Made by a program: the position numbers and the translations under genes
Shown: positions 1 to 64,000 of the stretch, one piece after another
Layout: the number at the start of each line of letters is the position of its first letter
How positions within the stretch are numbered: position 1 is the stretch's first letter
Assembly: GCA_026018925.1 (NCBI GenBank)
Contig: JAKSZU010000006.1
Location: 198,311,449-198,375,448, forward strand
Source of the DNA: Tupaia tana
Lineage: Eukaryota > Chordata > Mammalia > Scandentia > Tupaiidae
DNA length: 64,000 bases
Reading direction: 5' to 3'
Notes under the pieces: model-generated
Database searches by the model: none
What the model saw: only the letters and a program-made list of their open reading frames with translations
Told to the model about the DNA's origin: nothing

Positions 1-104
1 CACTTTCTCTCTCTCTCTCTTTTCTTTCTTGCTCTGACTCTTTCCGGTCAAATTAAAATAAATGAATAAATAAAGTTAAATAAATTAATACTTTAAAAAA
101 AAGA
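1..104 (+). mobile_element. tRNA-derived SINE, short form, 3' part only (cut by window edge)
   Basis: CT-rich body followed by the short-form 3' end (tctggtcaaattaaaataa-like) and an A/T-rich tail ending in a run of A. The tRNA-like head lies outside the window. Confidence 0.85.
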
Positions 105-1280
105 ATGTTAACTGTTGCATCAATTCAGTTGCCGATTTTGTAGTTTATATGTGCTTGGTATGTTTATACATGTTTAATTGTATTAAAAATTTCTTTATCT
201 CACAGAGAACATTATAAAAATGCATGACTATGGACCAACAGCCAAATGAAAAATCAAGACAAAGGAACACACTTAGCCATATGTGTTTCAATGTCTGGCA
301 GGGAGGTGTGTGAACAGAAAGGCCAATAGGAGGCGGTTTCTGCCTTTAAGATGCTTCTAGGATCTAGTCCACAATCCCAGCACTCTGAATCAGCTGGTTT
401 TGTTGTTCCATTTCAGTAGCATCATTTAGGCTTTGGCTTATTTATTAAGAGAGCCAGGAGGGCTTTGCTCAAAATTAGAAACAGTCTCTTTCCACATCAT
501 CTAAGCCTCAGTCGAAGCATCATCTCCTTCTTTAAACTTCAGCTGGGACTCCTCCTGGTGAAATTCAGTTGCTTCTGCCTGATCCTCTAAGTACTTTCCA
601 GTTCTAATATGACATGTTAATTGTACATTTCTTGAAGGCAGGCCACTGTGTTTTGTCTGTGTTTTATTGCTCCCAAATGTTGAATAGCTGAATATTATTG
701 GGGACACAAGCAAGGTATACTAGAAGCAGAAGTATTTTTATTTTTTGCTTCCCCCTACCCCGTGTAATGAAGAGTAAGTAAAGAGGGACACTGATAATAA
801 GAGTGATTGAGTAATAATAACAGCAATGTCAGTCACTGTTTTAAGCATTTTTTCCCAGCCGTTCATTTCTCTTTATTTGTAGCTTGTGTTCAATGCAAAT
901 CAACTCCATAACATGAGAAATTTCTAAGAATCAAAGCATAAATACACAAACACAATATACAAATCAAAATAGAGTGCAGCATTCAGGTGTGAAATAAAGG
1001 GGAGTGCTCATTCATACACACGGTGGCTTCAGATCTGTTCAGTCTGGTTGTTCTTATTTGTGTTTCTAAAGATGAGGGAAAACGACGTTGGTTATCAAGA
1101 TGACTGTGAGCAAAGTAGATTCTGGAACAGAACCTAAGCATGAGTGTGTGACCATGTGAACAAAATACTTCAGAGGAGTGTCATTTTAAAAAGATTTCTG
1201 TGTGGAGGCTATCATCATTTTCTAGAATCAATCCTACTTGAGGTTCTGTCTAAAATCATTGACTGATAACAGAAAGTGTT
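105..1280. other. Unassigned AT-rich DNA; no gene seen
   Basis: No recognisable exon, RNA gene or young repeat. Only short chance frames occur. The right part may be the far 3' UTR of the CD24 retrocopy, which I could not establish. Confidence 0.4.
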
Positions 1281-1297
1281 CCAGATGTGGCTGTTCT

Positions 1298-1471
1298 TTT
1301 TTTTTTATTTATTTAACTTTATTATTTCATTCACATATTTTAACTTGACCAGAGAGGGACACAGAGAGAGAGAGGGAAAGTGAGAAAGCAAGTCACCGGG
1401 TCCAGGACTTGAACCATGGTTGGCCATGTGGGAGTGTCCAGCACCTTAACTACCACGCCACCTGCTGGTCC
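1298..1471 (-). mobile_element. tRNA-derived SINE, short form
   Basis: Reads T-run, GA-rich body, then the complement of the tRNA-like head ending gccacctgctggtcccc. It is flanked by an imperfect 17-bp TSD, ccagatgtggctgttct at 1281 and ccagatgtagctattct at 1472. The two mismatches suggest moderate age. Confidence 0.92.
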
Positions 1472-1499
1472 CCAGATGTAGCTATTCTGATCCATAGGT

Positions 1500-2895
1500 T
1501 TTTTTATTTTTTTCCCAAGTATTTACAGAAAGAGTATAAAAGTTTCTGTGACTTTTATGCAAATTAGCTTCTATTCTACACTTCCCAAATACTTGATATA
1601 AAGTTTTGGCTCCTTCACATATTTACCTTTTTAATTTCAAGATCTGTAATTCTAGCTTCAAAGCAGATCAGTTTTTAAATGTAAAAAGTATTCAATCTGT
1701 GCAAAAATAAAAAGCAGCATTTTAATATTAGTTGAGGTCAGTGCAATTCTACTCTTTTAAAATAGTTTAACTAAAAAAAAATTGTTTAACTAAATGAATC
1801 TGGTGCTCTTGTCCAATAAAAACAGGTGATGGAAAATGCCTACCATTTGGCTGTATAAGGTAAAGCAATATTCACCCAATATGTTTGGATTTGGGGGTAG
1901 ATTTCAATCCATCACTGCCCTGGCACATTTCACATAAAAGATCAAATGCAAAGTCAAAACCAAAGCCTCAGAGGAAAAGAGTTCAGTTCTCCAGAAAACA
2001 GTGATAGCTTTACAACGTGAAATTTTATCTAGAGTATATCGGCATTAAATTAGTACTGCTGAAATGACACATTGAGAATTTACGGTAACACCTGGAAGTT
2101 CCTTCAAATGTACATCTAAATAGAATCATGGAAATTTTTCATATGACCTGTTTTATGGCCTTATGGATATAAAGAGCCAAATAAAAACTGAATTTCCATT
2201 CTATATCCCATTCTTTATCTCTAGATGAGATAAGATCTGTTCTTATTTTCAAGGTAGAATTTTATACGTCCATATTTCTTAAGCCACATTCAAGGAAATC
2301 ATGTCTTAACTAATTTCGAGTGTTGTCTCTTCCTCTCGTACATGAAACTCCAGTAGGTTGAATATTGGCATTCATCATCTAGTCAGGCCCTTCACATGCT
2401 CTTCAACCAAATTTGGGATTCACAACATTTTCTGTGTTGATAAAATAAGGTGTGGAATTGGTAGATTCAATGAAGATTTGTTTTTTTTCCTGGCCACATT
2501 GGACTTCTAGATGCCATTTGGATTGGGTTTAGAAGATGGAGAAGTGTAGATATTTCTCGGCCTGAGTCACTTAACAGGAGAGATATAGAAGAGAAAGCAA
2601 GATCACAAGGAAACTGGCTACTGACTGCAGGGCACTACCAATGGCCTTGGTCGGGGCATTAGCTGGATTTGGGGCAACCAAGGTATTTTGGCAGGAGTTA
2701 CTTGAAAGTGTTAAGACAGTTGTTTGATTTGAATAAATCTGTGAGGTTAGCAGCAGTGCTAGCAGCAGCAGCCCCAGCCCAAGCCTAGCCACCATCACTC
2801 TGCCCATGTCCACTCCGTTGGTGCCCGGCGTGTCTTGCTGGATAGTGGGTGCTTCGAGAACCACCGGCTCTGGAGCAGGTGCAGCCAAGGTCGCA
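1500..2895 (-). pseudogene. CD24: CD24 retrocopy, whole transcript unit (5' UTR, ORF, probable 3' UTR)
   Basis: The minus strand carries a CD24-like 5' leader just upstream of the start codon, an uninterrupted CD24-like frame and a long AT-rich tail that resembles a 3' UTR. The usual CD24 intron, near the end of the signal peptide, is absent, so this is a processed copy. An A-rich run (T-rich on the plus strand, about 1499-1515) is a plausible poly(A) remnant, so the 3' boundary is provisional. A minus-strand MIR adjoins the 5' end at about 2900. Confidence 0.75.
2571..2807 (-). CDS. CD24: CD24-like retrogene ORF, 78 aa, open
   Basis: CD24 is a small, heavily glycosylated, GPI-anchored surface sialoglycoprotein (a Siglec-10 and P-selectin ligand). 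The frame starts [20 protein letters not shown], a textbook CD24 signal peptide. A short Ser/Thr/Asn-rich mature region follows (about residues 24-55), then a hydrophobic C terminus (about 60-78) suited to GPI-anchor replacement. Length is 78 residues against about 80 for the parent. I chose the ATG at 2807 because it opens the signal peptide; the frame stays open upstream to 2888 through what is the 5' UTR of the parent. Oddities: one clear N-glycosylation sequon (NQT) survives, another position reads NAP and cannot be used, and a cysteine has appeared in the mature region and at the C terminus. There are no frameshifts or stops. It could be a functional retrogene or a young pseudogene; expression is unknown. 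Confidence 0.82.
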
Positions 2896-2904
2896 TCTTA
2901 CATA

Positions 2905-3110
2905 TTTCAACTCAATCTTTATAACAACCCTATGAAATAGAAATGATTATCATCAGCCCCCCCCTCCCCAGAGATGCAGGAAGTTCAGAGAATCAGAGAC
3001 ACAGAGATGTCAACTGATTTGTGCCGAGTCACACAGTTGGTCGTTTGCACCAAGTCACACAGCTGGTCATTGGCAGAATCAGATCTGAATTCAAATAGGT
3101 TCCAGAGCCT
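2905..3110 (-). repeat. MIR (ancient tRNA-derived SINE)
   Basis: Antisense MIR core: ataacaaccctatgaaatag, then 'gtcacacagctggtca' and a 'ccagagcctg' end. A phrase of about 26 bp (gtcacacagttggtcg / gtcacacagctggtca) is locally duplicated. Confidence 0.8.
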
Positions 3111-3720
3111 GGGCTCTCAACGTTTATTCTTCCTATTTAAGGTTGAGAGGAGCTAAGAGATCTCAGCTCCCAAACACCTGAAATCTGCCAAATCACTGGT
3201 GTTACTCTACTGTGTTGGTGCTAAAGATCTAAATGAACCACATGATTGAGTCCTTCTGCTACCCTTCTCCTCCAGCTGTGTCCCTACCTAGCTCTCTGAG
3301 ACTGAGGACAGGCAATTACTAAGAGAGCAGGCCAAGAAATATGGAAGAGTTTCTTCCATCCCAGATGGCAACACTCTGTGTCTTCAACCTGGCTTTCCAG
3401 CCATAGGAGCCCTGGGCCCTCTTTCAGCTGTGTGGAAGTAAAAGGAACTCTCGGGATAGAAGTCTGAGGGAGAAAGAGGGAAAGAGAGGAAAAGGAGGAA
3501 AGGAAGTGGAGGGACGGCTGGAGAGAGGACATGCCTATCTATCTGAGTACATTTTAACTTCCTTATCTTAAAATGAGGGACTAGAACGATATATATTTTT
3601 TTCTCAAATTAGTGTCTAAGGACCCAAGAGATCTAAAATCCTATGCAAAGTGGGTATTTTTTATTTAAATGATTAACTGAAAAATTACTATAACCTTATT
3701 TTGGACCATATTCTAATGGA
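3111..3720. other. Unassigned; no gene seen
   Basis: No recognisable feature. 3470-3530 is purine-rich (gagaaagagggaaagag). Small frames here have no family resemblance. Confidence 0.4.
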
Positions 3721-3734
3721 CTTCTTTTTTAAAA

Positions 3735-6045
3735 AAAAATAATTATTTTTTTCTTTAAATTTATTTATTTTTTACATTAATTCACTATACATCATTACAG
3801 CATACAAATGAATTTTCCATCCAAAATACAGTGTATATTGGCTCAATCAAGCACATCAACATACATGCTATCAGCAAATAATTTTTCATTTCTTATGTCT
3901 TGTATACTTTGTTTTTTGTTTTACCATACTTGATTCCCTATCCCTCACCCTCTGCCGTGTCCCACCCTCCTCCCACATTGTCTCTGGTATCCATGGTTGC
4001 TTTCTATGTCTTCCCCCCCCCCCCCCATTTAATTGATTTGCTAATGACCTTAATTAGTCTAAATATTTCTAATAGCTAGCACAGCTGATATATACCTATA
4101 CATGAACCCAAGTCTGACTTTAGGCATAAACCTCAGTGAGTAGAATGAACATACTATAAAGTAGTACCTGGCTGGGGCTATATAGCTTACTGCAGTCATC
4201 AAATATGCATTTTTTTTTTAAATTTCGATACGAACAGTTTTACTGTTTTTTTTTTAATTACTTAACATTCATTCCCTGAGCATCATCACAACATACTAAA
4301 TGTGGTTTCCCAACTAGAATAAACTGCATAGTGGCTTAATCATGCATGTTATCATCAATAATATTCCATTTCTACTTTTCATATATATGTATATGTATAT
4401 ATATGTTTTTTACCCCATGTTTGACCCTCTGCCCTTTCCCACTCTCTTATTACACTATCTCTGCTATATACAGTTGTCTTCAATTCCTTTTCCTCCAACA
4501 TTTTGTTGATCACACAATATCATAAGTAATCTAACTACTTTTAATAGCAAGTTCAGCTGGTAATTTCAAAGAAAGCAGTTTTGAACTGGTAATGATATTT
4601 CCTTGAAACTTAAAGCCTAGAAACAGGTTAGTATTCTGTTCAAATAGTAGGTACATGAACCTATCGACAGCTCAAGACAGGAAAAAAATTCTTTAAAACC
4701 AGACAACAAAGCTTAGAAGAAAAGCAGCAATATTTTAGTCAAGTCACAGAATGCTGTTTCATCAGTTCAGTCTCATGTACTTAATCTTCCTTCTGTTGTG
4801 GTTCGATCTTCAAGATTGAATTCTGGGATATAATATTCATCTTCAGACATTGTCCCTACAATTAAGTTGCCCATTTTCTTAGTTTTTGAACTCTTATTTC
4901 TGTGTGTCTGCATTTAATTTTTCTGACATAGCACTCCCTTAAGAACTTCTTGGAGACCTGGTCTAGTGCTGGTAAATTCTTTCAGGTTTTGTTTATCTGG
5001 GAATGTTCATGTCTTTTCTTCCCAAATGAATGATAATCTTGTTGGGTACAGTATTCTTGGTTGAAATTGCTTTTCCCTTAACACTTTGAATATATTTTTC
5101 CATTCTTTCCTCGCTCGCATTGTTTCCAATGAGAGATCTGCTGTTAGTCTGATGGGATACCCTTTGTAGGTAACTTGCCATTTTTCTCTTGCCAATCTTT
5201 GTATCTTGTCTTTGTCTGCGGTTTTGGTCAACCTGGCTGTAATGTGTCTTGGAGAAGATCTTCTTGGGTTGATTCTATTTGGGGTCCTCTGTATTTCTTG
5301 GGACTGAATCTTTGAGTGCCTCTCTAGGTTTGGAAAGTTTTCTTGCAGGATTTCATGGAATAGATTATCAATGCCCTTATGAGTCTCTTCGCCTTCTGGG
5401 ATGCTTGTTATCCAGATGTTTGGACGTTTGATGGTATCTAGTATTTCTCATATATTAGTCTCAAATTTTTGGGCCATTTTCTCAGTCTTCATGGTGGATT
5501 TTTCTAGGCTAGCAATTTTCTCTTCTACATCTGAGATTCTATTTTCTGTATGATCTAGTCTGCTTTTAATATTTTCAAGGGAGATTTTGACTTCCTGTAT
5601 TATAGCCTTCATCTCTAACAGTTCCATCTGATTCTTTTATAAAGTGTGAAATTCCTCTTTTAGATCTTGCATGAATTTCCTCACCTCCTGGAACTCGACA
5701 ACTTCTTTCTCCTTCCTCTTCAGCAGTTCATTGTCTCTCTTCTCTTCCATCTCTGTTAGCTTTACCATTATGAATGTTCTGAATTCTTTATCAGACATTT
5801 CCATGATTTCCATTGAACTGTGTGTGGATGAAGAGGAGTTATCCTTTTCCCTTGGAGGAGAGGTATTTTCCTGCTTTCCCATATTTCTTGTGGTCCTGCA
5901 GCGATTTCTAGTCATCTGGTTGATGGTCAGTTTCTTCCCAAACTTGGAAGTTCAATCACGCGAGTTTTGTGTGCTGGAGGCCGAATTATCAGTGGGAAAT
6001 CTTGATTTCTGTTTCCCCAAAATGGCTAGTTCGTAGGATCCATGA
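3735..6045 (-). mobile_element. HAL1-like half-L1 element, copy 1 (ORF1, no ORF2, duplicated 3' module)
   Basis: Read on the minus strand: 5' UTR remnant (about 6045-5916), degraded L1 ORF1 (about 5915-4957), about 390 bp of spacer, then two diverged tandem copies of a 3' module (about 4560-4235 and 4195-3750). Both modules share landmarks such as 'cattaattcactatacatc', 'tccat', a pyrimidine-rich block and 'gactttaggcataaacctc'. No ORF2 sequence follows ORF1, which defines half-L1 elements. Copy 2 at 22.3-24.9 kb has the same order, so this is a family layout and not a chance deletion. Confidence 0.75.
4957..5915 (-). pseudogene. L1/HAL1 ORF1p relic
   Basis: ORF1p is the RNA-binding trimeric chaperone of L1. 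The N-terminal part (5915-5637) contains MSDKEF and a charged coiled-coil stretch. The C-terminal domain is recognisable at 5231-5007 (EKWQVTYKGYPIRLTADLS, then QPRILYPTRLSF). Stops and frameshifts separate the parts, so it is not coding now. Confidence 0.85.
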
Positions 6046-6049
6046 GTCT

Positions 6050-6104
6050 CAAAAAATAATTATTTTATTTAACTTTATTTATTTAATTAATTTGACCAGA
6101 GAAG

Positions 6105-6150
<46 letters not shown>

Positions 6151-6243
6151 AAGTGAGAAAGCAAGCTGCCAGGTTCAGAACTTGAACCAGGATCAGCCAT
6201 GTGGGAGTCCAGTGCCCTTTACCACCATGGCACCTGGCAGCCC
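6050..6243 (-). mobile_element. tRNA-derived SINE, short form, with (GA)n expansion
   Basis: T/A-rich tail, 'tttgaccagagaaggacag', a pure GA run at about 6107-6147, then the complement of the tRNA-like head (gaacttgaaccaggatc, ccatgtgggagtccag). It abuts the 5' end of the half-L1. Confidence 0.88.
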
Positions 6244-8209
6244 CCTAATGGACTCCTGCCTCTTGATTCCGTTTCTGAAGTTGAGTTTGCATTTGTGACT
6301 GTGATAGGAACACGATTCAGTCGCATACAGCAGCCACATTCAGAGTTTCTGAAAAAACGTTTTCACATTGTAACCCAGCACACCTATGCATGGGGATATA
6401 AATGCGACAGTAGTCTCCTGAGGTAGTATTTATCCTTTTACATAGGAAATACCCTATTCCCTTATTCTCCACTCCCAGCTGGTCAGGACTCACTATCAAG
6501 CCATAGTCTTCAGTTAGAAAAGTCATAGCACATGACTGTGAGCTTGTTCAGGTTGCTATTTTGTTTTGCAGTGTACATATTCCATTGAAAGACATTTTAT
6601 GTTAGGTCATCGGGAAAGTCATGACGTATTTTTCTATGCAAAAATGTGTCATGACTTTCGGACGACCCAATAGATTAAATCTTTAGTTTCCTAAGGTATT
6701 TAATAAATTGGATCTTTGACAGGAATATATACATCATTACATGTGAGTACTATGCCATTTAATATGGGGATCCTGGAGCCAATCCCCCACAGATAACAAG
6801 GCAGGACTCTAGTTGGATCTACAGACTTGATTTGATTTGGGTTAAATATTTCAGGCAAGAATACATAATAGGGGCTGGCCACATAGCCTAGTGGTTAAGG
6901 GAGCAAAAGGTATGCAAGAGGTATGGGGTGGAGGGATATCTGACTGTTTATAGGAAAATGTGTCTTTGTGGGATCTCTGAATGTGATCCTTGGTCTGCTA
7001 GTCTCCCGATAATATGGGGAAAAGCACCATCCAGACATTTACTTGAGAGGACCATTTTTCCTGTAACCTGCAGAGCAAGCAAACCAAGATACTTATCAGA
7101 ATACCCTTATTTATAGTTACATCCCTTTCCAGACCTATTCAGCTTCCTAACCTGCCTCTGTTGAGCAAGAACAGCATTTCATGAGAAGTGTTTATATTGG
7201 GGTGTAGCATCTTTGTCACAGGCCCTGGCAGCATCTCAGTTACTTCTTAGTGTGAGCTCTGAGTGCTCCAGGAGATCTTCTAACAACCAGCCTTTTCTCT
7301 GTTTGAAAGGTCTCTCTGCGGTAATAGAGGTGAGTCTTGCAATAGGTTGGAACTCTCCATGGTGTCAGCACTTGAAAGCAAAGAAGGAAGAGGAGAGCTG
7401 CTCCTCTACAGTGGTACCCTTTAGCCTCAAGTGCCTGTTTTATTTTGGAGACAAAATGCCATGCTTCACAGCCATAGATGTGATTGTTAGGGGCTCATGA
7501 CCTCTGGAGGTTGATGAAAATACTAAGTTCTGGGAGAGACTAGAGTAGATCAGGAGTATTCCTTGATACACTGCCAGCTGTTCATCAACATTTGTTTCCT
7601 CCTCTTCATGACATACAGTCAGACTATATTTTTCAGCCTTCCTTGCAAGTAATGGAAACTGAGGTCTAATTAATGGAACAGGCATAGAGAGGTAGAGGAA
7701 TGGAGAAGAGGTTTTGGTGTGATTATGACCCATTGAGTGTGTACCACTTCTGGCCTGGCCCAGAAAAACTTCCCATGTGCTCTCTCATTCATTTTCCTTT
7801 CTCTTTGGGCTGGGTGGAATAGAGGTAGCCCCCAGGCCAGACTTGTAAGTTGGCAGAGCCTCCATCTACCTGAGTTCCTAAGTGACCATGAATGACTGCG
7901 TGGAGGGGTAGGTACCACCCCTCCAACACATTCCCCCGCCCCCCACTGCTGTTAAAGAGCAAAACAAGAATTATCTACTGTAGTTGAGTCTACCTTAGCA
8001 ATGTAATCTCATTTAAAGCAGTTTCACATGCACCTTTTGGCAGGAAGCCTGCAAAATCATCCAAAAACCCTTAAGTGCCCTGCCTTGCCAATAAGCTGTT
8101 AGCAAGTCTTAACTCAGGAGATCTGCCTTTCCTGGCATTCTGAGATGCAGAAGCCCCAAATTACTTCCAGCTGAAGTGGAAAATAAACAAAACAAAACAG
8201 AAACTCATC
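6244..8209. other. Mostly unassigned; one MITE and one SINE fragment inside
   Basis: No gene recognised. It contains the MITE at 6604 and a truncated tRNA-like head at about 6873-6906 (ggggctggccacatagcc ... ggttaaggg). Confidence 0.4.
6604..6670. mobile_element. Short palindromic mariner-type MITE, copy 1
   Basis: About 67 bp and nearly palindromic: 'ggtcatcgggaaagtcatga' at one end and 'tcatgactttcggacgaccc' at the other, with 'ctatgcaaaaat' at the centre. It is flanked by TA. Three relatives lie at 19886, 29573 and 33124. Confidence 0.8.
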
Positions 8210-8702
8210 TGTGGTAGGCAGAATAACATCCCCTTCCCAAAGACATCCATGTTTTAGTCCCTGGAACCTGCAAATACGTTGTCTTATGTGGTGAAAGAGC
8301 CTGAGCAGATACGATTTAGCTACTGATCTGGACACGGGGAGATTATCCTGAATTACCAAGATGGACTCTAGCTAATCACATGGAAACAGTGAAAAAGGAA
8401 GTCAACAGAGTGGACCTGAGAGAGATGACAGGGGAATTTGATCCACTGTTGCTGTCTTTGAGATGGAGGAAGGATCCAGGAGCCAGGGACTACAGGCAAC
8501 TTCTCGAGGCTGGAAAAGACAAGACAGTGGAATTCCCCAGTCCCTTTGAAAAGGAACACAACCTTGTGGATGCCTTGATTTTAGCTCCGTGAGACTCATC
8601 TTGGACTTTTGACCCAAGAGACTGTCAGATAATACACTGATTACTGTTTTCAGTCATTATGTTTGTGATCATTTGTTCTAGCAGCAATAGCAAACTAATA
8701 CA
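8210..8702 (+). mobile_element. Ancient MaLR-like solo LTR (MLT type)
   Basis: About 493 bp beginning tgtggtaggcagaataac and ending agcaaactaatacaca. Near the end is the MaLR signature 'gtgagactcatcttggactt' followed by an A-rich 'gataatacac' polyadenylation region. The start TG and end CA fit an LTR. The exact subfamily is uncertain. Confidence 0.6.
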
Positions 8703-10316
8703 CAGCCCATACAAAGCCCTTAAGTTAAAAAATAGGTATCTCTGTACAATAGGCACATTCAAAGGTCTTTAATGCATAGCGTCTATCTCTGGAAATATGG
8801 GTACTTTTTCATGCATTTTGACATGGGGATGTCCTCAGTGGCTGAAATAGACCCACTCTACTGTAGAGGGGATTATATACATTTGGTCAGTGTCGGGACT
8901 CGCTTGGCAGAACACGGTTTTTTGAGGGGGGGGGGGCCTGTGGATTAGAAATAAACATAAAAATAAACACAAAAAGACATACAAGTATAGCAAAGTGAGG
9001 ATTGGGCGGGCCCAACTTCTTTAATGAAAAGCTGTTATCCAGAACCAGCCTCAGGTTTATTCTTTTAAAGGACAGAAAACGGGGGAAGAAGAAATGAAAT
9101 GTAAAGCCAGTTGTTTTTGGATGTAAATTGTTTGAAGATGTAAAAATGACTGGCGCCAGTTTTTTTTTTTTTATCTTTTTGGGGCAAAATTAATAAACAC
9201 ACGTGGCTTCCTTTAGCCTGATACTGCTTTGTGGTATCAACAAAAGACAAATTAGCCTTTTTGTATACAGATGCTTTCACTGCCATACAAATGAAGCTCA
9301 CAAAGCCATGTTTCTACATGTGTCTAAAGGTAATCATGTTTGCTCAGATTAGCTGCTCTCCACAGATCCGTCAGTCCTGTAAGATGCCAACTATCTAAAT
9401 ATTGGAATTGTGTAGCCAGGTGTAGATCAGCTATGCCTATCAGTAACTTTTAAATTTTCATCTGGATGTTCTGGAAAGCACTGACATATCCAGGCTGTGA
9501 GAGATTTGGTTAGAACTACAGAAGTTCTCATGTACCGGGAGACCAATGACACATAGCCCTGGGTGTCTGTGGAGTCATGGTTTACTGATCAGGATGAGCT
9601 GCTGAATATTGTGGTCAGGCCCATAGGCAAGTGATACTTTTAAGATTTTGTTTCTAAATCACCACTCCTCCCGTACTGTTGAAATGTGGGTAGCTACTTC
9701 TCTCAATTAGGGTGTCATCCTTCTAATTCATACCAAGTAAAACAGCTGGAAAATAAAACCTCATGGGAGGGAGGAAGGACAGGGAGGAAGGAAGGGAGTT
9801 AACACACAATTAGGAATGGACTCAGATCTCATCCCACTTCACCCATGGACTCAGTGTTGGACCTTGCATTGACCTCCCTGATGGTTAACTTCCCAGAACT
9901 CTGGAAGTCGATTAACAATGGCTACTGTATCAAGGTGTGAGAATTCATGCACAGGAGTAAAGGATGAGGAAGCCAAGCGTAATAGCAACTGCTTTTATAA
10001 ATTCTCAGAATACATTAGAGTTTCTTTTGTTTTAAGGACTGTAATGAGTTTGTTGAGTCATTTCTGAGTTGGACATATCCTTATGTACTGAATATTCCTA
10101 AAGCTACAGTAATGTTCCTGTTGTAGTTATAATACAGTTCTGAAGATCAAATCCTGTCATCTTTGTACATGGTCATTGAAGTTTCTCTCTCTTACTCTAA
10201 GAATCCTGCATTGTAGATTTCATTCTTACTCTGAGGTCAATAGGGGTCCAAAACATATTTTAAATAATTTATTTCTTAACATATATGCTAACTCTGTTAA
10301 AAGAATTGGGAAACAG
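8703..10316. other. Unassigned; no gene seen
   Basis: Contains a G9 run near 8928 and GGAAGG-type purine repeats at about 9768-9800. No coding or RNA feature is supported. Confidence 0.4.
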
Positions 10317-10552
10317 GGCCAGCAGGTGGTATAGTAGTTAAGACACTGGACTCCCACATGGCTAACTGTAGTTTGATTCCCAGACTTGGTGGCTTGAAAC
10401 TCATGCCAGAAGCATGTGCATATGTTCCCAAAGTTCCAGGAAGAGAATGGAGGAGAAAGGATTGCAATGTGTCCATCCCCCTGAGGGTCAATTTCTTGCT
10501 TTCTGTTTCTTTGTTTCTCTGGCAAGTGCACACACCCCATAGCAAAAATTTC

Positions 10553-10596
<44 letters not shown>
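10317..10596 (+). mobile_element. tRNA-derived SINE, long form
   Basis: Complete: head 'ggccagcaggtggtatagt', body with 'gagaatggaggagaaagg', 3' end 'cccatagcaaaaatttctct' and about 40 A. TSD: attgggaaacag (10304) and attggaaaacaa (10597). Confidence 0.92.
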
Positions 10597-10599
<3 letters not shown>

Positions 10600-10660
10600 G
10601 AAAACAAATAAGGTGTAGAAATTACTTCAAAGGAGTATGTAAAGTCTAATTTGTTTGTTT

Positions 10661-10895
10661 GCATATTTATTTCTTCCATGAGTGAGAGACACTCAGAGAT
10701 AAAGAGGGAGAGAGATAACATCCTTAACAGGGTCTTGATGGCACAATCTACACCTAGCCTCAACCAGCCCTACATCATAGGCATACCTGAACCCGGTGTA
10801 CTCAGGGTGGTCTCTGGACACGAACACAGAATCTCCCCATGTGGGTCAGCCTCACAGAGCATTGCATTTTACTGCTACACAACTTTCAGGCTCAT
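10661..10895 (-). mobile_element. Second SINE family (family B)
   Basis: On the minus strand it reads a tRNA-like head (gtgtagcagtaaaatgc; gtgttcgtgtcc as B-box), then a body with 'gtagggctggttgaggctag', a TC-rich stretch and an A/T tail. It aligns by eye with 21779-22012 and with partial copies at 13279 and 47070. It is distinct in sequence from the main SINE. Confidence 0.7.
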
Positions 10896-10975
10896 AATTC
10901 ATTTTTATTAAAACCATTTATTGCATTTTTTAATAAATAAATTTATATTTGTTAAAAAGACTTTTCATTAGTTTA

Positions 10976-11046
10976 TAGCCCATTTTCCTTTTCTTTTTTT
11001 TTTTGAGCTAGTCCATTTTCCTTTTCTCTTTTTTTTTGAGCTAGTC
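10976..11046. repeat. Tandem duplication of about 37 bp
   Basis: Two adjacent copies of ccattttccttttc + T-run + gagctagtc. Confidence 0.85.
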
Positions 11047-11784
11047 CTCATATCTTGTTTGCTTAACTGCTTTTTCCTTCTACCAAGTACATTGAATCAT
11101 TCAGTGAAAAAGAATACAGCGCCTTGTTTTATATAAAGAAATAAATAAATACAGACAAAACCAAATCAAACAGCTAACTAATATAGGAAACACCCCCCCC
11201 CACACACACACAATTTCCTGAAGAAATATGTATTAGCAATATTGTTAGAAATTCGGTCATTCGTTATATGAAATCAGGACATTAAAACCACACCCCACTG
11301 CCTTCTGCCTGTACCTTTCACCTTGCTTCAGGGCCATGGAATAGTGTGTCGCAGCTGCCTTGGTAATAATTCGTCCATCAGAGGGAAAGACCGAGAGCTT
11401 GGTGGGCCTGATGAAGGAGAGAACAGTGTGCCCATGATTTGCTGTGTCCTGAGATGTTGGCAGTAGCATACCCTGGTTATGAGCTGATTAGGTTTTTCAA
11501 CATGTTTTCCTGCCTTAAGAAATTTTCCAGGTACAGTACTATTTTCTTTCAGTGACTGAAGCTGCCAGCTGCCATCAGACTGGTGTTGCTGGTCTTTTTA
11601 ACAAACAAAAAAGGTTGACATATGATGTTTTTGGCTCCTCCAGTAGTCTAGAAACTAACAAAGCATCTTCCACCCACTGAACAAACCTCTTCTGCTTCTC
11701 CCCTGCTCTTCCGCAGAGCCATGGTCCTCAATTTTTTTTTTTGGTAAATACCCCTTGAAAAAATGTTTTTGAAACTGTGTACTC
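11047..11784. other. Unassigned; no gene seen
   Basis: Short C-run/CA repeat at about 11191-11211. No supported feature. Confidence 0.4.
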
Positions 11785-11880
11785 GAGCCAGCAGGTGGCA
11801 TGGAGGTTAAGGTACCTGGGTCCTAAATGGCCAACTGAGTGCTACAAGTCCCAAACCCAGAGGCCTAAAAATCATGCTAG

Positions 11881-11911
<31 letters not shown>

Positions 11912-12075
11912 CGTGCCCAAAATCCTGAGAGGAGAATGGAGAAGAATTGCAGCATGCCACTCCCCTCCCCCTGGGTGTGTGTGTGTGTGTGTGAGTTCTC
12001 ACTTTTCTTCCTTTTGTCTCTTTCTCTGTCTGTAGAGTAAAAGCACCATATGCCAAAAATCTGACCCCCGCAAAA
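11785..12075 (+). mobile_element. tRNA-derived SINE, long form, with two (GT)n expansions
   Basis: Head 'gagccagcaggtggcatgg', body 'gagaggagaatggagaagaa', 3' end 'accatatgccaaaaatctg'. GT runs at about 11885-11911 and 11976-11993 expand sites that are gtgtgcatg-like in other copies. Confidence 0.85.
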
Positions 12076-12994
12076 ACCCCCAAACCTGTGTACTTTCTCA
12101 CTTTTTAAACTCGACAAATATTTTCATTTTTTTAAAAAACAAAAAGTAGAAAACATTACACATTTCATCAGTTGAAATACAATGATGATTATAGTATGTT
12201 TGGAATATCTATTTCATGACGTTATTTGATAAATAAAATAGGTTTTGGTGACCTTACTGAATAACATGTTAAATATGAAAGAAATCAATAAAAAATATAT
12301 ATAGACTTTATCCAACATGTCTTGAAAAATCTGGTGTTTCCTGAAAACATTGCAGTTACTTTAAAAATAATCAGCATCACTTACGTGGATTACTACTGTG
12401 TTCTGAACTCAGAACTTCCCAGTAGCGGTCAACCTTAGTCTTACAAACTTGTTCACAGGGCAAGGAGACACAGAAAGCTCTGGGACTTCCCTGAACCAAT
12501 GTATCAGATTGTTTAGGGCAGCACACCAGAATTAATTTTAAGCTATGTGACTAGTCTGACTTTATTTTGAAAAGTGGGAGGAAAAATACTGTTGATGCCA
12601 AGAAGCTCTCAGTTTTAGAAAGGAGTACGCATGGAAATTGAGGCTATAGAACTTCATTTTTGTCAAACTGTCCCTGCTGCTGTCCCTTTGGAAAAGCCCA
12701 TTTGAAGAAGGCTGGAGTAGAGACTGTGGAGTAAATCATGGACCAGGCAACTGACTGGAGTAGGAGGAGCAGGTCAGGCAGACTGAGGGATACCACAGGG
12801 CGCTCCATCTATACCATACGTCCAGTATTTGGAGGGTGTGCTGAGGCTCATTCTGGGTCAGGCATTTACCTCCAACAGAAGAGGTTAGGGAAGGGTCTCC
12901 CAAGGCAGCAGGCTCCGATTACTCATGGCCTCAGCCCCCTCAGTTTATTCAAGTTGCTAGATCACTAAACAGGTAACCAGGTCTCTGGTTGATG
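12076..12994. other. Unassigned; no gene seen
   Basis: AT-rich. A chance open frame at 12738-12968 has no recognisable homology. Confidence 0.4.
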
Positions 12995-13745
12995 ACCTGA
13001 ACATTTATTGAGTATCTGTCATGTGACAGGCACTGTCCTTGGTACCAGAGATATTTTGTATTCAATACAAAATTATACATTTGTGAAGCTGAGGAGCAGG
13101 ACGTGGAGAGACAGAGAAAATAAATCTGAGAGACCATGAGGTAGAGACAAAGGTTCTGATGAAAATCACCTGGGTGATAGGACTGATCTGTTACTCCAAC
13201 TTGTGTGGTCAGACATGGCTGCTCAGAGGAAGCAGCGTTTAAGCTGAAATCTAAAGTCTCTGCACATAAATATCACTTGGGGCTAGAATGGTGATGCAGT
13301 GGTAAAACAGAACATTCTGAGAGCCTGGCCTACATGGGAAGGTTCCAGATTTACACCTGCAGACCTCCCCGTGCACAACAAGCATGAAGATTCTATTTCT
13401 CACTGCAGAGTTTGGAGCAAGGAGTGGCTTGAGCAGGACCACCCTGGCTACCATATGGAAAACAGATGAGTGGGAACAAGAACAGAAGAGAGAACCCTTT
13501 AGGAGGTCATGTAAGCCACATGCAAGAGAATGGTGATTTGGACCAGGTGTTAATAATAGAGATAGTGCTAAGTGACTGGATTCTGGATGTATTTTGAAGG
13601 TAAACCAAGCATGATCTGGCAGATTTGCACTGGAATGTAGGAGAAAGAAGGGATAACTTTTGGCTAGAGCAACTGGAAGGATGGAATTGCATCAGCTGAG
13701 ATGGGGAGACTGTAGTAGAATGGGTTTCAGATTCTAGATTGGGGA
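12995..13745 (-). repeat. L2 LINE fragment, split by a family-B SINE
   Basis: Antisense L2 3' end signature 'tttattgagtatctgtcatg' then 'acaggcactgtccttgg', continuing past the SINE with typical L2-like sequence (gaccaggtgttaataat, ggatgtattttgaagg). Confidence 0.65.
13279..13412 (+). mobile_element. Second SINE family (family B), partial
   Basis: Starts ggggctagaatggtgatgca and includes 'ctacatgggaaggttccaga' and 'acctgcagacctccc'. It lacks the 3' half seen in the copy at 21779. Confidence 0.6.
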
Positions 13746-13749
13746 AAAG

Positions 13750-13922
13750 CAATCGAGGCAACAGGTGGCCTAGATGTTAAGGTGACTGGATTCCATGTGA
13801 ATCAGTTAGAGTCCCGAACTCAGCAGCCTGAAAAACATGCTTGGCATGTGTGCATGTGTGCCCAAAATCCTGAAAGGAGAATGAAGGATAAGGATTGCTT
13901 TGTGCCCTTCTCCCCTGGATGG

Positions 13923-13965
<43 letters not shown>

Positions 13966-13993
13966 GTGCCCTATAGCAAAACTATTTTTTTAA
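13750..13993 (+). mobile_element. tRNA-derived SINE, long form, with (CT)n expansion
   Basis: Head 'caacaggtggcctagatg', body 'tgaaaggagaatgaagg', CT run at about 13929-13963, and 3' end 'gccctatagcaaaactat'. Its A-rich tail was later the target of the next SINE. Confidence 0.85.
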
Positions 13994-14005
13994 AGGAAGT
14001 GTTGG

Positions 14006-14270
14006 GGGCCAGCAGGTGGCATAGTGGTTGAGGTGCTAGACTTCCACATGCCCAACTGCAGTTTGAGTCCAGGACCCAATGACTTGAAATTTACATCCGG
14101 TGCATGTGTGTGCATGCCCAAAAACCCCAAGAGGAGATTGGAGGAGAGGGGATTGTGGTGTGGCTATCCCTCCGAAAGGAGGGTGATTTTTTTTGCTTTC
14201 TATCTCTGTCTCTCTGGTAAGTGCATGTGTCCTATAGCAAAAATCTCTTTAGAAAAGAAAGAAAGGAAAA
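14006..14270 (+). mobile_element. tRNA-derived SINE, long form
   Basis: Head 'ggccagcaggtggcatagt', 3' end 'cctatagcaaaaatctcttt'. TSD aaaggaagtgtt (13994 and 14271), so it landed directly behind the previous SINE's tail. Confidence 0.9.
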
Positions 14271-14282
14271 AAAGGAAGTGTT

Positions 14283-14770
14283 ATTGAGTTTTATACATTT
14301 TAAGAAAATTGTACATGATTTCCAAATGAGGAAATGGAAGAAATGTGATAAAAAGAGGCAAAAAGGAAGAACATAAATTTTTCTAAAGATATTGTTTCAC
14401 TCAGAGTAGATAAGTATACTCTAGCTATGTGTTAACACTTTTAATTTAAATGTGTTCAAAATTTATCAATAGAATAAAATAAAACCTGTAACTTTCAATA
14501 GAGTAAAAAATATGTAAAAGCATTTCACTAAAAATCAGGAAGGAAAAGTGATCAGAAAATATTTTAAGTGAAAAACTTCGAGTAAGAGAAAAAAAGAAAA
14601 ATTTGGTGTAAGATGGCAAGAATGAGCAAGAAGAAATATTGACAATGAATGGGAAAAAATTCCCCTTTACAGATTAGAGACACTCTGATTAAAAATACCA
14701 CTGCCACCTTTTTTACTACATTGAAATTGTGATGGTTATAAATACCTACTTAGAACAAAATGTCAATCAA
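14283..14770. other. Unassigned AT-rich DNA
   Basis: No feature supported. Confidence 0.4.
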
Positions 14771-14780
14771 AGGTTGTCCC

Positions 14781-14998
14781 GTCCCTGTTCGGGCGCCACG
14801 TGTCCCGACCCGGGGGGACAGTCGAACAGGTTTCCTGAGGGAAGGAGTGAGAGCCAGGACAAGCGGCGCAGTGTCACAGCACGGAGACGACACAGTGTCT
14901 TCAGTGTCGTCTGTTTATTGTGGGCAGCACGGTACAGCACGGAGACGACGCAGTGTTACAGCTCTCCAGCGACAGCCATTACGCTAACTGCTGGTCCC
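14781..14998 (-). mobile_element. Chimeric insert: SINE head fused to ERV R-U5-primer-binding site
   Basis: On the minus strand this reads: the first about 34 nt of the long-form SINE (14998-14965), then part of R and the complete U5 of the same ERV family as 53.9-56.3 kb (about 14964-14801; near-identical blocks such as gacagtcgaacaggtttcct), then an 18-nt primer-binding site at 14798-14781 matching the 3' end of lysine tRNA. Homology stops within a few bases of that site. No gag, U3 or poly(A) tail is present, and I found no clear TSD. Confidence 0.8.
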
Positions 14999-14999
14999 T

Positions 15000-15689
15000 T
15001 TTTTGCTTATTTCTTCCATATGAAAAAGGCACTCCTAATAGGATCTTCATTTTGTGATCCACCCTCACCCTCCACCAGCCAGGATCACATGCATGGGCAA
15101 GTGAGTGCATCCACACACCTAACATGCATCTAGCATGTACAGGGAGATCTCAGGACATGTCTTGTGACTTTCTCATGTGGCTATTGTATTGCAATGTCGT
15201 GTTACGGATGGACCACCATGGCAGGTCTGATACATATTTTTCAGTAGTTTTGTTTGTAGAACTCAAGGAAAAAAACATGGCCAAAGATATATCTCTTTAT
15301 TTCTTAGACTGGATTAAATATAGAGAAATTCCATTTTCATAGCACTGGCAACAGGAATAAAACCAAAGCTCAAGTTATACAAAGCAGTGCTGGCAAACAC
15401 AGCAAGGAGAGATTAAGTCATAGTATAACAAGTAGATGACCTGGAAAATGTTCTTGCCCTTGGAAAGTAGATATTTAAATGCACTGATAGTGGTTGAACT
15501 TGTTTTTCTCATCCAAGTTTGATATGTTCCAAGAAGCCAGTAGTACAGTCTTACAGTAGCATTGTTTTTCCCACTGATTTTAGTAACTCTAGGTTTAGAA
15601 TTTTAGCATAATGTTTCTCTGAAATATTTGTATTGGAGTCATTGACATTGGATTTTGCAACTTCAGTTTTTACTATAAAACCTTCTGGC
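15000..15689. other. Unassigned; no gene seen
   Basis: No supported feature. Short chance frames only. Confidence 0.4.
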
Positions 15690-15877
15690 AGAGGCCAGCA
15701 TATGGTATGGTAGTGAAAGGCACTGGACTCCCACATGGCCAACCGTGGTTCAAGTCCTAGACCTGGAGGCTTGCTTTCTCATTTTCTTTCTCTCTCTCTC
15801 TTTCTCTCTCTCTGTCCCTCTCTGGTCAAATTAAAATAAATAAATCAATAAAGTTAAATAAAATAATGCTTTAAAAA
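15690..15877 (+). mobile_element. tRNA-derived SINE, short form
   Basis: Head 'aggccagcatatggtatgg', CT-rich body, 'tctctggtcaaattaaaata' end and A/T tail. TSD aaaccttctggca (left) and aaacccttttggca (right). Confidence 0.9.
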
Positions 15878-16136
15878 CCCTTTTGGCATTAATTTGATAC
15901 TTCCCATCATCTTTTTAAAAATGTGATTAATAGCCATCAACCAGGACAATAAAAATTATTGAAGGAGTCTCTTTGCTTTCAATCAGTATAGAAAAAATAA
16001 CATTTCTGAGACCTGCATTTTTCCTTAAGAGAAGCTGGAGTATTAGAATGGGTTGGATACTAGAGTCCCCAGTAATGTAATCTATCTGCAGCCTTGGAGT
16101 TGAACACAAGCAAGCATCTTTAAAAGGGCACATGTA

Positions 16137-16381
16137 GGGCCAGCAGGTGGTGCAGTTGTTAAGGTGCTCACTCCCACATGGCCAACCCTAATTTGAGTCC
16201 CAGAACTGGGGGCTTGAAAATCACATGCCAGCCCAAGATTCCAGGAGGAGAATGGAGAAGACGCAATTGCGGTGTGGCCATCTCCCTGCCCCCCACCTGT
16301 GGGTGATTTTTCACTTTCCCTCTCGCTTCTCTCTCTGGCGAGTGCACGTGCCCTATGGCAAAAACCTTAAAAAATAAAAAG
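16137..16381 (+). mobile_element. tRNA-derived SINE, long form
   Basis: Head 'gggccagcaggtggtgcag', body 'gaggagaatggagaagacg', 3' end 'ccctatggcaaaaacctta'. Confidence 0.9.
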
Positions 16382-16970
16382 GTGGGCATAGGTGGTCACT
16401 TTGAAGAAAGCAAGATCATTTGGAAGGACATACAGCAGAAGCACAAGGTGTAGACCTGGCAAAAACTAAACTGGAATAGCAGATCTAGAGCCAAGGAAAG
16501 AGAGGTTTTAGTTCTCTGAAGCATCCGTTACTGACCTTCAATCAGATGTGTGAGCTGGTTATTTTGGCTTAATAGTACAAGTGTGGTGTGTAAAAAAAGT
16601 GGAGAATTAATACATATATGTCATACATATGTACGTATCAATAAATATGTATTTATGATATATATGTATTAATAAACATATACATATAGTTTATTACTAT
16701 TCCATATATATAGGACACTTTCCCTAGATGGCTTTAGTTTTATTAATGGAGTAGAACCCAGAAACTTTTGTAGTCTATTTTTGTCTCTCAAGAAAATGAA
16801 GATTAAAGTAAGATGATAAAGTATATATTTACTATCTACAAGTGTTATGAATTTGGCACAATGCAGAATATAGTGGTTGGGGCTAAGTATATAATTTCTT
16901 TAGTCTCTAGTTCCTAAACAGGCTAGAACTCCATAATTTGTAAATAAGTTTACAAATGTGTGTGTTTGTG
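16382..16970. other. Unassigned; AT-rich imperfect palindromic stretch at 16610-16715
   Basis: Repeated atacatatatg/catatgtac blocks. No gene seen. Confidence 0.45.
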
Positions 16971-16998
16971 TTTTTAGGAAGTTTTTGCCTTAGGGTGT

Positions 16999-17054
<56 letters not shown>

Positions 17055-17270
17055 CAGACACAGTGAGAGGGAAAATGAGAAATAATCCCCCCAGGGAGAT
17101 GGCCACAACTGCATTCCTTCTCCTCTATTCTACCCACCCCACCCCTCATATCTTGGGCACACATGCACACACGCCCAGTGTGATTTTGAAGCCACCAGGG
17201 CCAGGACTCAAACTGTGGTCGGTCATGTGGGAGTCCAGCGACGTAACCACTAGATCATCTGCTGGTCCCT
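16971..17270 (-). mobile_element. tRNA-derived SINE, long form, with (GA)n expansion
   Basis: 'tttttgccttagggtgtta', GA run at about 17000-17046, 'cttctcctctattct', then the complement of the head ending 'ctgctggtccc'. Confidence 0.9.
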
Positions 17271-17570
17271 GGAAATAAGGTTTTAAAAGCTCTCTGTTAC
17301 CAATGTCTTGGCTATTTTCCAAATTCCATCATGGAATTAGGTTGGTTCACAAAACTCAGAAAGGAATTTGAAATAAATCTAATATAATTTAAATTATTTT
17401 ATTTATAAGTTAATTTTCTCATTTTTATTAATCATTTACTTCTGCAATAGGTTCATGAGAGAGGGTAGGGAAAAAATTGGAAACAGTGAATTTTGTCAAA
17501 TTAAAGGGAAGGGAGGGAGACACTTCAGCAATTTCTCACAAAGTTTAGCTTATATAATCTTACTGTAAAA

Positions 17571-18130
17571 TATACCAATTGTGGTCCTAGGTACTTAAGA
17601 AAAAAAGTTAAAACCTCACGTTCACACAAAAACCTATACATGACTATTTATAGTAGCTTTATTCATAATTGGCAAAACTTGGAAGCAACCAAGAAGCCCT
17701 TCAGTAATTGAATGGATACACTATGATCCATTCATCTGATGGACTATATTTTTCTTTGTTAAAAAAAGTGAGCTATCAAGCCATAAAAAAAAACCCAAAA
17801 ACATGAAGGGACATTAAGTGCATATTTATAATTTAAAGAAGTCAGTCTGCAAAGGCTATACACTGTGATTCTAACTCTATGACATTCTGGAAAAGCCAAA
17901 ACTATGGAGACAGAAAAAGGTCAGTGGTTGTTAAGGGTTTATGGGGAGGGGTGAGAGACAATAAGCAAAGCACTGGGGATTTTAGAGTATGGAAACTGTT
18001 CTGTGTGGTATGTTAATGATGAATGCATGGCATTGTGCATTCGTCAAAACCCATAGAATGTGTAACATGACGAATGACCCCGAATGTGAACTGTGCACTT
18101 CAGTTAAATAAGTAAATAAATAGATTTTCT
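17571..18130 (+). repeat. Ancient L1 3' end (L1M type)
   Basis: Typical old L1 3' region: 'gcaaaacttggaagcaacc', 'tggatacactatgatccat', 'gtcagtggttgttaaggg', and near the end 'tgaactgtgcacttc' before an A/T tail. Confidence 0.75.
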
Positions 18131-18325
18131 AAAATGATTAACTAAGATGATATATATAAACTACCTAGCCTACTAACTAGCACATGTTAAACTCTCACAA
18201 ATGATGGACTTGAAAAAAATTTTTTTACTCTAAATTCTAGTAATAGCACTTAGATATAGTTTCTGCTTGGGTTATATGTATAAATTTAAATTAAAATTGA
18301 TTTTGCTGTTTAAAAATGTAGCTGG
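18131..18325. other. Unassigned AT-rich DNA
   Basis: Short AT-rich spacer, no feature seen. Confidence 0.4.
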
Positions 18326-18790
18326 GAGCTAGCAGGTGGTATGGTGGTTAAAATGCTAGATCCCACATGGCCAACCTCTTGGTTCGAGTCCCAGACATGT
18401 GACTTGGAAAACACACTGGGGGAGCTGGCAGGGGGTGTGGTGGCCAGGAGTGCTGGACTCCCTTATGGCTAACCATAGTTTGAGTCCCAGACCTGGTGAC
18501 TTGCTTTCTCACTTTCTCTCTCTCTCACTCTGTCCCTTTCTGGTAAAATAAAACTAACTAAATAAATACATAAAGTTAAATAAAATAGTTCTTTAAAACA
18601 AACAAACGGACAAAATAAAGCACACAGGGTGCACGTGTATGCATGCCCAAAATTCCCAGAGGAGAATGGAGGAGATTGTGGTGTAGCCATCCCCCTGGGG
18701 TGATTTCTCACTTTCCCTCTCTCTGTCTTTCTCTGCCTCTCTCCAGCAAACACACGCCCTATGACAAAAATCTAAAAAAAAAGAAAGAAA
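18326..18790 (+). mobile_element. tRNA-derived SINE, long form, split by a younger SINE
   Basis: Head and B-box (ggttcgagtcccagacatg) at 18326-18420. The body resumes at about 18616 (gtgcacgtgtatgcatgccc) and runs to 'ccctatgacaaaaatct' and the A tail. Confidence 0.9.
18421..18615 (+). mobile_element. tRNA-derived SINE, short form, nested in the previous SINE
   Basis: Head 'ggagctggcagggggtgtgg', TC-rich body, 'tctggtaaaataaaactaac' end. Host TSD aaaacacactggg (18408) and aaagcacacaggg (18616). Confidence 0.9.
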
Positions 18791-19690
18791 AAGAAAATCT
18801 AGCTGGTTACCAAATAAAAATGAGCTACTCTTTATAACCATGGATTGGTTCAGATAAATCAAAGGTTTTCTCCCTTGTGGTTTATACTAAGCAAAATTAG
18901 TAATAGTTTGTTGCTAAATCCAAGGAAAGCCAGCCATAGCTCAGGCATGAGTTTTATTTTAGTCACCGTGATTTATGGTTGGTATAAATTGTGGACCTGG
19001 AATTGGTTACAATGCAGAGCAATATACTGCATCTTGAGTTGATTTTTTCCATAACCTGTATTGTTATGTAAATGCTAACTTTAATCAAGAATTGCTCCAA
19101 TATAACATCCTCCTTTGTCTTACATGAAGTTTCCCCTCTTCTGTATCAGTTTTTTGTATGGTTCAAATTAGCGTGGGAAGAAAAGGCAGGAAATACAAAT
19201 TTAAGTGACACATGCTAAATCATGAAAGAATTACACCATAAAGCCATTAAAACGAGGCACAAGAAACTTTTCCAACATCTGATAGAATGGAAAGCATCAC
19301 ATAATTAAGTAAGAACTAATACCTATTTTTTGTCTGGGAATCATGTGTGTCAGATTCCCTTTCCTTTTCTCACTAGATGCAAAGAATCTACTCATTCAAA
19401 AACTTCCAGTATCCAAACCCAACAAACCTATCTGGTGAGATAATGTGGAAGTTGTCAAAAACATATAATAAATAATCTTTACGAAGCACTAAAAACTAAA
19501 TGTTACATTTATATCCTTATCTTCTACCTTCTTGCTTGGCAGTCTTTCTTGGCTCGCTTAAGAGACACAGAGTTACAAGTGATCACGGGAGACTGGGACA
19601 GAAGCTTCCTCTCTCCTCTCATGGTCTTGTCTCTTTCCTTTATATATCAGTGCCTGTACACTTCCTTTCACATTACAGGTGCCTTTGGAA
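18791..19690. other. Unassigned; no gene seen
   Basis: No supported feature. Confidence 0.4.
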
Positions 19691-19692
19691 AA

Positions 19693-19693
<1 letters not shown>

Positions 19694-19787
<94 letters not shown>

Positions 19788-20106
19788 ATATGTTTTTATA
19801 TATATTTCTCCCAAAGGCCTCTCTATGTATGTGTATATATGATTTTATGCATAATATATGTAATACATATATGCATACATATATATTGGGTCATCAGAAA
19901 AGTCATGACACATTTTTACATAGAAAAACTTTTCTGATGTCCCAATAGTATATACACTATATATGGAACATATATACGTATATGTTCCACATATAGCGTA
20001 TATATTATGTATCATTTATATTTTTCCTTTTATATATTATATATATCCTGTAGTATAGTATATATATAGTAAGTAACATATATATTTATATATAATATAT
20101 ACATAT
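19694..20106. repeat. Compound (TA)n-(CA)n-(TG)n and AT-rich repeat field
   Basis: Pure TA run at about 19697-19737, CA and TG runs to 19785, then AT-rich imperfect repeats. A hairpin with a perfect 10-bp stem and TACG loop (ggaacatata / tatatgttcc) lies at 19965-19988. Confidence 0.85.
19886..19945. mobile_element. Short palindromic mariner-type MITE, copy 2 (shortened)
   Basis: Starts ttgggtcatcagaaaagtca and ends ttttctgatgtcccaa, flanked by TA on both sides. The second arm is shortened. Confidence 0.82.
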
Positions 20107-20313
20107 ATATTTCCAAAGAGGAAGAGTGCACCCACCCTCCCATGGGATGTGGTCACACTGTAATCTCTTCTCCATGTCTTCACCCTGTCAGGATATGGGG
20201 TATGCATGCACACGTGCCTGCTATGTTTCTCAAGTTGCTGGGACCGGGTTTCGAACTGTGGTTGGCTGTGTGGAATCTGGCTTCTTCATCACTGGGCTAC
20301 GAGATTGGCTCTG
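20107..20313 (-). mobile_element. Older subfamily of the tRNA-derived SINE
   Basis: Antisense body with 'accctgtcaggatatggggt', then B-box complement 'ggtttcgaactgtggttgg' and a head ending 'gattggctctgg'. The diagnostic 'ctgtcaggat' is shared with the copy at 44.8-45.46 kb. Confidence 0.7.
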
Positions 20314-20315
20314 GA

Positions 20316-21778
20316 AAAGTCTTACTGCCCAGTTCAATTTGTCTCTCCTGTCTCATCTCCCTGTCTGTTTTACATTGCATTTTCTGGGTCATGTACTACG
20401 GTGTGTCACAGATGACCTCAAAACTCTGTGGGCCTCAGTCGTCAAAGTGCCAACAACAAAGGGCACTTGCTGGCATAGCATAGGCTTGGCCTAGGGTCTG
20501 TGGACATTGAGGAACCACTGGCCAAAGGAAAGGTATGAGCTTGGTATGAGAAGGGGCCAGAAGGAGCTTAGCACTCCCAGGAAAGGGGAAGACTACGTAT
20601 TAAAAAAAAAAAAAAAAAAAAAAAAGGTATTTCTGGGGAATTTGAGAATAAATTGGAGTCCAGGGTGAGCCAGAACCACCCTTCCCCAGCTGCTGAGAGT
20701 GTCACAGAGCAGGAATTAAGTTCGAGTCAGAGAATATTGTTCCCAGACCAAAAGCCCACATTGAGGGGTGTAGTTAGCTAAGGGTAAGCAAGGGCAATAG
20801 AGTGGTGGCCAGATCCTGGTGGCCATGAGAGGTTTCTCAGCTCCTTATTGAGTCTCTGCTGGGGCAATGCCAGCCACAGAGTACAAACCATGCTTTGGTG
20901 CTGGCTGTAGACATATTGTTTTCTCATAACTACTATCATTCAAACAGGATCTAGTTTCTTGGCATGAGCAGGTTGTTCCCACTGCGTACGCACTCTGCTA
21001 TGGGACAAGGGAAGGCAAATCCTCCAAGGAACTGGATGGAGACCCCATCCCAAGAAGCAGTTTGGGCAAGGAGAGATGGAGAGGAGCTGATTCACCTTCT
21101 GTTCATGTGGTTTATGAATGAAATGAGTAGAGCCCATATTCCCCCAAAAGTTCACAAGGTTTAAGTGGGATTACCAGGTAGAATCCAGCTGAACTATCAT
21201 TTAACTTGTTGAGAGACCTAAATATTTAATCTGCCCCATTACAAATCCCAGAGTCCTATGTAAACAGCCATGGCTGAGGCTCTGAAAGTCAACATGCAGT
21301 TGGAGTAAGAAGTATTGCAACTGGTACAGCTTCTGCTGTGACGTCTTAAACTTTTGAGCTCACCAGACAAAGCAAGCCTGAAAACCTAGAACTGGAAGCG
21401 AGGAGGCTGGCTTCTCTGCTTGGTCTGCCACTAAGTTCTCTGAGCCACTGCCTTTCAAAAGCAAGTATTTTATTTTATTTACTTTCTAGCAGGATTGCTC
21501 TTCCTGTACTTCACCGTCCTTACTCTTAATCTAAGAACAGTAGGTTCTCATGCTGATGACTCAGGCGAGATCACGAACAAAACATTACTAAACAAATCTC
21601 GCTTTTCTCGAGTGTTCTCAGTGATCCATTTCCAGCTAAAGTCCTCCTCCTAGACAAGTCATTTTTATGAGTTGAACTGTGGCAGAACTGACAGGGATGC
21701 ATGAAATCAGCCGCATAAACTGAAAACCTAATGACAGTGTATATACACAACTTTTTATTTAAAAAATTTAAAAATCAA
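20316..21778. other. Unassigned; A-run at about 20599-20625
   Basis: The A27 run is not preceded by a recognisable SINE body. No gene seen. Confidence 0.4.
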
Positions 21779-22012
21779 GGGGTCAGATGATTGCACAGCT
21801 GTAACAAAACACTCTGTGAAATTGATCCACATATGAAGGTTCTGGGTTCACTTCTGGAGACCTCTCTGCACATGCTGGGCACATGTGAGCCCATGATCCA
21901 GGGCTTGCTGAAGCTGGGGATAAATCATGGTATGAAGAACCTGTTGGGGATGTGTGCCTGCCCCCTTCTCTTTCACTTATGAAAGAAAGAAATAAACTTA
22001 AAAAAAAAAAGT
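21779..22012 (+). mobile_element. Second SINE family (family B), most complete copy
   Basis: tRNA-like head 'ggggtcagatgattgcacag', B-box region 'ggttctgggttcacttctgg', body 'gggcttgctgaagctgggg', 'gaagaacctgttggggatg', then 'aataaactt' and an A run. Confidence 0.75.
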
Positions 22013-22019
22013 TAAAATA

Positions 22020-22262
22020 GAGACCAGCAGGTGGCACAATGGTTAAGGCACTGGAGTCCCACATGGTTAACCATGGTTCAAGTCCTAGACCTGCCAGCTT
22101 GAAAATCATGCATGTACATGCATGTCCAAAGTCCCAGGAGGAGAATGGAGAGGAAGGGATATAGCAAGACTTCCCCCAGCAGGTGAAGTCATGAAGTCTC
22201 ATTTTCTCTCTCACTGTCTTTCTCTGGTGAGCACATGCATCCTATGGCAAAAACCTTAAAAG
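22020..22262 (+). mobile_element. tRNA-derived SINE, long form
   Basis: Head 'gagaccagcaggtggcacaa', body 'aggaggagaatggagagg', 3' end 'cctatggcaaaaacctta'. It adjoins the 3' end of the half-L1. Confidence 0.9.
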
Positions 22263-22265
22263 AAG

Positions 22266-24870
<2,605 letters not shown>

Positions 24871-25118
24871 AATAAAAACTTATCGGTACTATGTCTAATG
24901 TCTGTGCCCCACATTTTATTCAAATTATGCCAGTGATTAAAAGATTTGGCCTCTTATAGATTCTCTGTGGAGGTCAGAATCATCCCCTGGTTGCTGGATA
25001 GCAATCAGTGTGGGTGATTTTAGGTGTCACTATGATTGGAAGTGGGTGCTGGTGACATTTGATGGAAGGGTGGAGCTTCTGAACAATGTTCCAGATAATC
25101 CTACAAAGCAAGAATCGT

Positions 25119-25389
25119 CCCAGGGACCAGCAGTTAGCATAATGGCTATGTCACTGGACTCTCATGTAGTAGACTTGGTTCAAGTCCTGGACCCAGTGTC
25201 TTAAACTCACACTGGGCACGCGTGTGTGCGTGCCCAAGATCCCGAGAGGAGAATGGAAGAGAAGGGATTACGATGTGTTCATCGTAATCACCCCTGGGGG
25301 TGATTTCTCGCTTTCTGTCTCTCTGTGTCTCTCTGTCTTTCTGGTGAGTGCATGCGCCCTATAGCAAAAACCTCTCCAAAAAAAAAAGA
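25119..25389 (+). mobile_element. tRNA-derived SINE, long form (ttagcataatgg subfamily)
   Basis: Head 'ggaccagcagttagcataat', body 'ccgagaggagaatggaagag', 3' end 'ccctatagcaaaaacctctcc'-like plus A10. TSD aagaatcgtccc (left) and aagaattgtccc (right). A small repeat, acgatgtg/catcgtaat, sits mid-body. Confidence 0.93.
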
Positions 25390-26003
25390 ATTGTCCCCAC
25401 ATCCCACATGGCCATCATATGACTTGCCAGACATTCCAAGAATCCAACCTCGTATTACATATTAATATATACTAATTTTTGCATGTTTTAAAATATTTAC
25501 TGAATTTTTCAGGAATGTGTATAGAGTTAAGGTTGTGCTTTGTTTTGCTCAGAACTTTACCAAGAGTTATTTTTTTCATATATAATTCTGTTTTATTTAT
25601 TTTTTAATTCCATTTGTTATCATTATTATTTTAAACATTCAATCGCTATGTAACATTGGACTTGTAAAGAGAATTTACCCAACATGAAATACACTTCAGA
25701 CCAGACCAGTTGAGAGTAGTATACACATTATCATCAACAGGTAATAAACCATTTCTGTGTCCCACAAATGTCTTGCCTCTCTATTTTTTCTCCCTGGTTT
25801 CCTTCCCTATACTCTTCCCCTCTCTCACCCTTTTTCCACACTGTCTCTAGTGTCCATAACGATTTTTCCTGCTTTTATGTCCTCCAATTTTTCAATCTCT
25901 ACCTTAGAGTGTAGATAGCCAATATATATTAAGTGGAGACATACAGTATCTTTCTTTCACAGCCTGGCTTGCTTCACTCAGCACTTCATTCAGCTGCCTT
26001 CTA

Positions 26004-26701
26004 TCAAATGCCAGGGTCTTGTTTTTTTGTGACTGAATAGTATTCCATAGAGTGCATGTGCCACACTTTTTCAATCCATTCATCTATTTGTGGACATTTG
26101 GGTTGGTTCCATGTCTTAGTAAGGTTTATCCCTAGGTATCTTATACTTTTTGTGGCTATAGTAAAAGAGATTCTTTTCTTCAGCTCTACTTCGGTCAACT
26201 CGTTTGTATAGAGAAATGCTATAGATTTTTGGATGTTGATTTTGTATTCTGCCATTTTACTGTATACATTTATTATTTTGAGAAGTTTTTTTTATGGACA
26301 CCTTTGGGTCTTCTAAGTATACCATCATGTCATCTGAAAATAAAGATATTTTCAACTCTTCTTTGCCTATTTGAATGTCTTCTATATTATTCTCTTTTCT
26401 GATTGCATTGGCTAAGACTTCCAGCACTATATTAAAAAGCAGTGGAGAAAGTGGACAGCCTTGTTTAGTACCCACTATTCAGTATAGTGTTAGCTATAGG
26501 TTTTTTAAATATGGCTTTAATTGTGTTGAGAAATGACCTTTCTATACCAATGTTGCTGATAGTCTTAACCATGGAGTAATGTTTTATTTTATCAAATGCT
26601 TTCTCTGTATCAGTCAAAATTATCATATGGTTTTTATCTTTCCTTCTGTTAATATGGTGTATTATATTTATGTTTTTGTATATGTTGAACCACCCTTGCA
26701 T
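26004..26701 (-). pseudogene. L1 ORF2p relic (RT domain joined to C terminus)
   Basis: ORF2p is the L1 endonuclease/reverse transcriptase. RT fragments are seen at 26701-26465 ([11 protein letters not shown]) and 26475-26257 ([20 protein letters not shown], then FSDDM at the catalytic Asp-Asp). The 26255-26004 piece reads SIRYLGINLTK and then immediately the C-terminal PKCPQIDEWIEKVWHMHSME block. Frameshifts separate the pieces, and the segment between RT and C terminus (several hundred residues in a normal L1) is absent. Confidence 0.88.
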
Positions 26702-26900
26702 CCCTGGAAAAAAAGCCTACCTGGTTTTGATGAATAATCTTTTTTATATGTTGTTGGATACAATTTGTGAAAGTATCTTGTTGAGAATTTTTGCATCTAT
26801 GTTCATCAGAGATATTAGTCTGTAGTTTTCCTTTTTTATCATGTCTTTATCTCAGTACCATCGTGTTTTACTACAGGGCTTTTACAAATTAACTGAGTTA

Positions 26901-26986
26901 GAGGCTGGCAGGTGGCATGGTGGTTAGGGTCCTAGATTCCCTTGTGGCTGACTGCAGTTGGAGTCCTGGACCTGGTGCTTGCTTTC

Positions 26987-27044
<58 letters not shown>

Positions 27045-27103
27045 TGTGTGTGTTTGATCAAATTAAAAAAAAAGAATGATAATAAATAAAATAATTTAAA
27101 AAA
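26901..27103 (+). mobile_element. tRNA-derived SINE, short form, nested in L1
   Basis: Head 'aggctggcaggtggcatgg', CT run then GT run (about 26991-27052), and tail of A/T. Approximate TSD: aactgagtta / aactgtgtta. Confidence 0.88.
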
Positions 27104-27335
27104 ATGAACTGTGTTAAAGTAATTCCGTTTTCCTTCTTGATGTATTTTATTCTTTTCATTTGGTACATTTATGATATGCAAATACAAAGGGTTCTAGATC
27201 AGATGATTGTCCTGTCCCTCCCTGTCACTGTCTCCTAATTTGGGCTTGGTCCTTCAAGAGACTGCAGCTTCTGACCAGATGTCCTCCTGAGAGACTCTGA
27301 GGTATTTGAAATGTGTTTTCAAAATGCATAAGAGC

Positions 27336-27599
27336 AGGGAACCAGCAGTTAGCGTAATGGCTATGTGGCTGGACTCCCACATAGTCGACCGCGGTTCACG
27401 TCCCGGACTCGGTGGCTTAAAACTCACACCGGGCGCGTGTGCGTGCGTGCCCAAGATCCCGAGAGGAGAATGGAGGAGAAGGGATTGCGGCGTGACCATC
27501 CCCACTGGGGGGTGATTTCTCGCTTTCTGTCTCTCTGTCTCTCTCTGTCTGTCTGGCAAGCGCACGCGCCCTATAGCGAAAACCTCTCCAAAAAAAAAA
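27336..27599 (+). mobile_element. tRNA-derived SINE, long form, young copy
   Basis: Perfect 15-bp TSD aaaatgcataagagc at 27321 and 27600. Head 'ggaaccagcagttagcgtaa', a TFIIIC-type B-box region (gcggttcacgtcc), body 'ccgagaggagaatggaggag', 3' end 'ccctatagcgaaaacctctc'. CpG sites are largely intact, consistent with recent insertion. Confidence 0.95.
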
Positions 27600-27614
27600 A
27601 AAATGCATAAGAGC

Positions 27615-29570
27615 TATGTTCGGCTCTGCATATGTGTATGTATGTTGGGGAGTGGGGAGAGCATGGAGATTGTTGAGTAGGTGGGTAGGTGCGAACAGGG
27701 AATGTGGAGCCTGTCTAGGCACTGCATTTTACATATATTAGCTTATATAATCAGTAGATTGACCTTTTGAAATTAATATCTTCATTTTCCACAAAAGGAA
27801 ATGGAAGTAAAAGAGGTTATGTAACTTGCCTAAGATCTCAGTAGCTGTCATCATTCCATTCTTTTTGGTTGACTGGCAGAGTTTTGTCACTTAGTAGGAA
27901 CCACCTGCCCCATTTTATCCATGCATCTTTTCATGGTATCTTCTGCTCTCCCTCCATGCCTCAGCTGAGAAGCACTTCATCTTTGAATGAGTTGAAGACT
28001 CCTCATTCTTCTACCCTGGTTTCCACTTGATGCTCACATAGTTTCTTCAGGAAGCTGGAGTTGGGAATGTAGGATGTTCTCCTGTCACCAGGTTCATGAA
28101 ACCAATGAGGGGACAGGGAACTGGTGCTGCTACTACTGCAGCCTTCACCTCTCATAGGAAGAAAACCTACTCACCAAGACTGAGAGGAGCTGCTGGCCAC
28201 CCAGCTGGGGCCTCACAGATGCTCAGGGCCCCCATTCTTAGGTCCAGTTCGCAGCTTTTCAGAAGAGATTTGGGGGCCCAGAGAGAAGCAGACTGAGATA
28301 GAAGATGGGAGAAACTGACTCATAGTGACCAATCTTATAGGAGACTATGTATAAATCAGAATACTTGTTCATTAGTGTGCTGAGAGAAAAAGTCCTCCTA
28401 ACAGGATAAGAATATTCATGTTTATAGGCCAGCATAGTTTTCTTCCTGCAGAAAACATTGTGGGAGGAGTCAGACTATTACCAGCTGACCGTTTAATGCA
28501 CCTGGAACCAGAACCAGGAGAGTTAGTAGGTTATTACTGACAAATAAAATACTTACATTTGAAGAGGACATGACACAAAATGGCTTCTAGTGAAAAAAGT
28601 GAAACCCCCATACCTTCCCACCTCTTACTCCCTTGTCCCATCCCAGGGGGCAGAGCTTATTATCTCTTTCTTCTTGCGTTAGATTGTCTAAGGGCTCCAT
28701 CTCCTGTGCATGGAGGCAACTGTGTCTTCTGGTTAGGCTCCTGTCCTAGACAGTTTTTCTTGCCATATTATTGGGTGGGAGGTTGGGAGGAAAAAGAGCA
28801 GTGGGAGCCAGATAGGCCAGTTAGGAGGGAAGGTATGCAGGGGTGTGCCGAGTTACAAAGATCTGCATTTACAACCAGGGGTGGCTGCAGGGGGAGCCAG
28901 CTAGGAAATGATAACAGAAAGGAATATTCCCAGGGCCCTGGTGGGGATCATATGTGGGTATTCTCTCACCCCTGCCAACCACGAAGGATTAGGACAGGAA
29001 GGAGAACCATAGGGTGAGAGATGAAGGGAGGCTCTAGCTCTCATAAAATACTCCAAGGAGAGAGCAGGAATGAAAATTTTGTGAGCAGTAGCCTGCCCCC
29101 TCCCCCCAGCATTCCACGACACAGGGTTGGTCACACTGTGTGGTATAGCCATGTAAGGTGCCTTCCAGCTTCAGTGACAGCGCTGGCAGAAATCTGCAGC
29201 AAGAAGGAACAATTAGTCAATTCATTATGTTGACATTTCTAGCCACAAAGCCAGTATTTTACAAAATAAGGCCTTTTCCCTTAATTAGGGTTGTGACAGA
29301 TAAAAGTATATCCCCAGCTGCCCCATGCCATCCACATGGGCAGGCCTATTGTCCCTAGTTGGCCTGCCTCATCTGGATATCAGGACTTGCTCTGCGTGTG
29401 CACTCTTGGCAGCTTTGTAAAGCAGTCAGAAGGAACGAACACAGGGTTCGGTTCCTACCCTTCGTCCAGAAGAGAAGAGTCATTCATACATATGGTTCAA
29501 ACAGCAAACTTTGAAGGTTTCAAGAGGAGGAAATCAAGTTAATATAGGGGTGGGAGGTACATCTAGAAAC
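27615..29570. other. Mostly unassigned; MIR remnant at about 27720-27860
   Basis: Antisense MIR-like block (ggaaatggaagtaaaagagg ... gtaacttgcctaagatc). The rest, including long GC-richer frames at 28096 and 28580, shows no recognisable homology. Confidence 0.4.
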
Positions 29571-29572
29571 TA

Positions 29573-29643
29573 CTGGGTCATTGGAAATGTCATGACACAT
29601 TTTTGCATAGAAAACCAGAAAAATACATTTTCTAACAACCCAA
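29573..29643. mobile_element. Short palindromic mariner-type MITE, copy 3
   Basis: Starts ctgggtcattggaaatgtca, centre 'tttttgcatagaaaacc', ends attttctaacaaccca; flanked by TA on both sides. Confidence 0.8.
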
Positions 29644-29854
29644 TACTTCAAGAGAGGAACAGGGGTATGTGTATGGAAGAGTCGAACCAAAAGTATCCAC
29701 ACACATCATCCCAGATGTTTGAAGAACAGCAGATGTGGTTAAAGCATACCTGTTGCTTGATAGCCAGATTTCCTGAATTCAAAGTCCCATTAAGACATTT
29801 CTGAAGTATGTGGCTTCAGGCAAGTTATTTCTTCATTTAAGAAAGTAAGGACAG

Positions 29855-30863
29855 TGGAGCGGGGTTGATGTCAGGAGCCAAGATGGCGGCGGTGGTCACA
29901 GTCTCCTTGAGGTGCCAGTTCCCGGCCAATACTCTTGGCTGAGCTTGTCTGCAGGCCTGCCAAGGAGCCCAGACAGCTGCAAACACAGCTCCTCAAATCA
30001 AGAAATTTGCCATCTACCTGTGGGACCAGATAAGGAGACAAACCTCATATGCAGAATTATGAAATTGATCTGAATAAATGTGGTCTAATGGTATTGGATG
30101 CTTTGATCAAGATTAACAAATTGAAATTGGTTCTGAAGTTCTGAAGCCCTTCTGAAGATCACGCAGAGAAAGTATCTGCAGCTCTCGTGCCATGAACATT
30201 AGCGGAGGCAACACTCTTGCACCTGCAGGATGGCCACCAACCTCAATAAAGTCTCTTCCACATATGTATGTGATAAAGGATCTTGTTCCTGATTTGAGCA
30301 ACTTCTATATACAGTACAAATCCACTGAGCCTTACTTGAAGAAGGATGAGTTCCAAGAAGACAAGTGGCAGTATCTGTAGTTTATAGAAGAGTGTGCGAA
30401 ACTAGTTGGACTCTATGAGTGCATCCTCTGTGCCTGCTGTAGTACCAGCTGCCCCCGCTATTGGTGGCACAGAGACACATATTTGGGGCCTGCTGTTTTT
30501 ATGCAGCCTATCGCTGGATGATTGACTCCAGAGGCAATTTCACAGAGGAGCACTTGGCCAAGCTGCAGGACCCGTTCTCTCTGTACCATTGCCACACCAT
30601 TATGAACTGCACAAGGACCTATCCCAAGGATCTGAATCCACGGAAAGCTATTGCTGAAATCAAGAAAATGATGGAGGAGAATAAGGTTGCATCTTAACTT
30701 TTTTCCACACCAAATGTGACTTATAACCAACCTGGAGCTAAACTTAATTTATATCTAATTTGAGTTCCTTCATAGGTCTTGGTTTTCCATAAATATAGCA
30801 TGTTTAAATAAAATTTTAAGAACTGAATGCTGTTCTATTAATAAAAAGAAAGAAAGAAAAGAA
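29855..30863 (+). pseudogene. SDHB: SDHB processed pseudogene
   Basis: Retrocopy of the iron-sulfur subunit of mitochondrial complex II (succinate dehydrogenase). The start ATG at 29883 opens ATGGCGGCGGTGGTC, and the parental stop is at about 30695-30697. Recognisable parts include KKFAIY near the mature N terminus, [33 protein letters not shown] (the cluster-binding Cys motif, here in a broken frame) and [14 protein letters not shown]. Several frameshifts, a deletion around the 2Fe-2S region and in-frame stops make it non-coding. No introns remain, a 3' UTR with AATAAA follows, then an A-rich tail. TSD aagaaagtaaggacag (29839) and aagaaattaaggacag (30864), 15 of 16 matching. Confidence 0.95.
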
Positions 30864-30879
30864 AAGAAATTAAGGACAG

Positions 30880-31154
30880 GGACCAGCAGGTGACATAATG
30901 ATTACATCACTGGACTTCCATGTAGTCTACCATAGTTCGAATTCCAGAGCTGATGACTTGAAACTCATGCCGGGCACATGTGCATATGTGCCCAAGATCC
31001 CGAGAGAAGAATGGAGGAGAAGAGATTGCAGTGTGGTCATCCTGCTAGGGGGTGATTTCTTGCAGTCTGTCCCTCTGTCTCTCTGGTAAGCACGTGCACC
31101 CTATAGTAAAACTCTCTCTAAAAAATGTTTTTGTTTTGTTTTGTTTTTAAAGAG
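30880..31154 (+). mobile_element. tRNA-derived SINE, long form, inserted in the SDHB target duplication
   Basis: Head 'gaccagcaggtgacataat', 3' end 'ccctatagtaaaactctctc'. The target phrase gaaattaagg (left) recurs as gaaagtaagg at 31155, so the SINE reused the 3' target duplication of the SDHB copy. Confidence 0.88.
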
Positions 31155-31175
31155 AGAAAGTAAGGGTACTATGTG

Positions 31176-32003
31176 TGCTGGTTAGTTTTGGATGTCAGCC
31201 ACTAGAATAAGAGATATCTAGAAACCTGATTAGGCATCATTCGGGAAATTTGTGGGGATGTTTTCAGAAAAGATTAATGTGTCGGGAACCAGCAGTTAGC
31301 GTAATGGCTATGTCACTGGACTCCCACGTAGTCGATCGCGGTTCGAGTCCCAGACCCGGTGGCTTAGAACTCACGTCGGGCACGTGTGCGTGCGTGCCCA
31401 AGATCCCGAGAGGAGAATGGAGGAGAAGGGATTGTGGCGTGACCATCCCCCCGGGGGGTGATTTCTCCCTTTCTGTCTCTATGTCTCTCTCTGTCTGTCT
31501 GGCGGGTGCACGCGACCTATAGCAAAAACCTCTCAAAAAAAAAAAGAAAGAAAAGAAAAGAAAAGATTAATATGGGAGTCTGAGTAGACTAGATATGGAA
31601 GATTCGTTCTCAGTGTGGGTGGTCATAATCCAGTTAACAATGGACTCAGGGAGAATAGATGCAGGAGATGAATTGGTCTCTTTTGAGAAGAGCAAAATAG
31701 GCTTCTTCTGTTGCTTCAGACATTAGAACTCAAGGCTTACCTGCCTTTTGACTCCAGCAGCTTCTCAGGTTCTTAGGATTTCAGCCTCAATCTGTGAATT
31801 ACATCATCGACTTCTCTGCCTCTGAGGTCTTTGGTCTTGAATTACCAGAAGAATATCAGGATCTTCAGCTTGTTGATGACCTGTTGAGGGACTTCTCTGA
31901 TGCCATAATTGCATGAGCTGATTCCTCCAATATCCCTTCATGTATATCTATACATATCCTACTAGCTTTGTTTTCCTAGAGGCACTGACTAATGCAGTAC
32001 ACT
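31176..32003. repeat. Ancient dispersed repeat, class uncertain, split by a SINE
   Basis: Resembles old mammalian interspersed repeats ending '...gcactgactaatgcag'. It contains 'gactccagcagcttctcagg' and 'cctactagctttgttttcc'. I cannot assign the family. Confidence 0.45.
31282..31559 (+). mobile_element. tRNA-derived SINE, long form
   Basis: Head 'gggaaccagcagttagcgta', strong B-box 'cgcggttcgagtccc', 3' end 'cctatagcaaaaacctctc', tail of A with GAAA units. TSD gaaaagattaatgtg (31267) and gaaaagattaatatg (31560). Confidence 0.95.
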
Positions 32004-32372
32004 ATCTATCTCATAGAGCTATTAGAGGAATTAAGTAGGCTAATGCATGTAAACTCTTAGAACAATGTCTGGTAGGGTAAACACTGTATTTGTTACTGTG
32101 TGTAAAAAGACAGAAGCAAATAGGGGGTTATGCCAGATAACCAAAGTAGAACCAGTGATAAAAAAAAAAAATCTCATTATGTACATTAACTTCTTTTAGC
32201 ATTAGAGTTACCCAGCAGGGGACCTTGGAAAATAATGAGCAAAGAAAATTCTAGAGTTTTAATGCATTTATTCTCCAACCCAGACCTATATGGGTTCTGC
32301 ATGTCTAGTTACCTACTTGAAACTTCTGTTTTGATATCTCCCAGGCTTAACATGCTCAGAACTTATCTCTGG

Positions 32373-32647
32373 GGACCAGCAAATAGCCTAATGGTTACAT
32401 CACTGGACTTCTACCTGTCCGACTGTGGTTCGAGTCTCAGACCTAGTGGCTTGAAACTCTTGCCACGCGTGTTTGCATGTGTGCATGCCCAACATTCCAA
32501 GAGGAGATTGAAGGAGAGGGGATTGCGGTGTGGCCCTCCCCCTTGAGAGGTGATTTCTTGCTTTCTGTCTCTCTGTTTCTCTGCATCTTTCTGGCAAGCA
32601 CATATGCCCTATAGCAAAAATCTCTCTTAAAAACAAATACAAAACCA
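32373..32647 (+). mobile_element. tRNA-derived SINE, long form
   Basis: Head 'gggaccagcaaatagcctaa', 3' end 'ccctatagcaaaaatctctc'. TSD aacttatctctgg / aacttatttctgg. Confidence 0.92.
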
Positions 32648-32649
32648 AA

Positions 32650-34750
32650 ACTTATTTCTGGATCCCACTTCTACCTGCAGGTGCTCTGTCTTCTCCATTT
32701 CAATACCTGCAGTAGTAATTCCCGCCATCCAGTCACTTGAAAGAAACTTGGCAGTCACTCATCTTTGATGCCTCCCTCTGCATTGTTCCCATATTTAGCC
32801 AATCACCAACAGCTGACCATTCTACCTCCTCAGTATCTTCAAAACCCATCTGCTTTTCTCCATACCCATTTCCTACATCCTAGTTCAAGGGTGATCATTA
32901 TCTCTGCTGCAGTAGCTTTCTAACGAACCTTCCTGTTTTATCCCAGTCCCAAGCCAGAAGACCTATGGGGAGCCTTAAGAAAAATATGCTTCCCTCTGAG
33001 AAGATGTAGCCCTGACCAGGCCTTTTTGTAGCCCAGGGGCCAGATTTTGCCACTCACTTACCACTCAGCGGCTACCCTTTGTTTTATGTACCTGGTCATT
33101 CTGTACACTGGTCCTTCTTTCTGTTGGGTTGTTGGAAAAGTCACGATGCATTTTTGCATAGAAAAATACGTCATGACTTTTCTCACCCAGTAGTTCATTC
33201 TTCCAACAGCAGCTGGAATTATCTTGTTAAATGTAGATCAGGTCATGCCATTCTCTCCATTGTCATCCCACCTCTAGTCTTGTACGGTTTCCTGCTGCCT
33301 TTGGGCTCCAAATCAAATTTCAGCTCTATTCTGTCATCTAAAGTCCCATACTGTGTCATTTCTGGCTCCATTATCAAGTAGTCATTAGTCCCATAGGTGA
33401 TTTTGCTGTAAAAATGTGCTTTGTGGTAGACTATAAAGTCCTGATTCATAAAGAGAGCCAGAGATGCTCTGGCAAGTGCAGACGCCACAGACTGAGTGTT
33501 TAAGGGTGGTAACCAGTCTGCAAACACATTTTGTTTGGCTTACAATAAAGAGATTTCACCCAAATCATGGCTTTTCCTCAAGTATTAGGAAATGTGGAGA
33601 CATTGGACCCTCCTTCTTCCAAGGTGACAATTGGCAACGGCTGAGCAGCAGCTGTCCCCTTAGGTGGGGCATACCTGCTTCAGTGCTCCCCAGCCCCTGT
33701 TCCAAGTTTCACACTCATGTATATTCCCCACCAGGCCCTGCAGACATTTTCATTTGTAGCCCCTAACCTCGCACAACACCTTCATTTTATAGGTGTGGAA
33801 GGTGAGGCCAGAAAGGTGGCACAGCAGGCTCTAGGTCCCGTGCTAGATCACAAGCCATCTCATGACTTCTGACTTTTGGGGCCCTGCTCTCTCTGCTGAA
33901 TCACAGCTGCCTCTCAGTCAAAGACCAAAAGGACGCACACCATGCACACTGGTTAATTCTCCTTCCCGCTGTGATTGCTTGCTGGTGTGCCCTTCGGTTG
34001 TTTCACTATTTTCAGTTGCCACATGCATATTAGAACATATGGTCTGGAGGGCCAAGATGGTATTATAAGAATATCACCCACTCTGCATGATACTGTAGCC
34101 CAAATAAGAAAGGGGGAAAAACAGAGAGGAGTGAAAATGATAAAGGAAATAAAGTCTGGTCAGCCTTTGAGAGGGGCACACGCAGCCTCTTTCTTGTGGT
34201 GCTGCAGGAACATGGGGAGCCAGCTAGGATGCCACCTTTCCAGGGATGAGGAAACTGAGATGCAGACAGTATCTGTGGCAGGTAAAGGACTGAAGAGCAT
34301 GTCTTTGGGCTCAGTGTCCTATAGGTGCCTCCAGACCACAGTGCCACTTCCTGAGAAGTACTGAAGATGGAGTGATCACTACAAGAGGGGAATGAGAAAA
34401 TTTCCTTGGGGAATAGTTGTTTTAACCAATCAAGAGGAACTGGGATGAGCACAGCCCCAAGACCTTGAATCAGATGGAAAAGTCTTCTTGTGTTCTTTAG
34501 AGAAAGAAGCTACATCATGCCATGGGAAAATTAACCTTGACAACTGCCAGATCCTCCCAGATACTGAATCCTCTTTGTACCACAGTCAGTCGTTGGCATG
34601 AAGCTGAAAGGCAAGACCGCTCTGACTCCGGAGCTAGTCTAAACCTCATTATCGTGGCAACCCCAGGCCTCTCTTTGATAAGCTGCAGATAGGCCAGCTA
34701 TTGATAAAGAAGAAGAAGGAGTGATGGGACAATTTACCAAAGACAAGTCA
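32650..34750. other. Mostly unassigned; possible MIR remnant at about 33780-33900
   Basis: No gene recognised. One MITE lies at 33124. The rest is single-copy in appearance. Confidence 0.4.
33124..33190. mobile_element. Short palindromic mariner-type MITE, copy 4 (best palindrome)
   Basis: Left arm ttgggttgttggaaaagtca, centre 'tttttgcatagaaaaa', right arm tcatgacttttctcacccag, then TA. The arms pair through most of their length. Confidence 0.85.
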
Positions 34751-34754
34751 TGGG

Positions 34755-34964
34755 AGGACTAGCCCTGTAGCCTAGTGGTTAAAGGGACCAGGTCCCACAG
34801 AGCTGGTTATGGTTCAAATTCTGGCTTTATTGGCTTGAAATACATGCCAGGCACATGTGTGTGCATGCCCCAGATCCCAACAAGATGGAGAGATGAAGGA
34901 GAAAGTATTACAGTATGATCACAGCCCATTGAAGGTGCTCCTGCCCCTGCATGCTCCCTCTGGC

Positions 34965-35012
<48 letters not shown>
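34755..35012 (+). mobile_element. Older tRNA-derived SINE copy, with terminal (GA)n
   Basis: Head 'ggactagccctgtagcctag', B-box region 'tggttcaaattctgg', body 'gatggagagatgaaggagaa', and a GA run at about 34971-35012 replacing the usual CT-rich part. Confidence 0.75.
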
Positions 35013-35015
<3 letters not shown>

Positions 35016-35379
35016 CACGCACTAGAATGAGTAGAGTGTTGTATGTATTAACCGTTTATGTTTTTTACTGGGATCCAGAAATGTTTAATGATACCTAATG
35101 GTACTTCCTTTATCTGTATGCTAGTATATCTAAGAACTTCTGCATACATTAACGTTCTCCAGTGATTAAGCCAATGAAATTAGCATGTTGTATCAGTAAG
35201 AGAAATGTTTTCCTCTAGACATGATGTAGGAATCAAGTTCTCTCTTTCAGATCTCTGAGTCATTGCTCAAAAATGGAAATCAGATTTATGATTTCATGGA
35301 TTGTCATCTTCTTATAACATCAGACTAATGAACAAGATGATTTATGCAAACAGAATGTACTCATTTAAGAATGAGCTCA

Positions 35380-35620
35380 GGGCCACCTGGTGGCATGGTG
35401 GTTAAGGCAGCTGGATCTCACATGGCCAACTGTATAGTTCAAGACTGGACCCAGCAGCTTGAGAAACACACCAGTGCATGCCTGAAATCCCAAGAGGAGA
35501 ATCGAGGAGAAGGGATTGCAGTGAGACTATCCCCCTGCAGAGTGGTTTCTCTCTCTCTCTCTCCCCAGCAAGCACATGTGCCTTATAACAAATTTAATAA
35601 ATAAACCTTTTTTAAAAAAG
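35380..35620 (+). mobile_element. tRNA-derived SINE, long form
   Basis: Head 'agggccacctggtggcatgg', body 'aagaggagaatcgaggag', 3' end 'tgccttataacaaatttaa'. Confidence 0.88.
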
Positions 35621-37534
35621 TAATAGGCTTACATTGTTGATTTTATTCTAGAATTCTGGGGGCTTTTATTTGTCTCTCCACCTTAAAGAACACATCCCCC
35701 CCTTAAAGAATACATCAAAGGAGTGAATAAGGACTTAATAACTAATACTATCTCCCTTCACTCCCTATCCTTTGACAAAAATATTTTAAATTACTTTTAC
35801 CAATGATATATTTTCATTAATTTGTTGGATCAACAAGGATAGAAACCTGTTTTCTTTTTCTCTGAAGAATTCTGTGCCACTAAGTTCTTTCAGTCAAAAA
35901 GGATTGTTCGTGATGTCTCTTCAGTTCAGGCATTTACTTGATTTATTTGAAGTATGAATCCGTTGCTATTCTCCTCTTTGTCTAACTTTGTCTCTATAAA
36001 AGCAAGGTCTTTTTCCTTGCTCGTGGTTCATGTAGAAGTGGAGATAATGACTGTGTTGAGAGTGCAGAGAGAGTCTTCAAATAGGCGATGGAGTTGGGGT
36101 GTGGAGTGGGGAATAGTCAGAGGAGCGAGAAGTAGGGCTGTTGGAATGGAGAGGTCTGAAGAGACTGTGCTCTAAGGAGCTCCCGTCATAAAAAGCCAGC
36201 TGTGCAGGGCTGGGATGGTATCCAACAGCAGAGGGTCTATAGTCGAAGCAGCCTGGGAGCAACTGGTCTCCGCAGTAAAATGCTGAGTTGTGAAGAACAC
36301 AGTGACCCGAACTGACAAAATAATGAAATAGATGGCATTTCCCCAGCAAATGGAAATTTGCTTTTCACCATGTTCCAAAACTCTAGCTCCAGTTTGGTGT
36401 GTGTTATGTTTTTATTTGTAATACTCTGCATGGACGTTTCTTGGAAACTCGTCCTTGAGTCTGGGAGTTTGACAGGCAGGCCCTGGGGGGCATCACTCCC
36501 ACCTCCAGGCCACTCTAAGGACACACCCCCAGTCTCATTTGCAGGATCTCAGCCTACTTTCAAATGCTTCCAGTAATTGATTGTGCAAAACACAAAACCA
36601 AAAGCAGATGGGACATATGTAGATAAGCTGTTCTGTTTTTCATCCCTATAATTTCCTAGGTTTGATAGCACTTCAATTTTCTAACCATAAAAAGCTGCTT
36701 CACTGCTCTTTGGAACACACACTCACAAATGTGGCCAGGAAGTAGGCTAAAAGGCTATTACAAGGGGTTTTCTGTTGTTTTGTTTCATTTTTTAAAAGTA
36801 TCTCATTGTTGGAGAAAGAAATTCAAACAATTACTTCGAAGAGTACATTTGTCAGAGTTCAGATTACTTATGCAACTATTGTGTTAACACAGAAGAATCC
36901 GTTAGAATGACATATCATAGCCAAAACTAAAATCTATCCTTTTGCCGCGCGACATTCTGAACACTCTCACTCTGGGAAGTCAGGGTACTAATTTACCAAA
37001 GATGTAGTTGCTGGTTGTGACATCTGTGTCTCTTGCACAAGGGGGAATGGCTCTTCTGTCCACATAATGTGAGTCCCAGGCAGAAGGTAGAAGCTGCCAT
37101 TACACAAAGTGAAGTCTGTTGGAGGGAGGTGGGAGTATCTCTTTGGACCCACTTGCTTTTTCATCAATTAGATGCTCACATTGTCTTTTGAGCAGATAGA
37201 TGTTACAGAATGTATTTACAAGGGCCTTGCTCTAAACCAATCATGAAAATAGGTTTTCATTGTTGATATTGTTTGGTACAGTGCATCAAATCCCCAAACT
37301 GGCCAAGACTGTTTCCCTTCAGGATCCTCTGGCCATGAAATGAATAAAGGAAGCATTCTTCTCTTTCTGTGTCCAGATTTAACCATTTAGCAGATACCTC
37401 GGGGTAACTGCAAAGTTTAGGAATCACACTTGAGCTGGTCTGAAATTGCTGCCCAGTGATCCTCTTTCTCTAGAGATTTCTTGACATTCATCTGAGCAGA
37501 CATAGACTTAGCAAATTACAGAGACTCTTCTCGA

Positions 37535-37680
37535 AGAGCACCAACTCTGGAGCCAGACCAACATGCATTTGAAACCATGCTCTGTCACTGATTAGTCATT
37601 CAGCTTCTCCTAATAGTAAATGACCTGTTAATAAAGATGATGACAGTACTATCTTGTATTTATGGGTTAAGAATGAAAGT
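37535..37680 (+). repeat. MIR
   Basis: Sense MIR-like core: 'actctggagccagacc', 'tctgtcactgattag' and 'aataaagatgatgacagtac'. Confidence 0.6.
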
Positions 37681-37726
37681 GTCCCCTTTGTCTTCCCTTC
37701 TCCTTGTTTTAAAATGACACAAGGAG

Positions 37727-37796
37727 GGAACAGTCTGAAACCAGTAGGGAACAGTCTGAAACCAGCTTAGGAATCGTTGGAAACGATTCCTAAGCT
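37727..37796. repeat. Tandem 22-mer plus perfect hairpin
   Basis: gggaacagtctgaaaccag occurs twice in tandem (about 37727 and 37748). A perfect 15-bp stem with a 3-nt loop follows (agcttaggaatcgtt / aacgattcctaagct, 37764-37796). Confidence 0.9.
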
Positions 37797-39297
37797 CACA
37801 GCCGGGCATTTATTGCATTAGTCATACAGTGGGGAAGGAAATGACTTATCTTGCTTCTCTTTTCTGTCATCCGCCCAGTAGCTAGAAAAGAAAATAAAGG
37901 GCTGGCTCAGCCTAAGATGAAGAATAACAGTATCAGGCCATGAGACCTATTTTTCACAGTCCTTCCTCAACCCCTTTTTGGTCAACCAAAGAGTCACTGG
38001 CAGCAAGGGAGGACAAACAGGATGTCCAGAACATCTCAGATCCCTCAGTGCCAGGGACCCCACCCACAGAGGTGGGCAACCCATCGGCAGCACACCCCTC
38101 TGTGACCTCCTTGGTTTTGTTTCTCCCACTAATAAAAGCACAGTTCTTTTTAAGTGAACAACGAGTGAGGCAAAGAGACCCACAGAATGTGACCAGGCTT
38201 TAGGAAACTCAGCTTTTCTTTTCTTTTCTCTCCTACCTATAACACGCATGAATGGAAGGGCCAAACTTCTTCAGGAAAATCTGAAAGCCAGGAACTTATT
38301 AACAAGCTTGACACCTGCCTCTATGAGGAACTTCTAAAGCCAAAGATAGTCTTTGTAACTGAGGTCCATCTGTTGCTCAGATTTTTAATTCAGATATTCT
38401 TCCTTCTCAAGCCAAGGCTGAGAGAGCAGCCAATTTTGTGGAAAGATCCCTTTAATGAGAAATGAATAAAACTATCAATGCTAAATAAAATAGACCACTG
38501 TGAAACTTGGGTTCAATCCCACAGGGAAGAGTATGTGAGATTATCTGCATTATATAACTAGACCGCCTTTAATAGCTGGCACGATTCTTTGTGTCATTCC
38601 TTGGAGAAGCAGCTGGGGCTGGAGCCAAAGCACATGGTATTATTTTAAAGTGCTGCAGCCTCTGGAATTCTTCCTCTGAGAGATGTCAAGAATCAAAGTT
38701 TTACTGTGATTTATAGTCATTTTAAATGTTTAATACTTTTTACATTTTCCAAGCTATACCTTCTGCTTCCAGCAGCCCAAGAGCATTGCTTTGAAAAGTA
38801 ATTTTCAAATGGGAAGATTTAAAACTATGCAAAAAAGAGGCTTTACAGTACTTGGTGTCTGGATGGTTTAAAATAGATAAAAGAGATGAGACTGGAAAGT
38901 CAGGGCTCATGGAGTGTTTTTTCTCAGCTACTCATGATGACCCAACACCGTGGTAACTAGGGAGAAGAGGATTTTCAGAAGTGTACATCCATTTAGCAAA
39001 CATCACTGGGCCAGTCACTTCCTGGACCTCAGGGAGCTCTGTCAGGTCTGGTGAGCCAGCAAGCATTAGGTTGTAACATGCAAAACTGCCAGATTTTTTT
39101 GTTTGTTTGTTTGTTCAGAAATCATAGAATATTGGCAGCTTTATATGACTCAACCTAATAATTAGATGAAGACAGTGCACAATGATTAAGGCTGTGATGG
39201 AGGCTGTCACACAGTGTTATGGAACAATCTAGGGAAAGTGGGTCCAAGGACAAGAATGGGATAGCACGGCTGAGCTTGTTAGTTTTTGTTGTTGGAT

Positions 39298-39541
39298 TTT
39301 TTTAGAGAGATTTTTGCTATAAGGGTGCATGTACTTACCGGAAAGACAGTGATAGAAAGCGAGAAATTACCCCTGGGTGGGAGGGTAGGCCACGCCACAA
39401 TTTCTTCTCCTCCATTCTTCTCTTGCAATTTTGGGCATGCATGCACATGTGCCTGGTGTTAGTTTCAAGCCTCTGGGACTTGAACCACGGTCGACTATGT
39501 GGGAGACCAGTGATGTAACCATTAAACCATCTGCTGGTCCT
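39298..39541 (-). mobile_element. tRNA-derived SINE, long form
   Basis: 'agagatttttgctataaggg' start, 'cttctcctccattcttctct', B-box complement 'gggacttgaaccacgg', ends 'ctgctggtcc'. Approximate TSD tgagcttgtt / tgagcatgtt. Confidence 0.9.
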
Positions 39542-39555
39542 GAGCATGTTTTTAA

Positions 39556-41500
39556 ACAAACAAAAATCTCAAATTTATTGAGGTTCAGTTGGGCACAATA
39601 AACTGCATATCTTCTTAGTGTACATTTGACGAGTTTTGACACATGTATACATCTATAAAACCCTTACCACAATCAGAATAATAAATTTATTATGCTCAAA
39701 AGTTTTCTTATACCTCTTTGTAATTCCTTCTTCCCATCACCCCCACCCCCAGACAGATACTAATAGGCCTTCTATTATCATATGTTACTTTCATTTCCCA
39801 GAGTTTCACATAAATAGAATCCTACTATATTCTTTTTTGTTTGGTTATTTTCACTTTGCATAATTATTTTTAGATTCATCTCTTAGATTATATATTGATA
39901 TTTCATTGCTTTTTATTGCAGAACAGTGTTTTGTTGTACAGTTAAACCAGTTTGTTCTTCTGTTCACCAGCTGATGGACACTTATAGCTATTACAAATAA
40001 AGCTTTAGTGAACATTTGTGAACACGCACATACAACTCTTTGTATGGACATAGACGTTCTCTTCTCTTGGAGAAGAATCAGTCAACTATATGAAAGGTGT
40101 ATGTTCAGCTTGTTAAGGGATTGCCAACTGTTTTCCAAAGTGGTTGTCTGACTTCATAATCCCATCAGTAGTGCATGAGAGTTCCAGTTCCTCCATATCC
40201 TCACCAACATCGTATACCAGCTTTTCTCATTTTAATCTGTTATTTTAGTTGTGATAAAAACAACATGAGAGCTACATGATACAACATTGTTAGCTACAGG
40301 CACAGTGTTGAACAGCTTAGCTTTAGAGCTTACTCATCTTTGTAACTGAAACTATATCATTGAACAGCAACTCCCTGGTTCCTTTCCTCACAGCCCCTGC
40401 CAACACTATTCTGCTTTCTGTTTCTGGGTATGCTTAGTTTAGATACCTTGAGTAGGTAGAATCATGCAGTATTTGCCCTTCTGTGACGGGCAACTATTCT
40501 TATATGAGTATCGTGACATATATTATGGTTGAGTTTGAATTTTTCTAATGAATGATATTAGGCATTTTTTCATTTTCCAACCATATATCTTCTTAGCATA
40601 AGTGTCTGCCCAAGTTTTCACCCATTTTTAAAATTTATATATGTGTGTATATATATATTTATTTATTTATCTAAGCTTTGAGAGTGATTTGTATATATTA
40701 TATACTAGTCTTTTATAAGATTACCGTGTATGATTTGCAAATGTTTTTTCCCAGTCTGACTCATTTTTCACTTTCTTAGCAGTGTCTGTTTTCAAAGAGC
40801 AGAAGTTTTAAATGTTGGTGATGTCTAGTTTATCCATTTATTCTTTTATGGATTATGTTTTTGCTGTCATTTCTAAGAAATCTTTACCTAAGCTGAGGTT
40901 GCAGATGTTTAGCTATGTTTTCCTTTGGAAGTTTTATAATTATAGGTTTTCCATCTGGGTCTCTGAGCCATTTTGGGGTTAATTTTTACACATGATATGA
41001 ATATGGGTTGGATTCCTCTAGTGTCTATATGCACGTATCTATAGCCAGTTGTTTTAGCATCGTTGGCTGGAAAAAATAATCCTTTCTCCACTAAAGTGCC
41101 TTTGCACCTTTGTCAGAAATTAGTTGTCCAGGAAGCTGGGCATGGTAGTGTGTACCTGTAATACCAGCAACTCAGGAGGCTGAGGCAGGAGGATCAGGAG
41201 TTTGAAACCAGCCTGGAAACACAGCAAGACCCTGACTTTTGGGAAAAAATTCATACAGGTGTAGATCTATTTATAGATGCTAGTTTTTTCCATTGATATA
41301 TTTGTCTATCTTTTAATTAGTACCTAATTGTCTTAGTTTCTGTAGCTTCAACATAAGTCTTGAAACCAAGAATAACTTGTTCTTTTTCTAAAATTATTTT
41401 GTCTATTATAGTTCTTCACATTCTCTTATGAATTTTAGAATCAGTTTGTTAATTTCTATTTTTAAATATGCTGGGATTTTGATTGAGAGTCATTTTGATT
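39556..41500 (-). repeat. Ancient L1 (L1M type) fragments
   Basis: Antisense L1M-like text: 'agagtttcacataaatagaat', 'ctgatggacacttatagct', 'ttgccaactgttttccaaag', 'ccatctgggtctctgagcc' and 'gcacctttgtcagaaatt'. A different L1M-like 3' end piece appears at about 40260-40500. Carries the 7SL monomer. Confidence 0.7.
41133..41250 (+). mobile_element. 7SL-RNA-derived monomer (FLAM/proto-B1-like)
   Basis: Alu-left-arm-like: 'agctgggcatggtagtgtg', 'caactcaggaggctgaggca', 'ccagcctggaaacacagcaa'. The interval 'aggatc-aggagtttg' lacks about 10 nt relative to 7SL/Alu, as in proto-B1-type monomers. Single arm with a degraded A tail. Confidence 0.8.
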
Positions 41501-42790
41501 GGGAGCTAATGGGCCTTGAGGAGTTATGTCCATGAGTGGAAACACATTTTTACATTTGAGCAATTGGCATGTGAGACCAATATACAGCATTTAAAAAATT
41601 TCCACAGCTTTCCTCTCAAGTTTATTGAAAACCCACCTGTGCAAAATGGTGTTCTTTGATGCCAAGGGATACATGGAAAAATAAAATGTTCTAATTCTAG
41701 TTCTTATTTCCTGTGATTTCACCTATTTTTTTTTATCTCCTCCCAGAGAAAAGAGAATAAAGACAGTTATCTCAGGCAGCCTTTCACCCCTAGGAAAATA
41801 CTGCAGATAATCAGGGGGTTTGTGTTGCTATGCTCTCCTTCCCTTCCCCTGCCTGGCCTGAGGCTCATGTACCAAGCATTTGCCTATGATGCAGATATTC
41901 AGCAGTATTCCCCCCATTAGCTGGTACAGGAGGCAGGAATCAACTCCCTGTAGGGCCTGGGAGTTCTTAGACATGAGAAAGCAGCCCAGCCACTGGCTTT
42001 CATGTGTATGGTGGGTGAGAGTGGATGCTGGGGGCGTAACCAGCATGGAGATGACCCTGGTGAGCTAACAAGCAAAGCCACAAATTTGGAATTCTACGAT
42101 GCCTCCCAATTTTCAGATGCTCTTTCTGTAGTTTTTCAACTGAACAGGCCAAGTGAAACATTTCTGCAGGCCAAATTCAGTCCATTGACTACCGGTGTGC
42201 AGCCTCAGATGGATGGGCTCTTTTCTTTGCTTTCAGTATCAGCTCTCCCATTAGCTCCCTGAAGGCTTTATTTCAACAATTACTTACTGAACACTCGTGT
42301 TGTGCCAGGAAGTGCTAGGTACCCAGGAAATCCACTGGGGTAGGAGGACTCTCTAGTCTCGAGAGGCTTCTGCTCTAAGTTGGACTTAGGCGTGGTATAG
42401 AGAGGCATGTCAATGTTCCCTCCTACTCTCTCCTGACTGCTCTTTCCCATGTCCTTACTGTCACTCATTTGAGACCCTCCAGGAAGGGGATGGTTGATCA
42501 CCCCCTTGGAGAAGTCCCTGGAGTTTTTTTGAGGAGATGACACATGAGCAAATGGTTGAATGTAGAAGTACAGAGTGAAGATTAACTAACCAAATGTGCT
42601 CTAAAACAGTGTCAGTCAGACTTCTGGGCTGCTACCTGTTAGTGGAACATGAAATCAGTTTAGTGGTTGCCAATTGGGATTAAAATAAAGCAAAATAGGA
42701 TAGCATATACTAATAGTATTTTGTTTGTTTGTTTTGATAAACTTTTCTTTCATTTTCTCACACACATATGCAGATACATGCTTCTAATAC
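41501..42790. other. Unassigned; L2 remnant at about 42265-42440
   Basis: Antisense L2-like 'caacaattacttactgaac' and 'gtgccaggaagtgctagg'. No gene seen. Confidence 0.45.
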
Positions 42791-42796
42791 ATACAT

Positions 42797-43071
42797 TCTT
42801 TTTTTTTTTTTTTTTTTTTTGGAGAGGTTTTTGATATAGGGCACATGCGCTTGCCAGAAAGAAAGAGAGAGACAGAGAGACAGAAAGTGAGAAATCACCC
42901 CCCCCAGGGGGAATGGCCACACCACAGTCCCTTCTCCTCCATTCTCCTCTTAGGATCTTGGGCACACATGCACATGTGCCTGGTGTGAGTTTAAGCTACT
43001 GAGTCTGGGACTCGAACTGTGTTGGCTACATGGGAGTCCAGCGACATAGCCATTACGCCACCTGCTGGTCC
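42797..43071 (-). mobile_element. tRNA-derived SINE, long form
   Basis: T22 run, 'ggagaggtttttgatatag', 'ccttctcctccattctcctc', head complement ending 'cacctgctggtcccc'. Short TSD catacattctttt / catatattctttt. Confidence 0.92.
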
Positions 43072-43074
43072 CCA

Positions 43075-44194
43075 TATATTCTTTTTTTATTATTTATTTT
43101 TTATTATCATCATAATCTTCTTTATATTACATTGGATTACATATAACTTTACAGTGAATTACATTGCTTTTTCAGGTCCCCATATGTTCTTTAGAAGATG
43201 TTTTTGGTTTAAAAATATAGAAAAAACACAGTCTGGGAAATTTTTCACTTTCAGACTGTTATCAAAGAGATTCAAAAAATTATTAATGATGAGACTGACT
43301 ATGTTATTTCTGAGATCCTTTCCTAAATGGACTCTAAAACTGTTACCTGCGTCTGCTTGCTTACAGCTTTAAGTAGGCACTGAATACCTGCAAGCACAGC
43401 ATCTTCTCTATTACTGACTGAGCTCTGCCACCAATTAAAAGTATTTCAATTACCTTGACTTTGTTTCCTTCATTGGTAAAATAAATAAAATAACTAGGGT
43501 TTAAGCCTAAATTCCATAGAAGTACTTTAGACAATCCCAAATGATTTACATAAAGAGCTCAATTTGCCTCCTGTTGTATCATTAGCATCTAAAAAGTGTA
43601 TGGCAGCATAGTAGGCTTCAACTGCTATTCCCTGAGTTGGTACGTCTATCTTCAAAGTACATCGCATATGAAATTAGGTGCACACAGTATTTGAATTAGT
43701 TGATAAAAATTATTACCGAAATCTCACTCTAGGCACAAAATGAGTTAATGCAAATCCCAGAAAACTAAAATGTATCAAGAATATAAAATTCTAAAGCCAA
43801 ATGGAATTTTCAAGTGTGGTTAGCTTAGTCAGGTTAGTCTCATATTATGCCGTATCTTAGGAATGCAGGCCCTGCGTGAAATGCAACTGCTCTTAGCAGA
43901 TGTCTCCTGGGAGCCTCTGTCTACCAGACATTGTGCTAGGTCCTAGCTGTGAACGAGAGAGGCAAAGTTCCTGTCATTTTAGAGCCCACAGTTGACCACA
44001 GCATATGCCAAATTCTTTCACGTTGAGTTAATCCCGCTCACAGGTTAGTATCTTGGGCACTTCCTGCACTTGAGCTTGGCCTGCATCCCTGACCCGACAA
44101 TGTACAATTAGGTTATTGATCTGAAAGTGGGCTCTGATGCAAATTCTGGGAGAATCTTCCTTGTTCTTGATTCCAGACAAAGAAAGTCTATTCT
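43075..44194. other. Unassigned; L2 remnant at about 43905-44010
   Basis: 'accagacattgtgctaggtc' is an antisense L2-like end. No gene seen. Confidence 0.45.
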
Positions 44195-44200
44195 AGAAGG

Positions 44201-44633
44201 GGAGAGGGGCCTTCAAAAACTTCATGGAAATGCAGGACCAGCAGTTAGCGTAATGGCTATGTCACTGGACTCCCACATAGTCGACCGCGGTTCGTGTCCT
44301 GGACCTGGTGGCTTAAACTCACACCGGGCATGTGTGCATGCATGCCCAAGATTCCGAGAGGAGAAAGGAGGAGAAGGGATTGTGGTGTGGCCATACCCCC
44401 AGGGGGTGATTTCTCACTTTCTGTCTCTCTGTCTCTCTGTCTGTCTGGCGAGCACACGCGCCCTATAGCAAAAAGACCTCTCCAAAATAAATAAATAAAT
44501 AAATAAAAATAAAAAACTTCATGGAAATGCATTATTGAAGAAATAAAAAACTATGCATGGATTTCAAAATTTAGAGGTACCAAAATAAACCCATAATTTA
44601 ATTTCATTTTCCAGAAACTTTTTGAAGACCCCC
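44201..44633. mobile_element. Non-autonomous mariner derivative split by a SINE
   Basis: Left end 'ggccttcaaaaacttcatgg' and right end 'ccagaaactttttgaagacc' are inverted repeats of each other. Internal text (atgcatggatttcaaaa) matches the mariner relic at 61712-62982, so this looks like an internally deleted derivative of that family, about 155 bp before the SINE landed. Confidence 0.8.
44235..44511 (+). mobile_element. tRNA-derived SINE, long form, nested in the mariner derivative
   Basis: Perfect 20-bp TSD aaaaacttcatggaaatgca at 44215 and 44512. Head 'ggaccagcagttagcgtaat', 3' end 'ccctatagcaaaaagacctc', tail of AAAT units. Confidence 0.95.
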
Positions 44634-44925
44634 CAATCATATGCGTTAATGGGCTAAAGATTGCTCTATTTTCTGTTTTGTTGTTTTTTGAGGGCAGTGA
44701 GGCATGGAAGGAGGCTAGGGTTATATTGCATTTGCAGTCAATTAAAACATCCAAATCTTTTCTCCTGAACTGTATTTAAGCCAGGTTGAAAACATTCAGT
44801 ATGTTCATGGTTGACTTTTTTTTAAATTGCCTGAGGATGTGTGTGCTTGCAAGAGAAAGAGACGGGGAGGCAGAAAGCACTCCCTAATGGGTCGTAGTCA
44901 TGTTGTAACCCATTCTCTTCCATTC

Positions 44926-45122
44926 CACTTTGAAATTTTGTTTCTTAAGAACTTTGCTTTAAATTTCAAAGTGTAGTTTTTTTTTTTTTTTTGTTTTTGT
45001 TTTTTTTTTGTTTTTTTTTTAATTTTTACCATAGGGTGTGTGCACTTGCCAGAGAGATAGGGTTGGTGCGAAGTCACCCACCAGGGGTGATGGTCATGCT
45101 ACATTCCCTTCTCCTCCATTCT
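44926..45122. repeat. 197-bp local duplicate of 46581-46775
   Basis: Both copies read cactttgaaattttgtttct and continue through a T-rich run into the same SINE text to 'ttctcctccattct'. Apart from the T-run they differ by about one base. The copy includes about 48 bp of flanking DNA that belongs to the 46.6-kb locus. Confidence 0.92.
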
Positions 45123-45231
45123 TTTCATCCTGTCAGGATTTAGGGCACACATGCACACATGTCTAGCATGTTTTTCAAGCCACTAGGGCCGGGATTCGAA
45201 CTGCAGTCTGCCATGTGGGATCTGACTTTCT

Positions 45232-45418
45232 TTTAATTTTTATAAGAATTATTTTACTTAACTTTACTTATGTATGTATGTATTTTCATTTGACCAGAGA
45301 GGGACTGAGTGAGAGAGAAAGAAAACAAGAAAGCAAGGTGCCAGGTACAGGACTTGAACCACAGTTGGCCATGTGGGAGCCCAGCGCCCTTAACCACCAT
45401 ACCACTTGCCAGCCCCTA
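45232..45418 (-). mobile_element. tRNA-derived SINE, short form, nested in the older SINE
   Basis: Perfect 17-bp TSD tgggatctgactttctt at 45215 and 45419. Reads A/T tail, 'tttgaccagagagggac', head complement 'ccatgtgggagcccagc'. Confidence 0.95.
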
Positions 45419-45921
45419 TGGGATCTGACTTTCTTAACCATGAGGCTCTGGGGCCAGCCAATGATTTGACATTTTAGAACTTGATGATAGGCTATCATAT
45501 TTATCCCAAACCAATTTTATCAACCTATTGAAATTATTTTGATTTTTGATTATGTTAATCCCCAACTCATTGTCTTTTCTGACTTTAGGAAGGCAGCAAA
45601 TTAAACAGCCTGCCATCTCTCTTTCTTCCTGGGTTACTGATAAGAGGACTGAAAGTTTCATTTTTAAGGTTACTGTTGTCACAGCTTTGATGGATTTTGC
45701 TTGGCACATTCACATGACCTTCATACTTTTTTATTTCTTTAGTCTTACTGCCAAGCCACTCAACTCAGCTGAACTCTATCAAAGAAATGTGCTTTTGATG
45801 CCTGAAGTTAGCTGCATTCTAAGGATTACTGATGATTTTACCCTTTCTAGGCAGGTTTAGGACTCATACGGAAAACTTAAATCCTTCAGAGTTATTTTAT
45901 AATTTATAACATGCAATTTCT

Positions 45922-46182
45922 TTTTAAATTTTTAAAGAAAGTTTTTGTTATAAGGTGCATGTGTGCACTCACTGGCATGAGACAGAGAGGGGGGAAATGA
46001 GAAATCACCCCTCAGAGGAAATGGCCACACTGCAATCCCTTGTCCTCAAGTCTCTTCTTGGCATTTTGGACACATGCACACATGCCTGGCATGATTTTCA
46101 AGCTACTAAATCCAGGACTCGAACCATAGTTGGCCGTGTGGGAGTCCAATGCCTTAACCACCATGTCACCTGCTGGCCTCTA
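45922..46182 (-). mobile_element. tRNA-derived SINE, long form
   Basis: 'aaagtttttgttataaggtg', 'gaaatcacccctcagagg', head complement ending 'cacctgctggcctc'. TSD catgcaatttctt / tatgcaatttctt. Confidence 0.9.
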
Positions 46183-46635
46183 ATATGCAATTTCTTAAAC
46201 TAACTCTACTTGTTACTGCTCAGGAAACAGCAGCAAAGAAAATATCAAGGAATTATGGGGCCAATTTTTTTTCTTTAATTTCATTATCAATTTAAATATT
46301 TATGTATTTGATCTTGAAAACTAAAATAAAACTACAAGTATTTTTAAACAGTTAAGAGAATTTTGAAGAACAACCATCATGGAAACTAACATGATTTGGA
46401 GTCTATTTTCTCTGTTTTGGAAAGGAGAAACACTCAAAACTTTGTATACACAATTTATAACATGCAATTTTTCCCCCAGTAACTTTCATTTAAAGGAATC
46501 TTTAACATCTTTTGCTAATAACCTATTGTCATTAATGTTGACAATTTACTCAGTTGTCTGTATATTTTGGCAAGCCAAGTCACTTTGAAATTTTGTTTCT
46601 TAAGAACTTTGCTTTAAATGTCAAAGTGTAGTTTT

Positions 46636-46791
46636 TTTTTTGTTTTTTTTTTTTTGTTTCTTTTTTTTTTTTTAATTTTTACCATAGGGTGTGTGCACTT
46701 GCCAGAGAGATAGGGTTGGTGCGAAGTCACCCACCAGGGGTGATGGTCATGCTACATTCCCTTCTCCTCCATTCTCCTCTTGGGATTTTGG

Positions 46792-46826
<35 letters not shown>

Positions 46827-46917
46827 TCCAGTATGTTTTTCAAGGCACCAGGTCTGGGACTTGAACCATGTAATAGGCTATCCAATGACGTAACTTACCA
46901 TGCCACCTGCTGGTCCT
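46636..46917 (-). mobile_element. tRNA-derived SINE, long form, with (CA)n
   Basis: T-rich run, 'accatagggtgtgtgcactt', CA run at about 46796-46821, ends 'cacctgctggtcc'. TSD tcaaagtgtagtttt at 46621 and about 46918. This is the source locus of the duplicate at 44926. Confidence 0.92.
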
Positions 46918-47069
46918 CAAAGTGTAGTTTTGTTATTTTTGCCATTTGCCACTAAGCTTGTGTTTTAGAGATACTAACAACAGGGCAACACTGACTTTTA
47001 TGGATTGGAGGCACTTCTGCCTTGGTGAACCTTTTCTTTCTAAAAAATATATTGAAAATTAAATTTTAT

Positions 47070-47300
47070 GTCCAGCATGTTGGCATAGCCAGTAATAAAC
47101 TAAATTGTGATGCTGGAAACCCCACTGCTGATCACAAGGTTGGATTCTTGGGTCAGCCCGAAAACAGAAGATCCTAATGCGCTAAAGAACCAGGAGAAGG
47201 GGATCACAGCCTGACAAGGCCCTGTTTAGGATGCTTCTCTCTCTCATCTTCTTTCTTTTTTTCTTGGGCACATGCCTGTGCTGTCATGAACAAAATAAAA
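47070..47300 (+). mobile_element. Second SINE family (family B), diverged copy
   Basis: 'tccagcatgttggcatagcc' head, 'gttggattcttgggtcag' B-box region, 'aggccctgtttaggatgctt', TC-rich stretch, 'aacaaaataaaatgaaa' tail. Confidence 0.55.
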
Positions 47301-47414
47301 TGAAAAAAATTCATGTTATGACTATGTTGGTAAATGATGATGTATTATATATTCAAACATTTTCTTTGCCCAAAGTTTATTTTTTCTTTCTTTTAAAAAA
47401 ATACTTATTGTGAA

Positions 47415-48307
47415 GCAGAGAGCTTAGTTCTCTTTCACACTATACAAGATGGCAGTTGAAAAAACTGCAAAGCAGGATACTAAGGAGAAGAAACTCGAAG
47501 CCAAGAAGGCTGATGCCAGTGGCAAGGTTAAAAAGGGTGACCCCAGGGCTAAACGCCCAAGAAGGAGAAGCCCCATTGTAGCAGAAATCCAGTACTAATC
47601 TACCGTGTATTCCAGGAAGGCCGTTTACGAGAGGAAATACTCGGCCACTAAATTCAGGATTGAAAAGAAAAGGGAGAAGGTTCTTGCCACTGTCACAAAA
47701 CCAGTTGTTGGGGACAAGAATAGTGGTACCTGGGTGGTTAAACTTCGCAAAATGCCTAGATATTATCCTACTGAAGATGTGCCTTGAAAGCTGTTGAGCC
47801 ATGGCAAAAAAAAAAAAAAAAAAAAAAAAAAAACCCTTCAGTCAGCATGTGAGAAAGCTGCGAGCCAGCATCACTCCTGGGACCATTCTGATCATGCTCA
47901 CTGGACACCACAGAGGCAAGAGAGTGGTTTTCCTGAAGCAGCCGAGCAGTGGCTTGCTACTTGTAACTGGACCGCTGGTTCTCAATCGAGTTCCACTGCG
48001 TAGAACACACCAGAAATTTGTCATTGCCACCTCCACAAAAATTGATATTAGTAAAGTAAAAATTCCAAAACACTTTACTGATACTTATTTCAAGAAAAAG
48101 AAGCTGTGGAAGCCCAGACACCAGGAAGGTGAGATCTTTGACACAGAAAAGGAGAAATACGAGATTATAGAGCAGCAAAAGGTTGGTTGGAAAGCTGTGG
48201 ACTCACAAATTTTACCAAAAATCAAAGCTGTTCCTCAGCTCCAGGGATACCAGCGATGCATATTTACCCTTACAAATGAGGTTTATCCTCACAAATTGGT
48301 GTTCTAG
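47415..48307 (+). pseudogene. RPL6: RPL6 processed pseudogene
   Basis: Retrocopy of ribosomal protein eL6 of the 60S subunit. ATG at 47448 ([15 protein letters not shown]); clear later blocks are [72 protein letters not shown] and the C terminus PHKLVF at 48307. The copy covers the whole coding region without introns. Broken by a frameshift near 47560, a stop near 47596 and a run of about 31 A at 47805-47833 where the parent has a short A tract. The open frame 47801-48307 is the 3' half only. A SINE follows directly after the stop. Confidence 0.96.
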
Positions 48308-48493
48308 GGCCCAGTAGATGGCGTGGTGGTTAAGTGCTCTGGACGCCTGCATGGCTGCCTGGGATTCGAGTCCTGGACCTGGTGGCTTGCTTTCTCACTT
48401 TCTCTTTCTCTCTTTCTCTCTCACTCTCACTCTGTCCCTCTCTGGTCAAATTGAAATAAATAAATAAATAGTTAAATAAAAATAATCTTAAAA
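48308..48493 (+). mobile_element. tRNA-derived SINE, short form, inserted at the RPL6 stop codon
   Basis: TSD aaattggtgttcta (about 48293 and 48494). Head 'gggcccagtagatggcgtgg', CT-rich body, 'tctctggtcaaattgaaata' end. Confidence 0.93.
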
Positions 48494-48507
48494 AATTGGT
48501 GTTCTAA

Positions 48508-48783
48508 ATTTCTTGCCAAGAACCTAATTAACTGATCATATAAAAGTTTATTGTAATTTATTACTTACATATAATCATTGTGCATCTTTGTAGGTTACAG
48601 AATGGTTTTTAAAAACATGTATATGGTGTATAAAAAACACAAAGAGGATATAAATATATTCACCACCTTCAACATTTAGCATTATATTATGTTGTGAAAA
48701 TCCAAAACCCATTCCACAGGTTATTTAGAAGTATGGACTGAATTATCTTTGACATTCTTTACTGTGAAATGCAGTTTTAAAGA
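48508..48783. other. Unassigned; no gene seen
   Basis: AT-rich; may include residual RPL6 flank. Nothing supported. Confidence 0.4.
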
Positions 48784-48796
48784 AAAACAAATTAAG

Positions 48797-49075
48797 GATC
48801 AGTAGATGGCATAATGGTTACATCACTGGACTCTCACATGGTTAACTGCAGTTCAAGTCCCAGAACTGTAGCTTAAAACTCACACCAGGTGCATGTGCAT
48901 TCATGACCAAAATCCCAAGAGAAGAATGGAGGAGAAGTCACTGTGGCATGGCCATACCCCATGGCATGGATGATTTCTCGCTTTCTGACTCTCTGTCTCT
49001 CCAGAAAGTGTGCAACCCTATAGCAAAAACCTCTTTCTTGGAAAAGAAAAGAGAGAGAAAAAAAAATAGAAAAGT
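48797..49075 (+). mobile_element. tRNA-derived SINE, long form
   Basis: Head 'ggatcagtagatggcataat', body 'aagagaagaatggaggag', 3' end 'ccctatagcaaaaacctctt'. TSD aaaacaaattaa (48784 and about 49077). Confidence 0.92.
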
Positions 49076-49105
49076 AAAACAAATTAATTAAAAAGCAGAC
49101 AATCA

Positions 49106-49341
49106 GGGACCAGTACATGGCATGGTGGTTAAGGTGCTAGATTCCCACATGGCCAACCATGTTTCGAGTCCCAGACCTGGTAGCTTGAAAATTACGCTGG
49201 CTGTGTGTGCATGCATGCCCAAAATCCCAGGAGAAGAAGGAATTGTGGTATGGCCATCATCGCTGGTGGATAATTTCTCACTTCTCTTTTTTGTGTCTCT
49301 CACCTGAGAGTGCACATGCCCTATGGCAAAATCTAAAAACT
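49106..49341 (+). mobile_element. tRNA-derived SINE, long form
   Basis: Head 'gggaccagtacatggcatgg', B-box 'gtttcgagtcccag', 3' end 'gccctatggcaaaatctaa'. Confidence 0.9.
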
Positions 49342-49619
49342 TTAGACATCAAAATGTCCTAAAGTAACAAGGATGGGTCTTTGAAAACAAACATAATCTT
49401 AACATAGCCAATGAAAGAATTTGTAATTTCCACGTAGAGGACTGTGGGAGATAGGAGTTTATAATCTGTGGTATCATTGATCCAGTTAGAGATAGGTAAA
49501 ATTGTACCTAACAATAGCTCTATAGGAAGAGATAGAAAAAGAAAACTTTTACTCATTCACTATGAGTTCTTGTAAGACGATAGTACTATACTGTGCATGA
49601 GAAATAAAAGCAAAAACAA

Positions 49620-51230
49620 AACAAAAAAGACATGGCAAAGCCAATGATTTTGTGATTTATAGACTTTATAATGTTCTTGGTTTTAGCCTTTAAATTTATT
49701 CCAAAGAGATTCAGCTACTTGTAACTTTTTGGACTTTTCCTCTGTTATCTAGCTTTTTTAATAATGCATTTTTTAATTTCAAGAAAAACAGTTTTAGTTT
49801 TAATAGATTAAAATAAAACAATGTTAAGAGAAATTTGCTTAGGACTTAAAGCTGAGGAAAAGGTTAGGATTCAGTTCAAACAGTAGGTAGATGAACCTAT
49901 CAACAATTCAGGAGAAGACAAAAATCCTTAAATCTGGCAAACAAAGAATAAAAGAAAATCAGTAATGTTTTAGTCAAAAGTCATAAAATTCTATTCCACT
50001 AGTTCAGTCTTATGTAATTAATCTCTCTTCTATTGAATTTGCACTCCGTTTAGCACTTCTTGGAGAGCTGGTCTGGTATTGGTCAGTTCTTTCAGGTTTT
50101 GTTTACCTGAGAATGTTTTTATCTTTTCTCCCCATACGAAGGATAATCTTGCTGGGTATAGTATTCTTGGTTGAAACTGTTTTTCACTTAACACTTTGAA
50201 TATATTTTCCCATTCTTTCCCTGCTTGCCTTGTTTCCGAGAAGAGGTCTGACGTTAGCCTTATGGGATATCCTTTGAAAGTAACTTGTTGTTTCTCTCTT
50301 GCCAATTTTGGTATCTTGTCTTTGTGGTTTTGGCTAATCTGGCTATGATGTGCCTTGGAGAAGATCTTGGATTGATTCTATCTGGAGTCCTTTCTATTTC
50401 TTGGGTCTTTTGTATTTCTTGGGTCTGGATATTCAAATGCCTCTCTAGGTTTGGAAAACTTTCTTCCAGGATTTCACATATTAGTTTCTTCACCTTCTGG
50501 GATACTGATTATCTGCATTGAATGTTTAATGATATCTAATATTACTCGTATATTATTCTCATTTTGGGAGGTTATTTTCTCAGCCTATGGTGAATTTTTC
50601 TTGGTCAGAGGTTCTGTCTTCTGCATCTGATATTCGATCTTCTGCATGATCTAATCTGCTTTTAATACTTTCAAGGGAGATTTTGATTTCCTGTATTACA
50701 GCCTTTATCACTAACAATTCCATTTGATTCTTTTTATGGTGTGTATTTCCTCTTTTAGATTGTGTAAGAACTTCCTCACCTCCTGGAACTCATTATCTCT
50801 TTCCTCCTGCATCTTCTGGAGTCTGTTGTCTCTCTTCTCTTGTGTCTCTGTTAGCTAGGTCACTATGAATATTTTAAATTCTTCATCTGACATTTCCATG
50901 AGTTCTCGTATTGTCTGTGGAGGATGAGGAGTTATTCTTTTCCCTTAGGGGAGAGATATTTTCTTGGGTTCTCATATTTCTTGTGCCTTTGCAGTGGTTT
51001 CTGGTCATCTGATGGATTATATGTTTTTTTTTTCCTAGTTTTTGGAGTTAAATCTGAACACTCAGAGGCGTGCATGAAGAGGTAATCTGCAATCTCTAAG
51101 CAGTACCATTTTTCTCTCTTTGTGCAACAGATTCCATGAAAATTGAGGATTACTTTGACCCTAAAAGTATTCAGATATTTGGCTACTGTACACCTAGACA
51201 TGTCTAGAAAGTCTGTGTGTGGAGACTGAG
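49620..51230 (-). mobile_element. HAL1-like half-L1 element, copy 3 (different 3' end)
   Basis: Minus-strand order: 5' UTR (about 51230-51070), ORF1 relic (about 51070-50040), then a spacer homologous to copies 1 and 2 (about 50035-49800; 'gaacctatcaacaattcagg', 'ggacttaaagctgagg'). The duplicated 3' module seen in copies 1 and 2 is not present, and the 3' end is either a different UTR or lost. Confidence 0.72.
50030..51070 (-). pseudogene. L1/HAL1 ORF1p relic
   Basis: C-terminal domain at 50305-50030 (EKQQVTFKGYPIRLTSDLFS, QPRILYPARLSF, RPALQEVLNG, so it reaches the normal ORF1p end). RNA-binding middle at 50493-50260. The N-terminal coiled coil is frame-broken. Confidence 0.88.
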
Positions 51231-51410
51231 TAGAAAAATGATAAAGGTAAAAGAAAAAGGAGAAGGAAAAGAAAAAAGGAGGGAAAGAAGGACAAAAATA
51301 TTTTTAAAAAAAGAAAAGAGAAAAAACGTGGGGTTTTTTTTAAGGCAAAAAAATGAAATAGAAATGGAGAGAGACAGAGAAAAAAAGCAGGGTGCTCTAA
51401 CCTGGCTAGA
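51231..51410. repeat. Purine-rich low-complexity tract
   Basis: A/G-rich plus strand (aaaagaaaaaggagaaggaa and similar), next to the 5' end of half-L1 copy 3. Could be part of its 5' UTR. Confidence 0.6.
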
Positions 51411-51484
51411 TATGGGGGACAGGAGGGTGAAGTCTGGGCAGAGAGTCTTCAATTGTCCTCATTTTTTAATATACTAAATTCTTC

Positions 51485-51666
51485 ATTTTATAATTATTTA
51501 TTTTATTTGTTAAATAAAAATTTAAAATTATTATTTTTAAAAATTTGACTAGAGAGAGAAAGAGAGAAACGGAAAGTGAGAAAGCAAGCTGCCAGGTCCC
51601 GGACCCAAACCATGTTCAGCTATGTGAGAGTCCAGTACCTTAAATGCCATGCCACCGTCCAGTCCC
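51485..51666 (-). mobile_element. tRNA-derived SINE, short form
   Basis: A/T tail, 'tttgactagagagagaaag', head complement 'tatgtgagagtccagtacc', ends 'ccaccgtccagtccc'. Confidence 0.88.
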
Positions 51667-51668
51667 TG

Positions 51669-52225
51669 TGTTATATAGTTTTACATAATGAGTAATGGCT
51701 ATAATAAATTTGTAAGTTGAAACCTGTGAAGACAACTGCCTATAAAATAATTGGTGAATTTATACTTAAACCCGCTTGTATGTAGATAAGTCAAATCTGC
51801 ATTTTTAATCTTTTAGTTGGGAAATTAAATTCTGACATTCGATGTTACTATAGACATGTGTGGACTTATCCTTTTTTTCTAGTTGTTTTGTATTCTCTTA
51901 TTTCTATTTATCTCCGTTTAGTTTTCCTGGTGTAGTATTCCCTTAAGCTGGTTTGGTTTTGGTAAGTTCTTTCAGCTTTTATCTGGGCCTGTAGTGAAGG
52001 GAGTGGGATGAAGAGGTGAACTCTTGATCTGTTCAGTTACCAAGACTTAGGACTGGTTTTTACCCATAGACAGCAGCCTATCCTCACTGTTACCATTTTT
52101 ATATTGAACAGTATTAATTGCCTCCCTGCCATTGTGAGATCATAGGTACTATCTCTTTCTTGCCTTTCTTCCTTTCTGAATTTTGGTTAAATTGATATTT
52201 TCACAGTCAGGGTATATAGCATTAA
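51669..52225. other. Mostly unassigned; short half-L1 fragment at about 51880-51990
   Basis: 'ttcctggtgtagtattccct' and 'ggtaagttctttcagctttt' match the region just 3' of ORF1 in the half-L1 copies. Confidence 0.5.
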
Positions 52226-52236
52226 CATATTATTCT

Positions 52237-52425
52237 TCAAGTGGCGTGGTGATTAAGGGTGCTGGACTTCCACATGGCCAACTGAGGTTCAAGTCCCGGA
52301 CATGGCAGCTTGCTTTCTCATTTCTCTCTTCCCCATGCCCCTCTCTCTCACTGTGTCCCTCTCTGGTCAAATTAAAAATAAATAAGTAAATAAATAAAGT
52401 TAAATAAACTAATTCCTTAAAAAGC
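52237..52425 (+). mobile_element. tRNA-derived SINE, short form
   Basis: Head 'tggcgtggtgattaagggtg', 'tctctggtcaaattaaaaat' end. TSD catattattct (52226 and 52426). Confidence 0.92.
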
Positions 52426-52436
52426 ATATTATTCTA

Positions 52437-53240
52437 CTGACTAGTTATATTATTCATATAGTAAGGTATATAGCATTCTGTTTTGTTCAGTTAAAAAAAA
52501 TTTTTTTTGTATTTAAATGAATTCAGCCCCTAACACTGATCTTTTTCTGTTGCTTTCCAATTACGGAAACCAAGGAGCAGATTGGGCTCATGGAGACTGC
52601 CTGGGGTGAAAGCGTTCCACTCGAGAGGGGAGAAGTATCTTATTATTTGCATTGTTTAGAATTGCTGGTGCAAAGTGATATGAAAAACAGACTGACTTTT
52701 AGTGGCTTTATTACTGATTTAAAATTCTCTATATACAATGCATCCTTTATTGTCTGCATCTGAAGCAAACCACCATTTTCATCCGCCAACTCTCCCTCCT
52801 CATTGGTATGCCACTGCCGATACCTTTATTTTATTCATTGCACTGACTAGATTGTTAAGACTTCTAAAGCAGGGCTCATGAATGGTGAATTTTTGAGGTT
52901 TTTTTTTTTTTTTTTCATATTTAAGACTATCTAACAACTACCACTATATAGGAATATCATATTGGCTAGAAATGAAATTTATACACCATACTTTATTCCC
53001 ATTTGAATTTTGGGGAGAACTGCTTCTTTATCTTTGCATTTAAATTACTGTTGGAAAATTTGACTGGCTTTTTTTTCCCTTTAGGCAATTTGTACTTTCT
53101 CTTTGAAGAGTTATTTTTTAGAACTGGAAGTTCAATTATTTTATCGAGATGTGTCTCACAGTTGATGGTTCCATGTCTTATTTTTCCTAAAAATGGAGTA
53201 TACTAATTTGACTGAGAGGTTCTGTTGCTTACTCATTTTA
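52437..53240. other. Unassigned; no gene seen
   Basis: 52990-53200 resembles old LINE sequence but I cannot assign it. Confidence 0.35.
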
Positions 53241-53260
53241 GGACTATTTTCTTCTCTTTT

Positions 53261-53433
53261 TTAAAAATATTTATTTAATTTCATTTATTATTATTATTTT
53301 ATTTTCTATAGAGCACACACTCTCACCAGAGAGACAGGAAAAGTGAGAAATCAAGCCACCAGGTCTGGGACTTGAACTGTGGTCTGCCACGTGGGAGTCC
53401 AACCCCTTAACCACTACACTACCTGCTGGCCCC
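53261..53433 (-). mobile_element. tRNA-derived SINE, short form
   Basis: A/T tail, 'ctcaccagagagacagg', head complement 'cacgtgggagtccaacc', ends 'ctacctgctggcccc'. Target phrase ggactattttctt (53242) repeats as gggctattttctt (about 53437). Confidence 0.9.
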
Positions 53434-53452
53434 TTAGGGCTATTTTCTTTTC

Positions 53453-53719
53453 TTTCTTTTCTTTTTTTTTTTTTTTTTTTTGGAGAGGTTTTTGCTATAG
53501 GGCGCGTGCGCTCGTCAGACAGAGAGACAGAAAGCGAGAAATCACCCCCCCAGAGGGTATGGCCACGCTGCAGTCCCTTCTCCTCCATTCTCCTCTCGGG
53601 ATCTTGGGCATGCACACACACACGGCCAGCGTGAGTTTTAAGCCACCGGGTCCGGGACATGAACTGTGGTAGGCTACATGGGAGTCCAACGACATAGCCA
53701 TCACACTAACTGCTGGTCC
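53453..53719 (-). mobile_element. tRNA-derived SINE, long form, same target site as its neighbour
   Basis: T20 run, 'ggagaggtttttgctatagg', 'ccttctcctccattctcctc', ends 'aactgctggtccc'. TSD gggctattttctt (about 53437 and 53721). Confidence 0.92.
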
Positions 53720-53866
53720 CTGGGCTATTTTCTTATATTAGATCTTTGAATACTTTGGACTGGGTTTTCTACTTTAGGATACCTTTTAATGTATTATATT
53801 TTTCTTTTCTCTATGCCTTTCACTTTTCTCTGTAAATTCTGCCTTTTATCTCAGATTACCTTAACT

Positions 53867-53872
53867 TTTCTG
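53867..53872. repeat. ERV target-site duplication, left copy
   Basis: TTTCTG directly before the element; same 6 bp at 56257-56262. Six bp is typical of betaretrovirus integrase. Confidence 0.9.
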
Positions 53873-53928
53873 TGTGGGAGGCTGCGCAACAGCGAGTCTG
53901 CCGAGGTTTCTCAGAGAGCAAACAATTG
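53873..53928 (+). repeat. Inverted copy of the U3 end (left terminal repeat of the ERV)
   Basis: Starts TGTGGGAGGCTGCGC. Its 56 bases equal the reverse complement of 56201-56256 with no mismatch. Extending to 53933 adds a further 5 bases with one mismatch. Normally a U3 start in the opposite orientation and a full LTR would stand here. Confidence 0.95.
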
Positions 53929-53967
53929 TCATGCAGACTCTCTTACCCGTCTAACCGATTCAGCGCC

Positions 53968-54234
53968 TCAGGCGAGACCAGTATAGGGGTGTTGGTCTTC
54001 CATAAGTGAGTCAATTTGTTGTTTGAGGAATGACATGCGCCTATTAAATATAACAGGTCCCAGTGAGCAAACAATCAAAAGGCCAATGGATGGGCCAAGG
54101 AGGGGGAGCGGGAAAGGGAGGAGACCGTTCCAGGCAGACCATTCTACGTTGTTGGAGAGATTGTTGGAGTTGATGTATGTTGTCACGAACGATGCCGGAC
54201 TTGTTGGCGTAAAAGCAGCGTTCCTGTAAAGCAA
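53968..54234 (-). pseudogene. env: ERV env transmembrane subunit, membrane anchor and tail (shifted frame)
   Basis: The fusion frame leaves the env reading frame near 54140-54120. The anchor and tail continue in this overlapping frame. A hydrophobic span (about 54125-54060, [19 protein letters not shown]) is the likely membrane anchor, followed by a short cytoplasmic tail ending at the stop at 53968. In the parent virus this segment would anchor the fusion subunit in the membrane. Here a single frameshift separates it from the ectodomain. I see no convincing polypurine tract between this stop and the left terminal repeat. Confidence 0.75.
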
Positions 54235-55219
54235 GACAGAGACCTCCCTGTTCTGCCAGGAGGAGATTTAAACCTCGTCTATTTTGAAGAACCACCTCAG
54301 CCGGGGAATCTAGTTGGTCTGAGATAAGACCCTCAGTGACTTGGCGTAATAACCCAAGCCAGTGGAGCCAGCAGCTGTAGCTGCGGTTAGGGAAACACAA
54401 AGGCTGAGAGTTTTGAAATTTAAGAAGGATAGCTCGGGCTAACGTTTGCCAATCAGATGGTATGAGCCAGCCCTTGGTGATAGCTTCAACTATAGCTAAG
54501 GTATATGGAGCAGTAGCTCCGTATTGGGTGACTGCCGCCTTAATCTCTTTTACCATAAACCTACTGTGACGGCGCCAAACCTGTCCTTGGGGATCTATAG
54601 TTTCCATAACAGGGAATGTCTCAAAGTCTGTCATATGTGATCCCTGAACTAGTTTTGTTTCTTTGTCTGTATTGGTTTTTAGTTTCTCTAATTGTGATAT
54701 TAATTCCTGGTGTTCCTTTTCTAATTGAATTTGTTCTTTTAATTGTTTTATTTCATTAATTATTTTTTGTTTTGGGTCAATAAGAGGTGGTGCTGAAGCA
54801 GTAGTGTTATAGGGTGGCGGCCGTTTTTTGAAAGACAACCATTCGGGGTTATTATATTTATCAGCCTCGGCCTCTAGGATTTCCTCCTCTGAACTAGTTG
54901 ATGACTTGTTTTTCTTTGGCTCTTGTAGCGCCTTAAGGTTGTTTTTATTTTTTAGTTTTTTTGATTTTTGGGGCTTTGTCTCGCCTTTAGGGCTTTTGAC
55001 TTCTCCTTCACTATCTAGGGAAATAAGATCCTCTCCCTGTTCCTTTTCAATTTTAGAATTAACGACCATAGTGGCAAGGGCTTCTTTTAAGTCCTGAATG
55101 AATAGTTTGTGCTGACTAAGCTCTTGTTCGTGCTGGCTAAACTCTTGTTCGTGCTGGCTAAGCTCTTGTTCGTGCTGGCTAAGCTCTTGTCCCATTATTA
55201 CCCTTATTACTTGTCCCAT
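54044..55219 (-). CDS. ERV Gag-Env(TM) fusion frame, 391 codons, open
   Basis: Residues 1-47: two MGQ starts (residues 1 and 9; the second is probably the original, myristoylation-type start) and a fourfold SQHEQEL-like repeat. Residues 48-130: acidic and lysine-rich, with most of the matrix domain missing. Residues 134-137: PPPY, a late-budding motif typical of type-D Gag. Residues 148-183: probable coiled coil. Residues 197-268: N-terminal capsid sequence. At about residue 268 (nt about 54415) it passes in frame into the Env transmembrane ectodomain (269-360) with the conserved leucine-rich helix and a disulfide motif that reads C-X6-C-F, so the last cysteine expected there is absent. After about residue 360 the frame departs from env. 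Nothing indicates that it is translated. Confidence 0.82.
55110..55195 (-). repeat. 21-bp tandem repeat at the gag start
   Basis: Four copies of a unit like gctggctaagctcttgttcgt, an exact multiple of 3, giving the repeated SQHEQEL peptide. A separate duplication (cccattattacccttatta) at 55192-55236 duplicates the start codon context. Confidence 0.9.
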
Positions 55220-55261
55220 TATTACCCTTATTACTTATAAGTAAGCAATCTTTGTTACTCA

Positions 55262-55497
55262 CTGGGACGATTCTCTGCCGTTCCCTCTCGGACGATTCTC
55301 TGCCGTCCTATCTCGGGACGATTCTCTGCCGTCCCCTCCTCGGACGATTCTCTGCCGTCCTATCTCGGGACGATTCTCTGCCGTCCTATCTCGGGACGAT
55401 TCTCTGCCGTCCCCTCCTCGGACGATTCTCTGCCGTCCTATCTCGGGACGATTCTCTGCCGTCCTATCTCGGGATGATTCTCTGCCGTCCCCTCCTT
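55262..55497 (-). repeat. ERV leader minisatellite, 9 units of about 26 bp
   Basis: Core gacgattctctgccgtc. Unit ends follow a pattern (tatctc, tatctc, ccctcct) that repeats with a 78-bp period, so units were amplified in blocks of three. It lies between primer-binding site and gag, where packaging signals normally are. Confidence 0.92.
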
Positions 55498-55528
55498 GGG
55501 TGCTCTTCACTGGATCCTTCGTACTCAG

Positions 55529-55585
55529 GTCCCTTGTTCGAGCGCCACTTGTCCCGACCTGGTTCGGGCGCCACGTGTCCCGACC
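55529..55585 (-). promoter_or_regulatory. Duplicated ERV primer-binding site (lysine tRNA type)
   Basis: Two 26-bp tandem units (55534-55559, 55560-55585) each hold the U5 end (tgtcccgacc) and the site. The LTR-adjacent copy keeps gttcgggcgcca, the first 12 nt of the site. The distal copy (55529-55547) extends to the full length with one inserted base and one substitution. The intact 18-nt version is at 14781-14798. Confidence 0.88.
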
Positions 55586-56018
55586 CAGTGGGACAGTCGA
55601 ACAGGTTTCCTGAGGGAAGGAGTGAGAGCCGGAACAAGCGGCACAGTGTCACAGCTCGGAGACGACACAGTGTCGTCTGTTTATTGTGGGCAGCATGGTA
55701 CAGCACGGAGACGACGCAGTGTTACAACTCTTTAGGGTCGCGTCGTCTGTTGTGAGCAGCACGGAGACAACGCGGTGTCACAGCTCTTCAGGCTCGTCTG
55801 GAGACGATGTAGTGTTACAGCTCTTCAGGGTTGTCTGGAGACTGTGCGGTGTTTCAGCTCTGCAGGCTCTCCAGGGTCGTCTGGAGACTGTGTGGTGTTT
55901 CAGCTCTGCAGGCTCTCCAGGGTCGTCGTCTTCCTGGTCTTCTGTGTTGTCTTCCTGGTCGTCTGTGTTGTCTTCGCTGTCTTCCTGGTCGTCTGGCTAT
56001 TGTGGGCCAGGCATGGTG

Positions 56019-56141
56019 CTTATATACACATTGGTGGATCGCAAAGGTGGGTTATGATTGGTTGCAAATGGTGGGCCGTGATTGGTTGTAAATGGTGGGC
56101 CGTGATTGGTTGTAAACGGTGGGTTACGATTGGTTGCTTTT
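56019..56141 (-). promoter_or_regulatory. ERV U3 promoter: TATA box and four CCAAT repeats
   Basis: TATA (tgtatataagc on minus) at 56019-56028. Just upstream is a 24-bp unit repeated four times (56046-56141), each with a CCAAT box (ATTGG on plus: gattggttg). Further CCAAT sites lie at about 56146 and 56190. Confidence 0.82.
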
Positions 56142-56200
56142 GGACCAATCATGAGGTGCCAGATATGCAAATCTGAGGGATTTCTAGTGGCCAATCATGG

Positions 56201-56256
56201 CAATTGTTTGCTCTCTGAGAAACCTCGGCAGACTCGCTGTTGCGCAGCCTCCCACA
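56201..56256 (-). repeat. U3 end, right terminal repeat of the ERV
   Basis: Natural start of the 5' LTR on the minus strand. Perfect inverted match to 53873-53928. Confidence 0.95.
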
Positions 56257-56262
56257 TTTCTG
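56257..56262. repeat. ERV target-site duplication, right copy
   Basis: TTTCTG, identical to 53867-53872. Confidence 0.9.
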
Positions 56263-57452
56263 GAATATATATAATTCTAAATTGTGTTCATTCTAATCCA
56301 TGATGTTTCTAATTTATTTATTAGTTTCATGACATGGTGTTATGTTGGTCTTCAATTTATCATTTTACTATAGCAAGCATAAATCTCATTCTATTTGATT
56401 AGCTCATTGTTAAACTCTAATTTTACTGTGTTCTTGTTCCTATTATGTTTTTATGGTGTTCTGTGACACAAAATGCCTTCTCTTATTTCTCAGAGATTGT
56501 GGATTTTGGTTTGAGTTAGTTTTCTTCCGTATAATATTCACTTTCCAAATCATTTGTTACAATGATGTGTTATGCACTTGGCCATGCCATTTATTCTGTC
56601 TCGCTCTGTTGAGCAGCTGTGTCTAGGCTTCCGTGCGCTGACCCATGGGGTGTTTTCTCTTTGATGCCCTTCTGACCCCTGTGTGTGGCCCCTGGAGGAC
56701 CAGACATTTCCTTTGTAGGCATAGAAGTCAGGGGCTGGGAGAGCAAGTTCAACTGAGCTATCTATCTGTGAGTCACACAGTAACACCTGTGCTGTGCAGT
56801 CCTTCCTGAGACCTTGGGTAAATGTCTTTTCTTTCTGTCAGTGAAAAATAGCCCTCGTTGTTCAAATTTCTGATCTCCCCAGCCCTCCATGTGGCAGTTT
56901 CCATCTCTATTCTGCTGAAGTCACAAGAGAAACGATGATAAGAAAACCCATTTAATTTCTTCCCTTCCATATTTTGGGATTATTAGAATGACTTTTTATA
57001 GTTGAATTTGATTGAAAAATTGATATAGCTTTAGGGAGGTTGGAATGGAAAATGGTTCCGCCATCTTTTTTGATGGGCTTTTTTATTTATCTCTTGTTTA
57101 TTTCCTTAGGTACGGAGGGGATTAGAGACTCTGGGATCAGGTCTCACTCTGCCATACATACCCAGAAGCCATCTTGGATAGCTTTGTCCTTCTTTGAGTT
57201 AAACATGATCTGGGAGGGGAGTTCCTTGTGACCCAATTCAGTATGAAAAGGGGTATCAGCCTTCCTTTAACCTTGCCGATATTTCACTGATAAAGAGTCA
57301 TGCCCCTTTTAAATTTTCCATTTTATTACCAGATCATGTAATGTATTTTCTTTGTTTTTAAGTGGAAAGTAAACTAAAATTAGGAGCACTTGGTAACAGT
57401 ACTGGAGAGTGGAGAGCAAGGCTAAATAAAGATGCTGTAATAACGAGTCATT
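56263..57452. other. Unassigned; no gene seen
   Basis: AT-rich flank of the ERV, possibly old LINE sequence. No supported feature. Confidence 0.4.
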
Positions 57453-57715
57453 CCTTTTTTTTTCTTTTTTAACTCTTTTTTAGGTTTTTGCCATAGGGCA
57501 CATGCACTCACTGGAGAGAGACAGTGAGAGGGAAAGTGAGAAATCACCCTCAATTGGCCACACTGCAGTTTCTTCTCTTCCAATCTCCTCTTGGGAATTT
57601 AGGCACACAAAAGCTTGCACCCAGCATGATTTTCCAAGCCACCTGATCCAGGACTCAGATAACAGTTGGAAATGTGGGAGTCCAGTATCTTAACCACCAT
57701 GCCACCTTCTGGCCC
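57453..57715 (-). mobile_element. tRNA-derived SINE, long form
   Basis: T-rich run, 'ggtttttgccatagggcac', 'gagaaatcaccctcaattgg', ends 'gccaccttctggcccc'. Confidence 0.88.
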
Positions 57716-57720
57716 CAAGT

Positions 57721-58500
57721 GGTTTTTTTAATTCATTCATTCATCCAACAAATATGTGGTAAATGCATAGTATATGCCAAGGTATCCTGGGTGCCAGGAA
57801 TCTCACTGAGCAAAATGAACAAAGTTCCCTTACCTGTGAAGAGCTTATATTCTAACAAGGATTTCTGTGGGGTAGAGAGGCAGACAGCAACAATAGAGAA
57901 CATCTATTCAATGCATCGTATGTGGGACCAGCAGATGGTGTAATGGTTATGACACTGGACTCCCATGTAGTCGACCATGGTTCAAGTCCCAGACTCAGCA
58001 ACTTAAAACTCACTCCGGGCATGTGTATGTGCATGCCCAAGATCCCGAGAGGAGAATGGAAGAGTAGGGATTGTGACATGACCATCCTCCCTGGAGGACA
58101 ATTTCTCATTTTATGTATCTCTGTCTCTCTTTGTCTCTCTGGTGAGCATACAAGCCCTATAGCAAAAAATCTCTCCTCCCTCAAAATAAATGAATTAGAA
58201 TTTAAAAAGTAAAATGCATCATACATTAGAAGGCGATATGTGGGCAAGAGAAATAACAGAGTGGAATGGAAGTTGCGACTGAGCAGAGGGTGGTCAAGGT
58301 ACCTGCAGTAGGAAGGCACATTTGTTGGAGGGAGTCAGTGGAAGAGTATTCCAGGGGAAAAAGGACAGCTAGTACGAGGCTTAGTGTTCAAGGCTGGCTG
58401 GTCTGTTGAAGGAGCAGATGAATGACAAATTGCTGGAACTGTGTTAAGTCCATGTGAGAGTACAAGAGAAATGAATGGCTCAGTGAGCTGTAACCTGAAC
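57721..58500 (-). repeat. L2 LINE fragment, split by a SINE
   Basis: Antisense L2 3' end: 'ttcattcattcatccaacaa', 'ggtgccaggaatctcactg', 'gagcttatattctaacaagg', resuming after the SINE with 'gcaagagaaataacagag'. Confidence 0.75.
57924..58210 (+). mobile_element. tRNA-derived SINE, long form, nested in L2
   Basis: Head 'gggaccagcagatggtgtaa', body 'ccgagaggagaatggaag', 3' end 'ccctatagcaaaaaatctct'. TSD aatgcatcgta / aatgcatcata. Confidence 0.92.
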
Positions 58501-58799
58501 TGTTAGTTTTTCATACTATTTTGAAAAATTAGCTGTACCAAATACACATTTTACTGTTTTTCCCCCCATGGAAGAATAAGTGTCCACGTGTGATCTTTAA
58601 AAAGCACAAACAAATAAGTAAAAAACATTACTAAAAGCCCAAAAGGCTTAGTTCAATCTTAGAAGACATATAGGAAAAAATGATGCAATAATAAATGAGT
58701 AATTTTTGATTTAACGAGAAGACAAAAATTATAAGATCTGTAGAAAGTAAAAAATTTGCTTCTAACAAAGACAGTATGTTATATCTAAATGAGGTCTTG

Positions 58800-58960
58800 G
58801 GAGTCATCTGATTTTACCTTTTGCAAATGAGAAAACAAACTAAGAGAGGCTGAAGGACTTATCCCAGGCCATATGGCTACCTGGTGGCAGTTTCAAATTT
58901 AGATAGTACTCAGCTTGCTAATTCTTAGCCCAGAGCTGTGTCTACCTTGCCTCCCACCTT
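58800..58960 (-). repeat. MIR
   Basis: Antisense MIR-like: 'gcaaatgagaaaacaaacta', 'gaaggacttatcccagg', 'cagagctgtgtctacc'. Confidence 0.65.
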
Positions 58961-59420
58961 TTAATTCAGTAAGAACTCAATTTTGCCAACAATTTTGTTG
59001 TTGACCTTCCATGAACTTGATTGTCGAATTAAGTTTTCCATTACAATACGTAGGGTTTATTTGTATTTTGCAGCGTGGCCTTGTTCTTTGGAATAGGCTG
59101 TCACTTCATCATCCTGGAAAATTGGTTTTAGAAAGACCAAACAGTTTATTTCTCTACCTCTCTGTGAGGGCAGGATTGTTCTCTGTGATTATCTATCAGA
59201 ACAAGGGGTTCTAATTAGTTTTCTTTTCAAAGCACATTTCTTATATTTCCAGGCAACCAAAGGGATTTTTCTGCAGAGCCACTGGACTCAGACACTAGGG
59301 TTAGCACATGAGTCCTGGGAGGCAGCTGGTCAGATTAGTTTCCCAACCTACCAGCTGCCCACCTGCTACAGGTAAACTTGGATGTTGTTAGCTCTAGGAA
59401 TACGCAGCTGGGTTTACAGA
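58961..59420. other. Unassigned; no gene seen
   Basis: No supported feature. Confidence 0.4.
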
Positions 59421-59424
59421 GTGG

Positions 59425-59615
59425 TTCTTTACCTCCCCTCTCTCTCTCCCTCTTTCCCTCTTTTTTTTCTTTCCTTTCTTTCATCCTTTTTTCCTTTCAT
59501 TTCCCCTCCCTCCCTCCCTTCCTTTCTTCCTTTTTTTCATTCCTTCCTCCCTCTCTCCTTCACTCCCTTTCTTCCTTCCTCCTTTCCTTTCTTCCCGCTT
59601 TTCTTGTCTTTCCAA
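59425..59615. repeat. (CCTT)n/(CTTT)n pyrimidine tract
   Basis: About 190 bp almost wholly C and T on plus. The open frames across it are low-complexity artefacts. Confidence 0.9.
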
Positions 59616-59710
59616 ACTTCTGTCATTTGGATTTCACTTGTGCCAGCTTTTGCCTGAGTAGTACTACCTGTACTACTAATTTAATGCTTTTCTTCAGATT
59701 TACTTTGAAT

Positions 59711-59961
59711 TTTTTTTTTTGAGAGGTTTTTGCTATAGGGTGCGTACGCTTGCCAGAAATACAGAGAGAGACAGAAAGCGAGAAATCACCCCCCAGGGGG
59801 ATGGCCACGGTGCAATCCCTTCTCCTCCATTCTCCTCTTGGGATCTTGGGCATTTACACACGTGCGCCCAGCATGAGTTTAAGCCACCAGGTCCGGGAAT
59901 CGAACCACGGTCAACTACGTGAGAGTCCAGCGACATGGCCATTATGCCAACTGCTGGTCCC
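59711..59961 (-). mobile_element. tRNA-derived SINE, long form
   Basis: 'gagaggtttttgctataggg', 'ccttctcctccattctcctc', B-box complement 'gggaatcgaaccacgg', ends 'aactgctggtccc'. TSD ttactttgaatttttt / ttactttgcattttta. Confidence 0.93.
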
Positions 59962-60132
59962 TTACTTTGCATTTTTAATGGATATTTCTTTTCTATTTTT
60001 TTTCCTTACTTTTCATCATGATACATCTGCCATCTGCTTTTCCATTTACTTTTTGTTTACTTACCTTAATCCTTGTAATTATGGGTTTGAAAATACTATT
60101 TATACTTTTGTGATCTTATTAAAATTTATACT

Positions 60133-60330
60133 GGGGGCTGGCAGGTGGCATGGTGATTAAAGGCGCTGGACTCCCACATGGCCTACTATGGTTCAAGTCC
60201 TGGACCTGGTAGCTTTCTCTCTCTCTCTCTCTCTCTCTGTCCCTCTCTGGTCAAATTAAAATAAATAAATAAATACATACATACATACATAAGATAAAGT
60301 TAAGTAAAATAATTCTTTTTTTAAAAAAAA
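60133..60330 (+). mobile_element. tRNA-derived SINE, short form
   Basis: Head 'gggggctggcaggtggcatg', CT-rich body, 'tctctggtcaaattaaaata' end, (CATA)n in the tail. Confidence 0.92.
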
Positions 60331-61185
60331 GATATTGACTGTTGTAATACAGAATATCCATCCATGTACCACCTGGTACCATCTTGCACAGCATGAATAG
60401 CATGCACACTAGCTTTGAGAAACAGTGACCAGATGGTCGCAGAGGATTAATTTATAGATTGACCTGATTTTATGTAGTCTATCCTTAGGAGTTGGCACTA
60501 AAGCCTGAGACTCTCATTTTTAAGTAGCCTTAGAGTCAACAGAATTCATGAGCTGAAAGAGCCTCATGAGGATACTTGTCCAGATAGAGGTCAGAGAGCA
60601 CAAACAGCTGTTATTGCCTCTTTCTGTCCATAAAGATGTCTGGTTGGAAGGGTTTGATCTACTTGGCAGGGCAGTGTTTATATGCCAGTTATCTTTGCCC
60701 TGGCCTGTGTCCACAGTCTGCTGCCATCCCAGTTATGCAGCACTATTCACAATGGGTATGTGACCCTGCAAGTGTGGAAGACTCAGAACAAATTCCATCC
60801 TTACTTCCAAATAATAGGCTTAAAGCATAGGCTGCATTCACACTTGGTCAGGCACAAGAGAGAATGACGGTGGGTAATGGACACACACATGCTCCCTCCC
60901 CCACTCCCAATGAACTGAACCAAAAGAGCAGATTAAAAACAAAACAAACAAAAAAACTTAAACCCCAATTCACCAGCAACTAATAAACAAACAAACCAAT
61001 AAAATGACTATAGCTTTATCCCAGGCAAGGAAGGAAACACCTCATTTAGACCCCTCAGAAGCAATACTTGGAAAAGCAGGTGAGAGAAGGGAAGCCTGAA
61101 GATTCCTCCTAATACAAACCAATATGGGAAGAATTTAGTTGAGAATGTAAGTGGATAATCTTTGTGAGTGTCAAAAAACCTTTGG
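60331..61185. other. Unassigned; no gene seen
   Basis: No supported feature; AAAC-type runs at about 60936-61000. Confidence 0.4.
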
Positions 61186-61189
61186 CTTG

Positions 61190-61466
61190 GGACCAGCAGG
61201 TGGCATAATGGTTACATTGCTGGACTGCCATGAAGTTGACCACCATTGGAGTTCCAGACCTGGTGACTTAAAACTCATGCCAGGCACATGTGTGTGCGTG
61301 TCCAAAATCCCGAGAGGAGAATGGAAGAGAAGGGACTATGGCATGGCCATCTCCCTGGGGGGGGTAATTTCTTGCTTTCTATCTTTCTGTCTCTGTCTGG
61401 CAAGCTTACATGCCCTATAGCAAAAATTTCTCTAAAACCAAACCAAACCAAACAAAACAAAACAAA
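61190..61466 (+). mobile_element. tRNA-derived SINE, long form
   Basis: Head 'gggaccagcaggtggcataa', 3' end 'ccctatagcaaaaatttctc', tail of AAACC/AAAAC units. Confidence 0.92.
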
Positions 61467-61711
61467 ACTTTGACACAGGCAGAAAGGCAACTCTGGCAGG
61501 ACATCTTCCAGTCTCTGTGCCTTAGGAGTGAGTATGCCCTGGTTAGGCAAAGGGGACTCTGCTGTATGACATGTAACTGGCTTCCAAATGAGGACAAAGC
61601 ACTTTTCTCCTCCATGGCAGAAAAGTGTAGAGAAAGCAGCAGCCAACTGGAAACTAGCTTAAAGAGTGAAAGATACCTCATCCCCTATAAAGTGAGAAGA
61701 TATCAAAGATA

Positions 61712-62901
61712 TGAGAGGTCTTCAAAAAGTTCATATGCAAAATGCATATTGTGAAAAAATTGTGCATGGATTTCAAAACTTTTTTACACTAAAGTAAACT
61801 TGTACTAATGGTATAGGATGTCTGAACAGGATCTAATTTGGGACACTAAGAAGGATAAGACATTGATTTGAAAAGAGCCCCTAGCAGAGCAACGTGAATT
61901 CTGCTAAAACTGAAGCAATAACAAACATCAGATTTATGGCAAAGCTTGAGTAGAAGACTTGTGAGATCACTGATGCTTTTCAAAAAATTTATGGGGCCAA
62001 TGCTCCAAAGAAATGATCAGTAGTAAGAAGGGATGAGATGATGTTGAAGATGACACCCACAGTGGCAGACCACCCATACCACTTTGTGAGAAAAAAACCA
62101 GTCTTGTTTATTTCCAAATTGAAGAAAACAAATGATTACCACCAGAAACAGTAGCTGGCACCATAGACATCTCAATTGGTGCAGCTTATACAATCTGACC
62201 AAAAACGTCAAGCTGAGCAAACGTTCTGCATAATGGGACCAAAACTTTACACCCAGATCAGCTATAAACTAGAATAGAGCTTTCAGTAGAAATGTTCAAC
62301 AAGTAGATTCAAAAACCTGAAGCATTTCTTTGAAGAGTTATAACATGAGATGACACATAGCTTTATCAGTATGATTCTGAAGACGAAACACAATCAAAGA
62401 AATGGCTACCAAGAGGTGAAGTGGTCTAATCAAAGCAAAAGCAAACTGGCCAAAAGCAAAGGTTGTGTCAACAGTGTTTTGAGATGCTCAAAGCATTTTT
62501 CTTGTTGACTTTCTGGAGAGCCAGAGAGTGATAAAATTTGCTTATTATGGGAGTATTGTGAGAAAGTTGGCTGAAAATTTACCAGAAAATGCCTAGGGAA
62601 GCTTCACTAGTTGTTCACCACCACAATGCTCCACTTATCCAGAAAGGGCAATTTTATGAGAGTTTTAATGGGAAATCATTAGATATCCACCTTACAGTCA
62701 ATTTGGTTCTTTCTGACTTTTTTCCCCCCAATTATAAAAGATCTTTAAGGAGCACCCATTTTTCTTCAGTTTAGTAATGTAAAAATGCATTGACATTGTT
62801 AAATTCCCAGGACCTTCAGTTCTTTAGGGATGGACTGAATAGTTGGTATCTTGCTTACAACAGTGTGTTGAATTTGATGGAGCCTAAATTAAGAAATAAA
62901 T

Positions 62902-62938
<37 letters not shown>

Positions 62939-62982
62939 ATTCTTTTAATTCCATCTTCCATGAACTTTTTGAAGTCCCCTTG
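61712..62982 (+). mobile_element. Mariner DNA transposon relic, near full length
   Basis: 1271 bp flanked by TA. Terminal inverted repeats: 'gaggtcttcaaaaagttcat' at the left and 'catgaactttttgaagtccc' at the right. Encloses a degraded transposase gene on plus. A TA/TG microsatellite lies at 62902-62940. It is the likely parent family of the split derivative at 44201-44633. Confidence 0.88.
61820..62775 (+). pseudogene. Mariner transposase relic
   Basis: Cut-and-paste transposase of the Tc1/mariner superfamily. The linker motif DDVEDDTHSGRPP is readable at about 62036-62075. In the catalytic half a HHNAP motif stands at about 62617-62631 where mariner normally has HDNAP, so the second catalytic aspartate is replaced by histidine. 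SDFFPP follows about 30 residues later. Frameshifts and stops occur throughout; no long frame remains. Confidence 0.82.
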
Positions 62983-62983
62983 T

Positions 62984-63195
62984 ACATCAACTTTCTTGAG
63001 ACAAACAGCACTTCTGAACAAAAATGTTCACGTTATAAATATGAATGAGATGATGATGAGTATCATGACAATCTGTAGAGTACTACAGGAGAGGAGTGAA
63101 AGAGATGAACACTTGCAAAAATAAACATGTAACTGATCTGGTCTGAAAGAAAACCTAATCCAAGAAAACTCAACCTCATAAGTATTTCATACTAT
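62984..63195. other. Unassigned spacer
   Basis: No feature seen. Confidence 0.4.
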
Positions 63196-63211
63196 AGAAA
63201 ATCTCAGTATC

Positions 63212-63412
63212 TGGGGCCAGCAGGTGGTGTGGTGGTTGAAGTGCTGGAATCTCACATGGCCAACTATGATTTGAGTCCTGGGCCTGGTAACTTGCTTTCT
63301 CATTCTCTCTCTCTCTTTGTCTCTGTCTCTTGTGAGCACACATACCCTATAGCAAATTAAAGAATAATAATGATAAATACATGAAATTAAATAAATTATT
63401 CTCTTAAACAAA
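63212..63412 (+). mobile_element. tRNA-derived SINE, intermediate form
   Basis: Perfect 16-bp TSD agaaaatctcagtatc (63196 and 63413). Short-form head and CT-rich body, but with the long-form phrase 'accctatagcaaatta' before the A/T tail. Confidence 0.93.
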
Positions 63413-63484
63413 AGAAAATCTCAGTATCAATTCATATAAACAAAGACTTAAAATGTAGTTACAATAAAACAACAATGGGATTAT

Positions 63485-64000
63485 TTTTCATTTTAATTTT
63501 TAATTGTGGTAAAATACATATAAAATGTACCATCATAACCATTCTCAAATGTACAGTTCAGTAGTGTTAAGTACATTCATATTATTTTGCAACCACGCTC
63601 CAGAACTCTTTTCATCATGCAAAACTGAAACCATGGTTAACTACCCATTTCTCTCTCTCCCAGCCCTTAGAAAACCCCATTCTATTTTCTGTCTCTATGA
63701 ATGTGACTACTCTGGGTAGCTCATCTGATCCAAATCATATAGTATGTGTATTTCTAAGACAGGTTTATTTCATGTAGCTTAATGTTTTTAAGGTTTATCC
63801 ATGTTGTGGCATGTGTCAGAATTTCATTCGTTTTTAAGGCCGAATAATATTCTACTGTATGGATTCTTGGGTTTCTTCCACCCTTCTTGGGCTATTGTGA
63901 ATAACACTGCTATGAATATGATTGTACAAATATCTGTACATGTCCCTGATTTCAGTACCCAGAATATGTACTAGAAGTGGAATTGCTAGATCATATGCTA
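63485..64000 (-). repeat. Ancient L1 (L1M type) 3' end, runs off the window
   Basis: Antisense L1M signature: 'attgtggtaaaatacatata', 'gtacagttcagtagtgttaa', 'ctctatgaatgtgactactc', 'gggctattgtgaataacac'. Confidence 0.82.

Follow-up and report, generated by a model that had tools for sequence, protein, structure and literature searches.

A complete provirus carries two direct LTRs. In the window analysed here (the whole stretch of DNA, 64 kb in length), a minus-strand retroviral remnant of 2384 bp lies between two copies of the hexamer TTTCTG and has a U3 terminus at each of its ends, in opposite orientations. This locus raises two questions: how a second U3 end came to stand in the place where a 3' LTR is expected, and whether the change happened before or after the element was inserted into the host genome.

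Inverted arms and target-site duplication

The left end of the element is an inverted U3 tip (positions 53873–53933, plus strand), which occupies the place of the expected 3' LTR. Its partner is the U3 start of the only LTR (56196–56256, minus strand). The two arms are 61 nt long, are separated by 2262 nt and are complementary at 60 of the 61 positions. Positions 1–56 pair without a mismatch; position 57 of the tip holds the sole difference, and the bases CATG beyond it pair again. Within the window the arm pair is found by BLAST with an E-value of about 1e-25.

Both arms start with TGTGGG and both adjoin an exact copy of TTTCTG (53867–53872 on the left, 56257–56262 on the right). Among flank lengths from 3 to 9, the two flanks match at length 6 only, and identity of the flanking hexamers by chance has a frequency of 0.0005 in randomly drawn pairs. 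The earlier note on this DNA had claimed that a 56-bp U3 terminus is inverted at both ends and that an exact 6-bp duplication frames the element. Both claims hold, and the terminus can be read either as 56 perfect positions or as 61 positions with one mismatch.

The left terminus reads TGTGGGAGGC, which is of the U3 type, whereas a normal 3' LTR would be expected to have TGTCCCGACC there, i.e., the U5 end in reverse complement. The reverse-complemented U5 end starts with TGTCCC and the left tip with TGTGGG. Because the left terminus matches U3 and differs from U5, a U3-type attachment sequence is present on both ends of the element.

The minus-strand self-comparison of the window consists of 556 rows, which we filtered for pairs of at least 50 bp and at least 95% identity lying less than 6 kb apart. 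Three rows pass the filter: the U3 arm pair and two overlapping rows that represent one other pair (19695–22937), whose left arm lies within a stretch with a translation resembling a simple repeat. Elsewhere in the 64-kb window, no further copy of the left end was found. When the joined host flanks were used as a query against the window in search of an empty-site copy, only the self-matches of the flanks touched the join among the 40 matches listed.

Structure of the element

Read along the minus strand, the element starts with its only LTR (55576–56256). The LTR was delimited by its ends and signals and is 681 bp long by our own reading (TG...CA). A TATA box lies at viral position 231 and an AATAAA signal at 572, and the tandem repeats of the LTR contain CCAAT boxes. 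A repeat search revealed a 26-bp tandem duplication of the U5 end and the primer-binding site (55532–55585, minus strand); the two primer-binding-site-like stretches in it are presumably of the tRNA-Lys type. In the leader (55264–55496) the same search detected 26-bp tandem repeats in 8.8 copies, which can alternatively be described with a 78-bp period.

Next comes the 5' portion of gag (54410–55234, minus strand, assigned by Gag alignment), which extends into the N-terminal region of the capsid, and the same open frame continues into env. The 3' part of env, which encodes the transmembrane subunit, is located at 53934–54409 (minus strand, assigned by Pfam TLV_coat); it is frameshifted and its upstream limit is approximate. 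The open frame from 55234 to 54044 thus encodes a gag-env fusion of 396 residues. The gag/env boundary falls inside 54326–54424, near 54410 by our own reading. The element contains nothing that corresponds to the remainder of gag, to pro, to pol or to the surface part of env; in particular, no pol was found in its reading frames.

Env stops at 53968–53970, or at 53943–53945 in another frame. The inverted U3 tip begins 9 to 39 bases beyond that stop, depending on the frame and the arm length chosen. The self-comparison of the window revealed no 3' LTR at the left end, so the element lacks the pair of direct LTRs of a complete provirus. The claim that a U3 tip joined to the end of env replaces the 3' LTR is therefore right as to the replacement, but the interior is a gag-env fusion and not env alone.

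There is no purine run longer than 7 within 600 bases of the tip, and the polypurine tract therefore appears to be lost. A purine run of seven bases, AAGAGAG, ends 4 bases before the tip. Polypurine tracts are normally longer than this, yet the run may be a remnant of one.

Two further repeats are located near the start of gag. A 24-bp tandem duplication (55186–55236) repeats an MGQ-containing stretch, and the adjoining 21-bp array (55105–55190, 4.1 copies) repeats a SQHEQEL-like stretch.

Retroviral affinity

The gag part of the fusion shows 41–43% identity to three Gag proteins, two of which are named as simian retroviruses; residues 69–270 of the open frame are 42.8% identical to the Gag of simian retrovirus SRV-2 (P0002). 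In the env part, residues 304–390 (87 residues) share 57% identity with a simian retrovirus Env and residues 304–364 (61 residues) share 79% with another Env (P0012). Two env pieces match the Pfam family TLV_coat (E-values of 2.8e-27, above the cut-off, and 5.1e-05); among the matches listed, an Env of this type also occurs in many other retroviruses. Two pieces match Gag_p24, both under the curated cut-off, and the second of them ends near 54419. A Gag_p10 domain was not found in the element by the Pfam search. The 120 matches listed for gag and env come from many vertebrates, mostly mammals where these are named.

A primer-binding site of the tRNA-Lys type and a 6-bp target duplication are traits of type-D viruses and betaretroviruses. 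With its gag, its gamma-type transmembrane Env and the 6-bp duplication, the element is best read as a defective type-D-like, betaretrovirus-like provirus. Its identification as a provirus in the earlier note is borne out. The element shares with type-D-like betaretroviruses a gag related to that of simian retroviruses, the transmembrane Env and the two traits just mentioned. Unlike them, it is devoid of pro, pol, most of env and the 3' LTR, and its second end is an inverted U3 tip.

Residues 33–127 of the SRV-2 Gag have no counterpart in the gag frame of the element. A bat protein (P0007) aligns unbroken across residues 37–270 of the open frame, with 234 residues against 252. Since P0007 aligns as a single stretch, the shortened matrix region may be a family trait; the missing counterpart may alternatively represent a matrix deletion.

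Two candidate fusion relatives were considered and rejected. A colugo protein (P0052) has both gag and env domains, but its gag domain is Gag_p10 and differs from the part fused here. P0046 is the sole protein among the 120 listed that matches both halves of the open frame, and the E-value of 0.93 for its gag half amounts to no match. At the DNA level, pattern scans of viral contigs gave 3, 0 and 89 pattern matches, and no relative was confirmed among them.

A second, related LTR fragment is located at 14774–14965 of the window. It spans the R/U5 side and the primer-binding site and runs a few bases into the leader, and 172 of 192 aligned columns are identical. The fragment is truncated on both sides and has no target duplication that is obvious by eye. 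It also seems to reach into the second unit of the tandem duplication at the U5 end and primer-binding site, so this duplication may be a family trait.

Rearrangement before or after integration

The host flanks of the two arms differ, and the reverse complement of the right flank is absent beside the left arm. A later conversion from the right LTR would be expected to carry this reverse complement along, so its absence disfavours conversion. Given the intact duplication and the exact termini, the simplest account is that two U3 ends were present before insertion. We infer from these features, rather than from an observed event, that the rearrangement probably preceded integration, and we regard this order as well supported. 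The earlier note had proposed the same order, and the intact TTTCTG, the distinct flanks and the exact left terminus all speak for it.

LTR elements are well known to rearrange once they have been inserted, and the structure described here is seen at a single locus. A normal 3' LTR could in principle have been replaced with the inverted U3 tip after integration, by conversion or deletion. However, such a change would have had to stop on the exact terminal base, leave the adjoining TTTCTG intact and carry over nothing of the right flank, and we consider it quite improbable. The distinct host flanks of the arms, the single base difference between them and the matching hexamer make an artefact of assembly or library preparation the least probable of the explanations that we considered.

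Origin of the second U3 end

Plus-strand DNA starts at the polypurine tract, with the first base of U3. We favour, with moderate confidence, a strand switch near this plus-strand start during reverse transcription. The switch would have yielded a linear molecule with a U3 terminus on either side, and integrase would have inserted this molecule in the normal way with a 6-bp duplication; the exact switch is reconstructed from this one locus.

Because synthesis starts at the polypurine tract, the 5' end of the plus strand would be the exact U3 terminus (cleavage between the polypurine tract and U3 is restated in the accessible part of PMC3187697). The growing plus strand would pause just past env and pair with the 3' end of a short U3 piece left by a premature stop. 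The paired strands would then copy each other, which would give a U3 end on each side, and integrase would insert the resulting U3/U3 linear DNA normally. The internal gag-env deletion would be a separate copying error, which could have come earlier or later. According to the accessible part of PMC3187697, template switching is about as frequent in RNA-dependent as in DNA-dependent synthesis, and short plus-strand pieces detach and reanneal in a recombination model presented there.

A strand copied back along the plus-strand start must end at the U3 terminus, and this would explain the exact left terminus. If the switch occurred at the plus-strand start, both switch points, i.e., the end of env and U3 bases 57–61, are expected near it. 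In a normal genome both should indeed lie close to that start; we infer their spacing and any microhomology between them. The perfect part of the arm ends in the palindrome CAATTG, which could let the paused plus strand and the U3 piece prime each other. This is only suggestive, as one six-base stretch in 64 is palindromic by chance. The junction does not fold better than shuffled sequences do (z of -0.55). We predict that this copy was a dead end: it has one LTR only, and its RNA would be without a 3' R region, so that it could not repeat the retroviral cycle.

GAGTCTG, a 7-base direct repeat shared by the end of env and U3, could in principle have guided the switch. We rejected it as a probable chance match: random pairs of stretches with the same lengths share an 8-mer in 15% of draws.

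Two other routes to a second U3 end before integration have to be weighed against the strand switch. Autointegration, in which the U3 end attacks its own viral DNA and the product integrates later, would yield inverted segments. Circular MLV DNA with an inverted segment has reportedly been described, judging by a title cited in PMC12789967; like the element, it is retroviral DNA in which a viral segment is inverted, but it is a circle, whereas the element is an integrated provirus with two U3 ends. The usual products of autointegration are closed circles, which offer no second free U3 end, and a bare U3 tip beside env is not predicted. We consider this route highly improbable. The mechanisms suggested in the earlier note thus fare differently: a strand switch appears to fit best, and autointegration is less supported.

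Alternatively, two viral DNA molecules could each have supplied one U3 end to a single integration, after which host repair joined the broken interiors and left 56–61 bases of the second molecule. This would account for both exact termini and for the duplication. It also agrees with the concerted integration in vitro that the accessible part of PMC8742673 describes for HIV-1 integrase and donors with an attachment end, that of U5, on one side only; by our own reading, the enzyme therefore paired identical ends in that assay. The assay may likewise serve as a precedent for the integration step of the strand-switch account. Attachment sites are imperfect inverted repeats, and for RSV the requirements for the U5 end may be stricter, as stated in the accessible part of PMC12789967. 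With two molecules, however, the breakpoints would be free to fall anywhere, and they are observed 56–61 bases from the U3 end and 9 to 39 bases past env. We therefore regard the joining of two molecules as unlikely, and the strand switch remains our preferred reading.

Published relatives

Among the titles and abstract openings listed, with subscription literature mostly outside the coverage, no published provirus with two U3 ends was found. The closest published relative that we found, and a precedent for the proposed copying error, is a set of HIV proviruses with asymmetric LTRs (PMC9278108). In its accessible part, that study describes proviruses with deleted 3' LTRs, which its authors ascribe to misalignment during reverse transcription, and its set also includes two proviruses with inversions, one of which has a deletion as well. 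Like the element, the asymmetric-LTR HIV-1 proviruses are integrated and have an intact 5' LTR and a damaged 3' LTR, and faulty template use is held responsible. The 5' LTR of the element was judged intact by its ends and signals only. The difference is that the 3' LTR is deleted in the HIV-1 proviruses (as far as the accessible part of PMC9278108 goes), whereas an inverted U3 tip is substituted for it in the element.

Implications

The element appears to be the fossil trace of one accident of reverse transcription, the product of which integrase still accepted. As such it is a naturally occurring example which suggests that U3/U3 DNA can undergo concerted integration and give a proper duplication of the target. 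Should further copies be found, the switch position in them would show where synthesis of the plus strand goes wrong. Pipelines that require two direct LTRs would overlook such insertions.

The earlier note had suggested that, if other copies share the structure, it would define a non-autonomous retroviral family with transposon-like terminal inverted repeats. The anatomy of the element, with its one LTR and without a 3' R region, speaks against multiplication of this copy by the retroviral route. A much broader reading is that U3/U3 DNA is a natural and recurring integrase substrate and that the virus family spawned transposon-like inverted-U3 elements, each arising anew through this strand switch where the plus strand begins. 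We consider this very doubtful.

Neighbouring features

Judging by its L1 and SINE repeats, the host is probably a placental mammal. An L1 ORF1 piece matches 2122 proteins; the few that are named among the best 120 belong to horse and monkeys, and the top match shows 78% identity across 79% of the query. SINE-like copies are located next to the element, at 53300–53740. They have many relatives in the window and are tRNA-like by eye. Farther away, an open frame at 47798–48307 has the look of a processed pseudogene, with a lysine run at its start; we take it to be an RPL6-like ribosomal protein pseudogene.
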